Below, piece after piece: positions 1 to 64,000 of a DNA stretch of 64,000 nucleotides (position 1 is the stretch's first letter; the number at the start of each line of letters is the position of its first letter). This stretch comes from Gemmobacter lanyuensis (lineage in GTDB: Bacteria; Pseudomonadota; Alphaproteobacteria; Rhodobacterales; Rhodobacteraceae). Below the pieces are notes generated by a model, which made no database searches, was not told the origin of the DNA, and saw only the letters and a list, made by a program, of their open reading frames with translations. The stretch covers positions 62,001 to 126,000 of the forward strand of contig NZ_BMYQ01000004.1 in the NCBI RefSeq assembly GCF_014652355.1. The letters are read 5' to 3'. The position numbers and the translations under genes were made by a program.

Positions 1-239
1 TCCGGGGTGCGGCGACGGATGAAGACCGGCTTGCCCAGCCATTTCACGGTCAGCTGCGAACCCACGGCCACGCCCGACACATCGACATAGATCGAGGCAA
101 GGGCGCGCACGTCGGCGGAGGCGTTCATCTGATTGACCAGCGGCCAGACGGCCGCCCCGGTCGCCACTGCGCCGGCACCGGCCGTGGCGTAGTACAGGAA
201 ATCCCTGCGGGTGCCTGCGTGATCTTCTGCGTGGGACAC
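1..239 (-). CDS. petA: Ubiquinol-cytochrome c reductase Rieske iron-sulfur subunit (N-terminal part)
   Basis: This gene runs off the left edge, so only about 79 N-terminal residues are present. The product carries the Rieske [2Fe-2S] centre of the cytochrome bc1 complex, which takes electrons from ubiquinol to cytochrome c1 at the periplasmic face of the inner membrane. Visible are a TRRDFL twin-arginine-type motif near residue 10, a hydrophobic anchor ([15 protein letters not shown]) and the start of the head domain ([16 protein letters not shown]). The cluster-binding half lies outside. I chose a GTG start at 239 because GGAGAA lies six bases upstream and the protein then begins [13 protein letters not shown], as in relatives. 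petB and petC are expected beyond the edge. Confidence 0.9.
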
Positions 240-519
240 GAGATCTTCTCCCTCTCAAGGGCCGCCTCATGCGACCCATGCAAAATCAGTGGCCGCGGTT
301 GCCCGCAGCCTTGATGGGCGGGTTTTAGCCAAGCGACCCTGCCACGTCCAGCGGTCAAAGGCGCGCAGGCAGGTGGATTGCGCGCTTTTGTCATTGTGTG
401 GCCTTGAAGGCGCGCATGCGCTTCCTATGGGGGCGCTAACGGACGGGGCAGGGGGATGGGCCGGGCCGGGCGGCGTACCGGCCGCCGGGGCCGCCGCGAA
501 GGTGCCTGACGATTCGGGA

Positions 520-1131
520 TCAGGCCTGCGGCGGGCGGCTGATCTGCATCGAGGGGCGGGCCGAAAACTCTGCCTCCCATGCCGCCAGATGCGGATGCGC
601 GGCGCGCCAGCCACGGTCGGCATGACGAAAATCGAGGTATCCCAGCGCGCAGCCCACCGCGATCTGCCCCATGTCGAGCGGACCGTTCAGATGGGCCATC
701 CAGCGCTCTTCGATCGCCCCCAGTGCGCGGGCGATCTTGCCCCATTGCCCTTCGACCCACGGGGAATGGCGCCGCTCCTCGGGGCGGACACGGCCTTCGT
801 AGACCATCAGCAGCGCGGCATCCAGAACGCCGTCCGCTGTCGCCTCAAGCGTCAGCGTTTCCCACAGTTTCGGCGCGGCGGGGTAAAGGCCCGTTCCTGC
901 ACGGTCATCCAGATAGCGGCAGATCACACGGCTGTCATAGATCGCGGGGCCGTCCTCGCGCTCCAGCGCGGGGATCTTGCCCAGCGGGTTCTGATCCAGC
1001 GGCATATTGCCCGGATCGACCGGGGTGCCGGACACCGGCACCAGATCGACCTGATCGGCCAACCCCATTTCATGAAGCGCGACCATGACCTTCCGCACAT
1101 AGGGCGAGGTGGGTGAATGATAGAGCCGCAT
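520..1131 (-). CDS. Glutathione S-transferase family protein
   Basis: A 203-residue protein with the thioredoxin-fold N-terminal domain of cytosolic glutathione S-transferases (MRLYHSPTSPYVRKVMVALHE, the NPLGKIPALE turn holding the cis-proline, and the DSRVICRYLD glutathione-binding segment near residues 65-75), followed by an all-helical C-terminal domain. It would conjugate or reduce substrates with glutathione in the cytoplasm; the substrate cannot be told. The length is normal for the family. It is transcribed towards petA with about 280 bases between them; in that gap I see no further gene, only the upstream region of petA. Confidence 0.85.
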   Translation of the reverse strand: MRLYHSPTSPYVRKVMVALHEMGLADQVDLVPVSGTPVDPGNMPLDQNPLGKIPALEREDGPAIYDSRVICRYLDDRAGTGLYPAAPKLWETLTLEATADGVLDAALLMVYEGRVRPEERRHSPWVEGQWGKIARALGAIEERWMAHLNGPLDMGQIAVGCALGYLDFRHADRGWRAAHPHLAAWEAEFSARPSMQISRPPQA

Positions 1132-1218
1132 ATTGCCCCCCGAGGTGATCGATTCGGGTTCAGCATAAGACGGCCCATTCCGGCAGGGAACCTATGTGCG
1201 CAATCCGTGGGCAGAAAA

Positions 1219-1255
1219 GAAAAAGACCGCCGGGTTTCCCGCGGCGGTCTTTTTT
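1219..1255. terminator. Bidirectional intrinsic terminator between rpmJ and the GST gene
   Basis: A GACCGCC...GGCGGTC stem is flanked by an A-run on the left and a T-run on the right, so it can end transcription in both directions. It lies just beyond the rpmJ stop codon on the minus strand. Confidence 0.85.
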
Positions 1256-1275
1256 GCATTTCTGCGGCTGAAGCC

Positions 1276-1401
1276 TCAGCCCTGACGGGCTTTGTAGCGC
1301 TTCTGCGTCTTGTTGATCACATAGACGCGGCCCTTGCGGCGCACGACCTGGCAGTCGCGGTGACGCAACTTCAGCGAGCGGAGCGAGTTCTTGACCTTCA
1401 T
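1276..1401 (-). CDS. rpmJ: 50S ribosomal protein L36
   Basis: A 41-residue basic protein beginning [20 protein letters not shown] and ending [11 protein letters not shown]. This is the alphaproteobacterial form of L36, a structural protein of the large ribosomal subunit. It is a little longer than the 38-residue E. coli form and keeps only part of the zinc-binding Cys/His set (one Cys and one His visible), as in the zinc-independent C-minus type. GGAG lies about six bases upstream of the ATG. It stands alone, followed by a strong hairpin terminator and preceded by tRNA-Val on the same strand, with which it may share a transcript. Confidence 0.95.
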
Positions 1402-1468
1402 GGCCGTCTCCTTTTCGCGGCGCGCGTGCGCCTTGAATTCAAAATGCCTTCTTGCGAAAGCGGTGAAA

Positions 1469-1543
1469 TGGTGGGCGGTACTGGGATCGAACCAGTGGCC
1501 ACTACGATGTCAACGTAGTGCTCTACCGCTGAGCTAACCGCCC
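1469..1543 (-). tRNA. tRNA-Val (anticodon GAC)
   Basis: On the minus strand a full cloverleaf can be drawn: acceptor GGGCGGT pairing with ACCGCCC, a D-arm with GGTAGAGC, anticodon stem CTACG/CGTAG with loop TTGACAT (anticodon GAC, valine), a T-arm with GGTTCGATCCC, discriminator A, and an encoded CCA end. Length is 75 bases including CCA. Confidence 0.95.
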
Positions 1544-1618
1544 ACACGCCGTCCGGTTCTGCCACTGCAACCTTCGTCAAAGTCGAAAGCTGCGGGCCGT
1601 TCCGCCTCGGTGAAGGGG

Positions 1619-1647
1619 TCTATAAATAGAGTCGCCGAGGTGTTCAA
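1619..1647 (-). promoter_or_regulatory. Sigma-70-type promoter for tRNA-Val
   Basis: On the minus strand TTGAAC and TATAGA are separated by exactly 17 bases, about 75 bases upstream of the tRNA 5' end. This is a good match to the housekeeping consensus and in the right place for the tRNA-Val transcript. Confidence 0.6.
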
Positions 1648-1676
1648 GAGGGTTTCGGCAGACAAAATTTCCGCGC

Positions 1677-1690
1677 TATAGCTTTTCTTA
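1677..1690 (+). promoter_or_regulatory. Minus-10-like box implying a leaderless transcript
   Basis: TATAGC at 1677-1682 ends seven bases before the ATG of the amidohydrolase, and the intervening bases contain no ribosome binding site. A -35 element is weak (TTTCGG about 18 bases upstream). Confidence 0.35.
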
Positions 1691-2565
1691 TGAGTTTCAG
1701 GACCGCAACAGCAGCCTTTGAACTGATCCGCCCGCTGCGGCAGGAAACCCCCTTGGTGTTTTCCTCGCCGCACAGCGGCCGGGCCTATGCGCCCGAATTC
1801 CTGCAGCGCGCGCAGCTGGATGCCTTGGAAATAAGGTCTTCGGAAGATGCATTCGTGGATGATCTTTTCGCCTCGGTGCCGGGGCGGGGGGCGCCCTTCC
1901 TCAAGGCCAATGCCCCGCGCGCCTATCTGGACCTGAACCGCGCCGCGGATGAACTGGACCCCGCATTGATCGAAGGTCTGGTCCGCGCGCCGCATAATCC
2001 GCGAATCTCTTCGGGTCTGGGGGTGATTCCCCGCGTCGTGGCGCAGGGCCGCCCGATCTATCATGGCAAGATCACCCGTGCCGAGGCCGATGACCGCATT
2101 GCCCGCGTCTGGCGGCCCTATCACGCGGCGCTTCAGGGGTTGATGGAAGAAACGCTGCAAACCTTTGGCGAGGCGGTGTTGATCGACTGCCATTCCATGC
2201 CGCATGAGGCGATCGAGACGCAGGGCCGCCCCGGCGCCCTTCCGCCCGAGGTGGTGCTGGGCGACCGGTTTGGTGCCGCAGCCAGCCGCGATGTGACCGA
2301 CCGGCTGGAAATGGCCTTCCGGCGCGCCGGGCTGCGGGTGGCGCGCAATGCGCCCTTTGCGGGCGCCTATATCGCGCAGGCCTATGGCCGACCCTCGCGC
2401 CGGCAGCATGTGGTGCAGGTGGAAATCGACCGCGCGCTTTACCTTGATGAGGCACGGGTGGCCAAACGTCCCGATTTTGCGGCCTTCCAGCAGCTGATCG
2501 AGGGTGTCCTTTCCGAAGTCATCGCGGCGTTCCGCCCCGGGCGGACAGCCCTGGCGGCCGAATAG
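1690..2565 (+). CDS. N-formylglutamate amidohydrolase family protein
   Basis: A 291-residue protein of the FGase family, metal-dependent cytoplasmic hydrolases that remove the formyl group of N-formyl-L-glutamate. The family start (PLVFSSPHSGR near residues 20-31), the acidic SEDAFVDDLF segment, AYLDLNRA, and the metal/active-site stretch LIDCHSMP near residue 160 are all visible. No other histidine-utilisation genes are adjacent, so a role in histidine degradation is not shown; many family members act on unknown N-acyl substrates. There is no Shine-Dalgarno before the ATG, and a TATAGC box at 1677-1682 would start the transcript right at the start codon, so the mRNA may be leaderless. It converges with dinB. 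Confidence 0.82.
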   Translation: MSFRTATAAFELIRPLRQETPLVFSSPHSGRAYAPEFLQRAQLDALEIRSSEDAFVDDLFASVPGRGAPFLKANAPRAYLDLNRAADELDPALIEGLVRAPHNPRISSGLGVIPRVVAQGRPIYHGKITRAEADDRIARVWRPYHAALQGLMEETLQTFGEAVLIDCHSMPHEAIETQGRPGALPPEVVLGDRFGAAASRDVTDRLEMAFRRAGLRVARNAPFAGAYIAQAYGRPSRRQHVVQVEIDRALYLDEARVAKRPDFAAFQQLIEGVLSEVIAAFRPGRTALAAE

Positions 2566-2567
2566 GC

Positions 2568-3821
2568 TTAGCGCAGGGCGCGGCCCTTGATGATGGCATC
2601 CCGCCCGAATCGCGCGCGGATGGCATCGGTCGCCTGTTCGGCGCGGGCGCGGGTCACCGCCTGCGGGTCGAGCAGATCGCCCCCCGCATCCGCCGCACTG
2701 CCCGGCGCAAGATCCGACAGCCCCACCCCGATCAGCCGATAGGCCGCCCCCCCCGGCACCTGATCGAACAGCGCGCGCGCCTCGCGATACAGACGGTCGG
2801 CCATTTGGGTGGGGCTGGTCAGGCCGTGGCGGCGGGTGATCTGGGTGAAATCCGCGCGCTTGAGCTTGAGCGTCACGGTCCGCCCCGACAGATCCTTGGC
2901 CTTGGCGCGGTCGGCCACCTGCACCGAGAGGCGCCACAAATGACCATCCAGCAGATCGCCATCCTGCGTGTCTTCGTTGAAGGTGGTTTCCTTGGAAATC
3001 GACTTGAGCTTTTCATCGCGGCTCACGCGGCGGCGGTCCTGCCCGCGCGCCAGATGCCAGAGCCGGTCGCCCATCTGGCCGAACCGCGCGACCAGATCGG
3101 CCTGATCCCAGCGCAAGAGATCGGCGATAGTGCGGATGCCCGCGCGTTCCAGCGCGGCCTGCGTGGCGGTGCCCACGCCCCAGATGATGCGAACCGGGCG
3201 GGGTGTCAGGAAATCGGCCGTCTCGGCCCGGCCGATGATCGAAAACCCGCGCGGCTTTTCCAGATCCGAGGCGATTTTGGCCAGAAACTTGTTGTGCGAC
3301 AGCCCGACCGAGCCGGAAATCCCCAGCTCCGTCTCCATCCGCCGGATCAGCCGCGCCAGCATCACCGCCGGGGGCGCCCCGTGCAGGCGCGCGGTGCCTG
3401 TCAGATCAAGGAAGGCCTCATCGAGGCTGAGCGGTTCGATGGCGGGGGTCAGATCCTCCATCATCTGGCGGATCTGGCGTGACACCTCGGCATAGACCTG
3501 CATCCGCGGGCGTACCACCACCGCCTCGGGGCAGAGCTTCAGCGCCTGAAACATCGGCATGGCCGACCGCACCCCGGAAATCCGCGCAATATAGCAACAG
3601 GTCGAAACCACCCCGCGCGTGCCGCCCCCCACGATCACGGGCTTGTCGCGCAGCCCCGGATTGTCGCGCTTTTCGACCGAGGCATAAAAGGCGTCGCAAT
3701 CCATATGCGCGATGGACAGATCGAACAGTTCGGGATGCGACAGAATACGCGGCGACCGGCACTGCGGGCAGCGCGGGCCGGTGTCAAAGCAGGTCAGGCA
3801 GGAACGGCACAGGGCGGGCAT
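2568..3821 (-). CDS. dinB: DNA polymerase IV (Y family) with Cys-rich N-terminal extension
   Basis: A 417-residue translesion polymerase that copies damaged DNA with low fidelity. The palm motif IAHMDCDAFYASVE (near residue 37) and the catalytic SLDEAFLDLTG carry the metal-binding acidic residues; helix-hairpin-helix and little-finger regions follow. Unlike E. coli DinB it starts with about 30 extra residues holding five cysteines (Cys 5, 8, 11, 18, 21), which look like a small metal-binding knuckle. I took the ATG at 3821 as start because the upstream in-frame stretch is Pro/Arg-rich and lies beyond the end of the dadA terminator. No clear LexA box (GTTC-N7-GTTC) is seen in the short upstream gap. 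Confidence 0.9.
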   Translation of the reverse strand: MPALCRSCLTCFDTGPRCPQCRSPRILSHPELFDLSIAHMDCDAFYASVEKRDNPGLRDKPVIVGGGTRGVVSTCCYIARISGVRSAMPMFQALKLCPEAVVVRPRMQVYAEVSRQIRQMMEDLTPAIEPLSLDEAFLDLTGTARLHGAPPAVMLARLIRRMETELGISGSVGLSHNKFLAKIASDLEKPRGFSIIGRAETADFLTPRPVRIIWGVGTATQAALERAGIRTIADLLRWDQADLVARFGQMGDRLWHLARGQDRRRVSRDEKLKSISKETTFNEDTQDGDLLDGHLWRLSVQVADRAKAKDLSGRTVTLKLKRADFTQITRRHGLTSPTQMADRLYREARALFDQVPGGAAYRLIGVGLSDLAPGSAADAGGDLLDPQAVTRARAEQATDAIRARFGRDAIIKGRALR

Positions 3822-3858
3822 GGTGCAATCTACCACGCCCGCCCGTGAAGGTGAGGGG

Positions 3859-3891
3859 CAAAAAACGGGGGCCGGGCGAACCCGGCCCCCC
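3859..3891 (-). terminator. Intrinsic terminator of dadA
   Basis: A GGGGGCCGGG/CCCGGCCCCC stem with a GCGAA loop is followed on the minus strand by TTTTTT, nine bases after the dadA stop codon. Confidence 0.85.
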
Positions 3892-3898
3892 CGATGCC

Positions 3899-5197
3899 TC
3901 ACTCGGCCGGGACGGGGCGCAGCACCGGGGAAGTGGCGCGTTTGCCCTCATACCGTGCATAGCCGAGGTCGGCATGTTCGATCTCTGGCACGCGACCCGA
4001 AATCAGATCCGCCAGCAGACGGCCCGAGCCGCAGGACATCGTCCAGCCCAAGGTGCCGTGGCCGGTGTTGAGGAACAGGTTCGGAATGGGCGAACGGCCC
4101 ACGATCGGCGTGCCGTCGGGCGTCATCGGGCGCAGGCCGGTCCAGAATTCGGCCTTGGACTGGTCGCCCGCGCCCCCGAACAGGTCTTCCACCGAATGGG
4201 TCAGCGTGGCCTGCCGCTTGGGGTTCAGCGACAGGTCAAAGCCCGCGATTTCGGCCATGCCGCCCACGCGGATACGGTCGCCCAGACGGGTGATGGCAAT
4301 CTTGTAGGTTTCGTCCATCACGGTGGACACCGGCGCGCGGTCGGCATCGACGATCGGCACGGTGATCGAATAGCCCTTGAGCGGATAGACCGGCAGCTTG
4401 ATACCCAGCGGGGCCGCAAGGAAGGGCGAATAAGACCCCATCGCCAGCACGAAGCTGTCGGCATGGACACGGCCTTCCGAGGTCTCGACCGAGGACACGC
4501 GCCCCATTTCCACATTCAGCCGCTGGATCGACACGCCCCAGCGGAACTTGACGCCCGCGGCGGCGGCCATATCGGCCAGACGGTTGGTGAACTTGAAGCA
4601 ATCGCCGGTTTCATCGCCCGGCAGACGCAGCCCGCCCATGATCTTGTCGGCCGAAGCGGCAAGCCCCGGTTCGGCGGCCACGCAGCCCGCGCGGTCCAGC
4701 ACCTCGAAGGCCACGCCGTCTTCGCGCAGCACCTCGATGTCCTTCGCGGCGCCTTCCACCTGCTTTTGCGTCCGGAACAGCTGCAGCGTGCCCTGGGTGC
4801 GTTCGTCATAGGTGATGCCGGTTTCAGCGCGCAGCTCGCCCAGACAATCGCGCGAATATTCCGCCAGCCGCACCATGCGCGATTTGTTCACGTGATAGGC
4901 CTCGGCGGTGCAGTTCATCAGCATCTTCGCCATCCACGACAGTTTGGCGAAGTCCGGGCGCGGCTGGATGACCAGCGGTGCATGCTTCTGGAACATCCAC
5001 TTGACCGCCTTGAGCGGGATGCCCGGCGCAGCCCAAGGGGCGGAATAGCCGGGGCTGACCTCACCGGCATTGGCAAAGCTCGTTTCCAGCGCCGGGGCGG
5101 CCTGACGGTCGATCACCGTCACCTCATGCCCCTGACGCGCCAGATACCAGGCCGAGGTGACACCGATGACGCCCGCACCGAGGATGACGATTTTCAT
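3899..5197 (-). CDS. dadA: D-amino acid dehydrogenase (small subunit DadA)
   Basis: A 432-residue FAD flavoprotein that oxidises D-amino acids (classically D-alanine) to 2-oxo acids at the membrane, passing electrons to quinone. It opens with the dinucleotide-binding signature ([19 protein letters not shown]), has the DadA-specific [17 protein letters not shown] stretch near residues 45-60, and ends with the FAD-binding [19 protein letters not shown]. Length matches E. coli DadA (432). The start at 5197 puts the Rossmann motif at the N-terminus; the in-frame upstream extension is not typical. No alanine racemase is adjacent. The divergent gap to qmcA (5198-5462) contains a TTCTT-TCG-AAGAA palindrome near 5283 but no clear Lrp site. 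Confidence 0.92.
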
Positions 5198-5462
5198 GGC
5201 CCGCTCCGCCGTTAAACTGTTGTGAGAGAATGATACCTTTCCGCCATGGGATTTCTTGGCGTTCTCTGTCGCGGCGCGAGCCTTCTTTCGAAGAAATCTG
5301 CGGCAAGTGGCGTCATGATGGTGGAAATTTCTGCACCTGTCCAATCAGGCGCAAGATTGCAGCGCCATATCGTCCAATCGCGGCGGAATCATCTGCCTCT
5401 TGCTTGTGCGGTTTGTGAAGTCCATCCTGACCACATCATTTCAGTGCGGAGTTTCAGGGACC

Positions 5463-6344
5463 ATGAACAACCAAGCCCTTCTGGGCGGCAATGCGATTTT
5501 CCTCGCCCTTGCGGCCTTCATCATCCTCTGCATCTTCCTTGGGGTCCGCATCGTGCCCCAAAGCCAGAAACATGTGGTCGAACGCTTTGGCAAACTGCGC
5601 GCGGTGCTGGGGCCGGGGATCAACTTTGTCGTGCCCTTCCTCGACCGGATCGCGCACAAGGTTTCGATCCTGGAACGTCAGCTGCCCAATGCGATGCAGG
5701 ATGCCATCACCGCCGACAACGTGCTGGTGAAGGTCGAAACCTCGGTCTTCTACCGCATCATCGAACCGGAAAAGACCGTCTACCGGATCCGCGATGTGGA
5801 TGCCGCCATTGCCACCACCGTCGCCGGGATCGTCCGCAGCGAGATCGGCAAGATGGAGTTGGATCAGGTGCAATCGAACCGCGCCGATCTGATTTTCAAG
5901 GTGCGCGAGCAGGTCGCCGCCATGGTCGATGACTGGGGGATCGAGGTCACGCGCGCCGAGGTTCTGGACGTGAACCTCGACGAGGCCACGCGCGCCGCCA
6001 TGCTGCAGCAGCTGAACGCCGAACGCGCCCGCCGCGCCCAGGTGACCGAGGCCGAGGGCAAGAAGCGCGCGGTCGAGCTGAATGCCGAGGCCGAGCTTTA
6101 CGCCGCCGAACAGCAGGCCAAGGCCCGCCGCGTGCTGGCCGATGCCGAAGCCTATGCCACCGGCGTCATCGCCGAGGCGATCAAGCAGAGCGGGCTTGAG
6201 GCGGCGCAATATCAGGTCGCGCTGAAACAGGTCGAGGCGCTGGCCGAGGTCGCCAAGGGCGACGGAAAGCAGACGATCCTGCTGCCCGCCCATGCGCTGG
6301 ATGCCTTTGCCAATGCCTTCGGGATGCTGAAGGGGCGCGGCTGA
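5463..6344 (+). CDS. qmcA: SPFH/Band 7 membrane protein, QmcA/stomatin-like
   Basis: A 293-residue protein with one N-terminal membrane segment (ALAAFIILCIFLGV, residues 12-25), then the SPFH domain (RIVPQSQKHVVERFGK onwards) and a long alanine/glutamate-rich coiled coil (residues 180-245). Such proteins oligomerise into membrane scaffolds and affect membrane-protease or membrane-quality functions. The next gene encodes a short NfeD-like protein and starts inside this stop codon (TGATG), the classic stomatin/NfeD pairing, which supports a common complex. Start chosen at 5463 because the protein then begins directly before the transmembrane segment. Confidence 0.9.
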   Translation: MNNQALLGGNAIFLALAAFIILCIFLGVRIVPQSQKHVVERFGKLRAVLGPGINFVVPFLDRIAHKVSILERQLPNAMQDAITADNVLVKVETSVFYRIIEPEKTVYRIRDVDAAIATTVAGIVRSEIGKMELDQVQSNRADLIFKVREQVAAMVDDWGIEVTRAEVLDVNLDEATRAAMLQQLNAERARRAQVTEAEGKKRAVELNAEAELYAAEQQAKARRVLADAEAYATGVIAEAIKQSGLEAAQYQVALKQVEALAEVAKGDGKQTILLPAHALDAFANAFGMLKGRG

Positions 6345-6604
6345 TGGTCTGGTGGCTCTGGGTCGTGGCGGGCTTTGCCCTGGGCATCGTCGAGGTGATC
6401 CTGCCCGGCTATGTCTTTCTGGGCTTTGCCTGCGGCGCCGTGCTGGTGGGGCTGGTGCTGTGGACGGGCTGGATTGCGCTGTCGCTGGCCGCGCAGATCG
6501 CGGTGTTCGCCGTTGTGTCGCTGGGGGCCTGGCTGGGATTGCGGGCGCTGTTCCCGTTCCAGCGCGGGTCGGTCAAACACTGGACGCGGGACATCAACGA
6601 CTGA
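6344..6604 (+). CDS. Short NfeD family membrane protein
   Basis: An 86-residue protein that is mostly hydrophobic (three helices, roughly residues 3-22, 26-42 and 48-66) with a short basic tail. It matches the short NfeD class found next to QmcA/YbbK genes but lacks most of the soluble OB-fold domain of longer NfeD proteins. It overlaps the qmcA stop by one base, so the two are translationally coupled and probably form one membrane complex. Its biochemical role is unknown in general. Confidence 0.8.
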   Translation: MVWWLWVVAGFALGIVEVILPGYVFLGFACGAVLVGLVLWTGWIALSLAAQIAVFAVVSLGAWLGLRALFPFQRGSVKHWTRDIND

Positions 6605-6667
6605 GCGGGAACCTTTGCGGCGCCCGGCGGGTTGGTCAATCGGATACCCTGAACCTGGGAGAACGAG

Positions 6668-7012
6668 ATGGCTGATATCCGCAGAACCGACGTGCCCCCG
6701 TCGTCGACAAACATCCAGGCCGAGTCGCGCAGCTCGGGCGGGATGGGGGTGATCCTGTTCATTCTGGGCGGGGTGATCGCGCTTCTGGCCGTGCTGTGGT
6801 TCGCACAGACCCCGGATCGCGATGCGACCCCTGCGCCGATCGTGCAGGAAGAGGGCGATGTGAACACCACGATCGAGGCGCCTGATCCCACCGCCCCGAA
6901 CACCGAGCCTGAACCCCCGGTCCCCGCGGACCCGGTGCCTGACAGCCCGTCGCCCGCCGATCCGGTGACACCACAGCCTGAGGCGACGACGCCCCCGGCC
7001 ACCAACAACTGA
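6668..7012 (+). CDS. Single-pass membrane protein with Pro/Glu-rich tail, unknown function
   Basis: A 114-residue protein of unknown function. About 25 polar residues are followed by one membrane helix (GVILFILGGVIALLAVLWFA, residues 27-46) and a 65-residue tail composed largely of proline, aspartate, glutamate, threonine and alanine, which is likely disordered and outside the cytoplasm. GGGAGAACGAG precedes the ATG at a good distance. It lies 63 bases after the nfeD-like gene and ends in front of a strong terminator, so it may belong to the qmcA operon. No enzyme motif is visible. Confidence 0.7.
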   Translation: MADIRRTDVPPSSTNIQAESRSSGGMGVILFILGGVIALLAVLWFAQTPDRDATPAPIVQEEGDVNTTIEAPDPTAPNTEPEPPVPADPVPDSPSPADPVTPQPEATTPPATNN

Positions 7013-7020
7013 ACCTAGGC

Positions 7021-7050
7021 AAAAGGGCGGCCCGATGGACCGCCCTTTTT
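7021..7050. terminator. Intrinsic terminator after the Pro-rich membrane protein gene
   Basis: AAAAGGGCGG pairs with CCGCCCTTTT around a short loop, leaving a T-run on the plus strand and an A-run start that also suits minus-strand reading from pyrF. Confidence 0.85.
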
Positions 7051-7095
7051 CATTTCGCCAAGCTTCATAGGCTTGGTCGGGCAGCGACCCTTGGC

Positions 7096-7794
7096 TCAGC
7101 CGCGCGGCGGCAGCTCGGCCACGACGGCGGCGGCGGCGGCGCGCGGGTCGTCGGCCTTCCAGATCGGGCGCCCCACGACGATGTGGTTGGCGCCATCGCC
7201 AATCGCCTGTGCCGGCGTGGCCACGCGTTTCTGATCGCCAAGCGCGGCCCCTGCCGGGCGCACCCCCGGCGTCACGATCAGCTTGCCCTTGGCTTGCGGC
7301 AGGGCGCGGATCATTGCGGCCTCTTGCGGGCTGGCGATCACGCCATCGGCCCCGGCCTCCAGCGCGCGGGCGGCGCGCTCCAGCGTGATCTCGTGGATAT
7401 CGCCGGGGATGATCAGGTTTGCATCTAGATCCGCCCGGTCGAGCGAGGTCAGGACCGTCACCGCAAGGATCTTGAGGTCAGTCCCGCCCTTGCCCTCGGC
7501 CGCGGCGCGCACGACCTGCGGGTCGCCATGCACGGTCAGGAAATCCAGCCCGTGCTGGGCAATGCCGCGCACCGCCGCCTCGATCGTGGCGCCGATGTCG
7601 AACAGCTTCATGTCCAGAAAGACGCGCTTGCCCTGTTCATGCTTCAGCTCATTGGCCAGCGCGAAGCCGCCGCCCGTCAGCATCCCCAGCCCAATCTTGT
7701 AAAAGCTGGCCGCATCCCCGATGCGATTGGCAAGGTCGAGCCCCTGCACCACGTTCGGCACGTCGAGTGCCACGATCAGACGGTCGTCGCTCAT
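7096..7794 (-). CDS. pyrF: Orotidine 5'-phosphate decarboxylase
   Basis: A 232-residue cytoplasmic TIM-barrel enzyme making UMP from orotidine 5'-phosphate, the last step of pyrimidine synthesis. The N-terminal strand LIVALDVPN, the catalytic FLDMKLFDIGATIEAAV motif (residues about 57-73, with the Asp-Lys-x-x-Asp charge network), and the phosphate-binding TPGVRPAG and HIVVGRPI segments are present. Length is typical. The start at 7794 gives MSDDRLIVALD; the long upstream in-frame extension runs into the divergent gene and is not real. Confidence 0.93.
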   Translation of the reverse strand: MSDDRLIVALDVPNVVQGLDLANRIGDAASFYKIGLGMLTGGGFALANELKHEQGKRVFLDMKLFDIGATIEAAVRGIAQHGLDFLTVHGDPQVVRAAAEGKGGTDLKILAVTVLTSLDRADLDANLIIPGDIHEITLERAARALEAGADGVIASPQEAAMIRALPQAKGKLIVTPGVRPAGAALGDQKRVATPAQAIGDGANHIVVGRPIWKADDPRAAAAAVVAELPPRG

Positions 7795-7930
7795 GCGGGG
7801 CTCCTTATGAAAGATGGCGGGGGTTTGCGGCGGGCTTGGGCGCATGTCAAGCACCGCCAGCCCCTTCAGGCGCGATTGACAGGGGCCGGGGCCGCGTGGT
7901 CGAGTCTTGGAAAACATTTTGAGGCCTTTC

Positions 7931-8701
7931 ATGCAGATCAACCTCAGTTTCGACCGCCCGGAAGAGGGGCCTGACTCTGGCCCGGTGACGGTCGGCTGGT
8001 TCCTGACCAGCGACAAGGGCGCGATCCTTTATGATGCGCCCGAACGCGTCAGCTATCGCCAGACGAACCGCAGCCACTCGAAATCGGCCAGCCGCTGCCC
8101 CGCGGTGATCCAACTGGAAAGTCGCTATTTCATGGTGAAATGCCCGTTTGACATCCACATCGGCTTTGGCCGCGATGACAAGGGCAAACCGCATCTGATC
8201 AACCGGGCGGGAACGGCCTCCAGCATCCGCGGCAACAAGCTGGGCGAGGTGCTGACCCTGGTCAACGAAGCCGAATGGCGCTATCCCGACCGGCCCACCA
8301 TCCAGCTGTCGCTTCCTTACTGCTTCATTGCGGATGAGACGGTCTATGTGACGCAGCTGTCGGCTTTCATGCATTACCGCCCCGATCCGCTGCCCGGCAC
8401 CATCTTTGGCGGGCGCTTCCCGCTGAACATCTGGCCGCGGCCGCTGATGTGGGCCTTTGAATGGCATGACCCGACCAAGGACATCATCCTGCGCCGGGGC
8501 GAGCCGCTGTTCTATGTCCAGTTTGAGGCCAATGGCCCGGACCGACCGGTGCAGCTGGTGCAGGCCGAGCGCACGCCGGAACTGCAAACCTATATGGAAC
8601 AGATCGGTGGCGTGGTGAATTACGTCAACCAGACCTTCGGCCTGTTCAAGGCGGCCGAGGCGATGCGCCCCGCCAAGCTGCTGAAACGCAAGGAGGACTG
8701 A
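7931..8701 (+). CDS. Conserved protein of unknown function
   Basis: A 256-residue soluble protein that I do not recognise. It has no signal peptide or membrane segment and is rich in aromatic residues (for example INIWPRPLMWAFEWHD-like stretch near residue 170, with the Trp/Pro cluster FPLNIWPRPLMWAFEW). It starts with MQINLSFDRP after a good ribosome site and ends with a basic tail (KLLKRKED). It is followed after one base by a beta-propeller gene on the same strand, so the two are probably co-transcribed. An iron/2-oxoglutarate enzyme-like fold is conceivable from the many His/Asp residues, but I see no diagnostic motif. Confidence 0.7.
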   Translation: MQINLSFDRPEEGPDSGPVTVGWFLTSDKGAILYDAPERVSYRQTNRSHSKSASRCPAVIQLESRYFMVKCPFDIHIGFGRDDKGKPHLINRAGTASSIRGNKLGEVLTLVNEAEWRYPDRPTIQLSLPYCFIADETVYVTQLSAFMHYRPDPLPGTIFGGRFPLNIWPRPLMWAFEWHDPTKDIILRRGEPLFYVQFEANGPDRPVQLVQAERTPELQTYMEQIGGVVNYVNQTFGLFKAAEAMRPAKLLKRKED

Positions 8702-8702
8702 G

Positions 8703-9527
8703 GTGGCCACCAGCTGGCGGTCGTCGCTTGAGGTCTATGATCTGGCGCGCGGCACGGTGCGGGTGGTCTTTCGCACCCCCCGCCTGATCGAGGCGCCGAA
8801 CTGGCACCCGTCCGGCGGATTTCTGGTGAATGGCGAGGGGCGGCTCTGGCACTTGCCGGAAGGCGCCGGGGCGTTGCAGCCCATCGACACCGGGCCGCTG
8901 ACCCGCTGCAACAATGACCACGGGTTTCTGCCCGATGGGCGCATCATCTTTTCCTGCCACGCGGCCGATCAGGGATCGGGCATCTATGTGCTGGAGCGTG
9001 ACGGCCCCCGCCTGATCCTGTCAGACCGGCCTAGCTGGTGGCATGCGGCGCGGGGCGATTGCATCGCCTATGCCTGCGCGCGCGGGGGGGACCGGGTGGT
9101 GCGGATCGCCGAGATAGACCTGAGGACCGGGCAGGAACGGGTGCTGACACCAGGCCGCGCGCATCATGACGGGCCGGATTATTCAGCCTGCGGCGATTTC
9201 CTCTGGTTCAACAGCGATGCGACGGGTCATGCCCAGATCTGGCGGATGCGGCGCGACGGGTCAGAGGCTGTGCAGGTCTTTGCCGATGACCGGGTGAACT
9301 GGTTCCCGCATCCGTCGCCCTGCGGCGCGCATGTGCTGTATCTGTCCTATCCACCGGGGACCGAAGGCCACCCGCGCGACCTGCCCGTGACGCTGTGCCT
9401 GATGACACCCGAAGGGAAAAACCGCCGCCAGATCCTTGACCTGTTCGGCGGGCAGGGCAGCATCAACGTCCCTTGCTGGGCGCCGGACGGATCGGCCTTT
9501 GCCTTTATGCGCTACGCCCGGACCTAG
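8703..9527 (+). CDS. TolB-like beta-propeller protein
   Basis: A 274-residue protein built of repeats of the TolB/WD40-like PD40 type: PNWHPSGGFLVN, DHGFLPDGRIIFSC, DYSACGDFLWFNSD...QIWRMRRDGS, WFPHPSPCGAHVLYLS and VPCWAPDGSAFAFM mark about six blades. The family binds proteins or sugars; no catalytic residue set is visible and there is no signal peptide, so it should be cytoplasmic. It starts with GTG one base after the stop of the preceding unknown gene, with AAGGAGG as ribosome site inside that gene's end. It overlaps the convergent small gene downstream by four bases. Confidence 0.75.
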   Translation: MATSWRSSLEVYDLARGTVRVVFRTPRLIEAPNWHPSGGFLVNGEGRLWHLPEGAGALQPIDTGPLTRCNNDHGFLPDGRIIFSCHAADQGSGIYVLERDGPRLILSDRPSWWHAARGDCIAYACARGGDRVVRIAEIDLRTGQERVLTPGRAHHDGPDYSACGDFLWFNSDATGHAQIWRMRRDGSEAVQVFADDRVNWFPHPSPCGAHVLYLSYPPGTEGHPRDLPVTLCLMTPEGKNRRQILDLFGGQGSINVPCWAPDGSAFAFMRYART

Positions 9528-9751
9528 TGCTGGCTCGGCAGCGGGTTCACATGGATCAGCCGCCGCAACAGGCCGCTGATCAGCGTGCGGCGCGCGGGCT
9601 TGGTGACGGCGTATTTTTCGGCGATGGCACGGGCGCGGGCCTCTTCCCGCAGCCGAAGTTCATGCCAGATGCCGGTCTGGCAGCCCTGAATGTCCGGCAG
9701 GCCCGTGGCCGATTTGCGTCCGGCGGTCTTGGGGCGGGCGGAGGCAGTCAT
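9524..9751 (-). CDS. Small hypothetical protein
   Basis: A 75-residue basic protein of unknown function. A good ribosome site (CAGGAG, nine bases ahead) supports the ATG at 9751 rather than the longer in-frame start at 9823. The first 20 residues are Lys/Arg/Ser/Ala-rich; the middle is a charged helix (HELRLREEARARAIAEKYAV), and the end is an Arg/Leu-rich segment. Its 3' end overlaps the convergent beta-propeller gene by four bases. It could be a small nucleic-acid- or protein-binding factor, but nothing proves this. Confidence 0.5.
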   Translation of the reverse strand: MTASARPKTAGRKSATGLPDIQGCQTGIWHELRLREEARARAIAEKYAVTKPARRTLISGLLRRLIHVNPLPSQH

Positions 9752-9891
9752 CGGCGCGAACTCCTGACAAACGGTGGTATGAATTCGGATCTTGCAGTCC
9801 AAAAAACGTAGCACGCGGTTCAAACGGGTTCGTGATGTCAGGAGTCGGGGTTTGAATATCCGAAGGGATGGAGGCGCCTATCCCGGCGCAA

Positions 9892-10269
9892 TCAGGCGGG
9901 CATGCCGGGCCGTGGAATACGCTGCGGTAGCGGCTCGCCCCAGACCGAAACGTGAACCTCGGGCGGTCCGTCACCGGCCAGATGTTCGGGCGTCAGGCTG
10001 ACGATTCGCAGCCGCAGCGGGCTGGGCGTCGCAAGCCAAGGCTGCAAAAGCCGTTCTGCATGGGGGCCAAGATGGCCAAGCGCCAGGTGCCGCTGCCGGG
10101 GCAGCAGGCCCAGAAACATCTTCTCCACCACAGCAAAGAGCGCGAGCCGCCCGTCTTCTTGCGGATGGATCAACACCGGATCGTTGAGGCACAGACCACT
10201 GCGCCGCACATCCAGCCGCAATCCGTGGACGCGTGTCTTGTGCAGAATGGGGCGAAAGCTGTGGGTCAT
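9892..10269 (-). CDS. Hypothetical protein, possibly HIRAN-like
   Basis: A 125-residue protein of unknown function. The segment from residue 10 to 60 (TRVHGLRLDVR, then LNDPVLIHPQEDGRLALFAV and FLGLLPRQ) has the look of a HIRAN DNA-binding fold, in which a small beta barrel recognises DNA ends, but the match is by eye only. GGAAAGG lies upstream of the ATG at 10269, which decides this start over the longer frame. It is divergent from clpB and probably not part of the heat shock unit. Confidence 0.5.
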   Translation of the reverse strand: MTHSFRPILHKTRVHGLRLDVRRSGLCLNDPVLIHPQEDGRLALFAVVEKMFLGLLPRQRHLALGHLGPHAERLLQPWLATPSPLRLRIVSLTPEHLAGDGPPEVHVSVWGEPLPQRIPRPGMPA

Positions 10270-10480
10270 GCGTGCCTTTCCAGATGAAGGGAAAAGCCCG
10301 GATCGGGCTGCGCGCGAGGATCGGCCCCCCGGGCGACGGTGACAAGCGTCAGGGGCGCACCGCCGCATCGGGCCGCGGCTTTCTGCTGGAATGAACCTCC
10401 GCCATCGGCAAGGAAAGGACCGTCCGGCCCCGCGGGCGGAAACCCGCGCGAAAATCTTTGCGCCGGATCAAGGAAGGGTT

Positions 10481-10509
10481 CTTGCGGCCGCTTCAGACTG
10501 CCCCCATGT
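10481..10509 (+). promoter_or_regulatory. Heat-shock (sigma-32/RpoH) promoter of clpB
   Basis: CTTGCGG (10481-10487) and CCCCATGT (10502-10509) are separated by 14 bases, matching the RpoH consensus CTTGAAA-N11-16-CCCCATNT at all key positions. Predicted transcript start is near 10516, giving a leader of about 65 bases to the clpB ATG. The rest of the 312-base gap 10270-10581 holds no gene that I can support. Confidence 0.8.
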
Positions 10510-10581
10510 CATGCCCAAGGCCGACAGCGCCGTGCCTTTCGGGGGCGGCGCGCAGCGGTGCTTTGATAAGGAGAGATGCCG

Positions 10582-13197
10582 ATGAATTTGGAGAAATTCA
10601 CGGAACGGTCGCGCGGTTTCCTTCAGGCCGCCCAGACGATCGCCATGCGGGAAAGCCACCAGCGTGTGCTGCCCGACCACCTTCTGAAGGCCCTCATGGA
10701 TGATGATCAGGGGCTGGCCTCGAACCTGATCCGCCGCGCGGGCGGGTCGCCCGAACGGGTGATGGAGGCCGCGAACGCGTTGATCGCCAAGCAGCCCAAG
10801 GTTTCGGGCGGCGAAGGGCAGACCTATATCGACCCCAGCCTCGTGCGCGTGCTGGATGAGGCTGAAACCGTCGCCAAGAAGGCGGGGGACAGCTTTGTTC
10901 CGGTGGAACGCCTGCTGACGGCGCTGGCGCTGGTCAATACCCGGGCGCGCGATGCGCTGACGGCGGGCGCGGTCACGGCGCAATCGCTCAACGCTGCGAT
11001 CAACGATATCCGCAAGGGCCGCACGGCAGATAGCGCCTCGGCCGAAGATACGATGGAGGCGTTGAAGAAATACGCCCGCGACCTGACCGAGGCCGCAGCC
11101 GAGGGCAAGATCGACCCGATCATCGGCCGGGATGAGGAAATCCGCCGCGCCATGCAGGTGCTGTCGCGCCGCACCAAGAACAACCCGGTGCTGATCGGCG
11201 AACCCGGCGTCGGGAAAACCGCGATTGCTGAAGGCCTTGCGCTGCGCATCGTCAATGGTGATGTGCCCGAAAGCCTGCGCAACAAGAAGCTGATGGCGCT
11301 GGATATGGGCGCGCTGATCGCCGGGGCGAAATACCGCGGCGAATTCGAGGAACGTCTGAAGGCCATTCTCAAAGAGATCGAGAATGCCGCGGGCGAGATC
11401 ATCCTGTTCATCGATGAAATGCACACGCTGGTCGGCGCGGGCAAATCTGATGGTGCGATGGATGCCGCGAACCTGATCAAACCGGCGCTGGCGCGCGGTG
11501 AACTGCATTGCGTCGGGGCAACCACGCTGGATGAATACCGCAAATATGTGGAAAAGGACGCGGCCTTGGCCCGTCGTTTCCAGCCGGTGATGGTGTCCGA
11601 GCCGACGGTGGAAGACACGATCAGCATCCTGCGCGGGATTAAGGAAAAGTATGAACTGCACCACGGCGTGCGGATCAGCGACTCGGCCCTTGTTGCGGCG
11701 GCAACGCTGTCGCACCGCTACATCACCGACCGTTTCCTGCCCGACAAGGCCATCGACCTCGTGGATGAAGCGGCAAGCCGCCTGCGCATGGAAGTTGACA
11801 GCAAGCCAGAAGAGCTTGACGCGCTGGATCGTCAGATCCTGCAGCTGCAGATCGAGGCCGAGGCCCTGAAGAAAGAGGATGATGCCGCCAGCAAAGACCG
11901 GCTGGAGAAGCTGGAAAAGGAACTGGCCGACCTGCAACAGAACTCGGCCGAGCTGACCGCGAAATGGCAGGCCGAACGTGACAAGCTGGAGGCCAGCCGC
12001 GACCTGAAGGAACAGCTCGACCGCGCCCGCGCCGAACTGGAACAGGCCAAGCGCGAAGGCGACTTCGCCAAGGCCGGTGAGCTGCAATATGGCCGCATCC
12101 CGGGGTTGGAAAAGCAGCTGGCCGAGGCCGAGGCCCGTGAGGGCGAGGCGCTGGTCGCCGAAGCCGTGCGTCCCGAACAGATCGCCGAGGTGGTGGAACG
12201 CTGGACCGGCATCCCCACCACGAAGATGCTGGAGGGCGAGCGCGAGAAACTGCTGCGGATGGAGGAAGAGCTGGGCCAGCGCGTCATCGGCCAGCGGCAA
12301 GCGCTGCAGGCTGTGGCCAATGCCGTTCGCCGGGCCCGCGCAGGGCTGAATGATGAAAACCGCCCGCTCGGGTCGTTCCTGTTCCTCGGGCCGACCGGGG
12401 TCGGCAAGACCGAACTGACCAAGGCCGTCGCCGAATATCTCTTCGACGATGAAACCGCCATGGTCCGCATCGACATGAGCGAATTCATGGAGAAGCATTC
12501 GGTCGCGCGGCTGATCGGCGCCCCTCCGGGTTATGTCGGCTATGATGAGGGCGGTGTGCTGACCGAAGCGGTCCGCCGGCGTCCCTATCAGGTTGTCCTC
12601 TTCGACGAGGTGGAGAAAGCCCATCCCGACGTTTTCAACGTGCTGTTGCAGGTGCTGGATGACGGCATCCTCACCGATGGTCAGGGCCGGACGGTCGACT
12701 TCAAGCAGACGCTGATCGTGCTGACCTCGAACCTTGGGGCGCGGGCGTTGAGCGAGCTGCCCGAAGGCGCCGACAGCAGCGCTGCGCGTCGCGAAGTGGA
12801 AGAGGCCGTGCGGGCGCACTTCCGCCCCGAATTCCTCAACCGTCTGGATGAGCAGATCATCTTTGACCGCCTTAACCGCGCCGATATGGGCGGGATCGTC
12901 GAAATCCAGCTGAAACGGCTGGAGAAACGCCTGGCCGCGCGCAAGATCACGCTGGCGCTGGATGAAGGCGCCAAGGCTTGGCTTGCGGATGAAGGCTATG
13001 ATCCGGTGTTCGGCGCACGTCCGCTGAAACGCGTGATCCAGCGCCACCTGCAGGACCCGCTGGCCGAGATGATCCTGGGCGGCGATGTGCTGGACGGCAC
13101 GACCGTCGCCATCACGGCGGGCCCCGAGGGGCTGATCCTTGGCGACCGGGTCATCGCCTCGCACCGCGGCAAACCTGCCGAGGCGCGCGTTCACTGA
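10582..13197 (+). CDS. clpB: ATP-dependent disaggregase ClpB
   Basis: An 871-residue hexameric AAA+ chaperone that, with DnaK, extracts polypeptides from aggregates in the cytoplasm. In order: N-terminal Clp-N repeats (1-150), first nucleotide-binding domain with Walker A GEPGVGKT near residue 207, a middle coiled coil of about 120 residues rich in Glu/Lys/Leu (about 400-530), second Walker A GPTGVGKT near 603, and the C-terminal domain. Length is typical. Of two in-frame ATGs (10576 and 10582) the second is better spaced from the AAGGAGAG ribosome site and gives the usual [12 protein letters not shown] start. Regulated by the sigma-32-type promoter upstream. Confidence 0.97.
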
Positions 13198-13202
13198 GAC
13201 GG

Positions 13203-13233
13203 AAAAGGGGGCCGGAAGCGGCCCCCTTTTTTC
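13203..13233 (+). terminator. Intrinsic terminator of clpB
   Basis: AAAAGGGGGCCG pairs with CGGCCCCCTTTT around GAAG, followed by more T, six bases after the clpB stop codon. Confidence 0.9.
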
Positions 13234-13315
13234 AAGGCGCGACCCGGTCAGCGCATGCACAGACCCGGCCGGTCAAGGTCGCGCCCGCCCCTATGATCAG
13301 CGTGCGCGCGAGGGC

Positions 13316-13936
13316 TCAGCCAAGCGGGGCGAGCAAGGCCTGCAGGCCCGCCGCAGCGTCCTCGGTCTTCCAGATCTCCTCCCCCACACCAAAGAAATCG
13401 GTATAGGGGCCGAGCTTTTCGACCAGCGCAGTGGTCAGGGCGCCTTCGGCCACGATCGGGATCTCGATCATCTCGGACCACCACTGGAACAGGTCCAGTT
13501 CGGCCCGCGACCCGTCACCAAGCGGGGTTTCGCCCACCGGGCCGAACGCGGCGTAATCGGCCCCGGCTTCGGCGGCAGCCATGCCCTCATGTCGCGTCGT
13601 CCCGCAGAAGGCGCCGATAATGGCATCCTCACCCAGATCCTTGCGGAGCTTGCGGATATTGCGGGCGCCATCGGTCAGGTGGACGCCGTCCAGCCCGAGA
13701 CGCTCGACCAGTAGGGCGTGCTGCTCAATCACCAGCGCCACATCCCGGGCATGGGCCACCTCGCGCAGCGCATCGGCCGCGCGGGCAACGTTGTCCTCGT
13801 CTCGGCTGGCAAGGGCAAGACGCACACAGGCAACCTCGACCGCGTCCAGGACACCTGCCAGACGTGCCGGGAAGACCTCAAGGTCAAATGCCGGAGGGGT
13901 GACAAGGTAGATCTGAGGGCGTTCTGCTTCGGACAT
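13316..13936 (-). CDS. Thiamine phosphate synthase family protein (ThiE-like)
   Basis: A 206-residue TIM-barrel protein of the ThiE/TenI family. ThiE joins hydroxymethylpyrimidine diphosphate and thiazole phosphate to make thiamine phosphate. Seen are the family strand GLDGVHLTDGARNIRKLRK near residues 80-98, HEGMAAAEAGADYAAFGPV near 116-134 and PIVAEGAL near 160. However, the classical ThiE Q-x-R-x-K entry motif is replaced by VRLALASRDED, and the GPVFPTxTK loop is GPVGETPLGD, so the diphosphate-binding residues are altered. It may therefore be a ThiE paralogue with another role. No other thiamine genes and no TPP riboswitch are nearby. Confidence 0.75.
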   Translation of the reverse strand: MSEAERPQIYLVTPPAFDLEVFPARLAGVLDAVEVACVRLALASRDEDNVARAADALREVAHARDVALVIEQHALLVERLGLDGVHLTDGARNIRKLRKDLGEDAIIGAFCGTTRHEGMAAAEAGADYAAFGPVGETPLGDGSRAELDLFQWWSEMIEIPIVAEGALTTALVEKLGPYTDFFGVGEEIWKTEDAAAGLQALLAPLG

Positions 13937-14012
13937 GGTTGAAATCCAGCTGAGGTTTGGGGCGCTTTAGCGGTTTTCCTCGGCCTTGGCTACCACGCAG
14001 ACAAGAAACAGA

Positions 14013-14079
14013 AAGGGGCTATCCGCCCCCTCTGGACCTGCGGCCCATTCACCCCCGAGGATATTTGGACAACGGGAAG
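14013..14079 (+). repeat. Dispersed composite repeat, long form (copy a)
   Basis: A short GC hairpin (GGGGC-tatcc-GCCCC), a linker CTCTGGACCTGCGGCCCATTC, then the core ACCCCCGAGGATATTTG followed by GACAACGGGAAG. The same long form, with few differences, recurs inverted at 21808-21874. With copy b it forms an inverted pair 142 bases apart. It lies in the 418-base gap 13937-14354 between the divergent thiE-like gene and trmJ; apart from the repeats I see no gene there. Confidence 0.85.
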
Positions 14080-14221
14080 GACATAAGTGCGAGGTCAGCC
14101 CCTGCCGGGAGATCAGATCAAGCCGACAGGGGCCTTCCCGTTGACGGTCATCGGCGTCCCCGCCTGTACCGTCTCATCAGACTGACTGAAATGGGTTAAG
14201 CAAGTATGAACACTCCTCCAG

Positions 14222-14270
14222 TTCCCGTTGTCCAAATATCCTCGGGGGTGCGGGGGCAGACAGCCCCCGC
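14222..14270 (-). repeat. Dispersed composite repeat, short form (copy b)
   Basis: Read on the minus strand: hairpin GGGGGC-tgtct-GCCCCC, then core ACCCCCGAGGATATTTG followed by GACAACGGGAA. The short form recurs at 21711-21761. Its core is an exact inverted copy of copy a, including the G that differs from the other locus. A stray fragment TTCCCGTTG at 14135-14143 matches the end of the core and may be a decayed third copy. Confidence 0.85.
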
Positions 14271-14354
14271 TGCTTCTCTGCCATCCCGCGCCTGCCCTTG
14301 TTTCCTTGTGGTGTCCGGCGTATCAGGCCCGGCGTGCTGAAAGGGACAAAGCCC

Positions 14355-15101
14355 ATGATCGACCCTGCCATCATCCTTGTCCGCCCCCAGATGGGCGAAA
14401 ACATCGGCGCGGCGGCGCGGGCGATGCTGAACTTCGGTCTGACGCGGATGCGGGTTGTGGGGCCGCGCGATGGTTGGCCCAACCCCAAGGCGGTGGCCAT
14501 GGCCAGCGGTGCCGGGCGGGTCCTCGATCAGGCGGGGCTTTTTGCCGATGTGCCCGCCGCGATTGCGGATTGTGATTTCGTCTTTGCCACCACCGCGCGG
14601 GGGCGTGAGCTGACCAAACCCGTGATGACTCCGGAACGGGCGATGGAATATGCCCGCGCGCTCTCGGCCGAGGGCAAGCGGGTCGGCATTCTCTTTGGTC
14701 CGGAACGCGCGGGGTTGGAAAATGAGGATGTCGTTCTGGCCAATGCCATCATCACTGTTCCGGTGAACCCGGAGTTTCCCTCGCTCAACCTCGGGCAATG
14801 CGTGCTGCTGATGGGCTATGAATGGGGCCGTAAGAAGCAGGAGGTCGCGCCCGAGGTGATGAACTTCGCGCGCACCGAATACGCGCAGGCGCATGAGATC
14901 GAGGCGCTGGCCCGGCATTTCGAAGAGCGGCTGGAGCTTGCGGGTTTTTTCTTCCCGCCGGCCAAAGCCCCGGGGATGAAGGTCTCGCTTCGCAACATGT
15001 GGTCGCGTTTGCCGCTGACCACGGCTGAGGTGCGGACTTTCCACGGCATGCTGCGCCAGATCGCCTTCAAGCTGGGCGAGGGCGGGCAGAAGAAACCCTG
15101 A
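14355..15101 (+). CDS. trmJ: tRNA (cytidine/uridine-2'-O-)-methyltransferase TrmJ
   Basis: A 248-residue SPOUT methyltransferase that 2'-O-methylates position 32 of several tRNAs using S-adenosylmethionine. The three SpoU motifs are present: NIGAAARAMLNFG (motif 1, residues 16-28), ILFGPERAGLENEDV (motif 2, near 115) and VPVNPEFPSLNLGQCVLLMGYE (motif 3, near 135-156), which form the knotted cofactor site. The C-terminal 80 residues are helical as in TrmJ rather than short TrmL, supporting this assignment. The ATG at 14355 is preferred because the protein then begins at the first strand (MIDPAIILVRPQMGEN). Confidence 0.88.
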   Translation: MIDPAIILVRPQMGENIGAAARAMLNFGLTRMRVVGPRDGWPNPKAVAMASGAGRVLDQAGLFADVPAAIADCDFVFATTARGRELTKPVMTPERAMEYARALSAEGKRVGILFGPERAGLENEDVVLANAIITVPVNPEFPSLNLGQCVLLMGYEWGRKKQEVAPEVMNFARTEYAQAHEIEALARHFEERLELAGFFFPPAKAPGMKVSLRNMWSRLPLTTAEVRTFHGMLRQIAFKLGEGGQKKP

Positions 15102-15176
15102 GCGCGCAACTTCCCGCGCGCCCTTGAACCCCGGCAGGGTGAGGCCTAGTCTCCGCCGCAAGGAATGGAGACGCCG

Positions 15177-16331
15177 ATGGCACAGAAACGCAGCATCTTT
15201 GAAGAAGTCGGGGCCGATACCCGGCCTGTCCCCCCCGCGACGCCGGGGCTGATCGACCGTGGCCAAGGTGGCGCGCGCGGCGCGATCCGGATGTGGCTTG
15301 TGCTGATCTTCGTTCTGGTGGCGAGCATGATTGTCGTCGGCGGGCTGACCCGACTGACCGACAGTGGCCTGTCGATCACTGAATGGAAGCCGGTCACGGG
15401 TGCGCTGCCGCCGATGACCGATGCCGCCTGGTCCGAGGAATTCGCCAAATATCAGGCCAGCCCCGAATATCAGCTGCAGAACAAGGGGATGGAGCTTGCG
15501 GCCTTCAAATCCATCTTCTGGTGGGAATGGGGGCATCGTCAGCTGGGCCGGGTGATCGGTCTGGTCTGGGCGCTGGGCTTTGTGGGCTTTCTGGCCGCGC
15601 GCAAGATCCCGGCCGGGTGGACGGGGCGTCTTTTGGGCCTTGGGGCGCTGGGCGGGCTTCAGGGCGCCATCGGCTGGTGGATGGTGTCTTCGGGTTTGAA
15701 GGGCGAGATGGTCGATGTGGCCTCGTATCGGCTTGCCACGCATCTGGGGATCGCCTTTGTCATTCTGGGATTGACGGCCTGGTATGTCCTTCTTCTGGGG
15801 CGTTCCGAGGCCGAGCTGTTGCAGGCCCGCCGCGCGCGGGAGGGCAAGCTTTTCAGCCTCTCGACCGGTCTCATGCATTTTGCCTTCCTGCAGATCCTGC
15901 TGGGGGCGCTGGTGGCGGGGATTGACGCGGGCCGCGCCTTCCCGACCTGGCCCGACATGAACGGCCAGTTCTTCCCGGCGGATGCCTTCTATGTGCCGGG
16001 GCGTCCGCTTTGGGCGGCCTTCTTCGAAAATCCGGGCCTGGTGCAGTTCATGCACCGCATGGCGGGCTACCTGCTGGTGGCCTTTGGCGTCGTGGTCTAT
16101 CTGCGCGGCCGCAAATCCGCCCATGGCGCCACGCGCACGGCCTTTCTGGCGATCCTCTGCATGCTGATCCTGCAGATGGTGCTGGGCATCGTCACCGCGC
16201 TGACCGCCGCACATTTGCATGTGGCGATCACCCATCAGCTGGGCGCCATCCTTCTGTGGGTGCTGATCCTGCGGGCCCGCTATCTGTCGCAATACCCGGT
16301 TGCCGGGTCGATCCGTGAAGGGACGCAGTAA
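15177..16331 (+). CDS. ctaA: Heme A synthase (COX15/CtaA type)
   Basis: A 384-residue integral membrane enzyme that oxidises the C8 methyl of heme O to the formyl group of heme A, needed for aa3-type cytochrome oxidase. About eight membrane helices can be traced, with the four heme-ligand histidine regions WEWGHRQLGR, YRLATHLGI, QFMHRMAGY and HLHVAITHQLGA. Length fits the type-2 enzymes of alphaproteobacteria and mitochondria. The second ATG (15177) is chosen because GGAG lies seven bases ahead of it; an ATG at 15165 would add four residues. It is followed after one base by the carboxypeptidase gene. Confidence 0.93.
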   Translation: MAQKRSIFEEVGADTRPVPPATPGLIDRGQGGARGAIRMWLVLIFVLVASMIVVGGLTRLTDSGLSITEWKPVTGALPPMTDAAWSEEFAKYQASPEYQLQNKGMELAAFKSIFWWEWGHRQLGRVIGLVWALGFVGFLAARKIPAGWTGRLLGLGALGGLQGAIGWWMVSSGLKGEMVDVASYRLATHLGIAFVILGLTAWYVLLLGRSEAELLQARRAREGKLFSLSTGLMHFAFLQILLGALVAGIDAGRAFPTWPDMNGQFFPADAFYVPGRPLWAAFFENPGLVQFMHRMAGYLLVAFGVVVYLRGRKSAHGATRTAFLAILCMLILQMVLGIVTALTAAHLHVAITHQLGAILLWVLILRARYLSQYPVAGSIREGTQ

Positions 16332-16332
16332 C

Positions 16333-17802
16333 ATGACCGCATTCGATGAGCTGATGGCCTTCCAGCGCGAAACCGAGGCGCTGGCGCAGATCGCGGGCCG
16401 GTTGGGCTGGGATCAGGAAACCATGATGCCCCGCGGCGCCGCCGATCAGCGTGGCGAGGAAATGTCAGCCATCGAGGGCGTCCTGCACGCCCGCCGCACT
16501 GATCCGCGCGTGGCCGAATGGTTGGCCACCGCCGAGCCGCAGGATGACGAAGACCGCGCGCAACTGCGCCAGATCCGCCGCGCGCATCAGCGGGCGACGA
16601 AGATCCCGGCCGAGCTGGCGCAAAAGCTGGCCCGCGTCACCTCGACCGCGCAGGGCATCTGGGCCGAGGCCCGGGCCGCCGACCGGGTTGAGGATTTCCT
16701 GCCCACCTTGGCCGAGGTCATCGCCCTGAAGCGCGAAGAGGCAGCGGCCCTTGCGGCGGGCGGCAATCTTTATGATGCGCTCATGGATGATTACGAACCG
16801 GGCGCCACGGCAGAGACGATCGGCGCCATGTTCGACCGCATGCGCCCGCGTCTGGTGCGTCTGCGCGCCGCCGTGCTGGAGGCCGCGCCGCCCCCGAAGC
16901 TGGACCACCATTTCGGTGAAAACGCCCAGCTGCGCTTTGCGCGCGATCTGGCGGCGACCTTCGGCTATGATTTCACCCGCGGGCGGCTGGATCTGGCGGT
17001 GCATCCCTTCAGCTCGGGGTCGGGGAATGATGTCCGCATCACCACCCGCGTGGTCGAGAAAGACCCCTTCAACTGCTTCTATTCAACCATCCACGAAGTC
17101 GGCCATGCCTGCTATGAACTGGGGATTGATCAGGATTACCTGCTGACGCCCTTGGGCAACGGCGTGTCTATGGGTGTCCATGAAAGCCAGAGCCGGATCT
17201 ATGAAAACCAGCTGGGTCGCAGCCCCGCCTTCACCGGCTGGATGTTCCGCCAGATGCTGGATCGCTTCGGCGATTTCGGCGTCGCCGGCCCCGAGGATTT
17301 CGCCCGCATCGTCAACCGAGTGCAGCCCGGTTTCATCCGGACCGAGGCCGATGAGGTGCATTACAACCTCCATGTGATGATGCGCTTCGATCTGGAACGC
17401 GCGTTGATCCGCGGGGATCTGCAGGTGCGTGATCTTGAGGCCGCTTGGAACGACCGCTTCCTTGCCGATTTCGGCGTGGCGGTGGACCGTCCTTCCAACG
17501 GCATGCTGCAGGATGTGCATTGGTCCTGCGGGCTGTTCGGCTATTTCCCCACTTACACGTTGGGGAATGTCTATGCGGGCTGCCTGCATCATACCCTGCG
17601 CGAGGCGATCACCGATCTGGATGATCATCTGTCGCGCGGCGATCTGGCCCCGGCGACGGGTTGGCTGCGCGAACATGTGCAGCGCCATGGCGGGCTTTAC
17701 CTGCCGCGCGACACGATCACCCGCGCCTGTGGCTTCACGCCCAGCGAGGGGCCGCTGCTTGACTATCTCGACGCCAAATTCGGCGCGCTTTACGGGCTGT
17801 AA
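16333..17802 (+). CDS. M32 family metallocarboxypeptidase (carboxypeptidase Taq type)
   Basis: A 489-residue cytoplasmic zinc carboxypeptidase that removes C-terminal amino acids. The zinc-binding HEVGH motif is at about residue 254 (STIHEVGHACYE), with the third ligand in the following HESQSRIYEN helix near residue 280, as in the family. The protein is largely helical and of normal length. It starts one base after the ctaA stop and is followed immediately by the MFS gene, so the three could be one transcription unit, although their functions are unrelated. Confidence 0.92.
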   Translation: MTAFDELMAFQRETEALAQIAGRLGWDQETMMPRGAADQRGEEMSAIEGVLHARRTDPRVAEWLATAEPQDDEDRAQLRQIRRAHQRATKIPAELAQKLARVTSTAQGIWAEARAADRVEDFLPTLAEVIALKREEAAALAAGGNLYDALMDDYEPGATAETIGAMFDRMRPRLVRLRAAVLEAAPPPKLDHHFGENAQLRFARDLAATFGYDFTRGRLDLAVHPFSSGSGNDVRITTRVVEKDPFNCFYSTIHEVGHACYELGIDQDYLLTPLGNGVSMGVHESQSRIYENQLGRSPAFTGWMFRQMLDRFGDFGVAGPEDFARIVNRVQPGFIRTEADEVHYNLHVMMRFDLERALIRGDLQVRDLEAAWNDRFLADFGVAVDRPSNGMLQDVHWSCGLFGYFPTYTLGNVYAGCLHHTLREAITDLDDHLSRGDLAPATGWLREHVQRHGGLYLPRDTITRACGFTPSEGPLLDYLDAKFGALYGL

Positions 17803-18981
17803 GTGCGGATGCAGGGCAGGGCGGTCTGGGCGCTGGCGCTTGGCCAGACCCTGACCTATGCGACGCTCTACTACGGCTTCGCCGCCCTGCTGCCGCATCT
17901 GGAGGCGGCGACCGGCTGGACCAAGGCGCAGCTGGCCGCTGGCCCGACGCTGGCCTTTCTGGTGACGGCGGTGCTGACCCCGCTGACCGGCCGTCTGGTG
18001 GACCGCGGTCTGGGCGGAGAGATGCTGGTGATCCTGCCCGCCGTGGGCGCAGGGGGCCTTGCCCTTCTGACGCTGGCGCCGACGCCGCTGGTCTGGGTGT
18101 TGCTTTGGGCCGTGATCGGGCTGGCGCAATCAGGCAGCCTATACGAAACCTGTTTCGCCTTCCTGACGCGTAGACTGGGTGATGGCGCGCGTGCGGCCAT
18201 CACGCGGATCACGCTGGTCGCGGGACTGGCCTCAACCCTTGCCTTCCCCTTGGGCAGCCTTCTGGGCAGTGCCCTTGGCGGGCGCGGGGCGCTGCTGGCC
18301 TTTGCGGTGCTGGGCGTGGTGACGGTGGTCCCACTGAACCTTTGGGCGGTGCGGGTGCTGCGCCGGTCAGACCGTGCAGGCGGGGGCCGTGCCGTGCCGC
18401 AGCCGGGCCTGCTGGCCCGCGCCATGCGCCAGCCAGCCTTCTGGCTGATCGCGGCCATCTTCGGGGCGATCTGGCTGAACCACGCGATTCTGATCACCTA
18501 TGCGCTGACGCTGTTTGAAAGTCAGGGCGCCACCCCGGCCACGGCGGTTCTGGCGGCAAGCTGCATCGGGCCGTCGCAGGTGATCGGGCGGCTGGCGCTG
18601 ATGCTGAACGAAGCGCGGGTTGATAACCGCATGGCCACACGGCTAGCGTTGGGGTCGATCCTGCTGGCGGCGGCGCTGCTGCATCTGGCCGGGGCAGCGC
18701 CGCTGCTGATTTTCGGCTTTGCCATGGCGCAGGGGGCAGGGGCGGGGCTTTTGTCGATCCTCCGCCCTGTGCTTCAGGCCGAAAAGCTGGGGCGTGAGGG
18801 CTTTGGCGTTGTCTCTGGCGCGATTGCGGTGGCGCCCATCCTTGCCACCGCCGCCGGGCCTTCGGTCGGCGCGGCGCTGCTGGATTGGGGGGGCGCGGAC
18901 GGGGTTATTGCCGCCTGTGCCGCCCTTGGCGGGGGCGGCCTGCTGCTGGGCATATGGTTGACCCGCCGCCTGCAGGCCTAA
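17803..18981 (+). CDS. Major facilitator superfamily transporter
   Basis: A 392-residue membrane protein with about 12 hydrophobic helices and the MFS loop 2-3 type segment (PLTGRLVDRGLGG near residues 58-70). Substrate unknown; the sequence resembles the monocarboxylate/oxalate-type MFS branch in its short loops, but that is weak. It begins with GTG directly after the carboxypeptidase stop; an ATG two codons later (17809) is an equally good start, neither having a clear ribosome site. It converges with the MnmC2-like gene, overlapping by four bases. Confidence 0.85.
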   Translation: MRMQGRAVWALALGQTLTYATLYYGFAALLPHLEAATGWTKAQLAAGPTLAFLVTAVLTPLTGRLVDRGLGGEMLVILPAVGAGGLALLTLAPTPLVWVLLWAVIGLAQSGSLYETCFAFLTRRLGDGARAAITRITLVAGLASTLAFPLGSLLGSALGGRGALLAFAVLGVVTVVPLNLWAVRVLRRSDRAGGGRAVPQPGLLARAMRQPAFWLIAAIFGAIWLNHAILITYALTLFESQGATPATAVLAASCIGPSQVIGRLALMLNEARVDNRMATRLALGSILLAAALLHLAGAAPLLIFGFAMAQGAGAGLLSILRPVLQAEKLGREGFGVVSGAIAVAPILATAAGPSVGAALLDWGGADGVIAACAALGGGGLLLGIWLTRRLQA

Positions 18982-20018
18982 AGGCTGTCTTCGACGCGGA
19001 AGCCGGGCGGGATGGCATCTTCGCCGGTCAGGATCAGCCGGGCCATGACCTCGGCCACCTTGGGCGCCATGCCAAAGCCGATCTTGAAGCCGCCATTGGC
19101 GATGAAATGGCCGGGGCGGTCGGGCCAGGCCCCCAGCATTGGCGCCCGCGACCGCGCGCGGGGCCGCAGACCGGCCCAGCGATCCACCACCGGCGCCCCG
19201 GCAAGACAGGGCAGCGCCGCCACGGCGCGAGCATGCAGGTCATCCAGCTGTGCGTCGGTCGCGGTCGGATCGTCATAGTCCCGCTCGGAGGTCGAGCCGA
19301 TAGCCACGGTCCCATTCGCATGGGGCACGATATGCAGCCCGTCAACATAAAGCTGCGCCTTGTCAGCGGCCTCGAACCGCAGGCTCAGCGCCTGACCTTT
19401 CACGCCGTTGCCCACAGGCCGCCCCAGCGCGGCCGACAGATCCTGCAACCCCGCAGCGCCCGTGGCATGTAGGACAATCCCCTCATCCTCGGCCGCGCCC
19501 AGCACGATCTCGGCCCCTTTCGCGCGCAGCGCCGCCACGAGGGCCGCCGCCGCCATGCGCGGATGCAGCCGCGCCGACAGCGTGTCATGGATCAGATGGC
19601 CGCTGGGGCTGACAGGTTCCCAGGTGGCGCCCGTGGCGGGCACCACCTGCCACAGCGCCTTCCCGGCCCAGAGTGTTGCCGCCGATTGCGCCCGCTCTGC
19701 CGCCTTGGCCATGGCCCCGGCATCGGTCAGCGGCTGCAGCCGCCCCGACCGGGCATAGCCACTGGGCTGTCCACCCGCCACCTCGACCCCCGCCCAGAAA
19801 TCGGCAGCCATCAACAGGCTTTCCAACTGAAACTGTTTCTTGGGGTTCCAGTTTTCCGGCATATGCGGCGACAGGGCGCCCACCAGCCCGCCCGAGGCCC
19901 CCGCCCCGATGCGCGCGGTTTCCACCAGCCGCACCCGCGCGCCGCCCTGCACCAGCGCCCAGGCACAGGCCAACCCGAAGATTCCGCCGCCCCGCACCGT
20001 CACATCGCAGCTTGCCAT
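18978..20018 (-). CDS. FAD-dependent oxidoreductase, MnmC C-domain/glycine oxidase type
   Basis: A 346-residue flavoprotein of the DAO family. It starts with a Rossmann motif in which the usual GxGxxG reads VRGGGIFGLACAWALVQGG, then GASGGLVGALSPHMPENWNPKK, very like the oxidase half of MnmC, and ends with the FAD contact GGFKIGFGMAPKVAE. In MnmC this domain removes the carboxymethyl group from cmnm5(s2)U34 in tRNA to give nm5(s2)U34. The divergent neighbour is the other half, MnmD, which then methylates that product. I infer that the two genes are a split MnmC; a free-standing glycine or D-amino acid oxidase is the alternative. Confidence 0.75.
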   Translation of the reverse strand: MASCDVTVRGGGIFGLACAWALVQGGARVRLVETARIGAGASGGLVGALSPHMPENWNPKKQFQLESLLMAADFWAGVEVAGGQPSGYARSGRLQPLTDAGAMAKAAERAQSAATLWAGKALWQVVPATGATWEPVSPSGHLIHDTLSARLHPRMAAAALVAALRAKGAEIVLGAAEDEGIVLHATGAAGLQDLSAALGRPVGNGVKGQALSLRFEAADKAQLYVDGLHIVPHANGTVAIGSTSERDYDDPTATDAQLDDLHARAVAALPCLAGAPVVDRWAGLRPRARSRAPMLGAWPDRPGHFIANGGFKIGFGMAPKVAEVMARLILTGEDAIPPGFRVEDSL

Positions 20019-20082
20019 TCCCCGTTCCTTTCCGCAGTTTCACCCCCGAATGCGCCATCCGGGCGCGCAGGACGAAAGCACC

Positions 20083-20754
20083 ATGCCGACCGAAAAGGCC
20101 AGCCTTGATTGGCGCGACGGGGTGATTCCCGTCTCAACCCGCTTCGATGACCCCTATTTCAGCCTCAATGACGGCCTGAGCGAAACGCGACATGTTTTCC
20201 TGCGCGGCAACCGTCTGGCGGAACGGCTCCGCGACGGGTTCCATGTGGCGGAACTGGGCTTCGGCACGGGGCTGAACCTGCTGGCGCTGCAGATCCTCTG
20301 GGCGCAGATGGGCGCGCAGGGGATGATCCGCTTCACAAGTTTTGAGGGGTTTCCGATGCAGGCCGGTGACATGGCCCGCGCGCTCGACCACTTCCCCGAG
20401 GCCCGCGCCGTGGCCGGCCCGCTGCTGGATCAATGGGCCTCCGGCAGCACCACCCTGCATCTGCCGGGGATCGAGGCCGAGGTGATCCTGGGCGATGTGC
20501 GTGACACCCTTCCCGCCTGGGCTGGGCAGGCCGATGCCTGGTTCCTCGACGGCTTTTCGCCTGCCAAGAACCCCGAAATGTGGCAGCCTGAAATCCTGGC
20601 CGAGGTTGCAGCCCATACCGCAGCGCATGGCAGCTTTGCGACATATACTGCCGCTGGTGCGGTGCGGCGGGCTTTAAGTGACGCGGGCTTTGCGGTAGAG
20701 CGCGAAGCTGGCCATGGCCGCAAACGCCATATGACCGTCGGGCGCCTGCCCTGA
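20083..20754 (+). CDS. mnmD: tRNA 5-methylaminomethyl-2-thiouridine methyltransferase MnmD
   Basis: A 223-residue stand-alone version of the methyltransferase half of MnmC. It shows the family opening WRDGVIPVSTRFDDPYFSL, the S-adenosylmethionine site VAELGFGTGLNLLAL near residues 49-63, TSFEGFPM as motif II, and the diagnostic WFLDGFSPAKNPEMW near residues 150-164. It methylates the nm5(s2)U34 wobble base to mnm5(s2)U in tRNAs for Lys, Glu, Gln and others. It is divergent from the oxidase-like gene, with only 64 bases between the two start codons. Confidence 0.88.
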   Translation: MPTEKASLDWRDGVIPVSTRFDDPYFSLNDGLSETRHVFLRGNRLAERLRDGFHVAELGFGTGLNLLALQILWAQMGAQGMIRFTSFEGFPMQAGDMARALDHFPEARAVAGPLLDQWASGSTTLHLPGIEAEVILGDVRDTLPAWAGQADAWFLDGFSPAKNPEMWQPEILAEVAAHTAAHGSFATYTAAGAVRRALSDAGFAVEREAGHGRKRHMTVGRLP

Positions 20755-20801
20755 ACCCGCGCCGCCGACCGCGACGCCCCTTGCCGATCTAAGGAACCCC
20801 G

Positions 20802-21704
20802 ATGGTCCCGCGCGCCCAACAGAACACCTCGCTCGGCATCCTGCTGATGGCGATCACCTCGCTGGTTTTCTCGCTGCAGGATGGCATTTCGCGCCACCTG
20901 GCCGAGAATTACAATGTGTGGATGGTGGTGATGATCCGCTTCTGGTTCTTCGCCCTGTTCGCCCTGACGCTCTCCGCGCGGCGGCCCGGCGGCATCGCGA
21001 CCGTGATCCGCTCGCGCCATCCCCTGATGCAATTTGCCCGCAGCGCGATCCTGATCATCGAGGTCTGCGTGATGATCCTCGGTTTCGTGAAACTGGGCCT
21101 GATCGCAAGCCACGCGGTTTTCGTCAGCTACCCGCTGATCATCGCCGCCCTCTCCGGCCCGATCCTTGGCGAACATGTCGGTTGGCGGCGCTGGTGCGCC
21201 ATCGGCGTGGGCTTTGTCGGCGTGCTGATCATCCTGCAGCCGGGGGTGGCCGTCTTTTCCCCTTGGGCGCTCGTCCCGCTCGCCGCCGCGCTGCTTTTTG
21301 CGCTCTACGGCCTGCTCACCCGCTATGTGGCCGGGGGCGATGCGGCCATGACGAGCTTTCTCTGGACGGGCGTTGTCGCCGCGATTCTCATTACGCCGGT
21401 CGGCCTCTTTTTCTGGGAACCGATGACCCAGGGCGACTGGATCTGGATGGGCATCCTTTGCCTGTCGGGTGCCGGCGCACATTACATGATGATCAAGGCC
21501 TATGAAGTCGCAGAAGCCAGCGACATTCAGCCCTTCGCGCTGCTGCAACTCGTCTTCATCTCCATCCTCGGTATCACGGTCTTTGATGAAGAGGTGAAGA
21601 TGAACATGGTCATCGGCGCAGCCCTCGTCATGGGCGCGGCCCTCTTCACCCTCTACCGCGCCCGTGTGGTCGCGCGACAGGCCCGATTGGCGCGCGGGGC
21701 CTGA
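20802..21704 (+). CDS. EamA/DMT family transporter
   Basis: A 300-residue inner-membrane protein with ten predicted helices forming two EamA repeats (first about residues 10-140, second about 155-290; duplicated motifs near FVSYPLIIAALSGPILGEHVG and ALLQLVFISILGITVFDEE). Family members export or import metabolites and amino acids; the substrate is not evident. It follows mnmD by 47 bases and ends next to repeat copy c, whose hairpin may terminate it. Confidence 0.88.
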   Translation: MVPRAQQNTSLGILLMAITSLVFSLQDGISRHLAENYNVWMVVMIRFWFFALFALTLSARRPGGIATVIRSRHPLMQFARSAILIIEVCVMILGFVKLGLIASHAVFVSYPLIIAALSGPILGEHVGWRRWCAIGVGFVGVLIILQPGVAVFSPWALVPLAAALLFALYGLLTRYVAGGDAAMTSFLWTGVVAAILITPVGLFFWEPMTQGDWIWMGILCLSGAGAHYMMIKAYEVAEASDIQPFALLQLVFISILGITVFDEEVKMNMVIGAALVMGAALFTLYRARVVARQARLARGA

Positions 21705-21710
21705 GACCAA

Positions 21711-21761
21711 GCCGGGGGCTGTCTGCCCCCGGACCCCCGAGGATATTTGAACAACGGGAAG
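21711..21761 (+). repeat. Dispersed composite repeat, short form (copy c)
   Basis: Hairpin GGGGGC-tgtct-GCCCCC beginning a few bases after the EamA gene, then core ACCCCCGAGGATATTTG followed by AACAACGGGAAG. Near-identical to copy b at 14222-14270. With copy d it forms an inverted pair 46 bases apart, between two convergent genes, where it could act as a bidirectional terminator. Confidence 0.85.
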
Positions 21762-21807
21762 AACAGGGCGATCTCTGGGCACCCCTGACATGACCACGTT
21801 TTGCGGC

Positions 21808-21874
21808 TTCCCGTTGTTCAAATATCCTCAGGGGGTGAATGGCCGCAGGCCAGAGGGGGCGCGAGCGCCCCCTT
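21808..21874 (-). repeat. Dispersed composite repeat, long form (copy d)
   Basis: On the minus strand, three bases after the uvrC stop: hairpin GGGGGCGC-TC-GCGCCCCC, linker TCTGGCCTGCGGCCATTC, core ACCCCCTGAGGATATTTG followed by AACAACGGGAAG. The linker matches copy a and not copies b and c. Confidence 0.85.
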
Positions 21875-21877
21875 CTG

Positions 21878-23749
21878 TCAGCCCTTGTCGTGAAAGAAGT
21901 CGTGGATTTGCTGGGCAAGGGCAGCGGAGATGCCGGAGACGGCCATCAGGTCTTCGACCGCCGCGCGGGAGACGGCTTTGGCGCTGCCAAAATGGGCGAG
22001 GAGGGCGCGTTTGCGGGTCGCTCCGACGCCGGGGACTTCATCAAGCGGGGTGGCGGTTGTGGTTTTGGCGCGTTTGGCGCGGTGGGCGCCGATGGCCCAG
22101 CGGTGCGCCTCATCTCGCAGGCGCTGGACGAAGTAGAGCACCGGGTCATTCATGCGGAGGGCGAAGGGAGGTTCGCCGGGGCGGTGGAATTCTTCCTTGC
22201 CGTGGTCGCGGTCCACGCCTTTGGCTACGCCGATGAAGGGGATGTCATCGACGCCCAGTTCGGCCATGATCTCGGCCACGGCCGAAATCTGCCCGGCGCC
22301 GCCGTCGATCAGCAGGAGATCGGGCCAGAGGTCGGTCTTGCGGTCCGGGTCCTCCTTCAGCAGGCGTTCGAAACGGCGGGTCAGCACCTCTTTCATCATG
22401 CCGAAGTCATCGCCCTGGGCGCCCGCTTCGCCCTTGATGTTGAACTTGCGATACTGGCTTTTCAGGAAACCCTCGGCCCCGGCGACGATCATGCCGCCCA
22501 CGGCATGGGCGCCCTGGATATGGCTGTTGTCATAGACTTCGATCCGGCGGGGCGGGGCTTCGAGGTCGAAGGCCTCGGCCAGGCCCGCGAGCAGTTTGTT
22601 CTGCGTGCTGCTTTCCGCCATTTTCCGGGCGAGGCTTTCGCGCGCATTCCGGGCGGCGTTTTCCACAAGCTCGGCCTTTTCGCCGCGCAGGGGCACCGCC
22701 AGTTCCACCTTGCGTCCGGCGCGGTCTGACAGAAGCTGGGTCACCAGATCCTCATTTTCAACCGGGTGCGAGAGCAGGATCAGGCGCGGCGGTTCCTTTT
22801 CATCGTAGAACTGGCTGAGGAAGGCCTCGAGGATCTCGGCCTCATCGGCGCCGGCGCCGGTTTTCGGGTAGAAATCCCGGTTGCCCCAGCTTTGATGGCC
22901 GCGGATGAAGAAAACCTGGACGCAGGCCTGCCCGCTTTCCAGGTGCAGCGCCACGACATCGGCCTCGGCCACGCCGCGGGGGTTGATGCCCTGGGCCGAT
23001 TGCACCGCCGTCAGCGCCTTGATCCGGTCGCGCAGGGCGGCGGCGCGTTCATATTCCATCGCCTCGGCGGCAGCCGACATGGCGCTGGCCAGATCGGCCT
23101 GTACGGTGGTGGATTTGCCTTCCAGAAACCGCGTCGCATCGTCAATCAGCGCCCGGTAATCCTGTTCCGAGATGCGCCCCACGCAGGGCGCGGCGCAGCG
23201 TTTGATCTGGAACAGCAAGCACGGCCGGGTGCGGCTTTGGAACACCGCATCGGTGCAGGTTCGCAGCAGGAACACACGCTGCAACTGGTTCAGCGTCCGG
23301 TTCACGGCGCCCGCGCTGGCGAAGGGGCCGAAGTATTTGCCGCGATCGGACCGCTTGCCGCGATGTTTGCGGATCATCGGGAAGGGGTGGTCCGTCGGGA
23401 TCAGGATATTCGGGAACGACTTGTCATCGCGCAGCAGCACGTTGTAGCGCGGCTTCAGCTGCTTGATGAGGTTCTGTTCCAGCAGCAGGGCCTCGGTCTC
23501 GGTCCGCGTCGTCAGGAACATCATCGAGGCCGTTTCATGGATCATCCGGGCGATCCGCCCGGAATGGCCCGAGGGGCGCGCATAGTTCGACACGCGCGCC
23601 TTCAGGTTGCGCGCCTTGCCGACGTAAAGCACCTCGTTCTGGGCGTTCAACATCCGGTAGACGCCGGGCGAGCCATCCAGCGTCTTGAGGTAGTCCTGAA
23701 TGAGGTCATGCCCGGTTTTTGCGGGGGGCGGCGGTGCGTCATCCTGCAT
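21878..23749 (-). CDS. uvrC: Excinuclease ABC subunit C
   Basis: A 623-residue nuclease that makes both incisions in UvrABC nucleotide excision repair. The N-terminal GIY-YIG domain is clear (SPGVYRMLN...[14 protein letters not shown] near residues 27-55), then the UvrB-binding UVR segment near 205-240, the RNase H-like 5' endonuclease domain ([22 protein letters not shown] near 400-420 with its catalytic Asp, and [11 protein letters not shown] near 490), and helix-hairpin-helix motifs at the C-terminus ([18 protein letters not shown]). Full length. The AT-rich gap upstream contains no obvious LexA box of the alphaproteobacterial GTTC-N7-GTTC type. Confidence 0.97.
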
Positions 23750-24060
23750 GGAAAGGGCTCCTTCCGGATGTATCGATTCTCCCCTTCTCGCTGCAATGAT
23801 CGGGGGCTGAGGGCAAGAGCAAACCTATCCACCGTTTCTGTGGATAACTGCGGGGAGAAAATCCGGAAGACTGCATTTTTCCCTTGTTTTCGGCCCATTT
23901 CACAGCAACGCCTAAAAATTAGGCAATTTTGCAACCGACTGAAAAGTAAGGAGAAAAATTTATACGTTTGGCAAACGCCTGAAAGGGCAGGATTTTCTTA
24001 ACGTTTCCGTGACGGCAACGCGGAAAGTGGACAACTTGCCGCGCCGCCGCTGGGGTCGTG
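23750..24060. other. AT-rich intergenic region with a DnaA-box-like site and palindromes
   Basis: This 311-base gap between uvrC and the SDR gene is visibly richer in A and T than the surroundings from about 23820 to 24010. It contains a perfect DnaA-box consensus on the minus strand (TGTGGATAA at 23839-23847), part of an inverted repeat TATCCAC-N7-GTGGATA (23826-23846). Further palindromes are GCCTAA-AAA-TTAGGC (23910-23924) and CGTTTG-G-CAAACG (23965-23977). I see no coding frame. It must include the uvrC promoter; a replication or DnaA-regulatory role is only a possibility. Confidence 0.5.
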
Positions 24061-24846
24061 TCATTCAACGCCCAGAACGTCCGGCGTTTTCCAGCCGAGA
24101 TGCTGCCCGCCATCAACGCAGAGGATCTGCCCCGTCACCGCGGGCGAATCGAGGAAATACCCCAGCGCTGCCGTGATGTCGGACGGGTTGGCGCCACGTC
24201 CCAGCACGGTGTTGGTGCGCTGGTTGGCAAAGTGCTGGGCGCTTTGGCGGGCGCCCTGCAGGGTGGGGCCGGGGCCGATGGCATTGACGCGGATACGCGG
24301 GGCCAGCGCCTGGGCCGAAGTCTGGGTCAGTGCCCAAAGGCCCATCTTCGCCAGCGTGTAGGACATGAATTCCGGTGTCAGCTTGCGGATGCGCTGGTCG
24401 ATCATATTGATGATCAGGCCGGTGGCGATGGGTTCACCTGCGGCATCGGTGCCGACCTCGGGCGCCTGTGCGGCGAAGGCCTGCGTCAGCACGAAGGGCG
24501 CGCGCAGGTTGCTTTCCATGTGCCGGTCCCAGCTGCGGCGGGTGGCCGTGCCGATATTGTCATATTCAAAGACCGAGGCGTTGTTGATCAGCACCGTCAG
24601 CGGGCCGCCAAGCGCGGCGGTGGCGCGGGGCAGCAGGGCCTGCATCTCGTCCTCGGCCAGCAGGTCGGCCTGCAAGGCCACGGCCTTGCGGCCCAGTGCC
24701 GTGATCTGCGCTACGGTTTCGGCGGCACCCTCGGCGCTTCCTGCGTAATGCACCGCAACATCATGGCCGCGCTGCGCCAGATAGACCGCCATTGCCTGCC
24801 CAAGCCGTTTGCCTGCGCCGGTCACCAATGCCCGAGGTGCTGTCAT
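24061..24846 (-). CDS. SDR family oxidoreductase, FolM/pteridine reductase-like
   Basis: A 261-residue NADP-type short-chain dehydrogenase. The cofactor motif is TGAGKRLGQA near residue 8, the central NNAS motif is LINNASVFEYD, the catalytic pair is in MSYTLAKMG (Tyr and Lys), and VNAIGPGPTL follows. The KRLG variant and the VNAIGPGPTL stretch are typical of FolM/PTR1-like pteridine reductases, which reduce dihydrofolate or dihydromonapterin, so that is my best guess. It overlaps the preceding small membrane gene by four bases (ATGA) and so belongs to the S49-peptidase operon. Confidence 0.8.
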   Translation of the reverse strand: MTAPRALVTGAGKRLGQAMAVYLAQRGHDVAVHYAGSAEGAAETVAQITALGRKAVALQADLLAEDEMQALLPRATAALGGPLTVLINNASVFEYDNIGTATRRSWDRHMESNLRAPFVLTQAFAAQAPEVGTDAAGEPIATGLIINMIDQRIRKLTPEFMSYTLAKMGLWALTQTSAQALAPRIRVNAIGPGPTLQGARQSAQHFANQRTNTVLGRGANPSDITAALGYFLDSPAVTGQILCVDGGQHLGWKTPDVLGVE

Positions 24847-25016
24847 GCCTTGTCCTTTCGCCCGGTGCCGCCGCAGGGGCAGGGCGCCTTGCCAATCCTG
24901 TGTCGCCCGCATTTAGGGCAGCGCCCCGGCCCGACAAGCCGATCGGTGACGCGATGGCGGAAGAAGATGGCCATGACGACCATGACGATCAGAAAGAGGG
25001 TGACGCCCTTGATCAT
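24843..25016 (-). CDS. Small membrane protein with zinc-ribbon motif
   Basis: A 57-residue protein. Residues 4-19 form one hydrophobic helix (GVTLFLIVMVVMAIFF), followed by a basic turn and then a CxxC...CxC zinc-ribbon-like tail with Cys 33, 36, 46 and 48 (RCPKCGRHRIGKAPCPCGG) and a basic end. The gene starts three bases after the S49 peptidase stop and its stop overlaps the start of the SDR gene (ATGA), so translation is coupled to both. The fit of both junctions is the main evidence that it is real. Function unknown; the tail would lie in the cytoplasm by the positive-inside rule. Confidence 0.75.
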   Translation of the reverse strand: MIKGVTLFLIVMVVMAIFFRHRVTDRLVGPGRCPKCGRHRIGKAPCPCGGTGRKDKA

Positions 25017-25019
25017 GGG

Positions 25020-25820
25020 TTACAACCCGAACCGGGCAAAGGCGGCGCGGTCTTCGATCTCGGCCCAGGCACCCGAAAGGGCGCGGCCGGTCAGGCGCGC
25101 GATCAGGCCGCGTTTCTGCCCCATCGGCACCAGCCGGACCTTGTCCCCGAAGAGCGCTTTCATCTTGGGCACCAGATGCGCCACGCCATCCGCCAGACCC
25201 AGTTCGACGGCCTGCTGGCCGACCCAGACATCGGCGTTGAACAGATCTGCGGTGCTGTCGAGCCGCGTTCCGCGCCGGGCTTGCACATGGGCAATGAAGG
25301 CGCGGTGGATCGGGTCTTGCAGCGCCTGAAGGCGGGCGATGTCTTCCGGCTTGGCGGGCTGGAACGGATCGGCCAGCGATTTCGACCGCCCCGAGGTGAC
25401 GACCCGCCGTTCGATCCCGTGGCGCTGCATCAGGTCGGGAAAGCCGAAGCCCGCGAAGATCACGCCGATCGAGCCGAGGATCGAGCTTTCATCCACCCAG
25501 ATCTCGTCCCCTGCACTGGCAAGCCAGTAGCCGCCCGAGGCTGCGATATCCTCGACAAAGACATGGACCTTCACGCCCTTTTCCGTGGCCAGCCTGCGGA
25601 TGCGTGCCGCGATCAGGCTGGATTGCACGGGCGATCCGCCGGGCGAATTGATGACCAGCGCCACGGCGGCGGGCTTCATGCGGAAGGCGCGTTCGATGAT
25701 CGGGGCCAGCCCGGCATCGTTCAGCGCAGCGCCAAAGCGGCCACCCGTGCCGATCGTGCCCTGCAGGCGGATCACCGGAACCACCGGCGGCTTCTTCACA
25801 AAGGGGATGCGGAATTTCAT
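25020..25820 (-). CDS. S49 family serine peptidase (SppA/SohB-like)
   Basis: A 266-residue ClpP-fold peptidase of the short SppA/SohB type, which degrades signal peptides or membrane-protein fragments. The motif LVINSPGGSPVQSSLI (oxyanion strand, near residues 60-75) and the nucleophile segment VEDIAASGGYWLASAGDEIW near 88-107 are clear; the general-base lysine is probably in the SGRSKSLADPF segment near 150. There is no N-terminal membrane anchor, unlike E. coli SppA. It leads an operon with the small zinc-ribbon protein and an SDR. The start at 25820 is the first ATG that begins the conserved part (MKFRIPF). Confidence 0.87.
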   Translation of the reverse strand: MKFRIPFVKKPPVVPVIRLQGTIGTGGRFGAALNDAGLAPIIERAFRMKPAAVALVINSPGGSPVQSSLIAARIRRLATEKGVKVHVFVEDIAASGGYWLASAGDEIWVDESSILGSIGVIFAGFGFPDLMQRHGIERRVVTSGRSKSLADPFQPAKPEDIARLQALQDPIHRAFIAHVQARRGTRLDSTADLFNADVWVGQQAVELGLADGVAHLVPKMKALFGDKVRLVPMGQKRGLIARLTGRALSGAWAEIEDRAAFARFGL

Positions 25821-25917
25821 ACCAAGGATGTAGAGGTCGCCGCGCCACGGAACAAGGGCTTTGGGCCGTGGCCCATTGTCTCTTGCCCGGATGGGGCGGG
25901 ATGGGCGACAAAGCCCC

Positions 25918-26802
25918 ATGATCGACAAGCTGGAAATGTTCATTGCCCTTGCGAATGAGGGCCACTTCGGGCGCGCGGCCGAGGCCTGCGGCGTGACCCA
26001 GCCGTCGCTGTCTTCGGCGATCAAGCAGCTGGAGGGCGAGCTGGGGGTGCAGCTGGTCTGGCGGGGGTCGCGCTTTCAGGGGCTGACCCCCGAAGGTCAG
26101 CGCGTGCTGGACCGCGCCCGCCGGATCGTGGGCGATGCCCGCGCGCTGCGCGATGAGATGCGCGCCTCGCGGCAGGGTCTTGCGGGGAACCTGCGGATCG
26201 GGGTGATCCCGACCGCGCTGCCCATGGTCGCCGATCTGACGACACCGTTCACGCGCCGCCACCCCAATGTGCGGGTGACGATCCTGTCGCGCACCTCGGC
26301 CGAGATCCTGACCGGGATCGAGCGGCTCGATCTGGATGCGGGCATCACCTATCTGGACAATGAACCGCTGGGGCGGGTGACGCAGGTGCCGCTCTATTCC
26401 GAATTCTACCGCCTGATCTGCGTGCCAGGCGCGCCACTGGCCGACCGTGACCGCGTGACCTGGGGTGAGCTGTCGGGCCTGCCGCTTTGCCTGCTGACCA
26501 GCGACATGCAGAACCGCCGCATCGTGAACCTGCATCTGGCCGAGGCGGGGGTGACAGCGGCGCCCATGGTCGAATCGAATTCGACCATCACGCTGCTGAC
26601 CCATGTGATGACGGGGGAATGGGCCTCGATCCTGCCGAAAAAGCTGGCCGATCTCTTCGCGCGGTCCGGCGGATTGCGCGCCATTCCCATCGTCGCGCCC
26701 GAGGCCGAGCATCTGGTTGGTCTGATTGCGGCACATCGTGAACCACATACGCCGTTGATTGCCGCGCTGCTGGATGCCGGGCGGCGGGTTGCCACGCTTT
26801 GA
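25918..26802 (+). CDS. fdsR: LysR family transcriptional regulator of the formate dehydrogenase operon
   Basis: A 294-residue LysR protein: winged helix at residues 1-60 (ALANEGHFGRAAEACGVTQPSLSSAIKQLEGELG) and a periplasmic-binding-like effector domain from about 90. It lies directly upstream of, and in the same direction as, fdsGBACD, the position of FdsR in other formate-oxidising proteobacteria. A palindrome that overlaps its own stop codon (26801-26817) is a probable binding site for it. The regulator role is therefore inferred from position, not from specific residues. Confidence 0.82.
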   Translation: MIDKLEMFIALANEGHFGRAAEACGVTQPSLSSAIKQLEGELGVQLVWRGSRFQGLTPEGQRVLDRARRIVGDARALRDEMRASRQGLAGNLRIGVIPTALPMVADLTTPFTRRHPNVRVTILSRTSAEILTGIERLDLDAGITYLDNEPLGRVTQVPLYSEFYRLICVPGAPLADRDRVTWGELSGLPLCLLTSDMQNRRIVNLHLAEAGVTAAPMVESNSTITLLTHVMTGEWASILPKKLADLFARSGGLRAIPIVAPEAEHLVGLIAAHREPHTPLIAALLDAGRRVATL

Positions 26803-26817
26803 TAGATTTTGTCTATC
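26801..26817 (+). promoter_or_regulatory. Palindromic LysR-type operator upstream of fdsG
   Basis: GATAGA-N5-TCTATC is a perfect dyad with the T-N11-A spacing expected of LysR sites. A second half site TTGTCTAT lies 31 bases downstream (26842-26849), next to a possible TTGACG -35 box at 26820, about 80 bases before fdsG. Confidence 0.6.
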
Positions 26818-26899
26818 GATTGACGATTTAACGATATTGAATTGTCTATTGAACGGCGTAGAACGCCTGCAAAGCCAACCGCCCATTCAGAGGTGAGCC

Positions 26900-27367
26900 A
26901 TGCAGGACGATGCCGCCATCATCGCGCGGGTGAATGAAATTCTCGCCGCGCATCAAGGGATGGAGGGATCGCTGCTGCCGATCCTGCACGCCATTCAGGA
27001 AGCCTTCGGATATGTGCCGCAAGCGGCGCTGCCGATCATCGCGCAGGACCTTTCGCTGACCAAGGCCGAGGTCCATGGCGTGATGTCCTTCTACCACGAC
27101 TTCCGCGAAAACCCCGCGGGGCGCCATGTGCTCAAGCTCTGCCGGGCCGAGGCCTGTCAGTCGATGGGGGCCGATGATCTGGCCGCCCATGCGCAGAACA
27201 AGCTTGGCATCGAATGGCACGAAACCACGAAGGACGGTGCCGTCACGCTGGAGCCGGTGTTCTGCCTTGGCCTTTGCGCCTGTGCGCCGGCGGCGATGGT
27301 CGATGGCCGTCTGGTGGGCCGGGTCGATGCCGCGCGGTTTGACGCCCTGCTGGAAGAGGTGCGCTGA
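26900..27367 (+). CDS. fdsG: NAD-dependent formate dehydrogenase gamma subunit
   Basis: A 155-residue NuoE-like electron-transfer subunit of soluble formate dehydrogenase. The four cysteines for one [2Fe-2S] cluster are seen in CRAEACQS (residues about 85-92) and CLGLCACAP (about 125-133). It passes electrons from the alpha subunit towards FMN in FdsB. GAGGTGA lies just before the ATG. Its stop and the fdsB start are one base apart in frame overlap (TGATG), and it is the first gene of the operon fdsGBACD. Confidence 0.93.
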   Translation: MQDDAAIIARVNEILAAHQGMEGSLLPILHAIQEAFGYVPQAALPIIAQDLSLTKAEVHGVMSFYHDFRENPAGRHVLKLCRAEACQSMGADDLAAHAQNKLGIEWHETTKDGAVTLEPVFCLGLCACAPAAMVDGRLVGRVDAARFDALLEEVR

Positions 27368-28890
27368 TGAAGATTTACGTTCCCCGCGACGCCGCCGCCA
27401 AGGCGCTTGGCGCCGATGAGGTGGCCAAGGCCGTCGAAGCCGAAGCCATGAAGCGTGGCCTGACCGTGACCGTTGTTCGCAACGGATCGCGCGGGATGGT
27501 CTGGCTGGAGCCGCTGGTCGAGATTGAAACCCCGGAAGGCCGCATGGCCTATGGCCCGATGACGGTGGCCGATGTGGCGGGTCTGTTTGATGGTGACAGC
27601 CCCAAGGCGCTCGGCCTGACAGACGACCTTCCCTGGCTCAAGGCGCAGACGCGCCTGACCTTTGCGCGCTGCGGCATCATCGATCCGCTGTCGCTGCAGG
27701 ATTACCGCGCGCATGGCGGCCTCAAGGGGCTGGAGCGCGCGCTGACGCTGACCGGCGCGGCCATTGTGGATGAGGTGAAAACCTCGGGTCTGCGCGGACG
27801 CGGCGGCGCCGGTTTCCCGACCGGCATCAAGTGGGATACCGTGCGGATGGCCAAGGCCGACCGCAAATACATCGTCTGCAACGCCGACGAAGGCGACAGC
27901 GGCACCTTTGCCGATCGCATGATCATGGAAGGCGACCCCTTCACCCTGATCGAGGGCATGACCATAGCGGGCATCGCCACCGGCGCGACCAAGGGCTTTG
28001 TCTATATCCGTTCGGAATACCCCGACGCGATCGAGGTGATGACCCGTGCGGTCGAAATCGCCCGTGCGGCGGGCGTGCTGGGCGTGTCGGTCCTGGGCAG
28101 CGCCCATGCCTTCGATATGGAAATCCGCACTGGCGCAGGCGCCTATGTCTGCGGCGAGGAAACCAGCCTGCTGAACAGCCTGGAAGGCAAGCGCGGCACC
28201 GTGCGCGCCAAGCCGCCGCTGCCGGCGCTGGAAGGCTTCATGGGCAAGCCCACCGTCGTGAACAACGTCATTTCGCTGGCCACCGTTCCGGTGATCTTTG
28301 AAAAGGGCGCGCAGTTCTATGCGGACTTCGGCCTTGGCCGGTCGCGCGGGACCATCCCGCTGCAGATCGCGGGCAATGTGAAATTCGGCGGCCTTTACGA
28401 AATCGCCTTCGGCCTGTCGCTGGGCCAGATCGTGAATGACATCGCTGGCGGCACCGCCTCGGGCCGTCCGGTCAAGGCCGTGCAGGTGGGTGGCCCGCTG
28501 GGCGCCTATTTCCCGGTCGACCTGTTCGATACGCCTTTCGGTTACGAAGAATATGCGGGCAAGGGCGGCCTGATCGGCCATGCCGGGATCGTGGTTTTTG
28601 ACGACCGCGCCGACATGCTGAAACAGGCCCGTTTCGCGATGGAATTCTGCGCCATCGAATCCTGCGGCAAATGCACCCCCTGCCGTATCGGCGCGGTGCG
28701 CGGTGTGGAAACGCTTGACCGGATCGGGCGCGGCGATACCGCCGCCATCCCGCTGCTGACCGACCTGTGCGAGACGATGAAATCCGGCTCGCTCTGCGCG
28801 CTGGGTGGCTTCACCCCCTATCCGGTGATGTCCGCTCTCACCCATTTCCCCGACGACTTCTCCGCCAGTGCCAAGGAGGCCGCCGAATGA
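27367..28890 (+). CDS. fdsB: NAD-dependent formate dehydrogenase beta subunit
   Basis: A 507-residue diaphorase subunit fused from a thioredoxin-like N-terminus and a NuoF-like body. It binds FMN and NAD and reduces NAD+ with electrons from formate. The glycine-rich NADH site GLRGRGGAGFPTGIKWD (near residue 140), the FMN-contacting YIVCNADEGDSGTF (near 170), and the [4Fe-4S] ligands ESCGKCTPCRIG (near 435) with a fourth Cys in GSLCALGGF are all intact. It overlaps fdsA by four bases (ATGA), so subunits are made in coupled fashion. Confidence 0.95.
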   Translation: MKIYVPRDAAAKALGADEVAKAVEAEAMKRGLTVTVVRNGSRGMVWLEPLVEIETPEGRMAYGPMTVADVAGLFDGDSPKALGLTDDLPWLKAQTRLTFARCGIIDPLSLQDYRAHGGLKGLERALTLTGAAIVDEVKTSGLRGRGGAGFPTGIKWDTVRMAKADRKYIVCNADEGDSGTFADRMIMEGDPFTLIEGMTIAGIATGATKGFVYIRSEYPDAIEVMTRAVEIARAAGVLGVSVLGSAHAFDMEIRTGAGAYVCGEETSLLNSLEGKRGTVRAKPPLPALEGFMGKPTVVNNVISLATVPVIFEKGAQFYADFGLGRSRGTIPLQIAGNVKFGGLYEIAFGLSLGQIVNDIAGGTASGRPVKAVQVGGPLGAYFPVDLFDTPFGYEEYAGKGGLIGHAGIVVFDDRADMLKQARFAMEFCAIESCGKCTPCRIGAVRGVETLDRIGRGDTAAIPLLTDLCETMKSGSLCALGGFTPYPVMSALTHFPDDFSASAKEAAE

Positions 28891-31763
28891 AAGACTTCAT
28901 CATCCCCGACCGCGATTTCGGCACCCCGGCCGCGAAATCGAAAACCATGGTGACGCTGAGCATTGACGGCTTTGACGTGACCGTGCCGGAAGGCACCAGC
29001 ATCATGCGCGCTGCGGCGGAAATCGGCATCACCGTGCCGAAGCTCTGCGCGACCGACAGCCTCGATGCTTTCGGGTCGTGCCGCCTGTGTCTGGTCGAGA
29101 TCGAGGGCCGCAATGGCACCCCGGCCTCCTGCACCACGCCGGTTGCGCCCGGCATCAAGGTCACCACGCAGAACGCCAAGCTCAAGCAGCTGCGCCGCGG
29201 CGTGATGGAGCTTTACATCTCGGACCACCCGCTGGACTGCCTGACCTGCGCCGCCAATGGCGATTGCGAACTGCAGGACATGGCCGGTGCCGTGGGTCTG
29301 CGCGATGTGCGCTATGAGGCGGTGGAGACCCATTTCCGCGCCAAGGACACCTCGGGCGAGGCCAACCCCCAGTGGCTGCCGAAAGACGACAGCAACCCCT
29401 ATTTCAGCTACGATCCGTCGAAATGCATCGTCTGCAACCGCTGCGTCCGCGCCTGCGAAGAAGTGCAGGGGACGTTTGCGCTGACGATCGAAGGCCGTGG
29501 CTTTGACAGCCGCGTCAAGGCGGGCATGAAGGACGACACCTTCCTGTCGTCGGATTGCGTGTCCTGCGGCGCCTGCGTGCAGGCCTGCCCGACCGCCACG
29601 CTGACCGAAAAGTCGGTGATCGACATTGGCACCCCCGACCGTGGTGTCGTGACCACCTGCGCCTATTGCGGCGTGGGCTGCCAGTTCAAGGCCGAAATGC
29701 GCGGCGATGAGCTGGTCCGCATGGTTCCCTACAAGCACGGCAAGGCCAACCGCGGCCACAGCTGCGTCAAGGGCCGCTTCGCCTATGGCTATGCGACGCA
29801 CAAGGATCGCATCCTCAACCCGATGATCCGCGACAGCATCAACGATCCGTGGAAAGAGGTCAGCTGGGCCGAGGCGATGGAGTTCGCCGCGACCCGCATG
29901 AAGGGCATTCAGGAGAAATACGGCCGTCAGTCGGTGGGCGTGATCACCTCGAGCCGCTGCACCAATGAAGAAGCCTATCTGGTGCAGAAGCTGACCCGCG
30001 CGGTGTTCATGAACAACAACACCGATACCTGCGCCCGTGTCTGCCATTCGCCCACCGGCTATGGTCTGGGCCAGACCTTCGGCACTTCGGCTGGCACGCA
30101 GGACTTCGATTCGGTCGAACATTGCGACGTGGCGCTGGTGATCGGAGCGAACCCGACCTCGGGTCACCCGGTCTTCGCCAGCCGCCTGAAAAAGCGTCTG
30201 CGTCAGGGCGCCAAGCTGATCGTCGTCGACCCGCGCCGGACCGAGATGGTGGAAGGCGCGCATTACAAGGCGGCGCATCACCTTGCGCTGAAGCCCGGCA
30301 CCAACGTGGCCATTGTCACCGCGCTGGCCCATGTGATCGTGACAGAGAAGCTCTACAACGAAGAGTTCATCCGCACCCGCTGCGACTGGGATGAATTCCA
30401 GGACTACATGGAATTCGTCGCCGATCCGCGCCACAGCCCGGAAGCGATCGAGCTGCTGACCGGCGTTCCCGCGGCCGAGGTGCGCGGTGCCGCGCGTCTC
30501 TACGCCACCGGCGGCAATGCGGCCATCTACTACGGTCTGGGTGTGACGGAACACAGCCAGGGTTCGACCACTGTCATCGGCATTGCGAACCTCGCCATGC
30601 TGACCGGCAACATCGGTCGTCCCGGCGTGGGCGTGAACCCGCTGCGCGGTCAGAACAACGTGCAGGGCTCGTGCGACATGGGGTCCTTCCCGCACGAACT
30701 GCCGGGCTATCGCCACGTCAAGAACGACGACGTGCGCGCGATCTATGAACAGGCCTGGGGCGTCAAGATCGACAACGAACCCGGTCTGCGTATCCCCAAC
30801 ATGCTGGATGCCGCGGTCGAGGGCACGTTCAAGGGCCTCTACTGCCAGGGCGAGGACATCCTGCAATCGGACCCGGACACCAAGCATGTGGCCGCCGGTC
30901 TGGCTGCGATGGAATGTGTGATCGTCCATGACCTGTTCCTGAACGAAACCGCGAATTACGCGCATGTGTTCTTCCCCGGTTCGACCTTCCTGGAAAAGGA
31001 CGGGACTTTCACCAACGCCGAACGCCGCATCAACCGCGTCCGCAAGGTGATGGCGCCGAAACAGGGCTATGCCGACTGGGAAGTCACCCAGATGTTCGCC
31101 AATGCCATGGGCGCCGACTGGACTTATACCCACCCCAGCCAGATCATGGATGAAATCGCCATGACCACGCCGAGCTTTGCCGGTGTGACCTATGAAAAGC
31201 TGGAAACCATGGGTTCGGTGCAGTGGCCCTGCAACGAAAAGGCGCCGGAAGGCACGCCGATGATGCACATCGACGGCTTCGTGCGCGGCAAGGGCAAGTT
31301 CATCCGCACCGAATATGTGGCGACGGATGAAAAGACCGGCCCGCGCTTCCCGCTGCTGCTGACGACTGGGCGCATCCTGTCGCAGTACAACGTGGGCGCG
31401 CAGACCCGCCGCACCGAAAACGTGGTCTGGCATGCCGAAGACGTGCTGGAAATCCATCCGCATGACGCCGAAGTACGTGGCATCCGCGAGGGCGATTTCG
31501 TCCGTCTGGCCAGCCGGTCGGGGGAAACCACGCTGCGGGCCACCATCACCGACAAGGTCTCGCCCGGGGTGGTCTACACGACCTTCCACCACCCCGCGAC
31601 GCAGGCCAACGTCGTCACCACCGATTTCTCGGACTGGGCAACCAACTGCCCGGAATACAAGGTGACGGCGGTGCAGGTGATGCCCTCGAACGGGCCGTCG
31701 GAGTGGCAGGAAACCTACGACGCCCAGGCCAGCCTGTCGCGCCGGATCGCTGCGGCCGAGTGA
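28887..31763 (+). CDS. fdsA: NAD-dependent formate dehydrogenase catalytic alpha subunit (Mo-bis-MGD)
   Basis: A 958-residue catalytic subunit oxidising formate to CO2. The N-terminus carries a NuoG-like [2Fe-2S] site (Cys 54, 65, 68, 82), then the His/Cys cluster segment DHPLDCLTCAANGDC, two ferredoxin-type [4Fe-4S] motifs (CIVCNRCVRAC and CVSCGACVQACPT), the DMSO-reductase-family cluster CAYCGVGC, and the molybdenum ligand cysteine in ARVCHSPTGYG near residue 385, with Cys and not selenocysteine. Molybdopterin-binding C-terminal domain is complete. The enzyme is cytoplasmic: no Tat signal is present. Start at 28887 shown by the ATGA overlap with fdsB. Confidence 0.96.
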   Translation: MKDFIIPDRDFGTPAAKSKTMVTLSIDGFDVTVPEGTSIMRAAAEIGITVPKLCATDSLDAFGSCRLCLVEIEGRNGTPASCTTPVAPGIKVTTQNAKLKQLRRGVMELYISDHPLDCLTCAANGDCELQDMAGAVGLRDVRYEAVETHFRAKDTSGEANPQWLPKDDSNPYFSYDPSKCIVCNRCVRACEEVQGTFALTIEGRGFDSRVKAGMKDDTFLSSDCVSCGACVQACPTATLTEKSVIDIGTPDRGVVTTCAYCGVGCQFKAEMRGDELVRMVPYKHGKANRGHSCVKGRFAYGYATHKDRILNPMIRDSINDPWKEVSWAEAMEFAATRMKGIQEKYGRQSVGVITSSRCTNEEAYLVQKLTRAVFMNNNTDTCARVCHSPTGYGLGQTFGTSAGTQDFDSVEHCDVALVIGANPTSGHPVFASRLKKRLRQGAKLIVVDPRRTEMVEGAHYKAAHHLALKPGTNVAIVTALAHVIVTEKLYNEEFIRTRCDWDEFQDYMEFVADPRHSPEAIELLTGVPAAEVRGAARLYATGGNAAIYYGLGVTEHSQGSTTVIGIANLAMLTGNIGRPGVGVNPLRGQNNVQGSCDMGSFPHELPGYRHVKNDDVRAIYEQAWGVKIDNEPGLRIPNMLDAAVEGTFKGLYCQGEDILQSDPDTKHVAAGLAAMECVIVHDLFLNETANYAHVFFPGSTFLEKDGTFTNAERRINRVRKVMAPKQGYADWEVTQMFANAMGADWTYTHPSQIMDEIAMTTPSFAGVTYEKLETMGSVQWPCNEKAPEGTPMMHIDGFVRGKGKFIRTEYVATDEKTGPRFPLLLTTGRILSQYNVGAQTRRTENVVWHAEDVLEIHPHDAEVRGIREGDFVRLASRSGETTLRATITDKVSPGVVYTTFHHPATQANVVTTDFSDWATNCPEYKVTAVQVMPSNGPSEWQETYDAQASLSRRIAAAE

Positions 31764-32572
31764 TGGAGACGCACCGCCCCCTCGCGCGGCTGGCCTATCG
31801 GGCAGGCGCGTTCCGCGACGGCAGCCGTGAGTTGCCGTCCGAGGTGGCGGTTGCGCTGTCCTACAATGGGTCCACCCATGCCGTGATGATGGCGACGCCG
31901 GCCGATCTGGCCGATTTCGCCCGTGGGTTCACCCAGACCGAAGGCATCGCCACGCTTTCGGAAATTGACAGCATCGAGGCCGTGCAAACTCCCCGCGGCA
32001 TCGATCTGCAGATCTGGCTTCATGCCGATGCTGCCGACCGACAGGCCAAGCGCCGCCGGTCGATGGCGGGGCCGGTGGGCTGCGGTCTGTGCGGCATCGA
32101 CAGTCTGGAAGAGGCGATGCGCGTGGCCCGTCCCGTGCCGCCCTCGGATCTGCGGCTGACGCCCGCGCAGGTGATGCAGGCGGTGGCGGCGCTGGAAGCG
32201 CACCAGCCTCTGCATGATCTCACGCGCGCCGCCCATTGCGCCGCCTTCTGGACCGCTGCCGACGGCATCCATACCGCGCGCGAGGATGTGGGGCGGCACA
32301 ATGCGCTGGACAAGCTTATTGGTGCGCTGCCCGCCGATCTGCGCGGCCAAGGGGCGCTGGTCCTGACCTGCCGCACCTCGATCGACATGGTGCAGAAGGC
32401 CTGTGCCGGGGGCTTCCCCGTGCTGATCGCCGTCTCTGCCCCCACTGCTGCCGCCGTCCAGATGGCCGATGCGGCAGGCCTGACCCTTATCGCCCTGGCC
32501 CGTCCCGACGGGTTCGAGGTTTTCACCCATCCCGACCGCATCATGCCGGAGGACGCCGCCGATGTCGCCTGA
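31763..32572 (+). CDS. fdsC: Formate dehydrogenase sulfurtransferase/accessory protein FdhD (FdsC)
   Basis: A 269-residue FdhD-family protein that binds the bis-MGD cofactor and delivers the sulfur needed for active formate dehydrogenase. The conserved cysteine loop is seen as VGCGLCGIDSLEEAM near residues 110-124, and HTAREDVGRHNALDKLIG near 170-187 is the family signature. It begins inside the fdsA stop codon (TGATG) and overlaps fdsD by 11 bases, consistent with an fdsGBACD operon in which FdsC is a maturation factor rather than a subunit. Confidence 0.93.
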   Translation: METHRPLARLAYRAGAFRDGSRELPSEVAVALSYNGSTHAVMMATPADLADFARGFTQTEGIATLSEIDSIEAVQTPRGIDLQIWLHADAADRQAKRRRSMAGPVGCGLCGIDSLEEAMRVARPVPPSDLRLTPAQVMQAVAALEAHQPLHDLTRAAHCAAFWTAADGIHTAREDVGRHNALDKLIGALPADLRGQGALVLTCRTSIDMVQKACAGGFPVLIAVSAPTAAAVQMADAAGLTLIALARPDGFEVFTHPDRIMPEDAADVA

Positions 32573-32798
32573 TCACCGCCCGCACGACAAGATCATCACC
32601 ATGGCCAACCAGATTGCGCGCTTCATGGAATCCAAGCCCCATGCCGAAGGCGTGGCCGGTCTGGCGGCCCATATCAACGATTTCTGGGAACCCCGGATGC
32701 GCCGCCACCTGTTCGAACTGCTCGACAAGGGCGGCGAGGGCCTGCGTCCGCTGGTAATGGATGCCGCCGCCAGCATCCGCCGCCCGGCGGCTGCGTAA
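32562..32798 (+). CDS. fdsD: Formate dehydrogenase delta subunit
   Basis: A 78-residue protein matching the small FdsD subunit: KIITMANQIARFMES, then GLAAHINDFWEPRMRRHLFELL in the middle. In Rhodobacter-type soluble formate dehydrogenase the delta subunit is needed for a stable, active complex although it holds no cofactor. It overlaps the end of fdsC and is followed by a hairpin, closing the operon. Confidence 0.9.
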   Translation: MSPDHRPHDKIITMANQIARFMESKPHAEGVAGLAAHINDFWEPRMRRHLFELLDKGGEGLRPLVMDAAASIRRPAAA

Positions 32799-32804
32799 CC
32801 CTTC

Positions 32805-32824
32805 GCGGGGCCGCAGGGCCCCGC
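32805..32824. terminator. Hairpin between fdsD and the Hsp70-like gene
   Basis: GCGGGGCC-GCAG-GGCCCCGC lies in the 30-base gap between two convergent genes. It has no T-run on either side, so termination would be weak or factor-assisted. Confidence 0.5.
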
Positions 32825-32828
32825 AGGC

Positions 32829-34064
32829 CTAGCCGAAGCGTCGCGCGGCCTCAATCGCAAGGCCGGTGCCAACGCTGCCCAGATCATCGCCGCTGGCCAG
32901 CGCCGCTTCGGGCAGGCGCTGCGCCACCAGATCGCGCAGGGCGGGCAGACGGCTTGACCCGCCGGTCAGAAACACCGTCGCCACTTGATCCCGCGCGACA
33001 CCGCCCTGTGCCAGAACCCGCTCGATCAGATCCCCGATCCGCGCCAAGGGCGCCGCCAGCGCCGCATTCAGCCGCGCGCGCTGCGCCATCGGGTTCGGCG
33101 CCCCGCACAGCGCGGACAGCATCAGCCGCTCCACCTCGGCGCCGGTGAGGGCGATCTTCGCGCGCTCCACCTCCATCGCGATGGCATGGCCCTGACGTTC
33201 CGCAATCACGCGCTGCAGGCGGGCGATCAGGTCGGGGTTGTCAGCCTCATGCCTTAGCGCCTTGAGATCGGCCTCGGTCTGGCGGGAATAAAGGAAATTG
33301 ATCCGGTGCCAGGTCGCCAGATCGAGGTAATAGTGGCGGGGCATCAGACCCGCGCCGCCCTTGGTGCTGGCGCCAAAGCCCAGATGCGGCATCACCTCGG
33401 ACAAGCTGAACAGACGGTCGAAATCAGTGCCACCGACGCGGATGCCGTCATTGCCCAGAATGTCGCCTGCGCGGTCGGCCTTTTTCGCGGCTTCCGGCCC
33501 CACTCGCACCAGTGACACGTCTGACGTGCCGCCGCCGATATCGACGATCAGCACCAACTCTTCCCGCGTGCAGGTGCTTTCATAATCTAGCGCGGCGGCG
33601 ATGGGTTCGAACTGGAACCCCACTTCGGAAAAGCCGATCTCGCGCGCGATTTCGGCCAGCACGGTTTCGGCCTGGGCATCAGCCTGTGGGTCATCATCGA
33701 CGAAATGGACAGGACGGCCCAGCACCACGGCGGGGCAGGGCGCGGGCAGCTGACGGCGCAGATGGGCCAGAAAGCGGGTCAGCACCTCGCGGAAAGAAAC
33801 CGTCTTGCCGCCCACGCGCGTGCGTTCGGTGATCAGGGGCGTGCCCAGCGTGCTTTTCAAAGCCCGCATCAGGCGCCCGTCATCGCCTTCCAGATAGGCC
33901 TCTATGCCTGCGCGGCCAAAAAGCGGCGGGCCATCCTCGGCCCAGAACACGGCCGAGGGCAGGGTTGCCGCGCCCCCCTCCAGCGGCAAGAGCCGGGGTT
34001 GCCCCCCCTCGACCACCCCAAGGGTGGAATTCGAGGTTCCAAAGTCGATTCCGCAGCTCTGCAT
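32829..34064 (-). CDS. Hsp70-like protein without substrate-binding domain (YegD type)
   Basis: A 411-residue actin/Hsp70-fold ATPase. The phosphate-1 loop GIDFGTSNSTLGVV (residues 4-17), phosphate-2 loop LIVDIGGGTSDVSLVRVG (near 190) and adenosine motif FLTGGSSRLPALRDLV (near 365) are present, but the peptide-binding beta-sandwich and lid of DnaK are missing, as in YegD. Function is not settled for such proteins; an unconventional chaperone role is usual wording. It is transcribed towards the fds operon and away from pgsA, with no co-chaperone gene nearby. Confidence 0.85.
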   Translation of the reverse strand: MQSCGIDFGTSNSTLGVVEGGQPRLLPLEGGAATLPSAVFWAEDGPPLFGRAGIEAYLEGDDGRLMRALKSTLGTPLITERTRVGGKTVSFREVLTRFLAHLRRQLPAPCPAVVLGRPVHFVDDDPQADAQAETVLAEIAREIGFSEVGFQFEPIAAALDYESTCTREELVLIVDIGGGTSDVSLVRVGPEAAKKADRAGDILGNDGIRVGGTDFDRLFSLSEVMPHLGFGASTKGGAGLMPRHYYLDLATWHRINFLYSRQTEADLKALRHEADNPDLIARLQRVIAERQGHAIAMEVERAKIALTGAEVERLMLSALCGAPNPMAQRARLNAALAAPLARIGDLIERVLAQGGVARDQVATVFLTGGSSRLPALRDLVAQRLPEAALASGDDLGSVGTGLAIEAARRFG

Positions 34065-34166
34065 GGGCGCCCCCTTTGACCGAAGGCGGCGGCCTAGCGC
34101 GCAGGCGGCGCGGTGTAAAGCCCGCACCCCCTTCCCCCCGCGCGGGCCTTGGGCTACGACTGTCGC

Positions 34167-34829
34167 ATGACATGGAACATCCCCAATATCCTGACTGTTC
34201 TGCGCCTTCTCGCCGCGCCCGGTGTCGCGGTGATGTTCCTGTATTTCCAGCGTCCCTGGGCCGATTGGTTCGCGCTGTCGTTGTTCGTGGGCGCCGCCAT
34301 CACCGATTGGTTCGACGGCTATCTGGCCCGCCTGTGGAAGCAGGAATCGAAGTTCGGCGCCATGTTGGACCCGATTGCCGACAAGGCCATGGTGGTGATC
34401 GCCATCATGGTGATCACCGGCTATTCGGGCATGAATCCCTGGCTGATCCTGCCCGCCACCGCGATCCTGTTCCGTGAGGTCTTTGTTTCGGGCCTGCGCG
34501 AATATCTGGGCAGCACGGCGGGCCTTTTGAAGGTCACCAAACTGGCGAAGTGGAAGACCACGGCGCAGATGGTGGCGATTGCAGTGCTCTTTCTGGGCAC
34601 GGGCCTCGAATACCTTGAAGGCATCCACATGCGCGGCATGACGCCCGAGCAATATGCCGAGGCGGTGACCGCAGGTCTGGCCGATCCGATCCGCACCTGC
34701 GGCGCACGGGATTGTGCAGCCTTTGCCACCAATATCGGACTGGTGCTGATCTGGATTGCCGCGATGCTGACGCTGCTGACCGGATGGGAATATTTCCGCA
34801 AGGCGCTGCCCTATCTGAGGGACAAGTGA
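34167..34829 (+). CDS. pgsA: CDP-diacylglycerol-glycerol-3-phosphate 3-phosphatidyltransferase
   Basis: A 220-residue membrane enzyme that makes phosphatidylglycerol phosphate. The CDP-alcohol phosphotransferase motif D-G-x2-A-R-x8-G-x3-D-x3-D is complete in FDGYLARLWKQESKFGAMLD and the following PIADKA (residues about 50-75), and several hydrophobic helices follow. The opening WNIPNILTVLRLLAAPG is typical. An insertion near residues 150-185 (GMTPEQYAEAV...) makes it somewhat longer than E. coli PgsA. The stop overlaps the start of moaD by one base, an unexpected coupling of lipid and cofactor genes. Confidence 0.93.
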   Translation: MTWNIPNILTVLRLLAAPGVAVMFLYFQRPWADWFALSLFVGAAITDWFDGYLARLWKQESKFGAMLDPIADKAMVVIAIMVITGYSGMNPWLILPATAILFREVFVSGLREYLGSTAGLLKVTKLAKWKTTAQMVAIAVLFLGTGLEYLEGIHMRGMTPEQYAEAVTAGLADPIRTCGARDCAAFATNIGLVLIWIAAMLTLLTGWEYFRKALPYLRDK

Positions 34830-35080
34830 TGCAGATCGACATTCTCTATTTTGCCTGGGTGCGCGAACGCATTGGCCTCCCGCGCGAGCGGGTCGAGACC
34901 GAGGCCGCTACGGTTGCCGACCTTGTGGCCGAGCTTGCATCCCGGGAAGAGCGCTATGCCCTGGCCTTTGCCGATCTCGCGGCGCTGCGTGTGGCCTTGG
35001 ATCAGGAACTGTCGGATTTCGCCGCCCCTCTTGCCGGGGTGCGCGAGATTGCCTTCTTCCCACCGATGACAGGGGGCTGA
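34829..35080 (+). CDS. moaD: Molybdopterin synthase small subunit MoaD
   Basis: An 83-residue ubiquitin-fold protein whose C-terminal Gly-Gly (PPMTGG) carries the thiocarboxylate that donates sulfur to precursor Z when molybdopterin is made. The start follows the pgsA stop as TGATG. The moaE gene follows after one base. The products supply the cofactor for the formate dehydrogenase encoded 2 kb upstream, though they serve all molybdoenzymes. Confidence 0.94.
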   Translation: MQIDILYFAWVRERIGLPRERVETEAATVADLVAELASREERYALAFADLAALRVALDQELSDFAAPLAGVREIAFFPPMTGG

Positions 35081-35081
35081 G

Positions 35082-35522
35082 ATGCATCTTCTGGTGCAGG
35101 AAGACCGGTTCGACATTGGCCGCGAAACCGAAGCCTTCATTGCCGGGCTGCGCCATGCCGGGGCAGTCGTCACCTTCACCGGGCTGGTGCGCGACAATGG
35201 CGGTCAGCTTGCCGCGATGGAGATCGAACACTACCCCGGCATGACGGAACGGGCCATCGGCGCGATCATGGATGAGGCCAAGGCCCGTTGGGCGCTGGAA
35301 GATGCGCTGGTGATCCATCGCTACGGGCGCCTTGGTCCGCAAGAGCAGATCATGATGGTCGCCACCGCCGCGCCGCACCGGGCCGATGCCTTTGCGGCGG
35401 CGGAATTCCTGATGGATTACCTGAAATCCCGTGCGCCCTTCTGGAAGAAGGAAATCGGCGCTGATGGGGCCGAATGGGTGGCTGCCAAGGCCAGCGACGA
35501 AAACGCGCTGACCCGTTGGTGA
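35082..35522 (+). CDS. moaE: Molybdopterin synthase catalytic subunit MoaE
   Basis: A 146-residue catalytic subunit of molybdopterin synthase, forming a heterotetramer with MoaD. Characteristic segments are GAVVTFTGLVRDN near residues 27-39, HYPGMTERAIGAI near 48-60, VIHRYGRLGPQEQIMMVATAAPHRADAF near 80-107 and the active-site LKSRAPFWKKE near 117-127 with the catalytic lysines. Length is typical. Co-transcribed with moaD. Confidence 0.94.
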   Translation: MHLLVQEDRFDIGRETEAFIAGLRHAGAVVTFTGLVRDNGGQLAAMEIEHYPGMTERAIGAIMDEAKARWALEDALVIHRYGRLGPQEQIMMVATAAPHRADAFAAAEFLMDYLKSRAPFWKKEIGADGAEWVAAKASDENALTRW

Positions 35523-35526
35523 CCGC

Positions 35527-36243
35527 TTAGCGCGGCAGCAGCAGGTAATCGCCCGTTTCCCGGTCGAGCCCGACAATCGCAAGACCCTGATCGAAGGCCG
35601 TGGTCAGCGCCTGACGCATCTCTGCGCGGGCAGCGCCAGCGGCGGTGGGGTCTTCCTCCAACATCCGCTCAAACCCTGCCGGAATGGCGATGCGACGGGC
35701 CTGTGCAAGCTCTGTCGGTGACAGCACCGGCTGGCCCATGCGCGCAGCCTGCACGCGGGGGCTGCCGATCACCCATTCCGCCATCAGCCGGTCCGAGGCG
35801 GTGCCGGCGTTGATCCCCGCCATTTCCCCATAGTAATCGGGCAGATAGACATGCGCCCCGGCGCCAAGGGCTGCGATGTTCAGCGTCGCATTGGTGCGGC
35901 GCAGCGGATCATAGGTCCAGCGCACCAGCGCCACCCCGTTCCGGGCGCACCAATCGTGCTGATACCACTTCAGCCGCGCGCCCAGCTTCAGTCCCCGCGC
36001 CTCGGCCCGCACCGCAAGCCGGTGCGAATGCTGCACCTGCGGGTCACGGGTGGGGAAGGCAAAGACATAGCCCAGCAGCCGGTCGCCTTGAAATGCGCCC
36101 GCGAGCAGGCCGCCTTCATGCTGAATCACCATCATCAGATCGGCGGGATCGGGGACATCCCCTTCCCCCCAGACATCGCGCTGAAGGTCTTCGGCGGCGC
36201 GGCATTCGGCCATGCCGCGCAGGTCGCGGATTTCGATGCTCAT
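35527..36243 (-). CDS. GNAT-superfamily acyltransferase linked to amino acid racemase
   Basis: A 238-residue predicted N-acyltransferase of the larger COG3375-like GNAT type: AECRAAEDLQRDVWG, then HEGGLLAGAFQGDRLLGYVFAFPT, the acyl-CoA-binding region around SHRLAVRAEARGLKLGARLKWYQ, and RWTYDPLRRTNATLNIAALGAGAHVYLPDYYG. Its start overlaps the stop of the upstream racemase gene (ATGA). In organisms where this pair has been studied, the GNAT N-succinylates D-amino acids and the racemase converts the N-succinyl-D form to L. I infer the same here. Confidence 0.78.
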   Translation of the reverse strand: MSIEIRDLRGMAECRAAEDLQRDVWGEGDVPDPADLMMVIQHEGGLLAGAFQGDRLLGYVFAFPTRDPQVQHSHRLAVRAEARGLKLGARLKWYQHDWCARNGVALVRWTYDPLRRTNATLNIAALGAGAHVYLPDYYGEMAGINAGTASDRLMAEWVIGSPRVQAARMGQPVLSPTELAQARRIAIPAGFERMLEEDPTAAGAARAEMRQALTTAFDQGLAIVGLDRETGDYLLLPR

Positions 36244-37364
36244 GCGGGGATCTCATGCTTTTGCAGGGTGACATGCGACAGGAAATCCCGATCCAGCGTG
36301 ACGCCGATCCCGGCGCCGGTTTCGGGCAGCGGCATCCAGCCGCCTTCGGTTTCCAGCTTCTGTTCGATGATGTCGCGGTGGAAATAGCGGCTGGCCGAAG
36401 AGACATCCCCCGGCTTGCGGAAATTCGGCAGGGTGGAGAGGTGGATGTTATGCGCCCGCCCGATCCCGCTTTCCAGCATGCCGCCGCACCAGACCGGCAC
36501 GTCGAACGCATCGCAAAGATCATGGATTCGCAGGCTGTCGGTATAGCCGCCTGACCGGCCGACCTTGATGTTCATCACCCGGCAAGCGCCTGATTGCAGC
36601 GCCTTGCGCGCATGGGCGGGGGTCTGGATGCTTTCATCCAGGCACAGCGGCGTGCGGATGCGCCCCTGCAGCGTGGCGTGATCATGGATGTCATTCCAGG
36701 CCAGCGGCTGTTCGATGTAGTCCAGATCGAAATCATCCATCCGCTGCAACAGCGCCGTATCGGCCAGCGTGTAGCAGCAATTGGCATCCACCGTCAGATG
36801 CGCCGTGGGGAAGGCCGCGCGTACGGCGCGCAGCAGGTCCAGATCATGCCCCGGCTTCACCTTCAGCTTGATCCGGCGATAGCCCTGCGCCAGATGGCTT
36901 TCGACCCGCGCCAGCGTGTCGTCAACGGGCGTGATCCCCAGTGAAACGCCCACTTCGACCGCCTGGCCCTGACCGCCCAGCACGGTCGAAAGCGGCACGT
37001 TCAGCGACTTGGCCCACAAATCCCAGAACGCCATTTCCAGCGTGGCCAGCGCCATGCGGTTGCCGCGCCAGCCCCGCAGCGTCGCATGCAGGGCCTGCGG
37101 GTTGGCAAAGGCCTTGCCCACCACGCCGGGCAGCAGCACCTCGGTCAGGAAAGACATGGCTCCGGCGGTGGTTTCATCCAGATAGTCGGGCAGCGGGTCC
37201 ATCACCCCTTCGGCATAACCCTCCAGGTCGCCCGACCGCAGGGTCAGCAAGGGAAAGACCTTGTCGTGCATCGTGCCGGTCGAAATGGTGAAGGGCGTGA
37301 CCAGCGGCAGGCGGACAAGACGCAGCTCGGCGCTGTCGATGTGCAGGGGCGAACGTAGGGGCAT
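36240..37364 (-). CDS. N-succinylamino acid racemase / o-succinylbenzoate synthase family enolase
   Basis: A 374-residue enolase-superfamily enzyme of the MenC/NSAR group. The KxK catalytic pair (Lys 166 and 168 in IKLKVKPG), metal ligands Asp 193 (TVDAN), Glu 218 (YIEQP) and Asp 243 (LDES), and Lys 267 (NIKVGRSGG) are all present, so it should be active. As Rhodobacteraceae use ubiquinone and no menaquinone genes are near, o-succinylbenzoate synthesis is unlikely; racemisation of N-succinylamino acids fits with the coupled GNAT gene. Divergent from an RpiR regulator, with a palindrome between them. Confidence 0.82.
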   Translation of the reverse strand: MPLRSPLHIDSAELRLVRLPLVTPFTISTGTMHDKVFPLLTLRSGDLEGYAEGVMDPLPDYLDETTAGAMSFLTEVLLPGVVGKAFANPQALHATLRGWRGNRMALATLEMAFWDLWAKSLNVPLSTVLGGQGQAVEVGVSLGITPVDDTLARVESHLAQGYRRIKLKVKPGHDLDLLRAVRAAFPTAHLTVDANCCYTLADTALLQRMDDFDLDYIEQPLAWNDIHDHATLQGRIRTPLCLDESIQTPAHARKALQSGACRVMNIKVGRSGGYTDSLRIHDLCDAFDVPVWCGGMLESGIGRAHNIHLSTLPNFRKPGDVSSASRYFHRDIIEQKLETEGGWMPLPETGAGIGVTLDRDFLSHVTLQKHEIPA

Positions 37365-37424
37365 GGCCTCTCCTGAATCTCGGTCTGGGGGCAATGTCGG
37401 AAAAACTTGCATGTAAGTCAACAA

Positions 37425-37440
37425 TGATAGAAAACTATCA
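37425..37440. promoter_or_regulatory. Palindromic operator candidate between racemase and RpiR genes
   Basis: TGATAG-AAAA-CTATCA is a perfect 6-4-6 dyad in the 99-base divergent gap, 24 bases before the RpiR start codon. It is the obvious candidate site for autoregulation by RpiR and control of the racemase operon. Confidence 0.5.
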
Positions 37441-37463
37441 AAAATGAAACTGCCGAGGGCCGC

Positions 37464-38327
37464 ATGGAACAGGATCTGCGCAACCGCCTGCAACACAGCC
37501 TGCAAGGCGCCACCCGGGCCGAGGCCGCGCTGGCGGGCTGGTTGCTGAACAATCTGGATCAGCTGCCCTTTGAAACGGCGGCCTCGGTGGCGGGCCATGC
37601 GGGCGTGTCCGAGGCGACGGTGGGCCGCTATTGCCGGTCGTTGGGATATGCGCATTTCAAGGCGCTGAAGACGGCCTTGCAGGATCAGCGCCGCGATGGC
37701 GCCTGGCGCGGGGGAGATTGGCTGCGCGACTTTGCCGCCCGCGGCGCCGAGGCCGACGATATCGGCCTGCAGCGAGAGGTGCTGGCGATCCTGCGCAACC
37801 ATGAAACCGCCCGCAGCCCCGAATTCCACCGTGTCGCCCACCGTCTGGCAACGGTGCCGCAGGTCTTTGTCGCGGGCTTTCAGACCGAGCGCGGCCATGC
37901 AAGCTGTCTGGCCCATATGCTGCAATACCTGCGCCCCGGGGTGCAGTTGGCCGATGTCGAGGGGGGGCATTTTTCGGAAATTCTGCTGGCACCGCCGGGG
38001 CAGGTGGCGCTGGTGCTGTTTGACGCCCGCCGCTATTCCCGTCTGACCGAGGCGCTGGCGCGGCAGGCGCGTGCTGCCGGGGTGCCGGTCACACTGATCA
38101 CCGATCCGCATTGCGGATGGGCGCATGGCGTGGTGGATGAGCTTTTCACCGTGCCCACCGATTTCAACCTGTTCTGGGATGCGACCTCGGCCTTTGCCAG
38201 CCTGTCGGGGCTGTTGGTCAATGCCGTATTCCGCGAACTTGGCCCCGAGGTGGAAGCGCGGATGAGCCGGGTTTCCGCGCTTCACGGGGCTTTCATCGGC
38301 CACACGACGGCCGGGCAGGGGCGTTAG
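37464..38327 (+). CDS. MurR/RpiR family transcriptional regulator
   Basis: A 287-residue regulator with an RpiR helix-turn-helix (ETAASVAGHAGVSEATVGRYCRSLGY, residues about 35-60) and a C-terminal SIS domain (FVAGFQTERGHASCLAHMLQYL near 140-160; VALVLFDARRYSRLTEALARQARAAGVPVTLITD near 180-213). SIS domains sense phosphorylated sugars or related metabolites. It is divergent from the racemase-GNAT operon and probably controls it. Its stop codon overlaps the convergent FAH gene by four bases. Confidence 0.88.
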   Translation: MEQDLRNRLQHSLQGATRAEAALAGWLLNNLDQLPFETAASVAGHAGVSEATVGRYCRSLGYAHFKALKTALQDQRRDGAWRGGDWLRDFAARGAEADDIGLQREVLAILRNHETARSPEFHRVAHRLATVPQVFVAGFQTERGHASCLAHMLQYLRPGVQLADVEGGHFSEILLAPPGQVALVLFDARRYSRLTEALARQARAAGVPVTLITDPHCGWAHGVVDELFTVPTDFNLFWDATSAFASLSGLLVNAVFRELGPEVEARMSRVSALHGAFIGHTTAGQGR

Positions 38328-39163
38328 GCGTCGTTTTCGCAGACCTGGCGCTGGCTGCCCAGGCCGTCGATCCCCAGCTCGACCACATCGCCCGCCTTCA
38401 GATAACGCGGCGGCTTCATCCCCATGCCCACGCCGGGCGGCGTCCCGGTCGAGATGATGTCGCCCGGATGCAGCGTGAAGAACTGCGAGAGGTAGGAGAC
38501 AAGGAAGGGCACCTGATAGACCATCGTCGCGGTCGAGCCCGATTGCATCGTCTCGCCGTTGACCTTCAGCCACATGTTCAGGTTGTTCGGCTCTGGCACC
38601 TCATCGGCGGTGACAAGCCAAGGGCCGGTGGGCCCGAAATTGTCCGAGGATTTGCCCTTGGACCACTGCCCCGACCTCTCGGTCTGATAGGCGCGTTCCG
38701 AAACGTCGTTCACCACGAAATAGCCCGCGACATGGGCCATCGCCTCGGCCTCGGTCACATATTTGGCGGTCTTGCCGATGACAAAGCCCAGCTCGACTTC
38801 CCAATCCGTCTTTTCCGATCCGCGGGGAATCAGGATCGGGTCGTTCGGCCCGCAGATGGCGCTGGTATATTTCGCAAAGATCACCGGTTCGGGCGGCACG
38901 GCCATGCCACTTTCGGCGGCGTGGTCGGAATAGTTCAGGCCGATGCAGATGAACTTGCCCACATTGCCGACGCAGGCGCCAAGGCGGGGGTTCCCCTCGA
39001 CCAGCGGCAGAGTGGCCGGGTCCAGGGCCGCCAGCGGTGAAAGATCGGCCAGCACCGGCCCCGCAATGTCCCTGACATGGGCCGAAAGATCGCGCAGGCG
39101 GCCTTGGGCATCAATCAGACCGGGTTTTTCGGCACCGCGGGCGCCGTAGCGGACAAGTTTCAT
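38324..39163 (-). CDS. Fumarylacetoacetate hydrolase family protein
   Basis: A 279-residue FAH-fold enzyme, metal-dependent, cleaving C-C bonds in 2,4-dioxo acids or related compounds. The metal-binding region is seen in WEVELGFVIGKTAKYV near residue 115-130, together with ICIGLNYSDHAAESG near 70-84 and STGTPPGVGMGMKPPRYLKAGD near 235-256. With the SDR just upstream it resembles the dehydrogenase/hydrolase pair of the non-phosphorylating L-fuconate pathway (2,4-diketo-3-deoxy-acid hydrolase). It is the last gene of the gbcA-gbcB-SDR-FAH row on this strand. Confidence 0.85.
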   Translation of the reverse strand: MKLVRYGARGAEKPGLIDAQGRLRDLSAHVRDIAGPVLADLSPLAALDPATLPLVEGNPRLGACVGNVGKFICIGLNYSDHAAESGMAVPPEPVIFAKYTSAICGPNDPILIPRGSEKTDWEVELGFVIGKTAKYVTEAEAMAHVAGYFVVNDVSERAYQTERSGQWSKGKSSDNFGPTGPWLVTADEVPEPNNLNMWLKVNGETMQSGSTATMVYQVPFLVSYLSQFFTLHPGDIISTGTPPGVGMGMKPPRYLKAGDVVELGIDGLGSQRQVCENDA

Positions 39164-39199
39164 TTCAGATCCTGTGGTTGGTCAGCAGGGAGGGGCGGC

Positions 39200-39937
39200 T
39201 CAGGTCGTCCAGCCGCCATCGATGACATGTTCGGTGCCGGTGGTGAAGGCCGCCTCGTCCGAGGCGAGATAGCAGACAAGCGCCGCGATTTCTTCGACCC
39301 GGCCCAGCCGGCCCATGGCCTGCCGCGCGACAAAGGCCTTCAGAGCGGCGTCATAATCGCCGGTGGCGCGCAGCCGGTCTTGCAGGCTGGGGCTGTCCAC
39401 CGTGCCGGGGCAGATTGCATTGCAGCGGATGCCCTGCGTCACATGGTCGGCGGCCACGGCGCGGGTCAGGCCCACCACCGCCGCCTTCGAGGCGGAATAG
39501 ACCGCGCGGTTCACCGGCCCCTTCTTCGGCCCTGCGACAGAGGACATGTTGATGATCGACCCGGCACCCTGTGCCAACATCCCCGGCAGCACGGCGCGGA
39601 TCATGCGGAACTGCGCCTTCACGTTCAGATCGAAGGCCAGATCCCACTCCGCCTCGGTTGCCTCAAGGACGGTGCCGGCATGCACGATGCCCGCGCAGTT
39701 GAAGAGAATGTCGAAAGGCCCGGTTTCCGCCACCAGCGCGGTGATCGCGGCCGGGTCCAGCACATCCAGCACCCGTGCGGTCATGCCGGGCTGCTGGGCC
39801 AGATCGGCCAGCAAGGCGGGGTTGATATCGGTGGCCACCACCCGCGCCCCTTCGCGCGCCATACGTTCGGCCGAGGCACGGCCAATGCCTTGCCCGGCGG
39901 CGGTGACAAGGGCGGTCTTGCCTTCCAGTCGTTTCAT
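39200..39937 (-). CDS. SDR family oxidoreductase, 2-keto-3-deoxy-acid dehydrogenase-like
   Basis: A 245-residue NAD(H)-type short-chain dehydrogenase: AAGQGIG cofactor motif (residues 13-19), Asp in VVATDIN suggesting NAD preference, NCAG, and the YSASK catalytic motif near residue 148. The RLEGKTALVTAAGQGIG start and the CNAICPGTVDSPSL segment are typical of the DHRS6/2-keto-3-deoxy-L-fuconate dehydrogenase group. It lies between gbcB and the FAH gene; with the latter it could process a hydroxy/keto acid released after demethylation or belong to sugar-acid breakdown. Confidence 0.82.
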   Translation of the reverse strand: MKRLEGKTALVTAAGQGIGRASAERMAREGARVVATDINPALLADLAQQPGMTARVLDVLDPAAITALVAETGPFDILFNCAGIVHAGTVLEATEAEWDLAFDLNVKAQFRMIRAVLPGMLAQGAGSIINMSSVAGPKKGPVNRAVYSASKAAVVGLTRAVAADHVTQGIRCNAICPGTVDSPSLQDRLRATGDYDAALKAFVARQAMGRLGRVEEIAALVCYLASDEAAFTTGTEHVIDGGWTT

Positions 39938-40045
39938 TCCGGCTCCCCCCGGGCGCGGGCGGCGCCCGACCTCGCGTGGTCAGGCGCAGGCCCGCAGCGC
40001 TGCCCCCGCAGAATGCAAGAGCCCCGGCGAAAGGCAACCGTCTTT

Positions 40046-41113
40046 TCAGGCCTCGATCGTGACAGCGCCGATCGGGTGGGAACAACAGGCGAGGATATAG
40101 CCCTCGGCGATGTCGCTGTCGCTGATGCCGCCGTTATGCACCATATGCACCTCGCCCGAGACTTTCTTGACCTTGCAGGTCCCGCAAAGCCCGAAGTTGC
40201 AGCCCGAAGGCATGCGGATCGCGGCGGTCTTGGCGACCTGCAGGATGGTGTCGGTTTCTGCGCAGCTGCGGGTGATGCCGCTTTGTGTGAAGATGACCTG
40301 CGCCTGCACCGCCTCGTCGGGGACACGGTCGTCAAAGACGGCGGGTTGCGGTGCCGGGGCTGCGCCAAAGCTTTCCTGATGGTAGCGCGACATGTCGAAA
40401 TGCAGCGAATTCAGGATCTCGCGCACATTGGCCATGAAGCCTTCGGGGCCGCAGCAATAGACCTCGCGCTCCAGATAATCGCCGCAGATCAGACCCAGCA
40501 TCAGCTGGTTCAGCGTGCCGCGATAGCCGGTCCAAACCTCATAGGGATCCGCCCCCATGACGACGAAATGCAGCTTCAGCCCCGCAATGCGGCTGGCCAT
40601 GTATTCCAGCCGCTTGCGGAAGATCAGATCGACCGGGCGGTTGGCGCATTGCACGAAACAGATGTCGGGTTCATCGCCGCGTTCAAACAGCGTGGTGGTC
40701 ATCGACATCATCGGCGTGACGCCCGACCCGGCCGAGATGAACAGGTATTTGCCATCAGGCTGCGTCGGCAGGTGGAATTCACCCGCCGGGCCGCGCGCAT
40801 TCAACACCATGCCGGGACGAAGATGATCCAGCATCCAGCGCGTGCCAAGCGACCCGGGCTGCGCCTTCACTGTCACCGTGAGATAAGAGTTGGTTATAGG
40901 TGAGGACGAGATCGTATAGGTCCGCCAGACCGGCCCCTCGGGCAGGGGCAGTTCCAGCGTGATGAATTGCCCCGCCATGAAGCGGAAAGTCGCGCCCGAG
41001 GCGGGGCGGAAGGAAAAGGTCATCACTTCCGGCGCTTCGGGAATGACCATCACACAGGTCAGCGGTTCGTCGTCCGTCCAGACCGGGCTGTCGCGGTGGG
41101 GCATCGGGATCAT
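40046..41113 (-). CDS. gbcB: Betaine monooxygenase reductase component (GbcB type)
   Basis: A 355-residue electron-transfer partner for the Rieske oxygenase. Residues 1-230 are a ferredoxin-NADP reductase module (RTYTISSSP flavin motif near 65, ISAGSGVTPMMSM near 120, CCGPEGFM near 215); the C-terminal 90 residues are a plant-type [2Fe-2S] ferredoxin with CNFGLCGTCKVKK near 310-322 and a last Cys near the end. This FNR-plus-C-terminal-ferredoxin order is that of GbcB and carnitine/stachydrine demethylase reductases. Start at 41113 is supported by GGAG seven bases upstream, four bases after the gbcA stop. Confidence 0.88.
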   Translation of the reverse strand: MIPMPHRDSPVWTDDEPLTCVMVIPEAPEVMTFSFRPASGATFRFMAGQFITLELPLPEGPVWRTYTISSSPITNSYLTVTVKAQPGSLGTRWMLDHLRPGMVLNARGPAGEFHLPTQPDGKYLFISAGSGVTPMMSMTTTLFERGDEPDICFVQCANRPVDLIFRKRLEYMASRIAGLKLHFVVMGADPYEVWTGYRGTLNQLMLGLICGDYLEREVYCCGPEGFMANVREILNSLHFDMSRYHQESFGAAPAPQPAVFDDRVPDEAVQAQVIFTQSGITRSCAETDTILQVAKTAAIRMPSGCNFGLCGTCKVKKVSGEVHMVHNGGISDSDIAEGYILACCSHPIGAVTIEA

Positions 41114-41117
41114 GGGA

Positions 41118-42356
41118 TCACTCCGCCGCCAGACGGGCCGCAGGGGCATCCATGCCGTCGCGCAGGGCCTGGCAATACCAGTCCACGAACTGGTTCACGC
41201 CGCCTTCCTGCACGGGGCTGTAGGGGCCGGGGACATAGCCGGGGCTGTTGATGCCCTGCTGGTTTTCCTCGACGATGCGGCGGTCTTCGTCATTGGTGTC
41301 GATCCAGACCTCGGTCAGGCGCTTGAGGTCGTAATCCACCCCTTCGACCGCATCCTTGTGGACAAGCCAGGTGGTGGTGACCTCGGTTTCCTCGGGGCCA
41401 AGGGGCAGCACGCGGAAGTTCAGCACCTGATCCGACAGGAAGTGGTTCCAGGTGTTGGGATAGTGGTAATAGAGGCAAGACCCCGCATCATCGAAGGGCA
41501 CGGTGCCCAGACGGCGGCGCGACGCGGCCTTGCCATCCAGCGTATAGCTGACGGCCGAACCGACAAACGGGATGCGGACAAAGCGCCAGCGCTCATCCTC
41601 GGCGCATTTGTATTTCGACGGCAGACCCGCGGCCTCGCAGCGGTTCACATGGGCCAGACCCATGTTCGAGGTGGTGCTGTCATCCGCCCCCACCAGATTC
41701 GGATCATCCGGGAAGGTCACGCAAAGCGCGGGGTGGTTGCCCGAGCAGTGATAGCACTCGCGGTTGTTTTCCAGCACCAGCTTCCAGTTGGCCTTTTCCA
41801 CGATGCGCGACTGATAGGCGACCTTCAGGTTCGCCGGATCATGCGGGCCGATGTAGCGGGCGGCCTGAGCCTCAAGCTCGGCCGTATCGGCGGGCTGATC
41901 GGCGAGGCAGACATAGATCATGCCCTGAATCTCGCGGCAGTGGACGGGGCGCAGGCCGTGGTCTTGCGGCTTGAAATCAGGGCCCATTTCCCGCGCCCAA
42001 AGCAGTTTCCCGTCCAGATCATAGGTCCACTGGTGGTAGGGGCACACGATGCGCGGAGAGTTCGCCTTGTGGCTGGCGCAAAGACGGCTGCCACGGTGGC
42101 GGCAGGAATTGTGGAAGGCCCGCACGACGCCATCCTTGGCGCGCGCCAGCAGCACCGAGGCCGCGCCGATCTGCACGGTCTGCAGCGTCTCGCCCTTGGG
42201 CAGTTCTGCCGAGGCGGCCACGAAGATCCAGCTCTTCGACCAGATCAGGTCCAGATCGGCCTGATGCATCTTGGGGTCATTGTAAAAGGGCTGGGGCAGC
42301 GAATGCCACGGGCGGCGGCTATCCAAAAGGGCGCGGAGTTCGGTGTACTGGGTCAT
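41118..42356 (-). CDS. gbcA: Rieske-type betaine N-demethylating monooxygenase (GbcA/stachydrine demethylase type)
   Basis: A 412-residue oxygenase with a Rieske centre (CRHRGSRLC...CPYHQW, residues about 87-108) and a non-heme iron site in NWKLVLENNRECYHCSGNHP near residue 205-225. Such enzymes oxidatively remove an N-methyl group from quaternary amines as formaldehyde, taking electrons through GbcB. By sequence alone glycine betaine and proline betaine demethylases are hard to separate; the neighbouring HpbD-like epimerase favours proline betaine or hydroxyproline betaine. Divergent from a LysR regulator with a TAAC-N6-GTTA dyad (42468-42481) in the gap. Confidence 0.85.
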   Translation of the reverse strand: MTQYTELRALLDSRRPWHSLPQPFYNDPKMHQADLDLIWSKSWIFVAASAELPKGETLQTVQIGAASVLLARAKDGVVRAFHNSCRHRGSRLCASHKANSPRIVCPYHQWTYDLDGKLLWAREMGPDFKPQDHGLRPVHCREIQGMIYVCLADQPADTAELEAQAARYIGPHDPANLKVAYQSRIVEKANWKLVLENNRECYHCSGNHPALCVTFPDDPNLVGADDSTTSNMGLAHVNRCEAAGLPSKYKCAEDERWRFVRIPFVGSAVSYTLDGKAASRRRLGTVPFDDAGSCLYYHYPNTWNHFLSDQVLNFRVLPLGPEETEVTTTWLVHKDAVEGVDYDLKRLTEVWIDTNDEDRRIVEENQQGINSPGYVPGPYSPVQEGGVNQFVDWYCQALRDGMDAPAARLAAE

Positions 42357-42467
42357 GGGCGTTTCCTTGGCGCGGGGCCGGGGACGGGCGGTCTGCGCGG
42401 CCCCGGACAGCAATCTGGCTGCGCTGAAGGAACACCCAACGCCATTGCGCCGCAACGCCACAAAGAT

Positions 42468-42481
42468 TAACCCTAGAGTTA
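42468..42481. promoter_or_regulatory. Dyad in the gbcA/LysR divergent promoter region
   Basis: TAAC-CCTAGA-GTTA lies in the AT-rich centre of the 151-base gap and has a LysR-like layout. It is about 26 bases before the LysR start and 112 before gbcA. Confidence 0.4.
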
Positions 42482-42507
42482 GAAATACTAAGCCAATCGG
42501 GGGCGGA

Positions 42508-43422
42508 ATGGCACAGGATCCCGGCACCCGCCGGTCAGAGCGCGCGATGGGTCTGCCCTCGGTCACGGCGCTTGTGGCCTTTGAGGCGGCGGCGCGGCAC
42601 GAGGGCTTCAAGATGGCTGCGGCCGATCTGAACGTGACCCCCGCCGCTGTCAGCCAGCAGATCAAGGCGCTGGAGCAGGATCTGGGCTTTGCGCTGTTTC
42701 ACCGCAATGCACGCGGCGTCACGCTGACCGATGCGGGGGCGCAGCTTTTTCGGGCGGTGCGCCGGGGCTTTGATGGCATTGCCCGCACCATCGATCAGCT
42801 GCGCGAAACTTCGTTGAACGAGGATGTGAGCCTGCAGGCCACCACGGCGGTCTCCGCCTTCTGGCTGACGCCGCAGCTGACCCGCTTCTGGCGGGAGCAT
42901 GGTGATATTGCCGTTTCGCAAACCGTGACCGACAGCGCCCATGTCGCCCGGCCCTGCGATCTGAAGATCTTTTACGGTAGCCCCACGGATGAGGTGGGCG
43001 ATGTGCAGCTGCTGTTCCGGGACTGGATTTCCGTCCTCGGCAGCCCCCATTTCCTGCGCCGCCATGCGCCGATCCTGCCGGAAATGCTGGCAACCCTGCC
43101 CGTGATTCGCATGCATGCCGAGGATCGCCGCTGGATCGACTGGCGCGAATGGGCGCAGCTGACGGGCTATGACGGGGGCTTCGGGCCAGGGTTGCGCGTG
43201 AACAATTATGCCATCGCCGCCCAGGCCGCCGAAGACGGTCTTGGCCTGATTCTGGGATGGGAGGCGCTGCTGCGCCGGGTGATCGACAGCGGGCGACTGG
43301 TCCGTGTCCTTGGCCCCCGGATCGAGGCGCCCCATGCGTTCTACATCGTTGCGCGGTCGGGGGCGCCGGCCAAGGCGCTGCTGCTGCGCGACTGGCTGGT
43401 CGCCTCGGCCCGCGCGGCCTGA
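42508..43422 (+). CDS. LysR family regulator (GcvA-like)
   Basis: A 304-residue LysR protein of the GcvA branch: PSVTALVAFEAAARHEGFKMAAADLNVTP then AVSQQIKALEQDLGFALFHR form the winged helix (residues 18-65). The effector domain follows. It is divergent from the Rieske oxygenase operon and directly ahead of the MttB-like gene, so it may control both. The ATG at 42508 has GGGGGCGG just ahead; a second ATG at 42547 (MGLPSVTAL) would also give a normal LysR start. Confidence 0.85.
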   Translation: MAQDPGTRRSERAMGLPSVTALVAFEAAARHEGFKMAAADLNVTPAAVSQQIKALEQDLGFALFHRNARGVTLTDAGAQLFRAVRRGFDGIARTIDQLRETSLNEDVSLQATTAVSAFWLTPQLTRFWREHGDIAVSQTVTDSAHVARPCDLKIFYGSPTDEVGDVQLLFRDWISVLGSPHFLRRHAPILPEMLATLPVIRMHAEDRRWIDWREWAQLTGYDGGFGPGLRVNNYAIAAQAAEDGLGLILGWEALLRRVIDSGRLVRVLGPRIEAPHAFYIVARSGAPAKALLLRDWLVASARAA

Positions 43423-43435
43423 CCGCACTTGGCCG

Positions 43436-43456
43436 AATTCGACATTATGTCGAATT
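43436..43456. promoter_or_regulatory. Perfect palindrome upstream of the MttB-like gene
   Basis: AATTCGACA-TTA-TGTCGAATT is a perfect 9-3-9 dyad, also readable as a LysR box TTCGAC-N5-GTCGAA (T-N11-A). It lies 14 bases after the LysR stop and 84 bases before the methyltransferase start, an ideal activator position. Confidence 0.6.
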
Positions 43457-43539
43457 TTGGTCGGATTCCTTCGCTCGCGCTACTGAGGAAAGGGGGTCTT
43501 CTGACGCTGATGGGGGAAACTCTAGCGGGGACCTGAACC

Positions 43540-45093
43540 ATGACCGAACTTCAGACCAAACAGGGCCGCGCCGGTGGCCGTGGGGCCCGCCGGGCCATGC
43601 GCGCCGCACCGGATTTCGACATGCTGCCCGCGCTGAAGCGCAACCTGCCGCTCTGCGAACCCATGAGCCCCGAGCAGGTCGAGCGTATCGACGAAGCCTC
43701 GATGGCGATCCTTGAGGATGTCGGCGTCGTTTTCCGCGATGATATCGCGTTGGAGGACTGGCGCCGCGTCGGGGCCGATGTACGGGGGGAACGGGTGCAT
43801 CTGGACCGGGGTCTGGTGCGGGAACTGATCTCGACCATCCCCTCGGGCTGGACCTACCGCGCCCGCAATGCGGACCGCAGCCTGCCCTTCGGTGGCAACC
43901 ATTCGATCTTCGTGCCGATGACGGGCGCGCCCTTCCTGCGCGATCTGGAAGATGTGCGCCGTTGGCCGACGATGGCAGACCTCAACATGTTCCACAAACT
44001 GTCGCACATGTCGCCCGCGCTGCATTCGACGGCGCATCACATCGTGGAACCGATGGACATGAAGGTCAGCCACCGGCACCTGCACATCACCTATTCCTCG
44101 ATGAAACATTCGGACAAGACCTTCATGGGCATGACGACCAGCGGCAAGAATGCCGAGGACGTGATGGACATGTGCGAGATCCTGTTCGGCCGCGACGTGA
44201 TGGAGGAAACCCCCGTCGTCACCGGCAACTGCAACGGCAATTCGCCGCTGGTCTGGGATGAAACCATGCTGTCGGCCATGCGCGCCTTCGTCAAGCGCAA
44301 GCAGCCGGTGCTGTGTTCACCCTTCGTGCTGGGCGGGGCCAATACGCCTGCTTCGGTCGCGCCTGCCGTGGCACAGCTGAACGCCGAGGCCCTGTCGGCG
44401 CTGGCCTATACCCAGGTCATCCGCAAGGGCGCCCCGGCGATCTATGGCCATTACCTTTCGACCGTCAGCATGAAATCCGGCGCCCCCATGGCGGGCACCC
44501 CGGAAATCAGCCTGATGAACTTCATGATCGGGCAGATGGCGCGGTTCTACGGCGTGCCGTGGCGCACCTCGAACAACCTGGGCGGGGCCAAGACCTTTGA
44601 CGCGCAGGCGGGCTACGAATCGGCCATGACGATGAACGCCGTGCTTCATGCGGGTGCCAATTACATCTGGCACTCGGCCGGTTGGAACGAAGCCGGGATG
44701 CATTGCTCGGTCGCGAAATTCGTCGTCGATGCCGAGATGTGCGCCATGGGCTATCGCATGGCCGAAGGTCCGCGCTGGGATGACTTTGATGTTGCCATGC
44801 AGGCCGTGCGCGACGTGGGGCCAGGTGGCCACTATCTTGGCCATCCCCATACGCTGGAAAACTTTGAACGCGCCTTCTTCATGCCCAAGCTTTTCGACAA
44901 CAACTCGATCGAGCAGTGGCAGGCCGAAGGCTCGGTCGAAATCACCCAGCGCGCGCTGGACTATGCCAAAAAGCTGCTGCGCGAATATGAGGAACCGAAG
45001 CTGGATGAGGGCATCGACGAAGCCCTGCGCGCCTATATCGCCAAGCGCGAGCGCGAGATCCCGGCCGAGGATGCGCTGAACACCGAATACTGA
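43540..45093 (+). CDS. Trimethylamine methyltransferase (MttB) superfamily protein
   Basis: A 517-residue TIM-barrel protein of the non-pyrrolysine MttB superfamily (COG5598), whose characterised members move a methyl group from glycine betaine, proline betaine or carnitine to a corrinoid protein. Typical segments are MAILEDVGVVFRDD near residue 55, FGGNHSIFVPMTGAP near 115, and the C-terminal LGHPHTLENFERAFFMPKLFDN near 430. There is no in-frame UAG, hence no pyrrolysine. No corrinoid-binding protein or MtgA-type partner is encoded nearby. Preceded by a palindrome and closed by a strong terminator, so it is probably a single-gene unit. Confidence 0.85.
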   Translation: MTELQTKQGRAGGRGARRAMRAAPDFDMLPALKRNLPLCEPMSPEQVERIDEASMAILEDVGVVFRDDIALEDWRRVGADVRGERVHLDRGLVRELISTIPSGWTYRARNADRSLPFGGNHSIFVPMTGAPFLRDLEDVRRWPTMADLNMFHKLSHMSPALHSTAHHIVEPMDMKVSHRHLHITYSSMKHSDKTFMGMTTSGKNAEDVMDMCEILFGRDVMEETPVVTGNCNGNSPLVWDETMLSAMRAFVKRKQPVLCSPFVLGGANTPASVAPAVAQLNAEALSALAYTQVIRKGAPAIYGHYLSTVSMKSGAPMAGTPEISLMNFMIGQMARFYGVPWRTSNNLGGAKTFDAQAGYESAMTMNAVLHAGANYIWHSAGWNEAGMHCSVAKFVVDAEMCAMGYRMAEGPRWDDFDVAMQAVRDVGPGGHYLGHPHTLENFERAFFMPKLFDNNSIEQWQAEGSVEITQRALDYAKKLLREYEEPKLDEGIDEALRAYIAKREREIPAEDALNTEY

Positions 45094-45107
45094 CGAATAC
45101 TCCCACT

Positions 45108-45132
45108 GGCCGCCCCTTCGGGCGGCCTTTTT
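45108..45132 (+). terminator. Intrinsic terminator of the MttB-like gene
   Basis: GGCCGCCC-CTTC-GGGCGGCC followed by TTTTT, 14 bases after the stop codon. Confidence 0.92.
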
Positions 45133-45211
45133 CACTGCGGTTTCAAGGTGCTCGCCAGATCATGGCGGGTAATTTGCCATGCGCCGGTCATGCGTCTTGA
45201 GGTGGCGAAGG

Positions 45212-45235
45212 AAAGTAGAGTGATCGCTCTACTTT
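45212..45235. promoter_or_regulatory. Upstream TetR operator (O1)
   Basis: AAAGTAGAG-TGATCG-CTCTACTTT, a 24-base dyad with perfect 9-base arms. It shares the GTAGAGTGATC core with O2, whose centre is 33 bases away, so the two sites lie on the same face of the helix. Confidence 0.8.
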
Positions 45236-45246
45236 CTGCTTTGAAA

Positions 45247-45266
45247 GGTAGAGTGATCACTCTACC
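45247..45266. promoter_or_regulatory. Start-proximal TetR operator (O2)
   Basis: GGTAGAGTGA-TCACTCTACC is a fully symmetrical 20-base palindrome ending on the base before the first ATG of the TetR gene. Repressor bound here would block transcription start and occupies the place of any ribosome binding site. Confidence 0.85.
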
Positions 45267-45827
45267 ATGTGCGCCATGACCAGCACAAAATCCCGAATCG
45301 CCACCGAACTGGAACGCAGCTTTGCCCGTCAGGGCTTTGCCGAGCAGGGGGTCGAGGCGCTCCGCGCCGAGGCCGATGTTTCACTTCGCACGCTCTACAA
45401 ACACTTCCCCTCGCGGGAGGCGATGATCATCGGCGCGCTGGAACACCGCGACCGCACCTATTTCGACTGGCTGGCCGGGGGGGCTGCGGAGGGGGTGGAC
45501 CATGTCCTGCATCCGCTGGTGCGGCTGGGCGATTGGCTGGGCGAGGTGGCCAATACCGGCTGCCTCTTCCTCAATGCGCTGGCCGAATACCCTGACAGCG
45601 CGGCGATTGCCGCGGTGGTGAAAGATCACAAGGCCCGTCTGGCGGACGAATTCCGCCTGCGGTTGGAACGCGTGGCGCCGGGGCAGGATACCCGGGACCT
45701 GGCCGCGACGCTGTTCCTTTTGCACGAAGGCATGACCCAGGCCGCCCGCCTGCAAGGGCGCGAACGCGCGACCGAGGCCGCAATGCGCGCGGCCCGTGCG
45801 GCGTTGGCGGCAGAAGACATCCGATAA
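45267..45827 (+). CDS. TetR family transcriptional regulator
   Basis: A 186-residue TetR-type repressor: helix-turn-helix at residues about 10-55 ([42 protein letters not shown]) and a helical ligand-binding domain. Two matching palindromes (45212-45235 and 45247-45266) directly upstream are its likely operators, giving autorepression and control of the downstream epimerase-SDR-SDR genes, which follow in the same direction after 20 bases. Neither ATG (45267 or 45276) has a ribosome site, so the message may be leaderless; the [11 protein letters not shown] start at 45276 is an equal alternative. Confidence 0.87.
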
Positions 45828-45847
45828 CACCCCAACAGGTCGAGACT

Positions 45848-46957
45848 ATGAAAATCACGGAAATCCAAATCTACCGGCATGATCTGCCGGTAAAGAATGG
45901 CCCATATCGCATGGCCAATGCGTTGGTCTGGTCGCTGGATACGACGATCGTGAAGATCGTCACCGACAGCGGCCTTGTGGGCTGGGGCGAAACCTGCCCT
46001 GTTGGCCCCACCTATCAGCCCCATCACGCGGCAGGCGCCCGTGCTGCGCTGATGGAAATGGCGCAGGGGTTGATCGGGGTGGACCCCACCCAGATCGGCC
46101 TGCTGCACCGCAAGATGGACAGCCTGCTGAATGGCCATGGCTATGCCAAGGCGGCCATCGACATTGCCGCCCATGACCTGACCGGCAAAGCCTATGGCGT
46201 GCGCGTGGCCGATCTGCTGGGCGGTGCTGTCACGGACCGGGTGCCGTCCTACTATGCCTCGGGCGTGGGCGAACCTGATGAAATCGCGCGCATCGCGGCC
46301 GAAAAGCTCGCCGAGGGCTATCCCCGGATGCAGGTCAAGGTCGGCGGCCGCCCGGTCGAGGTGGATATCGCCGTGGTCCGCAAGGTGTGGGAGGTGCTGC
46401 GCGGCACCGGCATGCGCCTTGCGGTCGACGCGAACCGCGGCCTGCCCACGCGCGACGCCCTGCGCCTGTCGCGGGAATGCCCCGAGATTCCCTTCATCAT
46501 GGAGCAACCCTGCAACACGATGGAAGAGATCGCGGCCATTCGCGGCCAGCTGCATCATGCGGTTTATGTCGATGAAAACGGCACTGATCTGAATGCCGTG
46601 CTGCGCGCGGTGGGGGCGGGGCTCTGTGATGGGTTCGGGATGAAGGTCACGCGCATCGGGGGGCTGCGCCCGATGGCCACCTTCCGCGACATCTGCGAAG
46701 TGCGCGCCATGCCGCATACCTGCGACGATGCCTGGGGCGGGGATATCATTGCCGCCGCCTGCACCCATATCGGCGCCACCGTGCAGCCGCGCCTGAACGA
46801 AGGCGTCTGGCTGGCCGCCCCCTATATCGCAGGCAATTTCGACGTGGAAAACGGCGTCAATATCGTGGGTGGCCACATCGCCCTGCCCAAGGGGCCGGGT
46901 CTGGGCATTACCCCTGATGAAACCCTCTTTGGCGCGCCTGTCGCCTCATTCGACTGA
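45848..46957 (+). CDS. hpbD: Enolase-superfamily betaine 2-epimerase, HpbD-like
   Basis: A 369-residue mandelate-racemase/muconate-lactonising-enzyme family member that looks strongly like hydroxyproline-betaine 2-epimerase HpbD of Pelagibaca bermudensis. It shares the NGPYR loop near residue 17-21, [12 protein letters not shown] with Tyr 56, catalytic Lys 164 (MQVKVG) and Lys 266 ([10 protein letters not shown]), metal ligands Asp 194, Glu 219 and Asp 242, and [10 protein letters not shown] (Trp 296) with Trp 321, aromatic residues that can cage a quaternary ammonium group. The reaction would invert C2 of (hydroxy)proline betaine before demethylation. Follows the TetR gene by 20 bases. Confidence 0.8.
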
Positions 46958-46969
46958 AGGATTTGTGAC

Positions 46970-47704
46970 ATGATGGACCTGACTGGAAAATGCGCGCTTG
47001 TGACCGGGGCGGCCGGTGGCATCGGTGCGGCGGTGGTGGCGGCGCTGCGTGCCCGTGGTGCCCGCGTGGCGGTGGCCGACCGTGACCCCTTGGCCGTTGA
47101 GGCCGAGGCGCATCTGCCGGGCGACCTGCTGGACCCGGCCTATGCCGATGCTCTGCCGGGCGCGGCGCGGGCGGCACTTGGCGGCCTTGATATCGTCATC
47201 AACAATGCGGGCGTGATCACCCGTGGAAAAGTGACCGAAAGCAGCGATGCCGATTGGGACCTATCGCTGGGCGTGAATGTCGAAGCCCCCTTCCGCATCT
47301 GCCGCGCGGCAATTCCGCTGATGGCGGAAGCGGGCGGCGGCGCCATTGTCAACGTGGCCTCCTGCTGGGGTCTGCGGCCCGGCCCGAATCACGCGGTCTA
47401 TTGCATGACCAAGGCGGCCATTGCCTCGCTCACGCAGTGCATGGGCATGGATCACGCCCATCAGGGCATCCGCATCAATGCCGTCGCCCCGAATGAGGTG
47501 AATACGCCCATGCTTCGCACCGGTTTTGTCCGTCGCGGCTTTGACCCCGACAGCGCGGTGGCCGAGCTTGGCAAGACCGTGCCGCTGGGCCGCATCGCCG
47601 AACCCCAGGATATTGCGGATGTGATCCTCTTCCTCGCCTCGGACGCCAGCCGCTACATGTGCGGTGCGGTGGTCGAGGTGAATGGCGGAAAGGCGGTGGG
47701 CTGA
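46970..47704 (+). CDS. SDR family oxidoreductase (first of tandem pair)
   Basis: A 244-residue short-chain dehydrogenase: TGAAGGIG cofactor motif (residues 11-18), Asp in VAVADRD after the second strand suggesting NAD, NNAG, catalytic YCMTK near residue 143, and [13 protein letters not shown]. It follows the epimerase by 12 bases and overlaps the next SDR by one base (TGATG), so it is part of the TetR-epimerase operon. It may oxidise a hydroxyl group of the ring or a product of it; hydroxyproline betaine would offer such a hydroxyl. Confidence 0.83.
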
Positions 47705-48435
47705 TGCGCTATCAGGGCAAGGTTGCGCTAGTTTCGGGCGGCCGCAGCGGCATCGGGCAGGCCATCGCCCGGCGCCTTGCGGCCGAGGGCGCGCGCGTCT
47801 TCACCGCACAGCGCGGGGCGGATGCCGAACATGAAGGGATCGAGGCCGATTTTACCGATCCCGCCAGCCCCGCGCAGGTGGTGGCGCGGGTGATCGACCG
47901 GGCCGGGCGGCTGGATCTGCTGGTGAACAATGCCGGCATGATGCAGGAAGCCGCGGTTGAAGCCATGAGCCTTGGCGACTGGCAGCGCAATGTCATGGTG
48001 AACCTGACGGCCCCCTTCCTGCTGATCCAGGCCGCGCTGCCGCATCTGCGGGCGGTGCAGGGGGCCATCGTCAACATCGGCTCGATCGAGGGGCTGGGGT
48101 CGAACCCGCGTCACGCCGCCTATTGCGCGACCAAAGCGGGCCTGCACGGCTTGACGCGCGCGGTGGCGGTTGATCACGGGGCCGAGGGCATCCGCTGCAA
48201 TGCCGTGGCGCCCGGCTGGATCGACACCGACCTGAACGTCGATTTCATCGAGTCGATGCCCGATCCCGCTGCCTTCCGGCGCGAGATCGGCCGCATTCAC
48301 CCCGTTGGCCGCACGGGAAAACCCGAAGAAGTCGCCGCGCTTGTGGCCTGGCTTGGGTCCGCTGAGGCGGGGTTTGTCACCGGGCAGGTCTGGACGGTCG
48401 ACGGGGGCCGCATGGCGAAACTAAGCTTGCCGTAA
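47704..48435 (+). CDS. SDR family oxidoreductase (second of tandem pair)
   Basis: A 243-residue short-chain dehydrogenase with SGGRSGIG (residues 10-17), a cofactor-specificity stretch FTAQRGAD in which Arg replaces the usual Asp and may favour NADP, NNAG, catalytic YCATK near 140 and [12 protein letters not shown]. It is only moderately similar to its tandem neighbour, so this is not a recent duplication. Start fixed by the TGATG overlap. It is the last gene of the operon. Confidence 0.83.
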
Positions 48436-48441
48436 CACCCC

Positions 48442-48467
48442 AACCACCCCCTTTTTCGGGGGTGGTT
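48442..48467 (+). terminator. Hairpin after the second SDR gene
   Basis: AACCACCCCC pairs with GGGGGTGGTT around TTTTTC, seven bases after the stop. The T-run is in the loop, not after the stem, so it is a less certain terminator. Confidence 0.55.
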
Positions 48468-48535
48468 CCGCAAGGAAGTAGTGGTGAGATTTCAGGTTTG
48501 TCCCGAGGCGACTTCGGTGGCGGCGATGCCGGCGG

Positions 48536-48570
48536 CGCTGCTTCGGGCCGGGCTGCGGCCCGAAGCAGCG
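48536..48570. terminator. Perfect 14-base-pair hairpin between the SDR and GntR genes
   Basis: CGCTGCTTCGGGCC pairs perfectly with GGCCCGAAGCAGCG across a seven-base loop, 17 bases beyond the GntR stop codon on the minus strand. No T-run follows on either strand. Probably a transcription barrier or mRNA-stabilising end for the two convergent genes. Confidence 0.5.
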
Positions 48571-48587
48571 GTTGCAGCACAGAGACG

Positions 48588-49304
48588 CTAACTCGCGACA
48601 GATACGCGGCCGAGCGGCAATTGCATGCTTTCCGGCGAGATAAAGTTCTCGATCTGCGCCCGTGCCAGCTCCCAATGGGCTACCGCAAGATCCCCCGCGC
48701 CATCGGCATCGCCCGCCTCGATCAGGGCGATGAAGGCGTCGTGCTGGTCGGCCGCAATCACCTGCTGGGCCGAAACCTCGCGCCGCGGGCTGTAGAAGGT
48801 CATCCCGATGCGCGCGTGGTCGATCAGAAGCCGCCGAAGGCTCGGCAGCAGGTATTCATTGTCGGCCATCTCGCCGATCTGCGAATGAAACTGTTCGTTC
48901 AGCAGCGCACGCTCTGCCGCATCCCCGCCGGAAATCGCCCGTCGAAACCCAAGTTGGATCTCTTTCAGCTGCGCGATCTGTGCAGGACGCGCATGTTCCG
49001 CTGCAAGACGCGACACCGCCGCGTAAATCATCGGCGCCGCGACAAAGAAATTCCGCAGCGTCTTGTGTGTCATCGGCGCAACCTGCGCGCCCCGGTTCTC
49101 ATGCAGAAGAAGATACCCCTCCCCCACAAGCTGGCGCAAAACCTCGCGAAGCGGCGGACGCGATATCCCGTACCGCTCCGACAGCTCGACCTCGTCAAGA
49201 TAGGCGCCGGGTTCCAACTCCTGCGTCAGAACACGACGACGCAAGTCAACAACACACTCCGCCTTCCGACTCCGCGAATCCCCGTCCACCTTCGTCTCCT
49301 GCAT
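48588..49304 (-). CDS. GntR family regulator with FCD domain
   Basis: A 238-residue regulator of the FadR subgroup: winged helix (LEPGAYLDEVELSERYGISRPPLREVLRQLVGEGYL, residues about 27-65) and an FCD effector domain with the metal-ligand pattern Asp/His...HSQI...H. It is divergent from the betaine importer and likely represses it; a site TGTC-TAT-TACT at 49376-49386 fits the family consensus yGTM-Nx-KACy. I chose 49304 because the upstream in-frame part has atypical codons (TTA, TCA) and overlaps the importer promoter. Confidence 0.85.
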   Translation of the reverse strand: MQETKVDGDSRSRKAECVVDLRRRVLTQELEPGAYLDEVELSERYGISRPPLREVLRQLVGEGYLLLHENRGAQVAPMTHKTLRNFFVAAPMIYAAVSRLAAEHARPAQIAQLKEIQLGFRRAISGGDAAERALLNEQFHSQIGEMADNEYLLPSLRRLLIDHARIGMTFYSPRREVSAQQVIAADQHDAFIALIEAGDADGAGDLAVAHWELARAQIENFISPESMQLPLGRVSVAS

Positions 49305-49339
49305 CGTGCAGCACCGCGCTGCCCATTGGCGTCCGCTTG

Positions 49340-49386
49340 TTGCAGGTTCTGAGTGTAAGCGGTGATAATACATATTGTCTATTACT
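49340..49386 (+). promoter_or_regulatory. proV promoter with overlapping GntR-type operator
   Basis: TTGCAG (49340-49345) and GATAAT (49364-49369) are 18 bases apart; the expected start, near 49376, falls within TGTC-TAT-TACT (49376-49386), a match to the FadR-subgroup operator pattern. This would let the divergent GntR protein repress import. Confidence 0.5.
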
Positions 49387-49425
49387 AAAAATTATGATTG
49401 TAGTATGGAAACAGGGGGAATCTGC

Positions 49426-50511
49426 ATGACAAAATCCGCAAGAGAGGACGTCATCCGCTGCGAGGGTATCTGGAAGATCTTTGGTGAAAGATCCCGGGAA
49501 GCGATGGATGCGATCCGCAACCAAGGCCTGTCCAAGCAGCTGATCAGGGAAAAGTATGACTGCGTGATCGGGGTGCAGAACGCCTCGTTCACGGTGGGTC
49601 GTGGCGAGATCTTCTGCATCATGGGCCTGTCGGGGTCGGGGAAATCTACCCTGATCCGGCACATCAATCGCCTGATCGAGCCGACCGCCGGGTCGATCAT
49701 CATCGAGGGCCAGAACGTCAACGCAATGAACGCCCGCGACCTGCGCGCCCTGCGCGCCGAGCGCATCGGGATGGTGTTCCAGAGCATGGCGCTGATGCCG
49801 CACCGCACGGTGCAGGAAAACGTGGGCTTCTCGCTTGAGGTGCGCGGTCTTGCAGATGCGCAGCGCGCCAAGATCGCCCAGGCCATCGAGGCAGTCGACC
49901 TGACCGGCTGGGAAAAGAAATACCCTGACGAGCTGTCGGGCGGGATGCAGCAGCGTGTGGGTCTGGCCCGCGCCATTGCCGCCGACCCGACCATCCTGCT
50001 GATGGACGAACCCTTCTCGGCGCTGGATCCGCTGATCCGCAAGCAGCTGCAGACGACCTTCATGGAGCTTTCGGCAGAGCTGCACAAGACCACCGTCTTC
50101 ATCACCCATGACCTGGATGAAGCCATCCGCATCGGTGACCGGATCGCGATCATGAAGGACGGCGTTCTGGTGCAGATCGGCACGCCTGAACAGATCGTGA
50201 CAGAACCCGCCGACGATTATGTGGCGGAATTCGTGGCCGGGATCTCCAAGCTCGATCTGGTGACGGCCGCGCGCATCATGCAGCCGCTGGCCCAGTATGA
50301 GGCCGCCAACGGCCCGCAGAATATCAGTGCCTGGTCGGTGGCCCGGCCTGAAGACAAGCTCAATACGCTGGTCGATCTGGCCGTGGGGTCGGACAGCCCG
50401 ATCCGCATCGAAGCCGAAGGTCGCACCGTGGGTGTTGTGACGCGCCGCGCGCTGCTGCGTGGCATCCAGGGCCGCGAGGAAGTCGGCACCAGCGCGATGG
50501 AGACGGCGTGA
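49426..50511 (+). CDS. proV: Betaine/proline ABC importer ATP-binding protein
   Basis: A 361-residue ATPase of the ProV/OpuAA type. The ProV-specific N-terminal extension (IRCEGIWKIFGERSREAMDAI) precedes the core with Walker A GLSGSGKST near residue 77, Q-loop MVFQSMALMPHRTVQENV, signature LSGGMQQRVGLARA near 180 and Walker B ILLMDEPFSALD. The C-terminal regulatory part is short, about one CBS-like repeat. The start at 49426 is set by a GGGGGA ribosome site. It overlaps proW by one base. With the island around it, the cargo is probably proline betaine or glycine betaine. Confidence 0.92.
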   Translation: MTKSAREDVIRCEGIWKIFGERSREAMDAIRNQGLSKQLIREKYDCVIGVQNASFTVGRGEIFCIMGLSGSGKSTLIRHINRLIEPTAGSIIIEGQNVNAMNARDLRALRAERIGMVFQSMALMPHRTVQENVGFSLEVRGLADAQRAKIAQAIEAVDLTGWEKKYPDELSGGMQQRVGLARAIAADPTILLMDEPFSALDPLIRKQLQTTFMELSAELHKTTVFITHDLDEAIRIGDRIAIMKDGVLVQIGTPEQIVTEPADDYVAEFVAGISKLDLVTAARIMQPLAQYEAANGPQNISAWSVARPEDKLNTLVDLAVGSDSPIRIEAEGRTVGVVTRRALLRGIQGREEVGTSAMETA

Positions 50512-51446
50512 TGGAAGAAAAGACCTTTGACTGGCTGAACCCCTTTGCTTCGATCGACCTCGGCATCGGGGCCTGGGCTGACGGGATCAAGGGCTGGGCG
50601 ATTTCCAACCGGGATCTGATCCAACCGCTCAAAATCTTCTTCGAGGGCGTGATCGTGCGGATCGAGGCGGCGCTTCACGCCGTACCGCCGGTTGTCATGC
50701 TTATCCTGCTGACGCTGATTGCTTGGCAGGCCGCCGGGCGCCGCGTGGCCATTCTGGTGGGGTGCTGCCTCGTCCTTCTCGGCCTGTTGCATCCGGAGGC
50801 CTGGGGCCTTGCGATGACGACGCTGGCCATCGTCACCTCCTCGGTGCTGCTTTGCGTGCTGATCGGGCTGCCGCTTGGCATTCTGGCCGGCAAGAGCGAC
50901 CGGTTCGAATCCTTCGTGCGTCCGGTGCTTGATACCATGCAGACCATTCCGGCTTTCGTGTATCTGGTGCCGGTGGTGATGCTGATCGGCATTGGCAACG
51001 TGTCGGGCGTGATCGTGACCATCATCTTCGCGCTGCCGCCGCTGGTGCGTCTGACCTCGCTCGGCATCCGCAGCGTAAACCAGAGCGTCGTTGAAGCCGC
51101 ACGCGCCTTTGGTGCAACGCCCGGGCAGATCCTGTTCAAGGTCGAGCTGCCGTTGGCCACGCCCACCATCTTGGCCGGCCTGAACCAGACCATCATGCTG
51201 TCGCTGTCGATGGTCGTGATTGCCTCGATGATCTCGGTCAAGGGGCTGGGCAACGAAGTTCTGCGCGCCATGGGGCGCCTCGATGCCGGCAAGGCGATCG
51301 TGGGCGGCTTGGGCATCGTGATGCTGGCCATCGTGCTGGACCGCATCACGCAAGGTTTGGGTCGTTCGGGGCGCGAACGTGGCCACCGTCACTGGTGGCA
51401 AACCGGCCCCGTCGGCCTGATCACCGGGCTTTTCGCCCGCAACTAA
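50511..51446 (+). CDS. proW: Betaine/proline ABC importer permease
   Basis: A 311-residue inner-membrane permease of the ProW/OpuAB type with about six to seven helices. The binding-protein-dependent transport signature is seen in VVEAARAFGATPGQILFKVELPLATPTILAGLNQTIMLSLSMVVIASMI region, residues about 193-245 (key residues E-A-A-x3-G-A). The N-terminal WLNPFASIDLGIGAWADGIKGW is typical of this family. It lies between proV and proX with an overlapping start, in a complete three-gene importer. Confidence 0.92.
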   Translation: MEEKTFDWLNPFASIDLGIGAWADGIKGWAISNRDLIQPLKIFFEGVIVRIEAALHAVPPVVMLILLTLIAWQAAGRRVAILVGCCLVLLGLLHPEAWGLAMTTLAIVTSSVLLCVLIGLPLGILAGKSDRFESFVRPVLDTMQTIPAFVYLVPVVMLIGIGNVSGVIVTIIFALPPLVRLTSLGIRSVNQSVVEAARAFGATPGQILFKVELPLATPTILAGLNQTIMLSLSMVVIASMISVKGLGNEVLRAMGRLDAGKAIVGGLGIVMLAIVLDRITQGLGRSGRERGHRHWWQTGPVGLITGLFARN

Positions 51447-51478
51447 AACCAAATCAAAAGCCACAACAGGAGGACTCA

Positions 51479-52462
51479 ATGAAACATCTGGCTCTGACCT
51501 CGATGCTTGCCCTGGCCCTTGCGATGCCCGCATTCGCCAGCGAAAAGCCCGGCGAGGGGAAAACCGTCCGCGTCATCATGCCGACGCAGATCGAAGAGCA
51601 CTTCCACCACTACGTTCTGCTGCGCGCCCTGCAGGATCTGGGGTATGAAACCGCCGAGCCCGCCGAAGCGGAATACCAGACCATCCACCTGGCAATCGGG
51701 TCGGGCGACGCGGATTTCACCGCCAACCACTGGCAGACGCTCCATAACGCCTTCTACGAAGAATCCGGCGGCGCTGCCGTGATGACCAAGGTCGGCGTGA
51801 TCCTGGAAGGCGCGCTGCAGGGCTACATGGTCGACAAGGCCTCGTATGATGCCGGCATCACCGACCTGTCCATGCTGAAGGACCCGGAAGTCGCCAAGAA
51901 GTTCGACGCCGATGGTGATGGCAAGGCCGACCTCGTCGGCTGCATGCCCGGCTGGGGCTGCGAACGTGTGATTGAGCACCAACTCACCGAGTTCGGCCTG
52001 CGCGATACCGTCAGCCACAACCAGGGTTCGTATCAGGCGATCATTGGTGACGCGATTGCCCGCCACGCCAACGGCGACCCGATCATCTACTACAACTGGG
52101 TTCCCTACTGGGTCTCGGGCGTGCTGGTGCCGGGCAAGGACGTGGAATGGCTGAGCGTTCCCTACACCTCGCTGCCCGATGGCAATGACGCGAACACCAC
52201 CTTCGATGGCAAGAACCTTGGCTTCGCCGTGGACAATGTGAGCGTTCTGGCCCGCAATGACTTCCTCGCGGCGAACCCGGCGGCCAATGCGCTGTTCGAA
52301 ACTGCCAAAATCCCGGTGAATGACGTTTCGGTCGCCGCACTCGCCATTTCGAAAGGCGCAGACAGCACCGAAGAAATCTGGGCTCTGGCGGACAAATGGA
52401 TTGCGGACAACCGCGCCACCTACGACTCTTGGCTGGACGCGGCGCGCAAAGCGTCGGAATGA
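51479..52462 (+). CDS. proX: Periplasmic betaine-binding protein of the ProVWX importer
   Basis: A 327-residue secreted substrate-binding protein. A Sec signal peptide (KHLALTSMLALALAMPAFA, cleavage near residue 21) precedes the mature part KPGEGKTVRVIMP. Aromatic residues suited to binding a quaternary ammonium group occur in TANHWQTLHN, MPGWGCE and YYNWVPYWVSG, as in ProX. A strong AGGAGG ribosome site precedes the ATG, matching the need for excess binding protein. A terminator follows. Confidence 0.92.
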   Translation: MKHLALTSMLALALAMPAFASEKPGEGKTVRVIMPTQIEEHFHHYVLLRALQDLGYETAEPAEAEYQTIHLAIGSGDADFTANHWQTLHNAFYEESGGAAVMTKVGVILEGALQGYMVDKASYDAGITDLSMLKDPEVAKKFDADGDGKADLVGCMPGWGCERVIEHQLTEFGLRDTVSHNQGSYQAIIGDAIARHANGDPIIYYNWVPYWVSGVLVPGKDVEWLSVPYTSLPDGNDANTTFDGKNLGFAVDNVSVLARNDFLAANPAANALFETAKIPVNDVSVAALAISKGADSTEEIWALADKWIADNRATYDSWLDAARKASE

Positions 52463-52472
52463 TCTGATGACA

Positions 52473-52504
52473 CGGGGGAGGGCGCTACGGCGCCTTCCCT
52501 TTTA
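52473..52504 (+). terminator. Intrinsic terminator of proX
   Basis: GGGAGGGCGC-TACG-GCGCCTTCCC followed by TTTT, about 12 bases after the proX stop. Confidence 0.85.
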
Positions 52505-52518
52505 TGGGATGCGGAACC

Positions 52519-53469
52519 ATGACCAAAACCTCGCACTTCGTATTCCTGCTGCTTGAAGACTATACCCATCTCGCTTTCTCCTGCGCGGTCGAGCCTCTTC
52601 GGATCGCGAATTTCGTTTCGGGCCAGCCTCTCTACAAATGGTCGCTTGCCAGTGCCGACGGCATCTCTGCGCGCTGTTCAAACGGGTCTGTGACGCTGGT
52701 TGATGCCGGGCTCCAGCCCCTGTCCCGTGTGGATCGGCTGTTTCTGGTTTCGGGCCTGAACGTGCAGAACCATACCAGCCCCGAAGTGCTGAATTTCCTG
52801 CGGCGCGAGCGTGTTGCCGGCACGCAGATCGGTGCGATCTGTTCGGGCGCTTATGTCCTTGCCAAGGCCGGCTTCCTGAATGGTATCGATACGGCGATCC
52901 ATTGGGAATATCACGATCTCATCACCGAGGAATTCCCCGAGGTTTCGCTGGTGCGGAACGTCTTTGTGGCCAATCAGAAGCATATCACCGCCTCGGGCGG
53001 GACGGCGGCGGCCGATCTGATGCTGCATCTGATTGCCAAGGAACATGGCGGCGATCTGGCGACCGCGGTGGCCGACCAGATGGTTTACAATGCCGTGCGT
53101 GAAGGCAGCGCCGCGCAGCGCGTGTCATTGCAATCGCGCCATGGGATGCGGAACGCCCATCTGGCCCGGGCCATCCATCTGATGGAAGCGAATATCGAGG
53201 ACCCCTGTTCCCCCTTCGAAATCGCCGATCAGGTGGGCATTTCCACCCGCCAGCTGGAGCGTCTCTTCGGGCGTTATCTCAACACGTCGCCCAAGCGCTA
53301 CATGATGGAAATGCGTCTGCATCGCGCGCGCAATCTGATCGTGCAGACGGAACAGTCGATCGCCCAGATCGCCATGGCCTGCGGGTTCAATTCGACCTCG
53401 CATTTCTCCAAGGTGTTCCGCAGCCATTACGGCGTCTCACCGATCAGCCATCGCAGCACGCTGAACTGA
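52519..53469 (+). CDS. GlxA/GbdR-type AraC family regulator with DJ-1/PfpI domain
   Basis: A 316-residue regulator. Residues 1-190 form a class I glutamine-amidotransferase-like domain with the AICSGAYVLAKAGFL nucleophile-elbow segment near 110-124, and residues 215-316 hold two AraC helix-turn-helix motifs (PFEIADQVGISTRQLERLFGRY; SIAQIAMACGFNSTSHFSKVFRSHYG). This is the architecture of GbdR and CdhR, activators of glycine betaine and carnitine breakdown in pseudomonads, and it sits right after the betaine importer, so it is probably the activator of this island. Confidence 0.87.
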   Translation: MTKTSHFVFLLLEDYTHLAFSCAVEPLRIANFVSGQPLYKWSLASADGISARCSNGSVTLVDAGLQPLSRVDRLFLVSGLNVQNHTSPEVLNFLRRERVAGTQIGAICSGAYVLAKAGFLNGIDTAIHWEYHDLITEEFPEVSLVRNVFVANQKHITASGGTAAADLMLHLIAKEHGGDLATAVADQMVYNAVREGSAAQRVSLQSRHGMRNAHLARAIHLMEANIEDPCSPFEIADQVGISTRQLERLFGRYLNTSPKRYMMEMRLHRARNLIVQTEQSIAQIAMACGFNSTSHFSKVFRSHYGVSPISHRSTLN

Positions 53470-53494
53470 CCACATCCACCGACCCACAAATGAC

Positions 53495-53519
53495 AAACCC
53501 CGCGACACCGCGGGGTTTT
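53495..53519. terminator. Terminator hairpin between the AraC regulator and SRP RNA
   Basis: AAACCCCGCG-ACA-CCGCGGGGTTTT lies between the convergent regulator gene and the ffs gene, with T-runs usable in both directions. Confidence 0.8.
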
Positions 53520-53535
53520 GGTCATTTTTGGCGAT

Positions 53536-53638
53536 GGGTGAGAGGCTGGACAACGACCCAAGCGGGGCTCGTTACGGCTGCTTCCTTCCGGACCTGACCG
53601 GGTTGGCGAGGCGCTCGCCCGCGCCAACCTCTCACCGC
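53536..53638 (-). ncRNA. ffs: Signal recognition particle RNA (small, 4.5S type)
   Basis: On the minus strand the hallmark SRP domain IV sequence GGTCAGGTCCGGAAGGAAGCAGCC (key parts GGTCAGG and GGAAGCAGC) lies in the loop of one long hairpin whose ends are GGTGAGAGG and CCTCTCACC. The RNA of about 100 bases pairs with Ffh to target nascent membrane proteins. A short reading frame drawn across it is not a gene. Confidence 0.95.
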
Positions 53639-53640
53639 CT

Positions 53641-53669
53641 CAAATAGGGGAGGCGGCAGGATTCTGCAA
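53641..53669 (-). promoter_or_regulatory. Promoter of the SRP RNA gene
   Basis: TTGCAG and TATTTG on the minus strand, 17 bases apart, end just before the predicted RNA 5' end. Confidence 0.5.
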
Positions 53670-53686
53670 GCCCCAAAGGCCCATCA

Positions 53687-54637
53687 CTAACGTGGCAGGG
53701 TGGTCAGAAAATCGCGCAGCAGGGCAGAAAATCTGTCCGGTTCCGCCCGCTGGCTTTGCAGATGGTCGCCCCGGGTGTGGAGAAAGGTCGTCCCGCCCGC
53801 GCGTGCCTCAAGCAGGGCAAAGCTGATGTCGGCGGGGACGATGCGGTCGGCCGAGCCGTGGAACAGCAGAATCGGACCTTTGAAGTTTGCCAGCACAGGA
53901 ATCACCTGTGCATGGCCCATGTATTCCCCATGGGTCAGCGCGAAGGCCGAAATCGCCAGCGGTACCCCGATGCTCCGCAAAGGCAGGCCCAGCCGGTCGG
54001 TGATATGCTGCATCACCATCGGGAAATCGAGCGCGGGCGCATCGAGGATGACCGCCGTGACCCGGTCGGCCAGGGTGGAATGACCAAGAAACTGCCCGAC
54101 GATGCCGCCCCCCATCGAAGCCCCGATCAGAACCACCTTGTCGATCCCGCGGGTTTGCAGGGCGGCGACCGCGGCCTGAAGATCCTGCCATTCCGTCACG
54201 CCAAAAAGGCGCAGCCCTTCCGGCGAGGCCGGGGCCCCCGCGTCGTTGCGATAGGTCATCATCAGCACCGGCAGACCTGCGGCATGCAGGTCGCGCAGGT
54301 ACAGATACCCATCTTCACGCGCGCCGCCGATCCCATGGACAAAGATTGCGGCCGTCTTGCTGCCTGGCGTGCCGGGAACCCACCAGGCGGGTGCGGCACC
54401 AAGCGGCGTCTCGATGGCAATCTCTTCGAACGGAAGGCCAAATGCCTGTTGCGGCGTGCCGCGATAGCCCAACGTCATCGGGTCGGTGATCGAAGCATCC
54501 GGGTCGGAAAAGGCCTGACCCGACAGCACCTGCACCATCAACCGATGGGTGAACCAGGTTGAAAACAGGACAGCCAGACCCGCCAGCAGCGTGACGGCCA
54601 GTATAAGGCGGCGGGGCCAGGGGGAGGGTTTCTTCAT
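53687..54637 (-). CDS. Membrane-anchored alpha/beta hydrolase
   Basis: A 316-residue hydrolase with one N-terminal membrane anchor (LILAVTLLAGLAVLFSTWF, residues 11-29) and an alpha/beta hydrolase domain outside. The oxyanion HGIGGARED segment near residue 100, nucleophile elbow GASMGGGIV near 173 (Ser), acid in FHGSADRIVP near 265 and His in RGDHLQS near 292 form a full triad. Similar proteins (ABHD/BEM46-like) hydrolyse lipids or esters; the substrate is unknown. It is followed, three bases earlier on this strand, by the HAD gene, suggesting an operon. Confidence 0.82.
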   Translation of the reverse strand: MKKPSPWPRRLILAVTLLAGLAVLFSTWFTHRLMVQVLSGQAFSDPDASITDPMTLGYRGTPQQAFGLPFEEIAIETPLGAAPAWWVPGTPGSKTAAIFVHGIGGAREDGYLYLRDLHAAGLPVLMMTYRNDAGAPASPEGLRLFGVTEWQDLQAAVAALQTRGIDKVVLIGASMGGGIVGQFLGHSTLADRVTAVILDAPALDFPMVMQHITDRLGLPLRSIGVPLAISAFALTHGEYMGHAQVIPVLANFKGPILLFHGSADRIVPADISFALLEARAGGTTFLHTRGDHLQSQRAEPDRFSALLRDFLTTLPR

Positions 54638-54639
54638 TT

Positions 54640-55266
54640 TCAGATCAACCCCACCAGACGCGCGCCATTGATAAGATCGCGAGCGACATGATGGGCATGC
54701 CGACCGTCAGTTGGCAGGATGTCCGGCACCTGGATCACGGTGCACCCCGCCGCACGGGCAGCCTCGGCCCCCGGTTCGCTGTCCTCGAACACCAGACACC
54801 GGGCGGGATCGGCCCCCAGCAGCGCCGCGGCCAGCAGATAGGGTTCCGGGTGCGGCTTGGCGTTCTGCACATCTTCCAGTGTCACCACATGGCGAAAGGC
54901 CGCTGCGATACCAGCCTTGTCCAGTTTCACATGGGCGCTGTCCCGATGCGAGGAGGTGCAGATCGCCATGGGCAGGGTGATCTTGTCCAGCAGGTCGCGC
55001 GCCCCGGGCTTCAGCGGCAGGTCGGTTGCGATCGCGGCCTCGAATCCGCCGCGCCAGAGGCGATTGAGTTCTTCCAGATCCAGCTGCGGATATGCGGCGC
55101 AAAGAATGGCATTGCTGGTCGGGGCATCCTTGCCGATCAGGCTGTGGAAGATCGCCTGATCTGCCGGAAGGCCCATCTGCACGAAGGATTCGACCCCGAC
55201 GCGCATGGCGACGGATTCGGTATCGATCAGCGTTCCGTCCAGATCGAAGATCACGGCGTCAAACAT
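54640..55266 (-). CDS. HAD-IA family hydrolase (phosphoglycolate phosphatase/beta-phosphoglucomutase-like)
   Basis: A 208-residue haloacid-dehalogenase-type phosphatase. Motif I is FDLDGTLIDTES (residues 7-18), motif II Thr/Ser is in MAICTSSHRDSA near 102-113, motif III Lys is in NAKPHPEPYLLAA near 141-153 and motif IV is CLVFEDSEPGAEAA near 163-176. The cap domain between residues 17 and 85 is of the C1 type. Substrate unknown. It lies two bases before the alpha/beta hydrolase gene on the same strand. Confidence 0.87.
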   Translation of the reverse strand: MFDAVIFDLDGTLIDTESVAMRVGVESFVQMGLPADQAIFHSLIGKDAPTSNAILCAAYPQLDLEELNRLWRGGFEAAIATDLPLKPGARDLLDKITLPMAICTSSHRDSAHVKLDKAGIAAAFRHVVTLEDVQNAKPHPEPYLLAAALLGADPARCLVFEDSEPGAEAARAAGCTVIQVPDILPTDGRHAHHVARDLINGARLVGLI

Positions 55267-55303
55267 GGTGTGCCCTTCCCTGCTGCCCTGCAGGATTAAC
55301 GGA

Positions 55304-57184
55304 TCAGAGATGCAGACGGAAGCGCGCAAAGCCTTCGTCGGTCAGACCCAGTGGCTCTGGCCGGAAATGGGCGATCCTGTCCAGATGCGCGGTGGCGGCC
55401 GGTGCGGTATCATATGTGACCGTCGTGCCGGGCATGGGGCGAAAGCGGAATGTCTCGGCCGGGGCGGGGGCGGTTGGTTCATGTTCGGCCAGATGCCGCA
55501 GCAGGATATCGCGGATCGGGGCGCGGCCGACATCAACCAACCGTTCGGGCCGCGCCTGCGCATAGCCGCCGCATCCGGCTGACCGATAGCTGTTGGTTGC
55601 CAGCAGAAATTCCTGATTTGGGTCAAGGGGAAGCCCGTTATGCCTCAGGTCATGCACACGTCGGGCATGGGGTGCGCGCAAACGGCCGTGGCGATTGTAG
55701 CGGCTGGGTTGGCTCAGATCGATCTCGAAGCTCAGTCCCAGGATCCGGTCATGGTTGTAGCACGGAAAATCAGCGTCGATCAGCGGCACATCCACCGCGC
55801 CCGGCTGGATCTGATGGAACAAGGTCACGGCATTTTCCAGCCAGTCAGCCAGTTCCGCCCCGGTCAGGCGCAGCGCCGCGATGGTATTGGGAAAGATGTA
55901 AAGATCCGCGACATGGCGCAGCGCAAGGTCGCCCGCCGGGATCTGGGTATAGTTCTGCGGCCCGCCACGCCCCCCGGCCTTCAACGGCGAAACCGCCGAT
56001 ACGATGGGCAGCGCGGCCTCGGTCCGTCCTGCCACCTGGCGGGCGACGTGTCGGGCCTGCGCCTCGGCCACCACGCGCATGGCGGCACTGGCGGTGGCGG
56101 TGGCAAAGAATGTGTCCAGCGGCACCAGGCTGCGCCCGACGCTGCGGCGCGAAAAGGCGACCGTGGCGCCGTGTTCGGCGCGCACTTCCTCGACCACCTC
56201 GGGCAGGGCGGGGGTCCCGGGTGTGATGCTGCGCAGCGAAACGGCGGCCGGGCGGCTGGTCCATCGGCCCGCGTGCCGTTCAAGCTGCAGGTCGATCACG
56301 CCGATATGCATGGCATTGAAGCCGGGCATGACCACGGGCACCCCCGCGATGGTGCCGCGTGCAAGATCCACCCCCGGCGCACCGGCAAAGGTGGCAGACG
56401 GGAACAGAAGATGGCTGTGCCCTGCGATGATCGCATCAATTCCCGCCACCTGTGCGAGGGCAGAGCTTGCATCCTCGGCGCGGTCGCCAGCCATGGGCGT
56501 GCCGATCCCGGAATGGGACAAGGCGATCACCACATCCGCCCCCGACGCGCGCAATTCCGGAACGCGGGCCTTCGCGGTTTCCACGATGTCACGGGTAAAG
56601 ATCCGACCCTCGAGCAAGGGGCGGTCCCATTCCACGATTTGCGGCGGCGCAAAGCCGATGATGCCGATCCGAAGGCTCTCGGTCCGGCCGTTGCCAAGGG
56701 TGATCTCCCGCGTGATCAGCGCATGGGGCGCGACAAAGGTTACATCCTCGGCCGGGGATGGGCCCAAGGCCCAGGCGATGTTGGCGGAAACGAATGGGAA
56801 GCGGGCCCCCTCCATCATTCCCGTCAGCGTGGGCAGGCCATAGTTGAATTCATGATTCCCCAGCGTTGCCGCATCATAACCGAGCCGGTTCATCACACGC
56901 ACCGCCGGATGGATGCACCCTTGTTGCAGGCCGGGCCCCAGAACGTAATCGCCCATCGGGTTCCCTTGCAGGAAATCACCATTGTCAAGGAGCAGGCTGT
57001 TTGCCACCTCGGACCGCGCTGCAGCGATCAGGGTGGCGGCATGCGCAAGACCCAGTGTCGGGTCGGGCCGGTCGGCATAATAGTCATATCCCATCAGATG
57101 CACATGCACATCCGTGGTCGCGATGATCCGCAGCCGGGCGCTGTTCCGGTCGGGGGGCGGATCTGTGGACGCGGTACCAGGCAC
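55304..57184 (-). CDS. cpdB: 2',3'-cyclic-nucleotide 2'-phosphodiesterase/3'-nucleotidase family protein
   Basis: A 626-residue metallophosphoesterase plus 5'-nucleotidase C-terminal domain. Metal ligands are seen in TTDVHVHLMGYDYY near residue 22, LLDNGDFLQGNPMGDY near 70, LGNHEFNYG near 113, ALSHSGIG near 220 and AGHSHLLFP near 255. E. coli CpdB is periplasmic, but here the best start (GTG at 57184, with AAGGA seven bases ahead) gives no signal peptide; the longer frame from a TTG at 57301 also lacks a clear one. Either the enzyme stays in the cytoplasm or export is unusual. Confidence 0.85.
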   Translation of the reverse strand: MPGTASTDPPPDRNSARLRIIATTDVHVHLMGYDYYADRPDPTLGLAHAATLIAAARSEVANSLLLDNGDFLQGNPMGDYVLGPGLQQGCIHPAVRVMNRLGYDAATLGNHEFNYGLPTLTGMMEGARFPFVSANIAWALGPSPAEDVTFVAPHALITREITLGNGRTESLRIGIIGFAPPQIVEWDRPLLEGRIFTRDIVETAKARVPELRASGADVVIALSHSGIGTPMAGDRAEDASSALAQVAGIDAIIAGHSHLLFPSATFAGAPGVDLARGTIAGVPVVMPGFNAMHIGVIDLQLERHAGRWTSRPAAVSLRSITPGTPALPEVVEEVRAEHGATVAFSRRSVGRSLVPLDTFFATATASAAMRVVAEAQARHVARQVAGRTEAALPIVSAVSPLKAGGRGGPQNYTQIPAGDLALRHVADLYIFPNTIAALRLTGAELADWLENAVTLFHQIQPGAVDVPLIDADFPCYNHDRILGLSFEIDLSQPSRYNRHGRLRAPHARRVHDLRHNGLPLDPNQEFLLATNSYRSAGCGGYAQARPERLVDVGRAPIRDILLRHLAEHEPTAPAPAETFRFRPMPGTTVTYDTAPAATAHLDRIAHFRPEPLGLTDEGFARFRLHL

Positions 57185-57430
57185 GGGCTGTCCTTGCTGC
57201 CAACAGGGCGGTCGGTTCCGTTCGCGGCGCGGGGGCTGCGTCGCGCCGGACAGAGGAAGGTAAGATACTGACAAGGCTAGGCTTCGGTGGGACCATGTCA
57301 ACGCGAACAGCCGTTAATTCTCGTTCAGGTTGTTCTTTCGCAACAGGCCGCGCGCCTCAGGCTGCGGACAGGGGCTTTACCGATCCCGGGCTGCGTGCCA
57401 GAACCGCGGGGCAACAGGCGGGGGAAGCGG

Positions 57431-58384
57431 ATGCGGCTGGCAGAAACGGTGACCTTCGGGGGATCTGGGCTGAACCGCGCGGCCCATCTGCGCGGGGATG
57501 CGGCGGCGCTGCAACAGGCCCTGTCCACGGGTTGTGTGCTGCCGGTCTGGCGGGGCAAGCCGCTTTTGTGCGCAGACGCGCTGGGGTGGCTGCCCGCGGG
57601 CCATGCCGCCCTGGCCCATGGTCGGAGCCCGGTCTTTCTGGGGCTGGACGAGGCGGGGCTGGCCTATTTCACGCAAGACATTTCCGACTGGACGCCCGAA
57701 GCCGGGGCCGAGGCGGTGGAGCAGGGGTTTCTGGACCAGTCCATCCAGCGCCATCCCGCGCTGAACGAGGCTTACGGGTTCGAGGAACTCCGCGCCGTCA
57801 TGGTGCGCCTGACCGCGCGCGATGCAGAGCTGGCCGCCACCGCCCGCGCCGTGCTGCATTGGCACCGCAGCCATGCCTTCTGCGCCACCTGCGGGCAGGC
57901 CTCGGACATGGTTATGGCGGGCTGGCAACGTCAGTGCCCCGGCTGCGGCGCGCAGCATTTTCCACGCACCGACCCGGTGGTCATCATGCTGGTCACGCAC
58001 GGTAACCGCGCGCTGATGGGCCGGTCCCCCGGCTGGCCCGAGGGGATGTATTCCTGCCTTGCGGGGTTTGTGGAACCGGGGGAATCGATTGAGGCTGCAG
58101 TGCGGCGCGAGGTGCTGGAAGAGGCCGGGGTCACGGTCGGTCCGGTGCGCTATCTGGCGAGCCAGCCCTGGCCCTTCCCGGCCTCGCTGATGATCGGCTG
58201 TGCCGCCGAGGCGCTGACCGAGACCATCACCCGCGATCCGGCCGAGCTGGAAGACGCCCTGTGGATCAGCCGCGAGGATCTTCTGGCGGCCCAGAGTGGC
58301 GAGAGGCCCGGCCTGATGCCTGCGCGAAAGGGCTCCATCGCCCATTTCCTGCTGACGAACTGGCTTGCGGATCGCCTGAATTGA
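57431..58384 (+). CDS. nudC: NADH pyrophosphatase / RNA-decapping Nudix hydrolase NudC
   Basis: A 317-residue Nudix enzyme that cleaves NAD(H) and NAD-capped RNA. It has the NudC layout: N-terminal domain, a zinc ribbon (FCATCG near residue 157 and CPGCG near 175), the family SRSPGWP-like stretch GRSPGWPEGMYSCLAG, then the Nudix box G-x5-E-x7-REVLEEAG near residues 215-237 and the SQPWPFPASLMIG motif that marks NADH pyrophosphatases. GGGGGAAG precedes the ATG at 57431. Confidence 0.94.
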   Translation: MRLAETVTFGGSGLNRAAHLRGDAAALQQALSTGCVLPVWRGKPLLCADALGWLPAGHAALAHGRSPVFLGLDEAGLAYFTQDISDWTPEAGAEAVEQGFLDQSIQRHPALNEAYGFEELRAVMVRLTARDAELAATARAVLHWHRSHAFCATCGQASDMVMAGWQRQCPGCGAQHFPRTDPVVIMLVTHGNRALMGRSPGWPEGMYSCLAGFVEPGESIEAAVRREVLEEAGVTVGPVRYLASQPWPFPASLMIGCAAEALTETITRDPAELEDALWISREDLLAAQSGERPGLMPARKGSIAHFLLTNWLADRLN

Positions 58385-58445
58385 TTGGAAACAGAAAATC
58401 ACCACGAAAATCTAGACGATTTTCTGAACGAGGGTTTTGAGCCGA

Positions 58446-58919
58446 ATGAAACTCAGCACGCGCGAAGATATCGAGGCCCCGCTCTCATTCGTTTTCGGTG
58501 CGTTTGCCGACACCGAAGGGTGGGAGCGCGCAGCGATGCGCCGGGGCGCCGAGGTCACGCGGACGGATCGTCTGGCCACGCCGGGGCCGGGGATGGCGTG
58601 GAATGCCGCCTACAACTGGCGCGGCAAGATGCGGCGGGTTTCGATCAAACTTGCCGCCATCGACCCGCCGAACAGCCTGCGTTTCCAAGGCTTTGGCGGT
58701 TCGGTTGAGGCGGATTTGGCCCTTGAATTCGTGGAGCTTTCGGCCCGTCGTACCCGCGTGGCCTTTGCCGTCGATCTCAAGCCGCGCAATCTGGGCGCGC
58801 GGGTGTTCCTGCAGTCGCTCAAGCTCGCGCGGGGCAAGATCGAACGCAAGTTCGAGGCCCGCATCGCGCAGCTCTGCAACGACATCGAAGAACGGTATCG
58901 CCAATCCGCGCGGCGCTGA
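58446..58919 (+). CDS. SRPBCC (START-like) family protein
   Basis: A 157-residue protein with a SRPBCC/polyketide-cyclase-like fold: an opening strand STREDIEAPLSFVFGAFAD, central strands (RRVSIKLAAIDPPNSLRFQGFGG; TRVAFAVDLKPRNLGARVF) and a long C-terminal helix. Such domains bind hydrophobic ligands; here no catalytic residues can be named. The ATG at 58446 was taken rather than the upstream TTG at 58437. It follows nudC by 61 bases and converges with pheA. Confidence 0.78.
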   Translation: MKLSTREDIEAPLSFVFGAFADTEGWERAAMRRGAEVTRTDRLATPGPGMAWNAAYNWRGKMRRVSIKLAAIDPPNSLRFQGFGGSVEADLALEFVELSARRTRVAFAVDLKPRNLGARVFLQSLKLARGKIERKFEARIAQLCNDIEERYRQSARR

Positions 58920-58947
58920 TCTGCGCCGCGCCGGTGGGGGCAGACCC

Positions 58948-59778
58948 TCAGTCGCGGCTGCGGTCGGCCGGATAGACCCCCAGAATGTCCATGTGCGAGG
59001 TGAAATAGCGCAGCTCGTCCAGCGCCAGCGCGACATTCGGGTCCGACGGGTGGCCTTCGATGTCGGCGTAGAATTCGGTCGCCGTGAAGCTGCCGCCCAC
59101 CATGTAGCTTTCCAGCTTGGTCATGTTGACGCCATTCGTCGCAAAGCCGCCAAGTGCCTTGTAGAGCGCGGCCGGAATGTTGCGGACGCGGAAGGTGAAG
59201 GTGGTCATCATCCGCGGGCTGCGGCGGCTGTGGTCGGGATCGCGGCTCATCACCAGAAAGCGGGTGGTGTTGTTCTTCTGATCCTCGATCTCACGCGCAA
59301 GAACATCCAGCCCGTAGATTTCCCCGGCAAGTTCGGATGCGAGCGCCGCCTCGGCCGGGTCGCCCAGACGGGCCACTTCCATCGCGCCGGCAGCATTGTC
59401 GTGCCAGTTCATCGTGGCGAAGCCGTGGGACCGGATGAAGCTGCGGCACTGCCCGTGCAGGATCGACATGCAGCGCACGCGGCGGATCTGGTCGATGGGC
59501 GTGCCCTTTACCGCCAGCAGTGCGATATGGACGCGCACGAAGGCCTCATCGATGATGTGCAGGCCCGAATTCGGCAACAGGGTGTGCACGTCTGCCACGC
59601 GGCCATAGGTCGAGTTTTCCACCGCCAGCATGCCCAGATCGACCTCGCCGCGGCGGGTCATGTCGACCACATCCTCGAAGGTGGCGCAGGGCACGACCTC
59701 CATGTCGGGGCGCGACTGGCGGCAGGCCTGATGCGAATAGGCGCCCAGCTCTCCCTGAAAGGCGATGCGTCCGGCCAT
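58948..59778 (-). CDS. pheA: Prephenate dehydratase
   Basis: A 276-residue stand-alone prephenate dehydratase, converting prephenate to phenylpyruvate in phenylalanine synthesis, without a chorismate mutase domain. The N-terminal IAFQGELGAYSHQA, the AVENSTYGRVADVHTLL active-site segment near residue 57, and the catalytic Thr-Arg-Phe in NNTTRFLVM near 168-176 are seen. A C-terminal ACT domain (TFTFRVRNIPAALYKALGGFA, then NMTKLESYMVGG) senses phenylalanine. GGAGAAGG precedes the ATG. Divergent from the cytochrome c gene. Confidence 0.94.
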   Translation of the reverse strand: MAGRIAFQGELGAYSHQACRQSRPDMEVVPCATFEDVVDMTRRGEVDLGMLAVENSTYGRVADVHTLLPNSGLHIIDEAFVRVHIALLAVKGTPIDQIRRVRCMSILHGQCRSFIRSHGFATMNWHDNAAGAMEVARLGDPAEAALASELAGEIYGLDVLAREIEDQKNNTTRFLVMSRDPDHSRRSPRMMTTFTFRVRNIPAALYKALGGFATNGVNMTKLESYMVGGSFTATEFYADIEGHPSDPNVALALDELRYFTSHMDILGVYPADRSRD

Positions 59779-59958
59779 GTGTCCTTCTCCTGTTGTTTGC
59801 GCTCCCATCGCGGCGGGGGGCGGCTTTGGCGGGCTGCGGACGGATTGGTCGTGGTCAAATCGCCGCATTTGCGGGGCCGGACGTGCTACTACACCTTGAA
59901 ACCGGAGGGGGGAAGCGGATAGAAGCCCCCGAAGCTACATGCCAAAACGGGACGCGAC

Positions 59959-60480
59959 ATGTTCGACACGATGACATTCACCAAGGTGCTGGGCGCGGTC
60001 TGCGGGTCGCTGCTCGTGTTCCTTCTGGGCAACTGGGCAGCTGACGCCCTCTATTCGATGGACGGCGGTCACGGCGGCGAGGAAACGCAGGCCTACAGCA
60101 TCGCGGTCGAAGGTGGCGATGCCGCCGGTGGCGCTGCTGCCGATGCCGGCCCGGCCTTCGCCGAAGTCTTTGCTGCGGCCGATGCCGCCAAGGGCGAAAA
60201 GGTCTTTGCCAAGTGCAAGGCCTGCCACAAGGTCGATGGCACCGATGGCACCGGCCCGCACCTGAACGGCGTCGTGGGCCGTCAGATCGCCGCCGCCGCG
60301 GGCTTTGGCTATTCGGACGCGCTCAAGGGTATGGCTGGCAAGGCCTGGGCCCCGGAAGAGCTGAACCACTGGCTGGAAAACCCCAAGGCCTATGCGCCGG
60401 GCAACAAGATGTCCTTCGCCGGTCTGCCCAAGATCGAAGATCGCGCCAACCTGATCGCCTGGCTGGCCACCCAGCAGTGA
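59959..60480 (+). CDS. cycM: Membrane-anchored cytochrome c (c552/cy type)
   Basis: A 173-residue class I cytochrome c. A non-cleaved N-terminal membrane anchor ([21 protein letters not shown], residues 9-29) and an Ala/Gly/Asp linker of about 40 residues lead to the heme domain with CKACH at 86-90 and the axial Met 151 in GNKMSFAGL. This is the layout of Paracoccus c552 (CycM) and Rhodobacter cy, which carry electrons from the bc1 complex to cytochrome oxidases. It works together with the bc1 complex encoded at the left edge. Confidence 0.93.
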
Positions 60481-60501
60481 TCGGCAAAGCAGCCTGATTT
60501 C

Positions 60502-60529
60502 AGGGCCATCCCGCCGGGGTGGCCCTTTT
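60502..60529 (+). terminator. Intrinsic terminator of the cytochrome c gene
   Basis: AGGGCCATCCC pairs with GGGGTGGCCCT (one G-T pair) and is followed by TTTT. Confidence 0.85.
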
Positions 60530-60647
60530 GCTTTGCGCGGCACCCGGCCGCAGGCGCGGCTCACGCATTCGCGCCTTGAGGGGGCGGGATTTTTCGCTAC
60601 TCTCTGCCCCGGGGCCGCCGCAGAACGGCCCGTGACAGGAGTGCCGA

Positions 60648-62561
60648 ATGTCCCGATCCCGTGCCGCCGCCAAAGCCGCCGTTTCCCCGCTTCACCCCGC
60701 GTTGCACTGGCTTGGCCTCGGATTGGCCGCGCTGTCGGTGGGGATGGTCGCGACACTGGCCCGGGCAGAAGATGGCGTCACCGTCGCGCATGGCATCTCG
60801 ACCTTCGGGGATCTGAAATACCCGGCCGATTTCCAGCATCTGGACTATGTGAACCCCGATGCCCCCAAGGGCGGTGAAATCAGCGAATGGACGATGGGCG
60901 GGTTCGATTCCATGAACCCCTTTTCGGTCAAGGGCGTGGCGGGCAGCCTGTCCACCATCATGCTCGAATCGATCCTGACCGGAACGGCGGATGAGATCGG
61001 CGCAGCTTACTGCCTGCTCTGCGAGACGATGGAATATCCTGCCGACCGGTCCTGGGTGATCTTCAACCTGCGCCCCGAAGCCAAGTTTTCGGACGGCACG
61101 CCGCTGACGGCTGAGGACGTGCTCTTTTCCTATAAAACTTTTCTGGCCAAGGGCCTGACCGATTACCGCGCCGTGCTGGGCCAGCAGGTCGAAAAGGTCG
61201 AGGTGCTGGACCCCCACAAGATCAAGTTCACCTTCAAGGCCGAATTCCCCAAACGCGACCTGCCGCAAGAGGTGGGGGGGCTGCCGATCCTGTCGAAGGC
61301 GCAATATGAACGCGACGGCCTCGATCTCGAGGAAAGCACGCTGAAGCCCTATATCGGCTCCGGCCCCTATATGTTCGACCGGATGGAGGTGGGCCGCACC
61401 CTCGTCTACAAGCGCAACCCCGATTACTGGGGCGCGGATCTGCCGATCAACAAGGGCCGCAACAATTTCGACCGCATCCGACTGGAATATTTCGCAGACA
61501 GCTCGGCCGCGTTCGAGGCGTTCAAATCCGGGACCTATACCTTCCGCAACGAAAGCTCGTCCAAGCAATGGGCGACGGGTTATGATTTCCCGGCGCTGAC
61601 CGCGGGGCATGTGGTGAAGGCCGAACTGCCCAATGGCAACAAGGCCACCGGGCAGGCCTTCCTGTTCAACCTGCGCCGCGACACCTTTCAGGATCCCCGC
61701 GTGCGCGAGGCGATCGGCCTGATGTTCAACTTCGAATGGTCGAACCAGACGCTGTTCTACGGGCTGTACAAGCGCATCAATTCGGTCTGGGAAAACAGCT
61801 GGCTTGCAGCCGAAGGCACCCCCTCGCCCGAGGAGGCGGCGATTCTCAAGCCCCTGGTCGATGAAGGGTTGCTGCCCGCCACGATCCTGACCGACGCGCC
61901 CGTGATGGCGCCCGTGTCTTCTGACCGGCAGCTTGATCGCAAGGCGCTGCGCGCGGCCTCGAAACTTCTGGATGATGCGGGCTGGCCGGTGGGCGAGGGC
62001 GGTCTGCGCCGGAACGCCAAGGGTGAGGTGCTGAAGATCGAATTCCTCAATGATGACCCGTCCTTTGACCGCGTCATCAACCCCTTCGTGGAAAACCTGC
62101 GCGCGCTTGGCGTCGATGCGGTGAACACCAAGGTGGACCCGGCGCAGATGGAAAGCCGCACCCGCCCGCCGCAATATGATTTCGACATCATCACCGGGCG
62201 CGCGGCATCAAGCTATATCTCGGGGGCAGAGCTGAAGCAGTACTATGGCTCGGCCACGGCGGATGTATCGGCCTTCAACCTGATGGGGCTGAAAAGCCCG
62301 GCGGTGGATCGGCTGATTGATGTGCTGCTCGCGGCCGACAACAAGGATGCCCTGACGGTTGCCACCAAGGCGATGGACCGCGTGCTGCGTGCCGAACGCT
62401 TCTGGGTGCCGCAATGGTTCAAGGATACCCATACGGTGGCCTATTTCGACATGTTCGCCCACCCCGAGGCCCTGCCGCCCTACGCTCTGGGCGAGCTGGA
62501 TTTCTGGTGGTATGACGCCGAAAAGGCCGCCGCCCTGAAAGCTGCTGGCGCCATCAAATAA
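60648..62561 (+). CDS. yejA: Oligopeptide ABC transporter periplasmic binding protein (YejA-like)
   Basis: A 637-residue family 5 extracellular solute-binding protein. The N-terminus has a basic start and hydrophobic core ([20 protein letters not shown]) with cleavage expected near residue 42. The YejA start of the mature protein ([29 protein letters not shown]) and [26 protein letters not shown] are typical. It binds peptides (in enterobacteria including microcin C). AGGAG precedes the ATG. yejB and yejE follow closely. Confidence 0.92.
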
Positions 62562-62583
62562 CAAGAACGGGCAGACGCACCCC

Positions 62584-63741
62584 ATGGGCGCCTATATCTT
62601 CCGACGGCTCTTGCTGATCCTTCCGACGCTATTCGGGATCATGCTGATCAACTTCACCCTGACCCAGTTTGTGCCAGGGGGGCCTGTTGAACAGGTCCTT
62701 GCCCGGCTGGAAGGGCAGGGGGATGCGTTCCAGAACATCTCGGGCGGTGGGGATGCCGGGGTGGAAGACCCCGGCGCCTCGGGGTCCGAGGGCAGCTATA
62801 TCGGCGCGCGCGGTCTGCCGCCCGAATTCATTGATGCGCTTGAGGTGCAGTTCGGCTTTGCCCGCATCACCTGCGCGCCGGGCTATGACGGCCCTGTCAC
62901 CACCAAGGCGCCCGAATGTGCCAAGGAACCCATCGCCCTGATGGAGCGGTTCTGGATCATGATGGGCAACTATGCCCGCTTCGATTTCGGGCAAAGCTAT
63001 TTCCGGTCCATCTCGGTGGTGGATCTGGTGCTGGAAAAGATGCCGGTCTCGATCTCGCTGGGGCTGTGGTCCACGCTGATCGCCTATCTGATCTCGATCC
63101 CGATGGGCATCCGCAAGGCGGTGCGGGATGGCTCCAGCTTTGATACCTGGACCTCGGGCATCATCATTATCGGCTATGCCATCCCCGGTTTCCTGTTTGC
63201 CATCCTTCTGCTGGTGGTCTTCGCAGGGGGCAGCTACTACCAATGGTTCCCCTTGCGGGGTTTGACCTCTGACAACTGGGAGGAGCTGTCCTGGCTGGGC
63301 AAGATCGCGGATTACGCCTGGCACATGGTGCTGCCGGTCACGGCCTCGACCATTTCCAGCTTTGCCACGCTGACCCTTCTGACCAAGAACAGCTTCCTTG
63401 ATGAAATCCGCAAGCAATATGTGATGACCGCCCGCGCCAAGGGCCTGTCCGAGGGGCGGGTGCTTTATGGCCATGTCTTCCGCAATGCCATGCTGATCGT
63501 GATTGCGGGCTTTCCGGCGATTTTCATCGGGGTGTTCTTCGGCGGGTCGCTCATCATTGAGACGATCTTCTCGCTCGATGGGTTGGGGCGGCTGGGCTAT
63601 GAGGCGGCGATTGCGCGCGATTACCCGGTGCTGTTCGGGACGCTGTTCATCTTTGGCCTGATGGGGCTGGTGGTGGGGATCCTGTCGGACCTGATGTATG
63701 TCTGGGTTGATCCCCGGATTGATTTTGAGCGGAGGGGCTGA
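62584..63741 (+). CDS. yejB: Oligopeptide ABC transporter permease (YejB-like)
   Basis: A 385-residue inner-membrane permease of the DppB/OppB type with the YejB-specific long periplasmic insertion between helices 1 and 2 (residues about 35-125, including a Gly-rich patch and [21 protein letters not shown]). The conserved cytoplasmic loop [26 protein letters not shown] near residue 280 contacts the ATPase. Length slightly above E. coli YejB (364). Starts 22 bases after yejA. Confidence 0.93.
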
Positions 63742-63744
63742 TCC

Positions 63745-64000
63745 ATGGCGCTGTCCCCGCTGAACCAGCGACGCTGGCGCAATTTCAAGGCCAACCGCCG
63801 GGCGTTCTGGTCGCTGTGGATTTTTGCGGTGCTGTTCGGCCTGTCGCTTTTTGCCGAGGTGCTGGCCAATGACCGCCCCCTGCTGGTCAGCCACAAGGGC
63901 GAGTTTTACACCCCCTTCCTGCGGTTCTATCCCGAAACCGAATTCGGCGGTGATTTTCGTACTGAGGCCGCCTATCGCGACCCCGAGGTGCAATGCCTGA
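63745..64000 (+). CDS. yejE: Oligopeptide ABC transporter permease (YejE-like), N-terminal part
   Basis: The first 85 residues of the second permease; the gene continues beyond the right edge. It begins MALSPLNQRRWRNFKANRRA with the first membrane helix FWSLWIFAVLFGLSLFAEVL (residues 21-40) and the periplasmic stretch NDRPLLVSHKGEFYTPFLRF typical of YejE. It starts three bases after the yejB stop. yejF, the ATPase, is expected next. Confidence 0.9.
   Translation, partial: MALSPLNQRRWRNFKANRRAFWSLWIFAVLFGLSLFAEVLANDRPLLVSHKGEFYTPFLRFYPETEFGGDFRTEAAYRDPEVQCL

Follow-up and report, generated by a model that had tools for sequence, protein, structure and literature searches.

Hairpin repeats adjoining gene ends carry words that differ between species in Gemmobacter lanyuensis and other Rhodobacterales

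Two loci in the analyzed stretch of the Gemmobacter lanyuensis genome (64,000 nt, hereafter the window) each carry two facing copies of a GC-rich repeat, which raises the question of whether these copies are the ends of a defined two-ended element, as originally predicted, or separate units. Pattern matching and direct reading of the sequence located four core copies, each behind a GC hairpin, at 14052-14078 (+), 14222-14248 (-), 21734-21760 (+) and 21808-21834 (-); three of the four match exactly and one has a single mismatch, sited in the C-run. Reading also confirmed the two forms initially described, a long one with a TCT-stem-ATTCA linker and a short one with GGGGGC-TGTCT-GCCCCC (Table 1), and their mirror order: at each locus one long and one short copy face each other, and the left-right order is opposite between the loci. 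The copies of the core are thus real, but its composition had to be redefined as GGATATTT followed by three free bases and CAACGGGAA(G). Locus 1 lies between the divergent genes thiE and SpoU-type trmJ and locus 2 between the convergent genes of the EamA transporter and of uvrC. Genes were called with a model that covered all six frames and was seeded from typical codon usage, and ten neighbors were checked by Pfam.

Table 1. Elements, their parts and neighboring genes at the two loci of the window
Feature	Position	Strand	Value or basis
Element 1, linker-stem (long, X) form	14013..14079	+	fold -21.0 kcal/mol
Element 1, hairpin 1 GGGGC/GCCCC	~14015-14029	+	
Element 1, stem 2	~14033-14047	+	
Element 1, second C-run	14052-14056	+	
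Element 1, GGATATTT	14059-14066	+	
Element 1, free bases GGA	14067-14069	+	
Element 1, word A CAACGGGAAG	14070-14079	+	
Orphan word A CAACGGGAA without TATTT, between both elements of locus 1	14135..14143	-	
Element 2, short form	14222..14270	-	fold -26.0 kcal/mol
Element 2, word A	14222-14230	-	
Element 2, free bases	14231-14233	-	
Element 2, TATTT	14234-14238	-	
Element 2, C-run	14244-14248	-	
Element 2, hairpin	14250-14270	-	
Element 3, short form	21711..21761	+	fold -25.2 kcal/mol
Element 3, hairpin	21712-21732	+	
Element 3, second C-run	21734-21738	+	
Element 3, GGATATTT	21741-21748	+	
Element 3, free bases GAA	21749-21751	+	
Element 3, word A	21752-21761	+	
Element 4, linker-stem (long, X) form	21808..21874	-	fold -26.8 kcal/mol
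Element 4, word A	21808-21816	-	
Element 4, free bases	21817-21819	-	
Element 4, TATTT	21820-21824	-	
Element 4, stem 2 and hairpin 1	reach to 21874	-	
thiE, thiamine monophosphate synthase (TMP-TENI), divergent neighbor of locus 1	13316..13936	-	gene model, Pfam
SpoU-family RNA methyltransferase (trmJ-like), divergent neighbor of locus 1	14355..15101	+	gene model, Pfam
EamA transporter gene, end 39 nt ahead of TATTT of element 3	20802..21704	+	gene model, Pfam
uvrC, end adjoins hairpin 1 of element 4	21878..23749	-	gene model, Pfam

The repeat is modular, with one or more GC hairpins followed by a C-run, then GGATATTT, three free bases and a word of 9-10 nt. The hairpin module is of the type G(n)-loop-C(n), and one form adds a second hairpin (stem 2) whose arms vary between copies yet remain paired: 44 distinct elements display 20 different 5′ arms, and 43 of them pair over at least 4 bp, compared to 15.6% of shuffles. 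Since the search pattern for this set itself demanded both linkers (TC and TCA) as well as the C-runs, the constancy of these parts is no result. The second C-run is mostly equal in length to the hairpin run, matching the shorter hairpin arm in 109 of the 127 copies that were parsed out of 151 (mean 67.5 and maximum 85 in 10,000 permutations, which ignore the kinship of copies).

Exact copies number 115 in the genome of G. lanyuensis and carry one of three words, A (CAACGGGAA, n = 21), B (CCAAGATGAA, n = 36) and C (GACAGAAAAT, n = 58). The core found in the window is far above chance expectation: ATATTTNNNCAACGGGAA occurs 21 times exactly, never with one mismatch and four times with two, compared to five occurrences at up to two mismatches for a reversed-pattern control. 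Word B has near-variants (CAATGTGAA, CAAAGCGAA and CAAGGTGAA), and therefore invariance is not true of every word. In an unbiased 800-kb stretch (20% of the genome), a word stands at a constant 3-nt offset from 39 of 386 TATTT sites (about 0.01 expected per listed word). Three free bases precede the word in all 39 of these census copies, two or four bases being rarely found elsewhere, and these bases comprise 18 different triplets, of which TTG (n = 7) and TCA (n = 6) are the commonest. The same stretch contains eight orphan full words (two A, four B and two C), six of them within coding DNA; shorter 8-9-mers lie outside the element in 2 of 5 (A), 10 of 25 (B) and 6 of 27 (C) cases. These orphan words included no candidate for a guide RNA with an anti-word. 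Rfam models detected only tRNA and SRP RNA in the window, without match to the element; at seven element loci, all matches to the element were below the gathering score and one nearby tRNA was above it.

In G. lanyuensis, roughly a hundred genes have the element at their end. Almost all census copies (37 of 39) are located in gaps with at least one gene 3′ end, compared to 275 of the 377 gaps of at least 60 bp taken as background; 19 are in convergent gaps, 18 in co-directional gaps and two in a divergent region. Among gaps of at least 60 bp, the element occupies 14 of 43 convergent, 13 of 232 co-directional and 1 of 102 divergent ones. A same-sense gene lies upstream of 29 of 35 intergenic copies, compared to 34 of 70 other intergenic TATTT sites (Fisher p 0.0007). 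Strict orientation along transcription is not claimed, as 32 of 39 copies have the sense of the upstream gene in G. lanyuensis but only 12 of 21 in the congener G153. Similarly, both genomes taken together, co-directional gaps hold 19 same-sense and 13 reverse copies (p 0.38), i.e., 13 to 5 in G. lanyuensis and 6 to 8 in G153. The next gene starts from -5 to 16 nt past the word in 5 of 13 same-sense co-directional cases, and therefore the word region is probably transcribed through. Two likely operons, one with a FAD oxidoreductase gene and soxD and the other with cobS and cobT, also have copies between these genes. These in-operon copies, the reversed copies and the divergent locus 1 are points against simple termination.

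Most census copies are single (25 of 39, or 27 of 41 including two variant words), single copies also carry the exact word, and 7 of 27 singles are linker-stem forms, so that the two-ended element did not hold. However, the long and short forms are not paired at random, in agreement with the original view that these are not random terminators. Among 16 facing pairs, which cover part of the genome, a linker-stem (ATTCA/TCA) form faces a different form in 13 (7.7 expected from form frequencies, binomial p 0.007, form classes having been defined after the sequences were seen) and both partners carry the same word in 14 (5.8 expected, p 4e-5); word and form totals were counted by hand on a copy set that includes the two variant words. 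If the two pairs of the window, which gave rise to the idea, are excluded, these numbers are 11 and 12 of 14. Facing pairs would be two adjacent gene ends with one element apiece, and pairing is then expected. The difference between their arms could mean that long perfect palindromes are avoided.

The frame is shared by other Rhodobacterales, but their words are different; words recur exactly within a genome and differ between species. Phaeobacter inhibens and Paracoccus pantotrophus are among the other carriers of the element. At seven sites of G. lanyuensis (alignments G153:117740, G153:129456, G153:255238, L112, L118, L133 and L127), the matching gene end of a congener bears a different word, the hairpin and flanks being nearly unchanged in the best cases; in L112 and G153:129456, the exchange is confined to the word and the adjacent bases are kept. 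This count leaves out G153:15400, whose orientation is opposite to that of its counterpart, and G153:124735, with one flank only. At locus 1, the A/A pair of G. lanyuensis corresponds to C-type pairs in G150 and G154; the element is degenerate in G155, and none was seen upstream of trmJ in the congeners G149, G151, G152 and G153. In total, G153 carries 23 distinct elements (counted by hand from overlapping matches). Hairpin modules are closely alike across genera; by eye, the cores L082, L090, L091 and L102 from other genera have no obvious upstream hairpin. A contig scan for word A retrieved at least 118 stretches, nearly all chance matches by title and context; the relevant ones among the matches listed come from Gemmobacter sp. 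UBA12163, namely contigs L248 (judged by its sequence) and L141 (by title alone). Viral spread was considered and rejected: a viral scan gave at least 120 stretches, and the 80 loci listed (82 matches) are nearly all AT-rich chance matches, eight GC-rich loci among them resembling Rhodobacterales DNA. Words that differ between species and replace one another in situ at corresponding genes suggest that the cell contains something able to read them.

We therefore favor, tentatively, the explanation that each copy is a gene-end RNA element, involved in termination or 3′-end processing, whose word is recognized by a putative lineage-specific factor. The hairpins would form in RNA at the end of the gene; at the AU-rich tract, RNA polymerase would pause or release, or an RNase would cut, and the upstream mRNA would keep a protective 3′ hairpin. 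The word would be bound in trans by a putative factor, protein or small RNA, changing so fast between lineages that all its sites change together. The position in gaps, the pairing of stem 2, the constraint on the word, the in-place exchange and the lineage words support this explanation. Against it count locus 1, a divergent region without gene 3′ end, the unclear orientation bias in co-directional gaps, the transcribed-through cases, the likely-operon copies, the lack of a classical U-run, the cores of other genera without obvious hairpin and the near-variants of word B. A broader proposal, which we hold more doubtfully, is that gene ends of Rhodobacterales are marked by a modular element, its 10-nt word serving as an address that is specific to the lineage and is read by a set of fast-evolving putative trans-acting factors, with no fewer than three specificities in G. 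lanyuensis. A change of reader would then entail an in-place swap of the word at every site of that reader, and the outcome would be dialects comparable to those of uptake sequences, but for transcript ends.

In intrastrand triplex motifs, the third run is expected in Hoogsteen (parallel) order to the purine arm. The element has the G-C-C three-run order of such motifs and a C-run fitted to the shorter arm, and its hairpin modules are much alike across genera, as would be the case for a structure-forming dispersed repeat (BoxC/PIT or BIME kind) whose hairpins are kept and homogenized by recombination and whose words spread by ectopic gene conversion, without any trans-acting reader. Facing pairs of unlike forms also parallel the E. 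coli TMECO elements, for which type A and type B are paired in 5 of 5 cases in the relevant passage of PMC4666352. We consider this explanation unlikely. The fit of the C-run comes from a permutation that ignores the kinship of copies, and conversion tracts would also even out the free bases, yet these are diverse, although the commoner TTG and TCA make some copying likely. Furthermore, exchange of the word only would need very short tracts. The BoxC/PIT/TMECO consensus given in that source, 5'-CCCTCNCCCN3-6GGGNGAGGGN3GGGNGAGGG (PMC4666352), does not fit by eye, the runs being G4-6, C4-6 and C4-7 in R-Y-Y order. In the 45 copies whose purine arm contains an A, the third run is parallel in two, antiparallel in 17 (for the most part a single recurrent module, decided by one terminal base), tied in 25 and symmetric in one.

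Known DNA-uptake signals (DUS/USS) amount to hundreds to thousands of words, coding DNA included. A DNA-uptake or transfer signal of this type, with an import receptor reading the word and biased import spreading and swapping dialects in place, would account for species dialects, several per genome, in-place swaps and inverted pairs at gene ends (compare passages of PMC3630211 and PMC1852404). It is nevertheless quite improbable here: the genome has 115 copies per 4 Mb compared to about a thousand or more for known uptake signals, full words are rare outside the element, and uptake does not need the fixed hairpin-GGATATTT-N3 frame.

An intrinsic terminator is a GC hairpin directly before a U-run at transcript 3′ ends. 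Hairpins soon past stop codons and the enrichment between convergent genes would suit ordinary terminators sharing a family-wide sequence by happenstance, but the tract downstream of the hairpins is only AUAUUU (ATATTT), copies occur reversed and within likely operons, and to our knowledge intrinsic termination has no role for a 10-nt word that follows the T-tract at a fixed 3-nt offset and varies by dialect, making this reading very unlikely. In REP/REPIN families, inverted doublets are the conserved unit and singlets decay. A miniature mobile element (REPIN/MITE) spread by a transposase, one end of which would be the long form and the other the short form, is the least probable alternative, and a remote one, since, despite the facing pairs of unlike forms and the presence or absence at locus 1 between congeners, most copies are single with an exact word, in-place exchange is not expected of insertions, and Y1 transposase PF01797, the sole transposase family searched, is missing from G. 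lanyuensis (thus rejecting a RAYT/IS200 reading) and from nine of ten congeners (one positive, as were 5 of 14 control genomes).

Among the titles and abstracts listed by searches of the open-licence PMC literature, none described this repeat; a text search for the word strings matched 1,256 papers, of which the 25 listed have unrelated titles. According to a passage of PMC8625941, the 3′ ends of 5′ UTR-derived sRNAs of R. sphaeroides mostly come from an unknown mechanism. If a reader exists, the word targeted by a gene-end signal has been replaced many times within one bacterial order; the joint change of a regulator and about a hundred of its sites could then be studied directly, and the element would help to address how GC-rich alphaproteobacteria terminate or cleave their transcripts. 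DNA that was recombined or imported may, in addition, be tagged by lineage through these words. If there is no reader, this is still a family-wide repeat for which no Rfam model was found (window and seven element loci).

Like the BoxC/PIT/TMECO elements of enterobacteria, the element is GC-rich, intergenic and dispersed, has three complementary homopurine/homopyrimidine runs and forms close unlike inverted pairs. It has a gene-end preference, which TMECO does not show, and an adjacent word, which the relevant part of PMC4666352 does not describe for TMECO. Unlike TMECO (Y-R-R), its order is 5′ R-Y-Y 3′ (class III; complement R-R-Y). REP/BIME/REPIN are short palindromic units that occur at gene ends and in operons, either alone or as inverted doublets, and are lineage-specific and numerous in each genome. 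The element shares these features, but the genome has no Y1/RAYT transposase, and the stems of the element vary by compensation while the downstream word is kept. Intercistronic hairpins of the Rhodobacter puf operon stabilize the upstream mRNA; they similarly lie between operon genes in the same order of bacteria, but we know of no word in them and of no dispersed family. Finally, the element differs from DUS/USS by its copy number (about a hundred, not thousands), its few copies in coding DNA and its location behind GGATATTT-N3 and usually behind a hairpin, and resembles DUS/USS located in terminators by its 10-nt words, its species dialects and its inverted pairs adjoining gene ends.

The four copies of the element that had been noted in the window were confirmed at their places by a pattern search, and reading of the sequence confirmed that they form two facing pairs, each joining a long linker-stem form to a short single-hairpin form. 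The facing words are 143 nt apart at locus 1 and 47 nt apart at locus 2 (see table). Locus 1 also has a separate CCCCTG...CAGGGG hairpin between its two elements; together with the orphan word A behind it (window 14098-14143), it may be what is left of a third element.

Our analysis of the whole Gemmobacter lanyuensis genome (4.03 Mb, 51 contigs, the window being C4:62001-126000) found 21 exact copies of ATATTTNNNCAACGGGAA (word A), none with one mismatch and four with two mismatches (reversed-pattern control: 5). The same hairpin modules also lie upstream of two further words, GACAGAAAAT, discovered by reading 20 small loci (15 from BLAST places, five from the word-B list), and CCAAGATGAA, first met as the partner of one copy; exact totals are 21 for A, 36 for B and 58 for C. 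A census of C1:1-800000, in which about 20% of the genome was covered base by base in whole stretches, revealed 39 copies (21 C, 15 B and three A), all with GGA-TATTT, three free bases and the word. Since TATTT occurs at only 386 sites there, one TATTT in ten belongs to an element. No hairpin-GGATATTT module devoid of a word was seen by eye in this stretch, and two such modules carry the near-word CCAAGGTGAA. The free bases are nearly always three (exceptions: two at C3:121137 and four in one copy of locus L328).

According to home-made, spot-checked gene calls, the census copies lie between convergent genes (n = 19), between co-directional genes in the same sense (n = 13) or reversed (n = 5), and between divergent genes (n = 2). 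Among gaps of at least 60 bp, 14 of 43 convergent, 13 of 232 co-directional and one of 102 divergent ones carry an element. In a second species (G153), 12 of 21 copies have a same-sense upstream gene, eight are reversed between co-directional genes and one is divergent. Therefore, gene ends are the rule and orientation is at most a tendency. The next gene begins at most 16 nt from the word in five of the 13 same-sense co-directional census cases, and some copies likely sit within operons: soxD and an FAD-oxidoreductase (DAO) gene flank one such place, cobS and cobT another.

In a set of 149 genomes, each representing one genus, word A was found only in G. lanyuensis, besides one chance-like match; it also occurs in the congener G156 (L114) and in Gemmobacter sp. 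UBA12163 (L248). The pattern TATTTN2-5CAAGATGAA is present in 42 of the 149 genomes (at least three copies in 27 of these, up to 156 copies) and GATATTTN3-5ACAGAAAAT in four, three of them with 10 or more copies; beyond the family, the B pattern has at most three matches among 285 class members. Within 200 kb, G141 and G009 show AAAAGATGA and GCAAAATG behind TATTT, in four copies each. The plasmid words follow closely similar hairpin modules, with the linker-stem (X) form in Paracoccus and Leisingera.

Window loci, and words of congeners and named plasmids (plasmid words mostly rest on one copy each)
Feature	Window position	Strand	Neighbouring genes or word
Locus 1	14013-14270		divergent: thiamine monophosphate synthase gene / SpoU-type methyltransferase gene
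Extra orphan word A, locus 1	14135-14143	minus	
Locus 2	21711-21874		convergent: EamA / uvrC
Congener G149			CCAAGAGGAA/CAAGGGGAA
Congener G156			CCAAGAGGAA
Congeners G152, G155, G158			AACAGATGAA
Congener G157			CAGGTTGAA with AACAGAAAAT
Plasmid, Leisingera caerulea			GCCAGATGAA
Plasmids, Phaeobacter inhibens and gallaeciensis			GGAAGATGAA
Plasmids, Paracoccus pantotrophus and sp. MA			CAAGAAAGAA
Plasmid, P. aminovorans			ACACAAAAGAA
Plasmid, P. aminophilus			CATGAAAGAC, two facing copies

On four Paracoccus plasmids (L604, L605, L607 and L601), the element lies behind the same gene, encoding 3-oxoacid CoA-transferase subunit B, with differing words (CAAGAAAGAA twice, ACACAAAAGAA and CATGAAAGAC). 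In another genus (G041), no hairpin is evident upstream of the core in L082 (reverse strand, ~1460-1520), and on the core's other side there is a classical GC hairpin carrying a T-run. L086 (G121, ~1468-1530) holds two facing cores separated by 12 nt; their spacer bases (ATCG) are identical, and together they make an almost perfect palindrome. In IMG/VR, L485 and L550 (~14 kb each) carry word B elements with GC hairpins at bases ~1740-1770 and, as a guess from size only, may be gene transfer agent clusters; L498 and L530, GC-rich contigs with facing word-B pairs, are probably prophage or host DNA.

Comparison of sites revealed exchange of the word in place. Both flanks of 16 of the 23 G153 elements were matched in the G. 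lanyuensis DNA examined, which has an element at 10 of these sites and none at six. Word B is found in both species at five shared sites (once as the variant CAATGTGAA); the counterpart has A or C in the same direction at G153 117740, 129456 and 255238, A in the opposite direction at 15400, and an A/B pair at 396406. Alignments of the three former sites and of L112, L118, L127 and L133 show another word at the same element place, hairpin and flanks being best kept between L112 and C1:317324 and between G153 129456 and C1:109973. At the locus 1 site (A/A), facing C-type pairs occupy the same place in G154 (GACAGAAAAT) and G150 (AACAGAAAAT) and a degenerate pair in G155; G149, G151, G152 and G153 have no element upstream of trmJ, and this comparison does not extend to G156, G157 and G158, where the available pieces were of insufficient length or bordered different genes. 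In total, seven G. lanyuensis sites have a changed word.

Within a genome, words recur exactly (word B also has near-variants) while the free triplets vary (18 in the census stretch), and between species the word differs at many sites, as would be expected from a trans-acting reader. Import-driven spread, as for DNA uptake sequences, would also yield this pattern, but the low copy number and the scarcity of words in coding DNA disfavor it. Pure mobility fails to account for the word pattern, and a profile search found no Y1 transposase in the G. lanyuensis genome. G151 is the only congener with Y1 transposases (five PF01797 matches on C2). We therefore tentatively favor, at somewhat below even chances, a gene-end RNA element whose word is read in trans, with a reader and an exact step (release, cleavage or protection) that we only infer.

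In 44 distinct TC-stem-TCA elements from G. lanyuensis, congeners, Paracoccus and Leisingera, retrieved by a pattern demanding the linkers and C-runs but not pairing, the 5′ arm of stem 2 occurs in 20 versions, and the stem keeps at least 4 bp of pairing in 43, compared to 15.6% of shuffles. The C-run before the GGATATTT box equals the shorter arm of hairpin 1 in length in 109 of 127 parsed copies (permutations: mean 67.5, maximum 85, not an independent test since copies are related). The G-run could therefore find a partner in each of the two C-runs, or all three runs might join in a triplex.

The pair pattern of the original prediction holds, but a two-ended element is not supported: an ATTCA/TCA-linker form is joined to another form in 13 of the 16 pairs of the G. 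lanyuensis DNA examined, both window pairs included (expected 7.7, p 0.007), whereas 25 of the 39 census copies are single. The other 14 census copies form seven facing pairs, all with identical words; both partners share the word in 14 of the 16 pairs (expected 5.8, p 4e-5). Without the window pairs, the values are 12 of 14 for words and 11 of 14 for forms. Among 18 pairs from other genomes, a set biased because several loci were picked by likeness to the long form, 11 show the same mixture, four are Y-Y, two X-X2 and one Y-s. This habit of joining unlike types is shared with TMECO, the intrastrand-triplex repeats of E. coli, whose close inverted pairs always combine type A and type B (5/5; PMC4666352).
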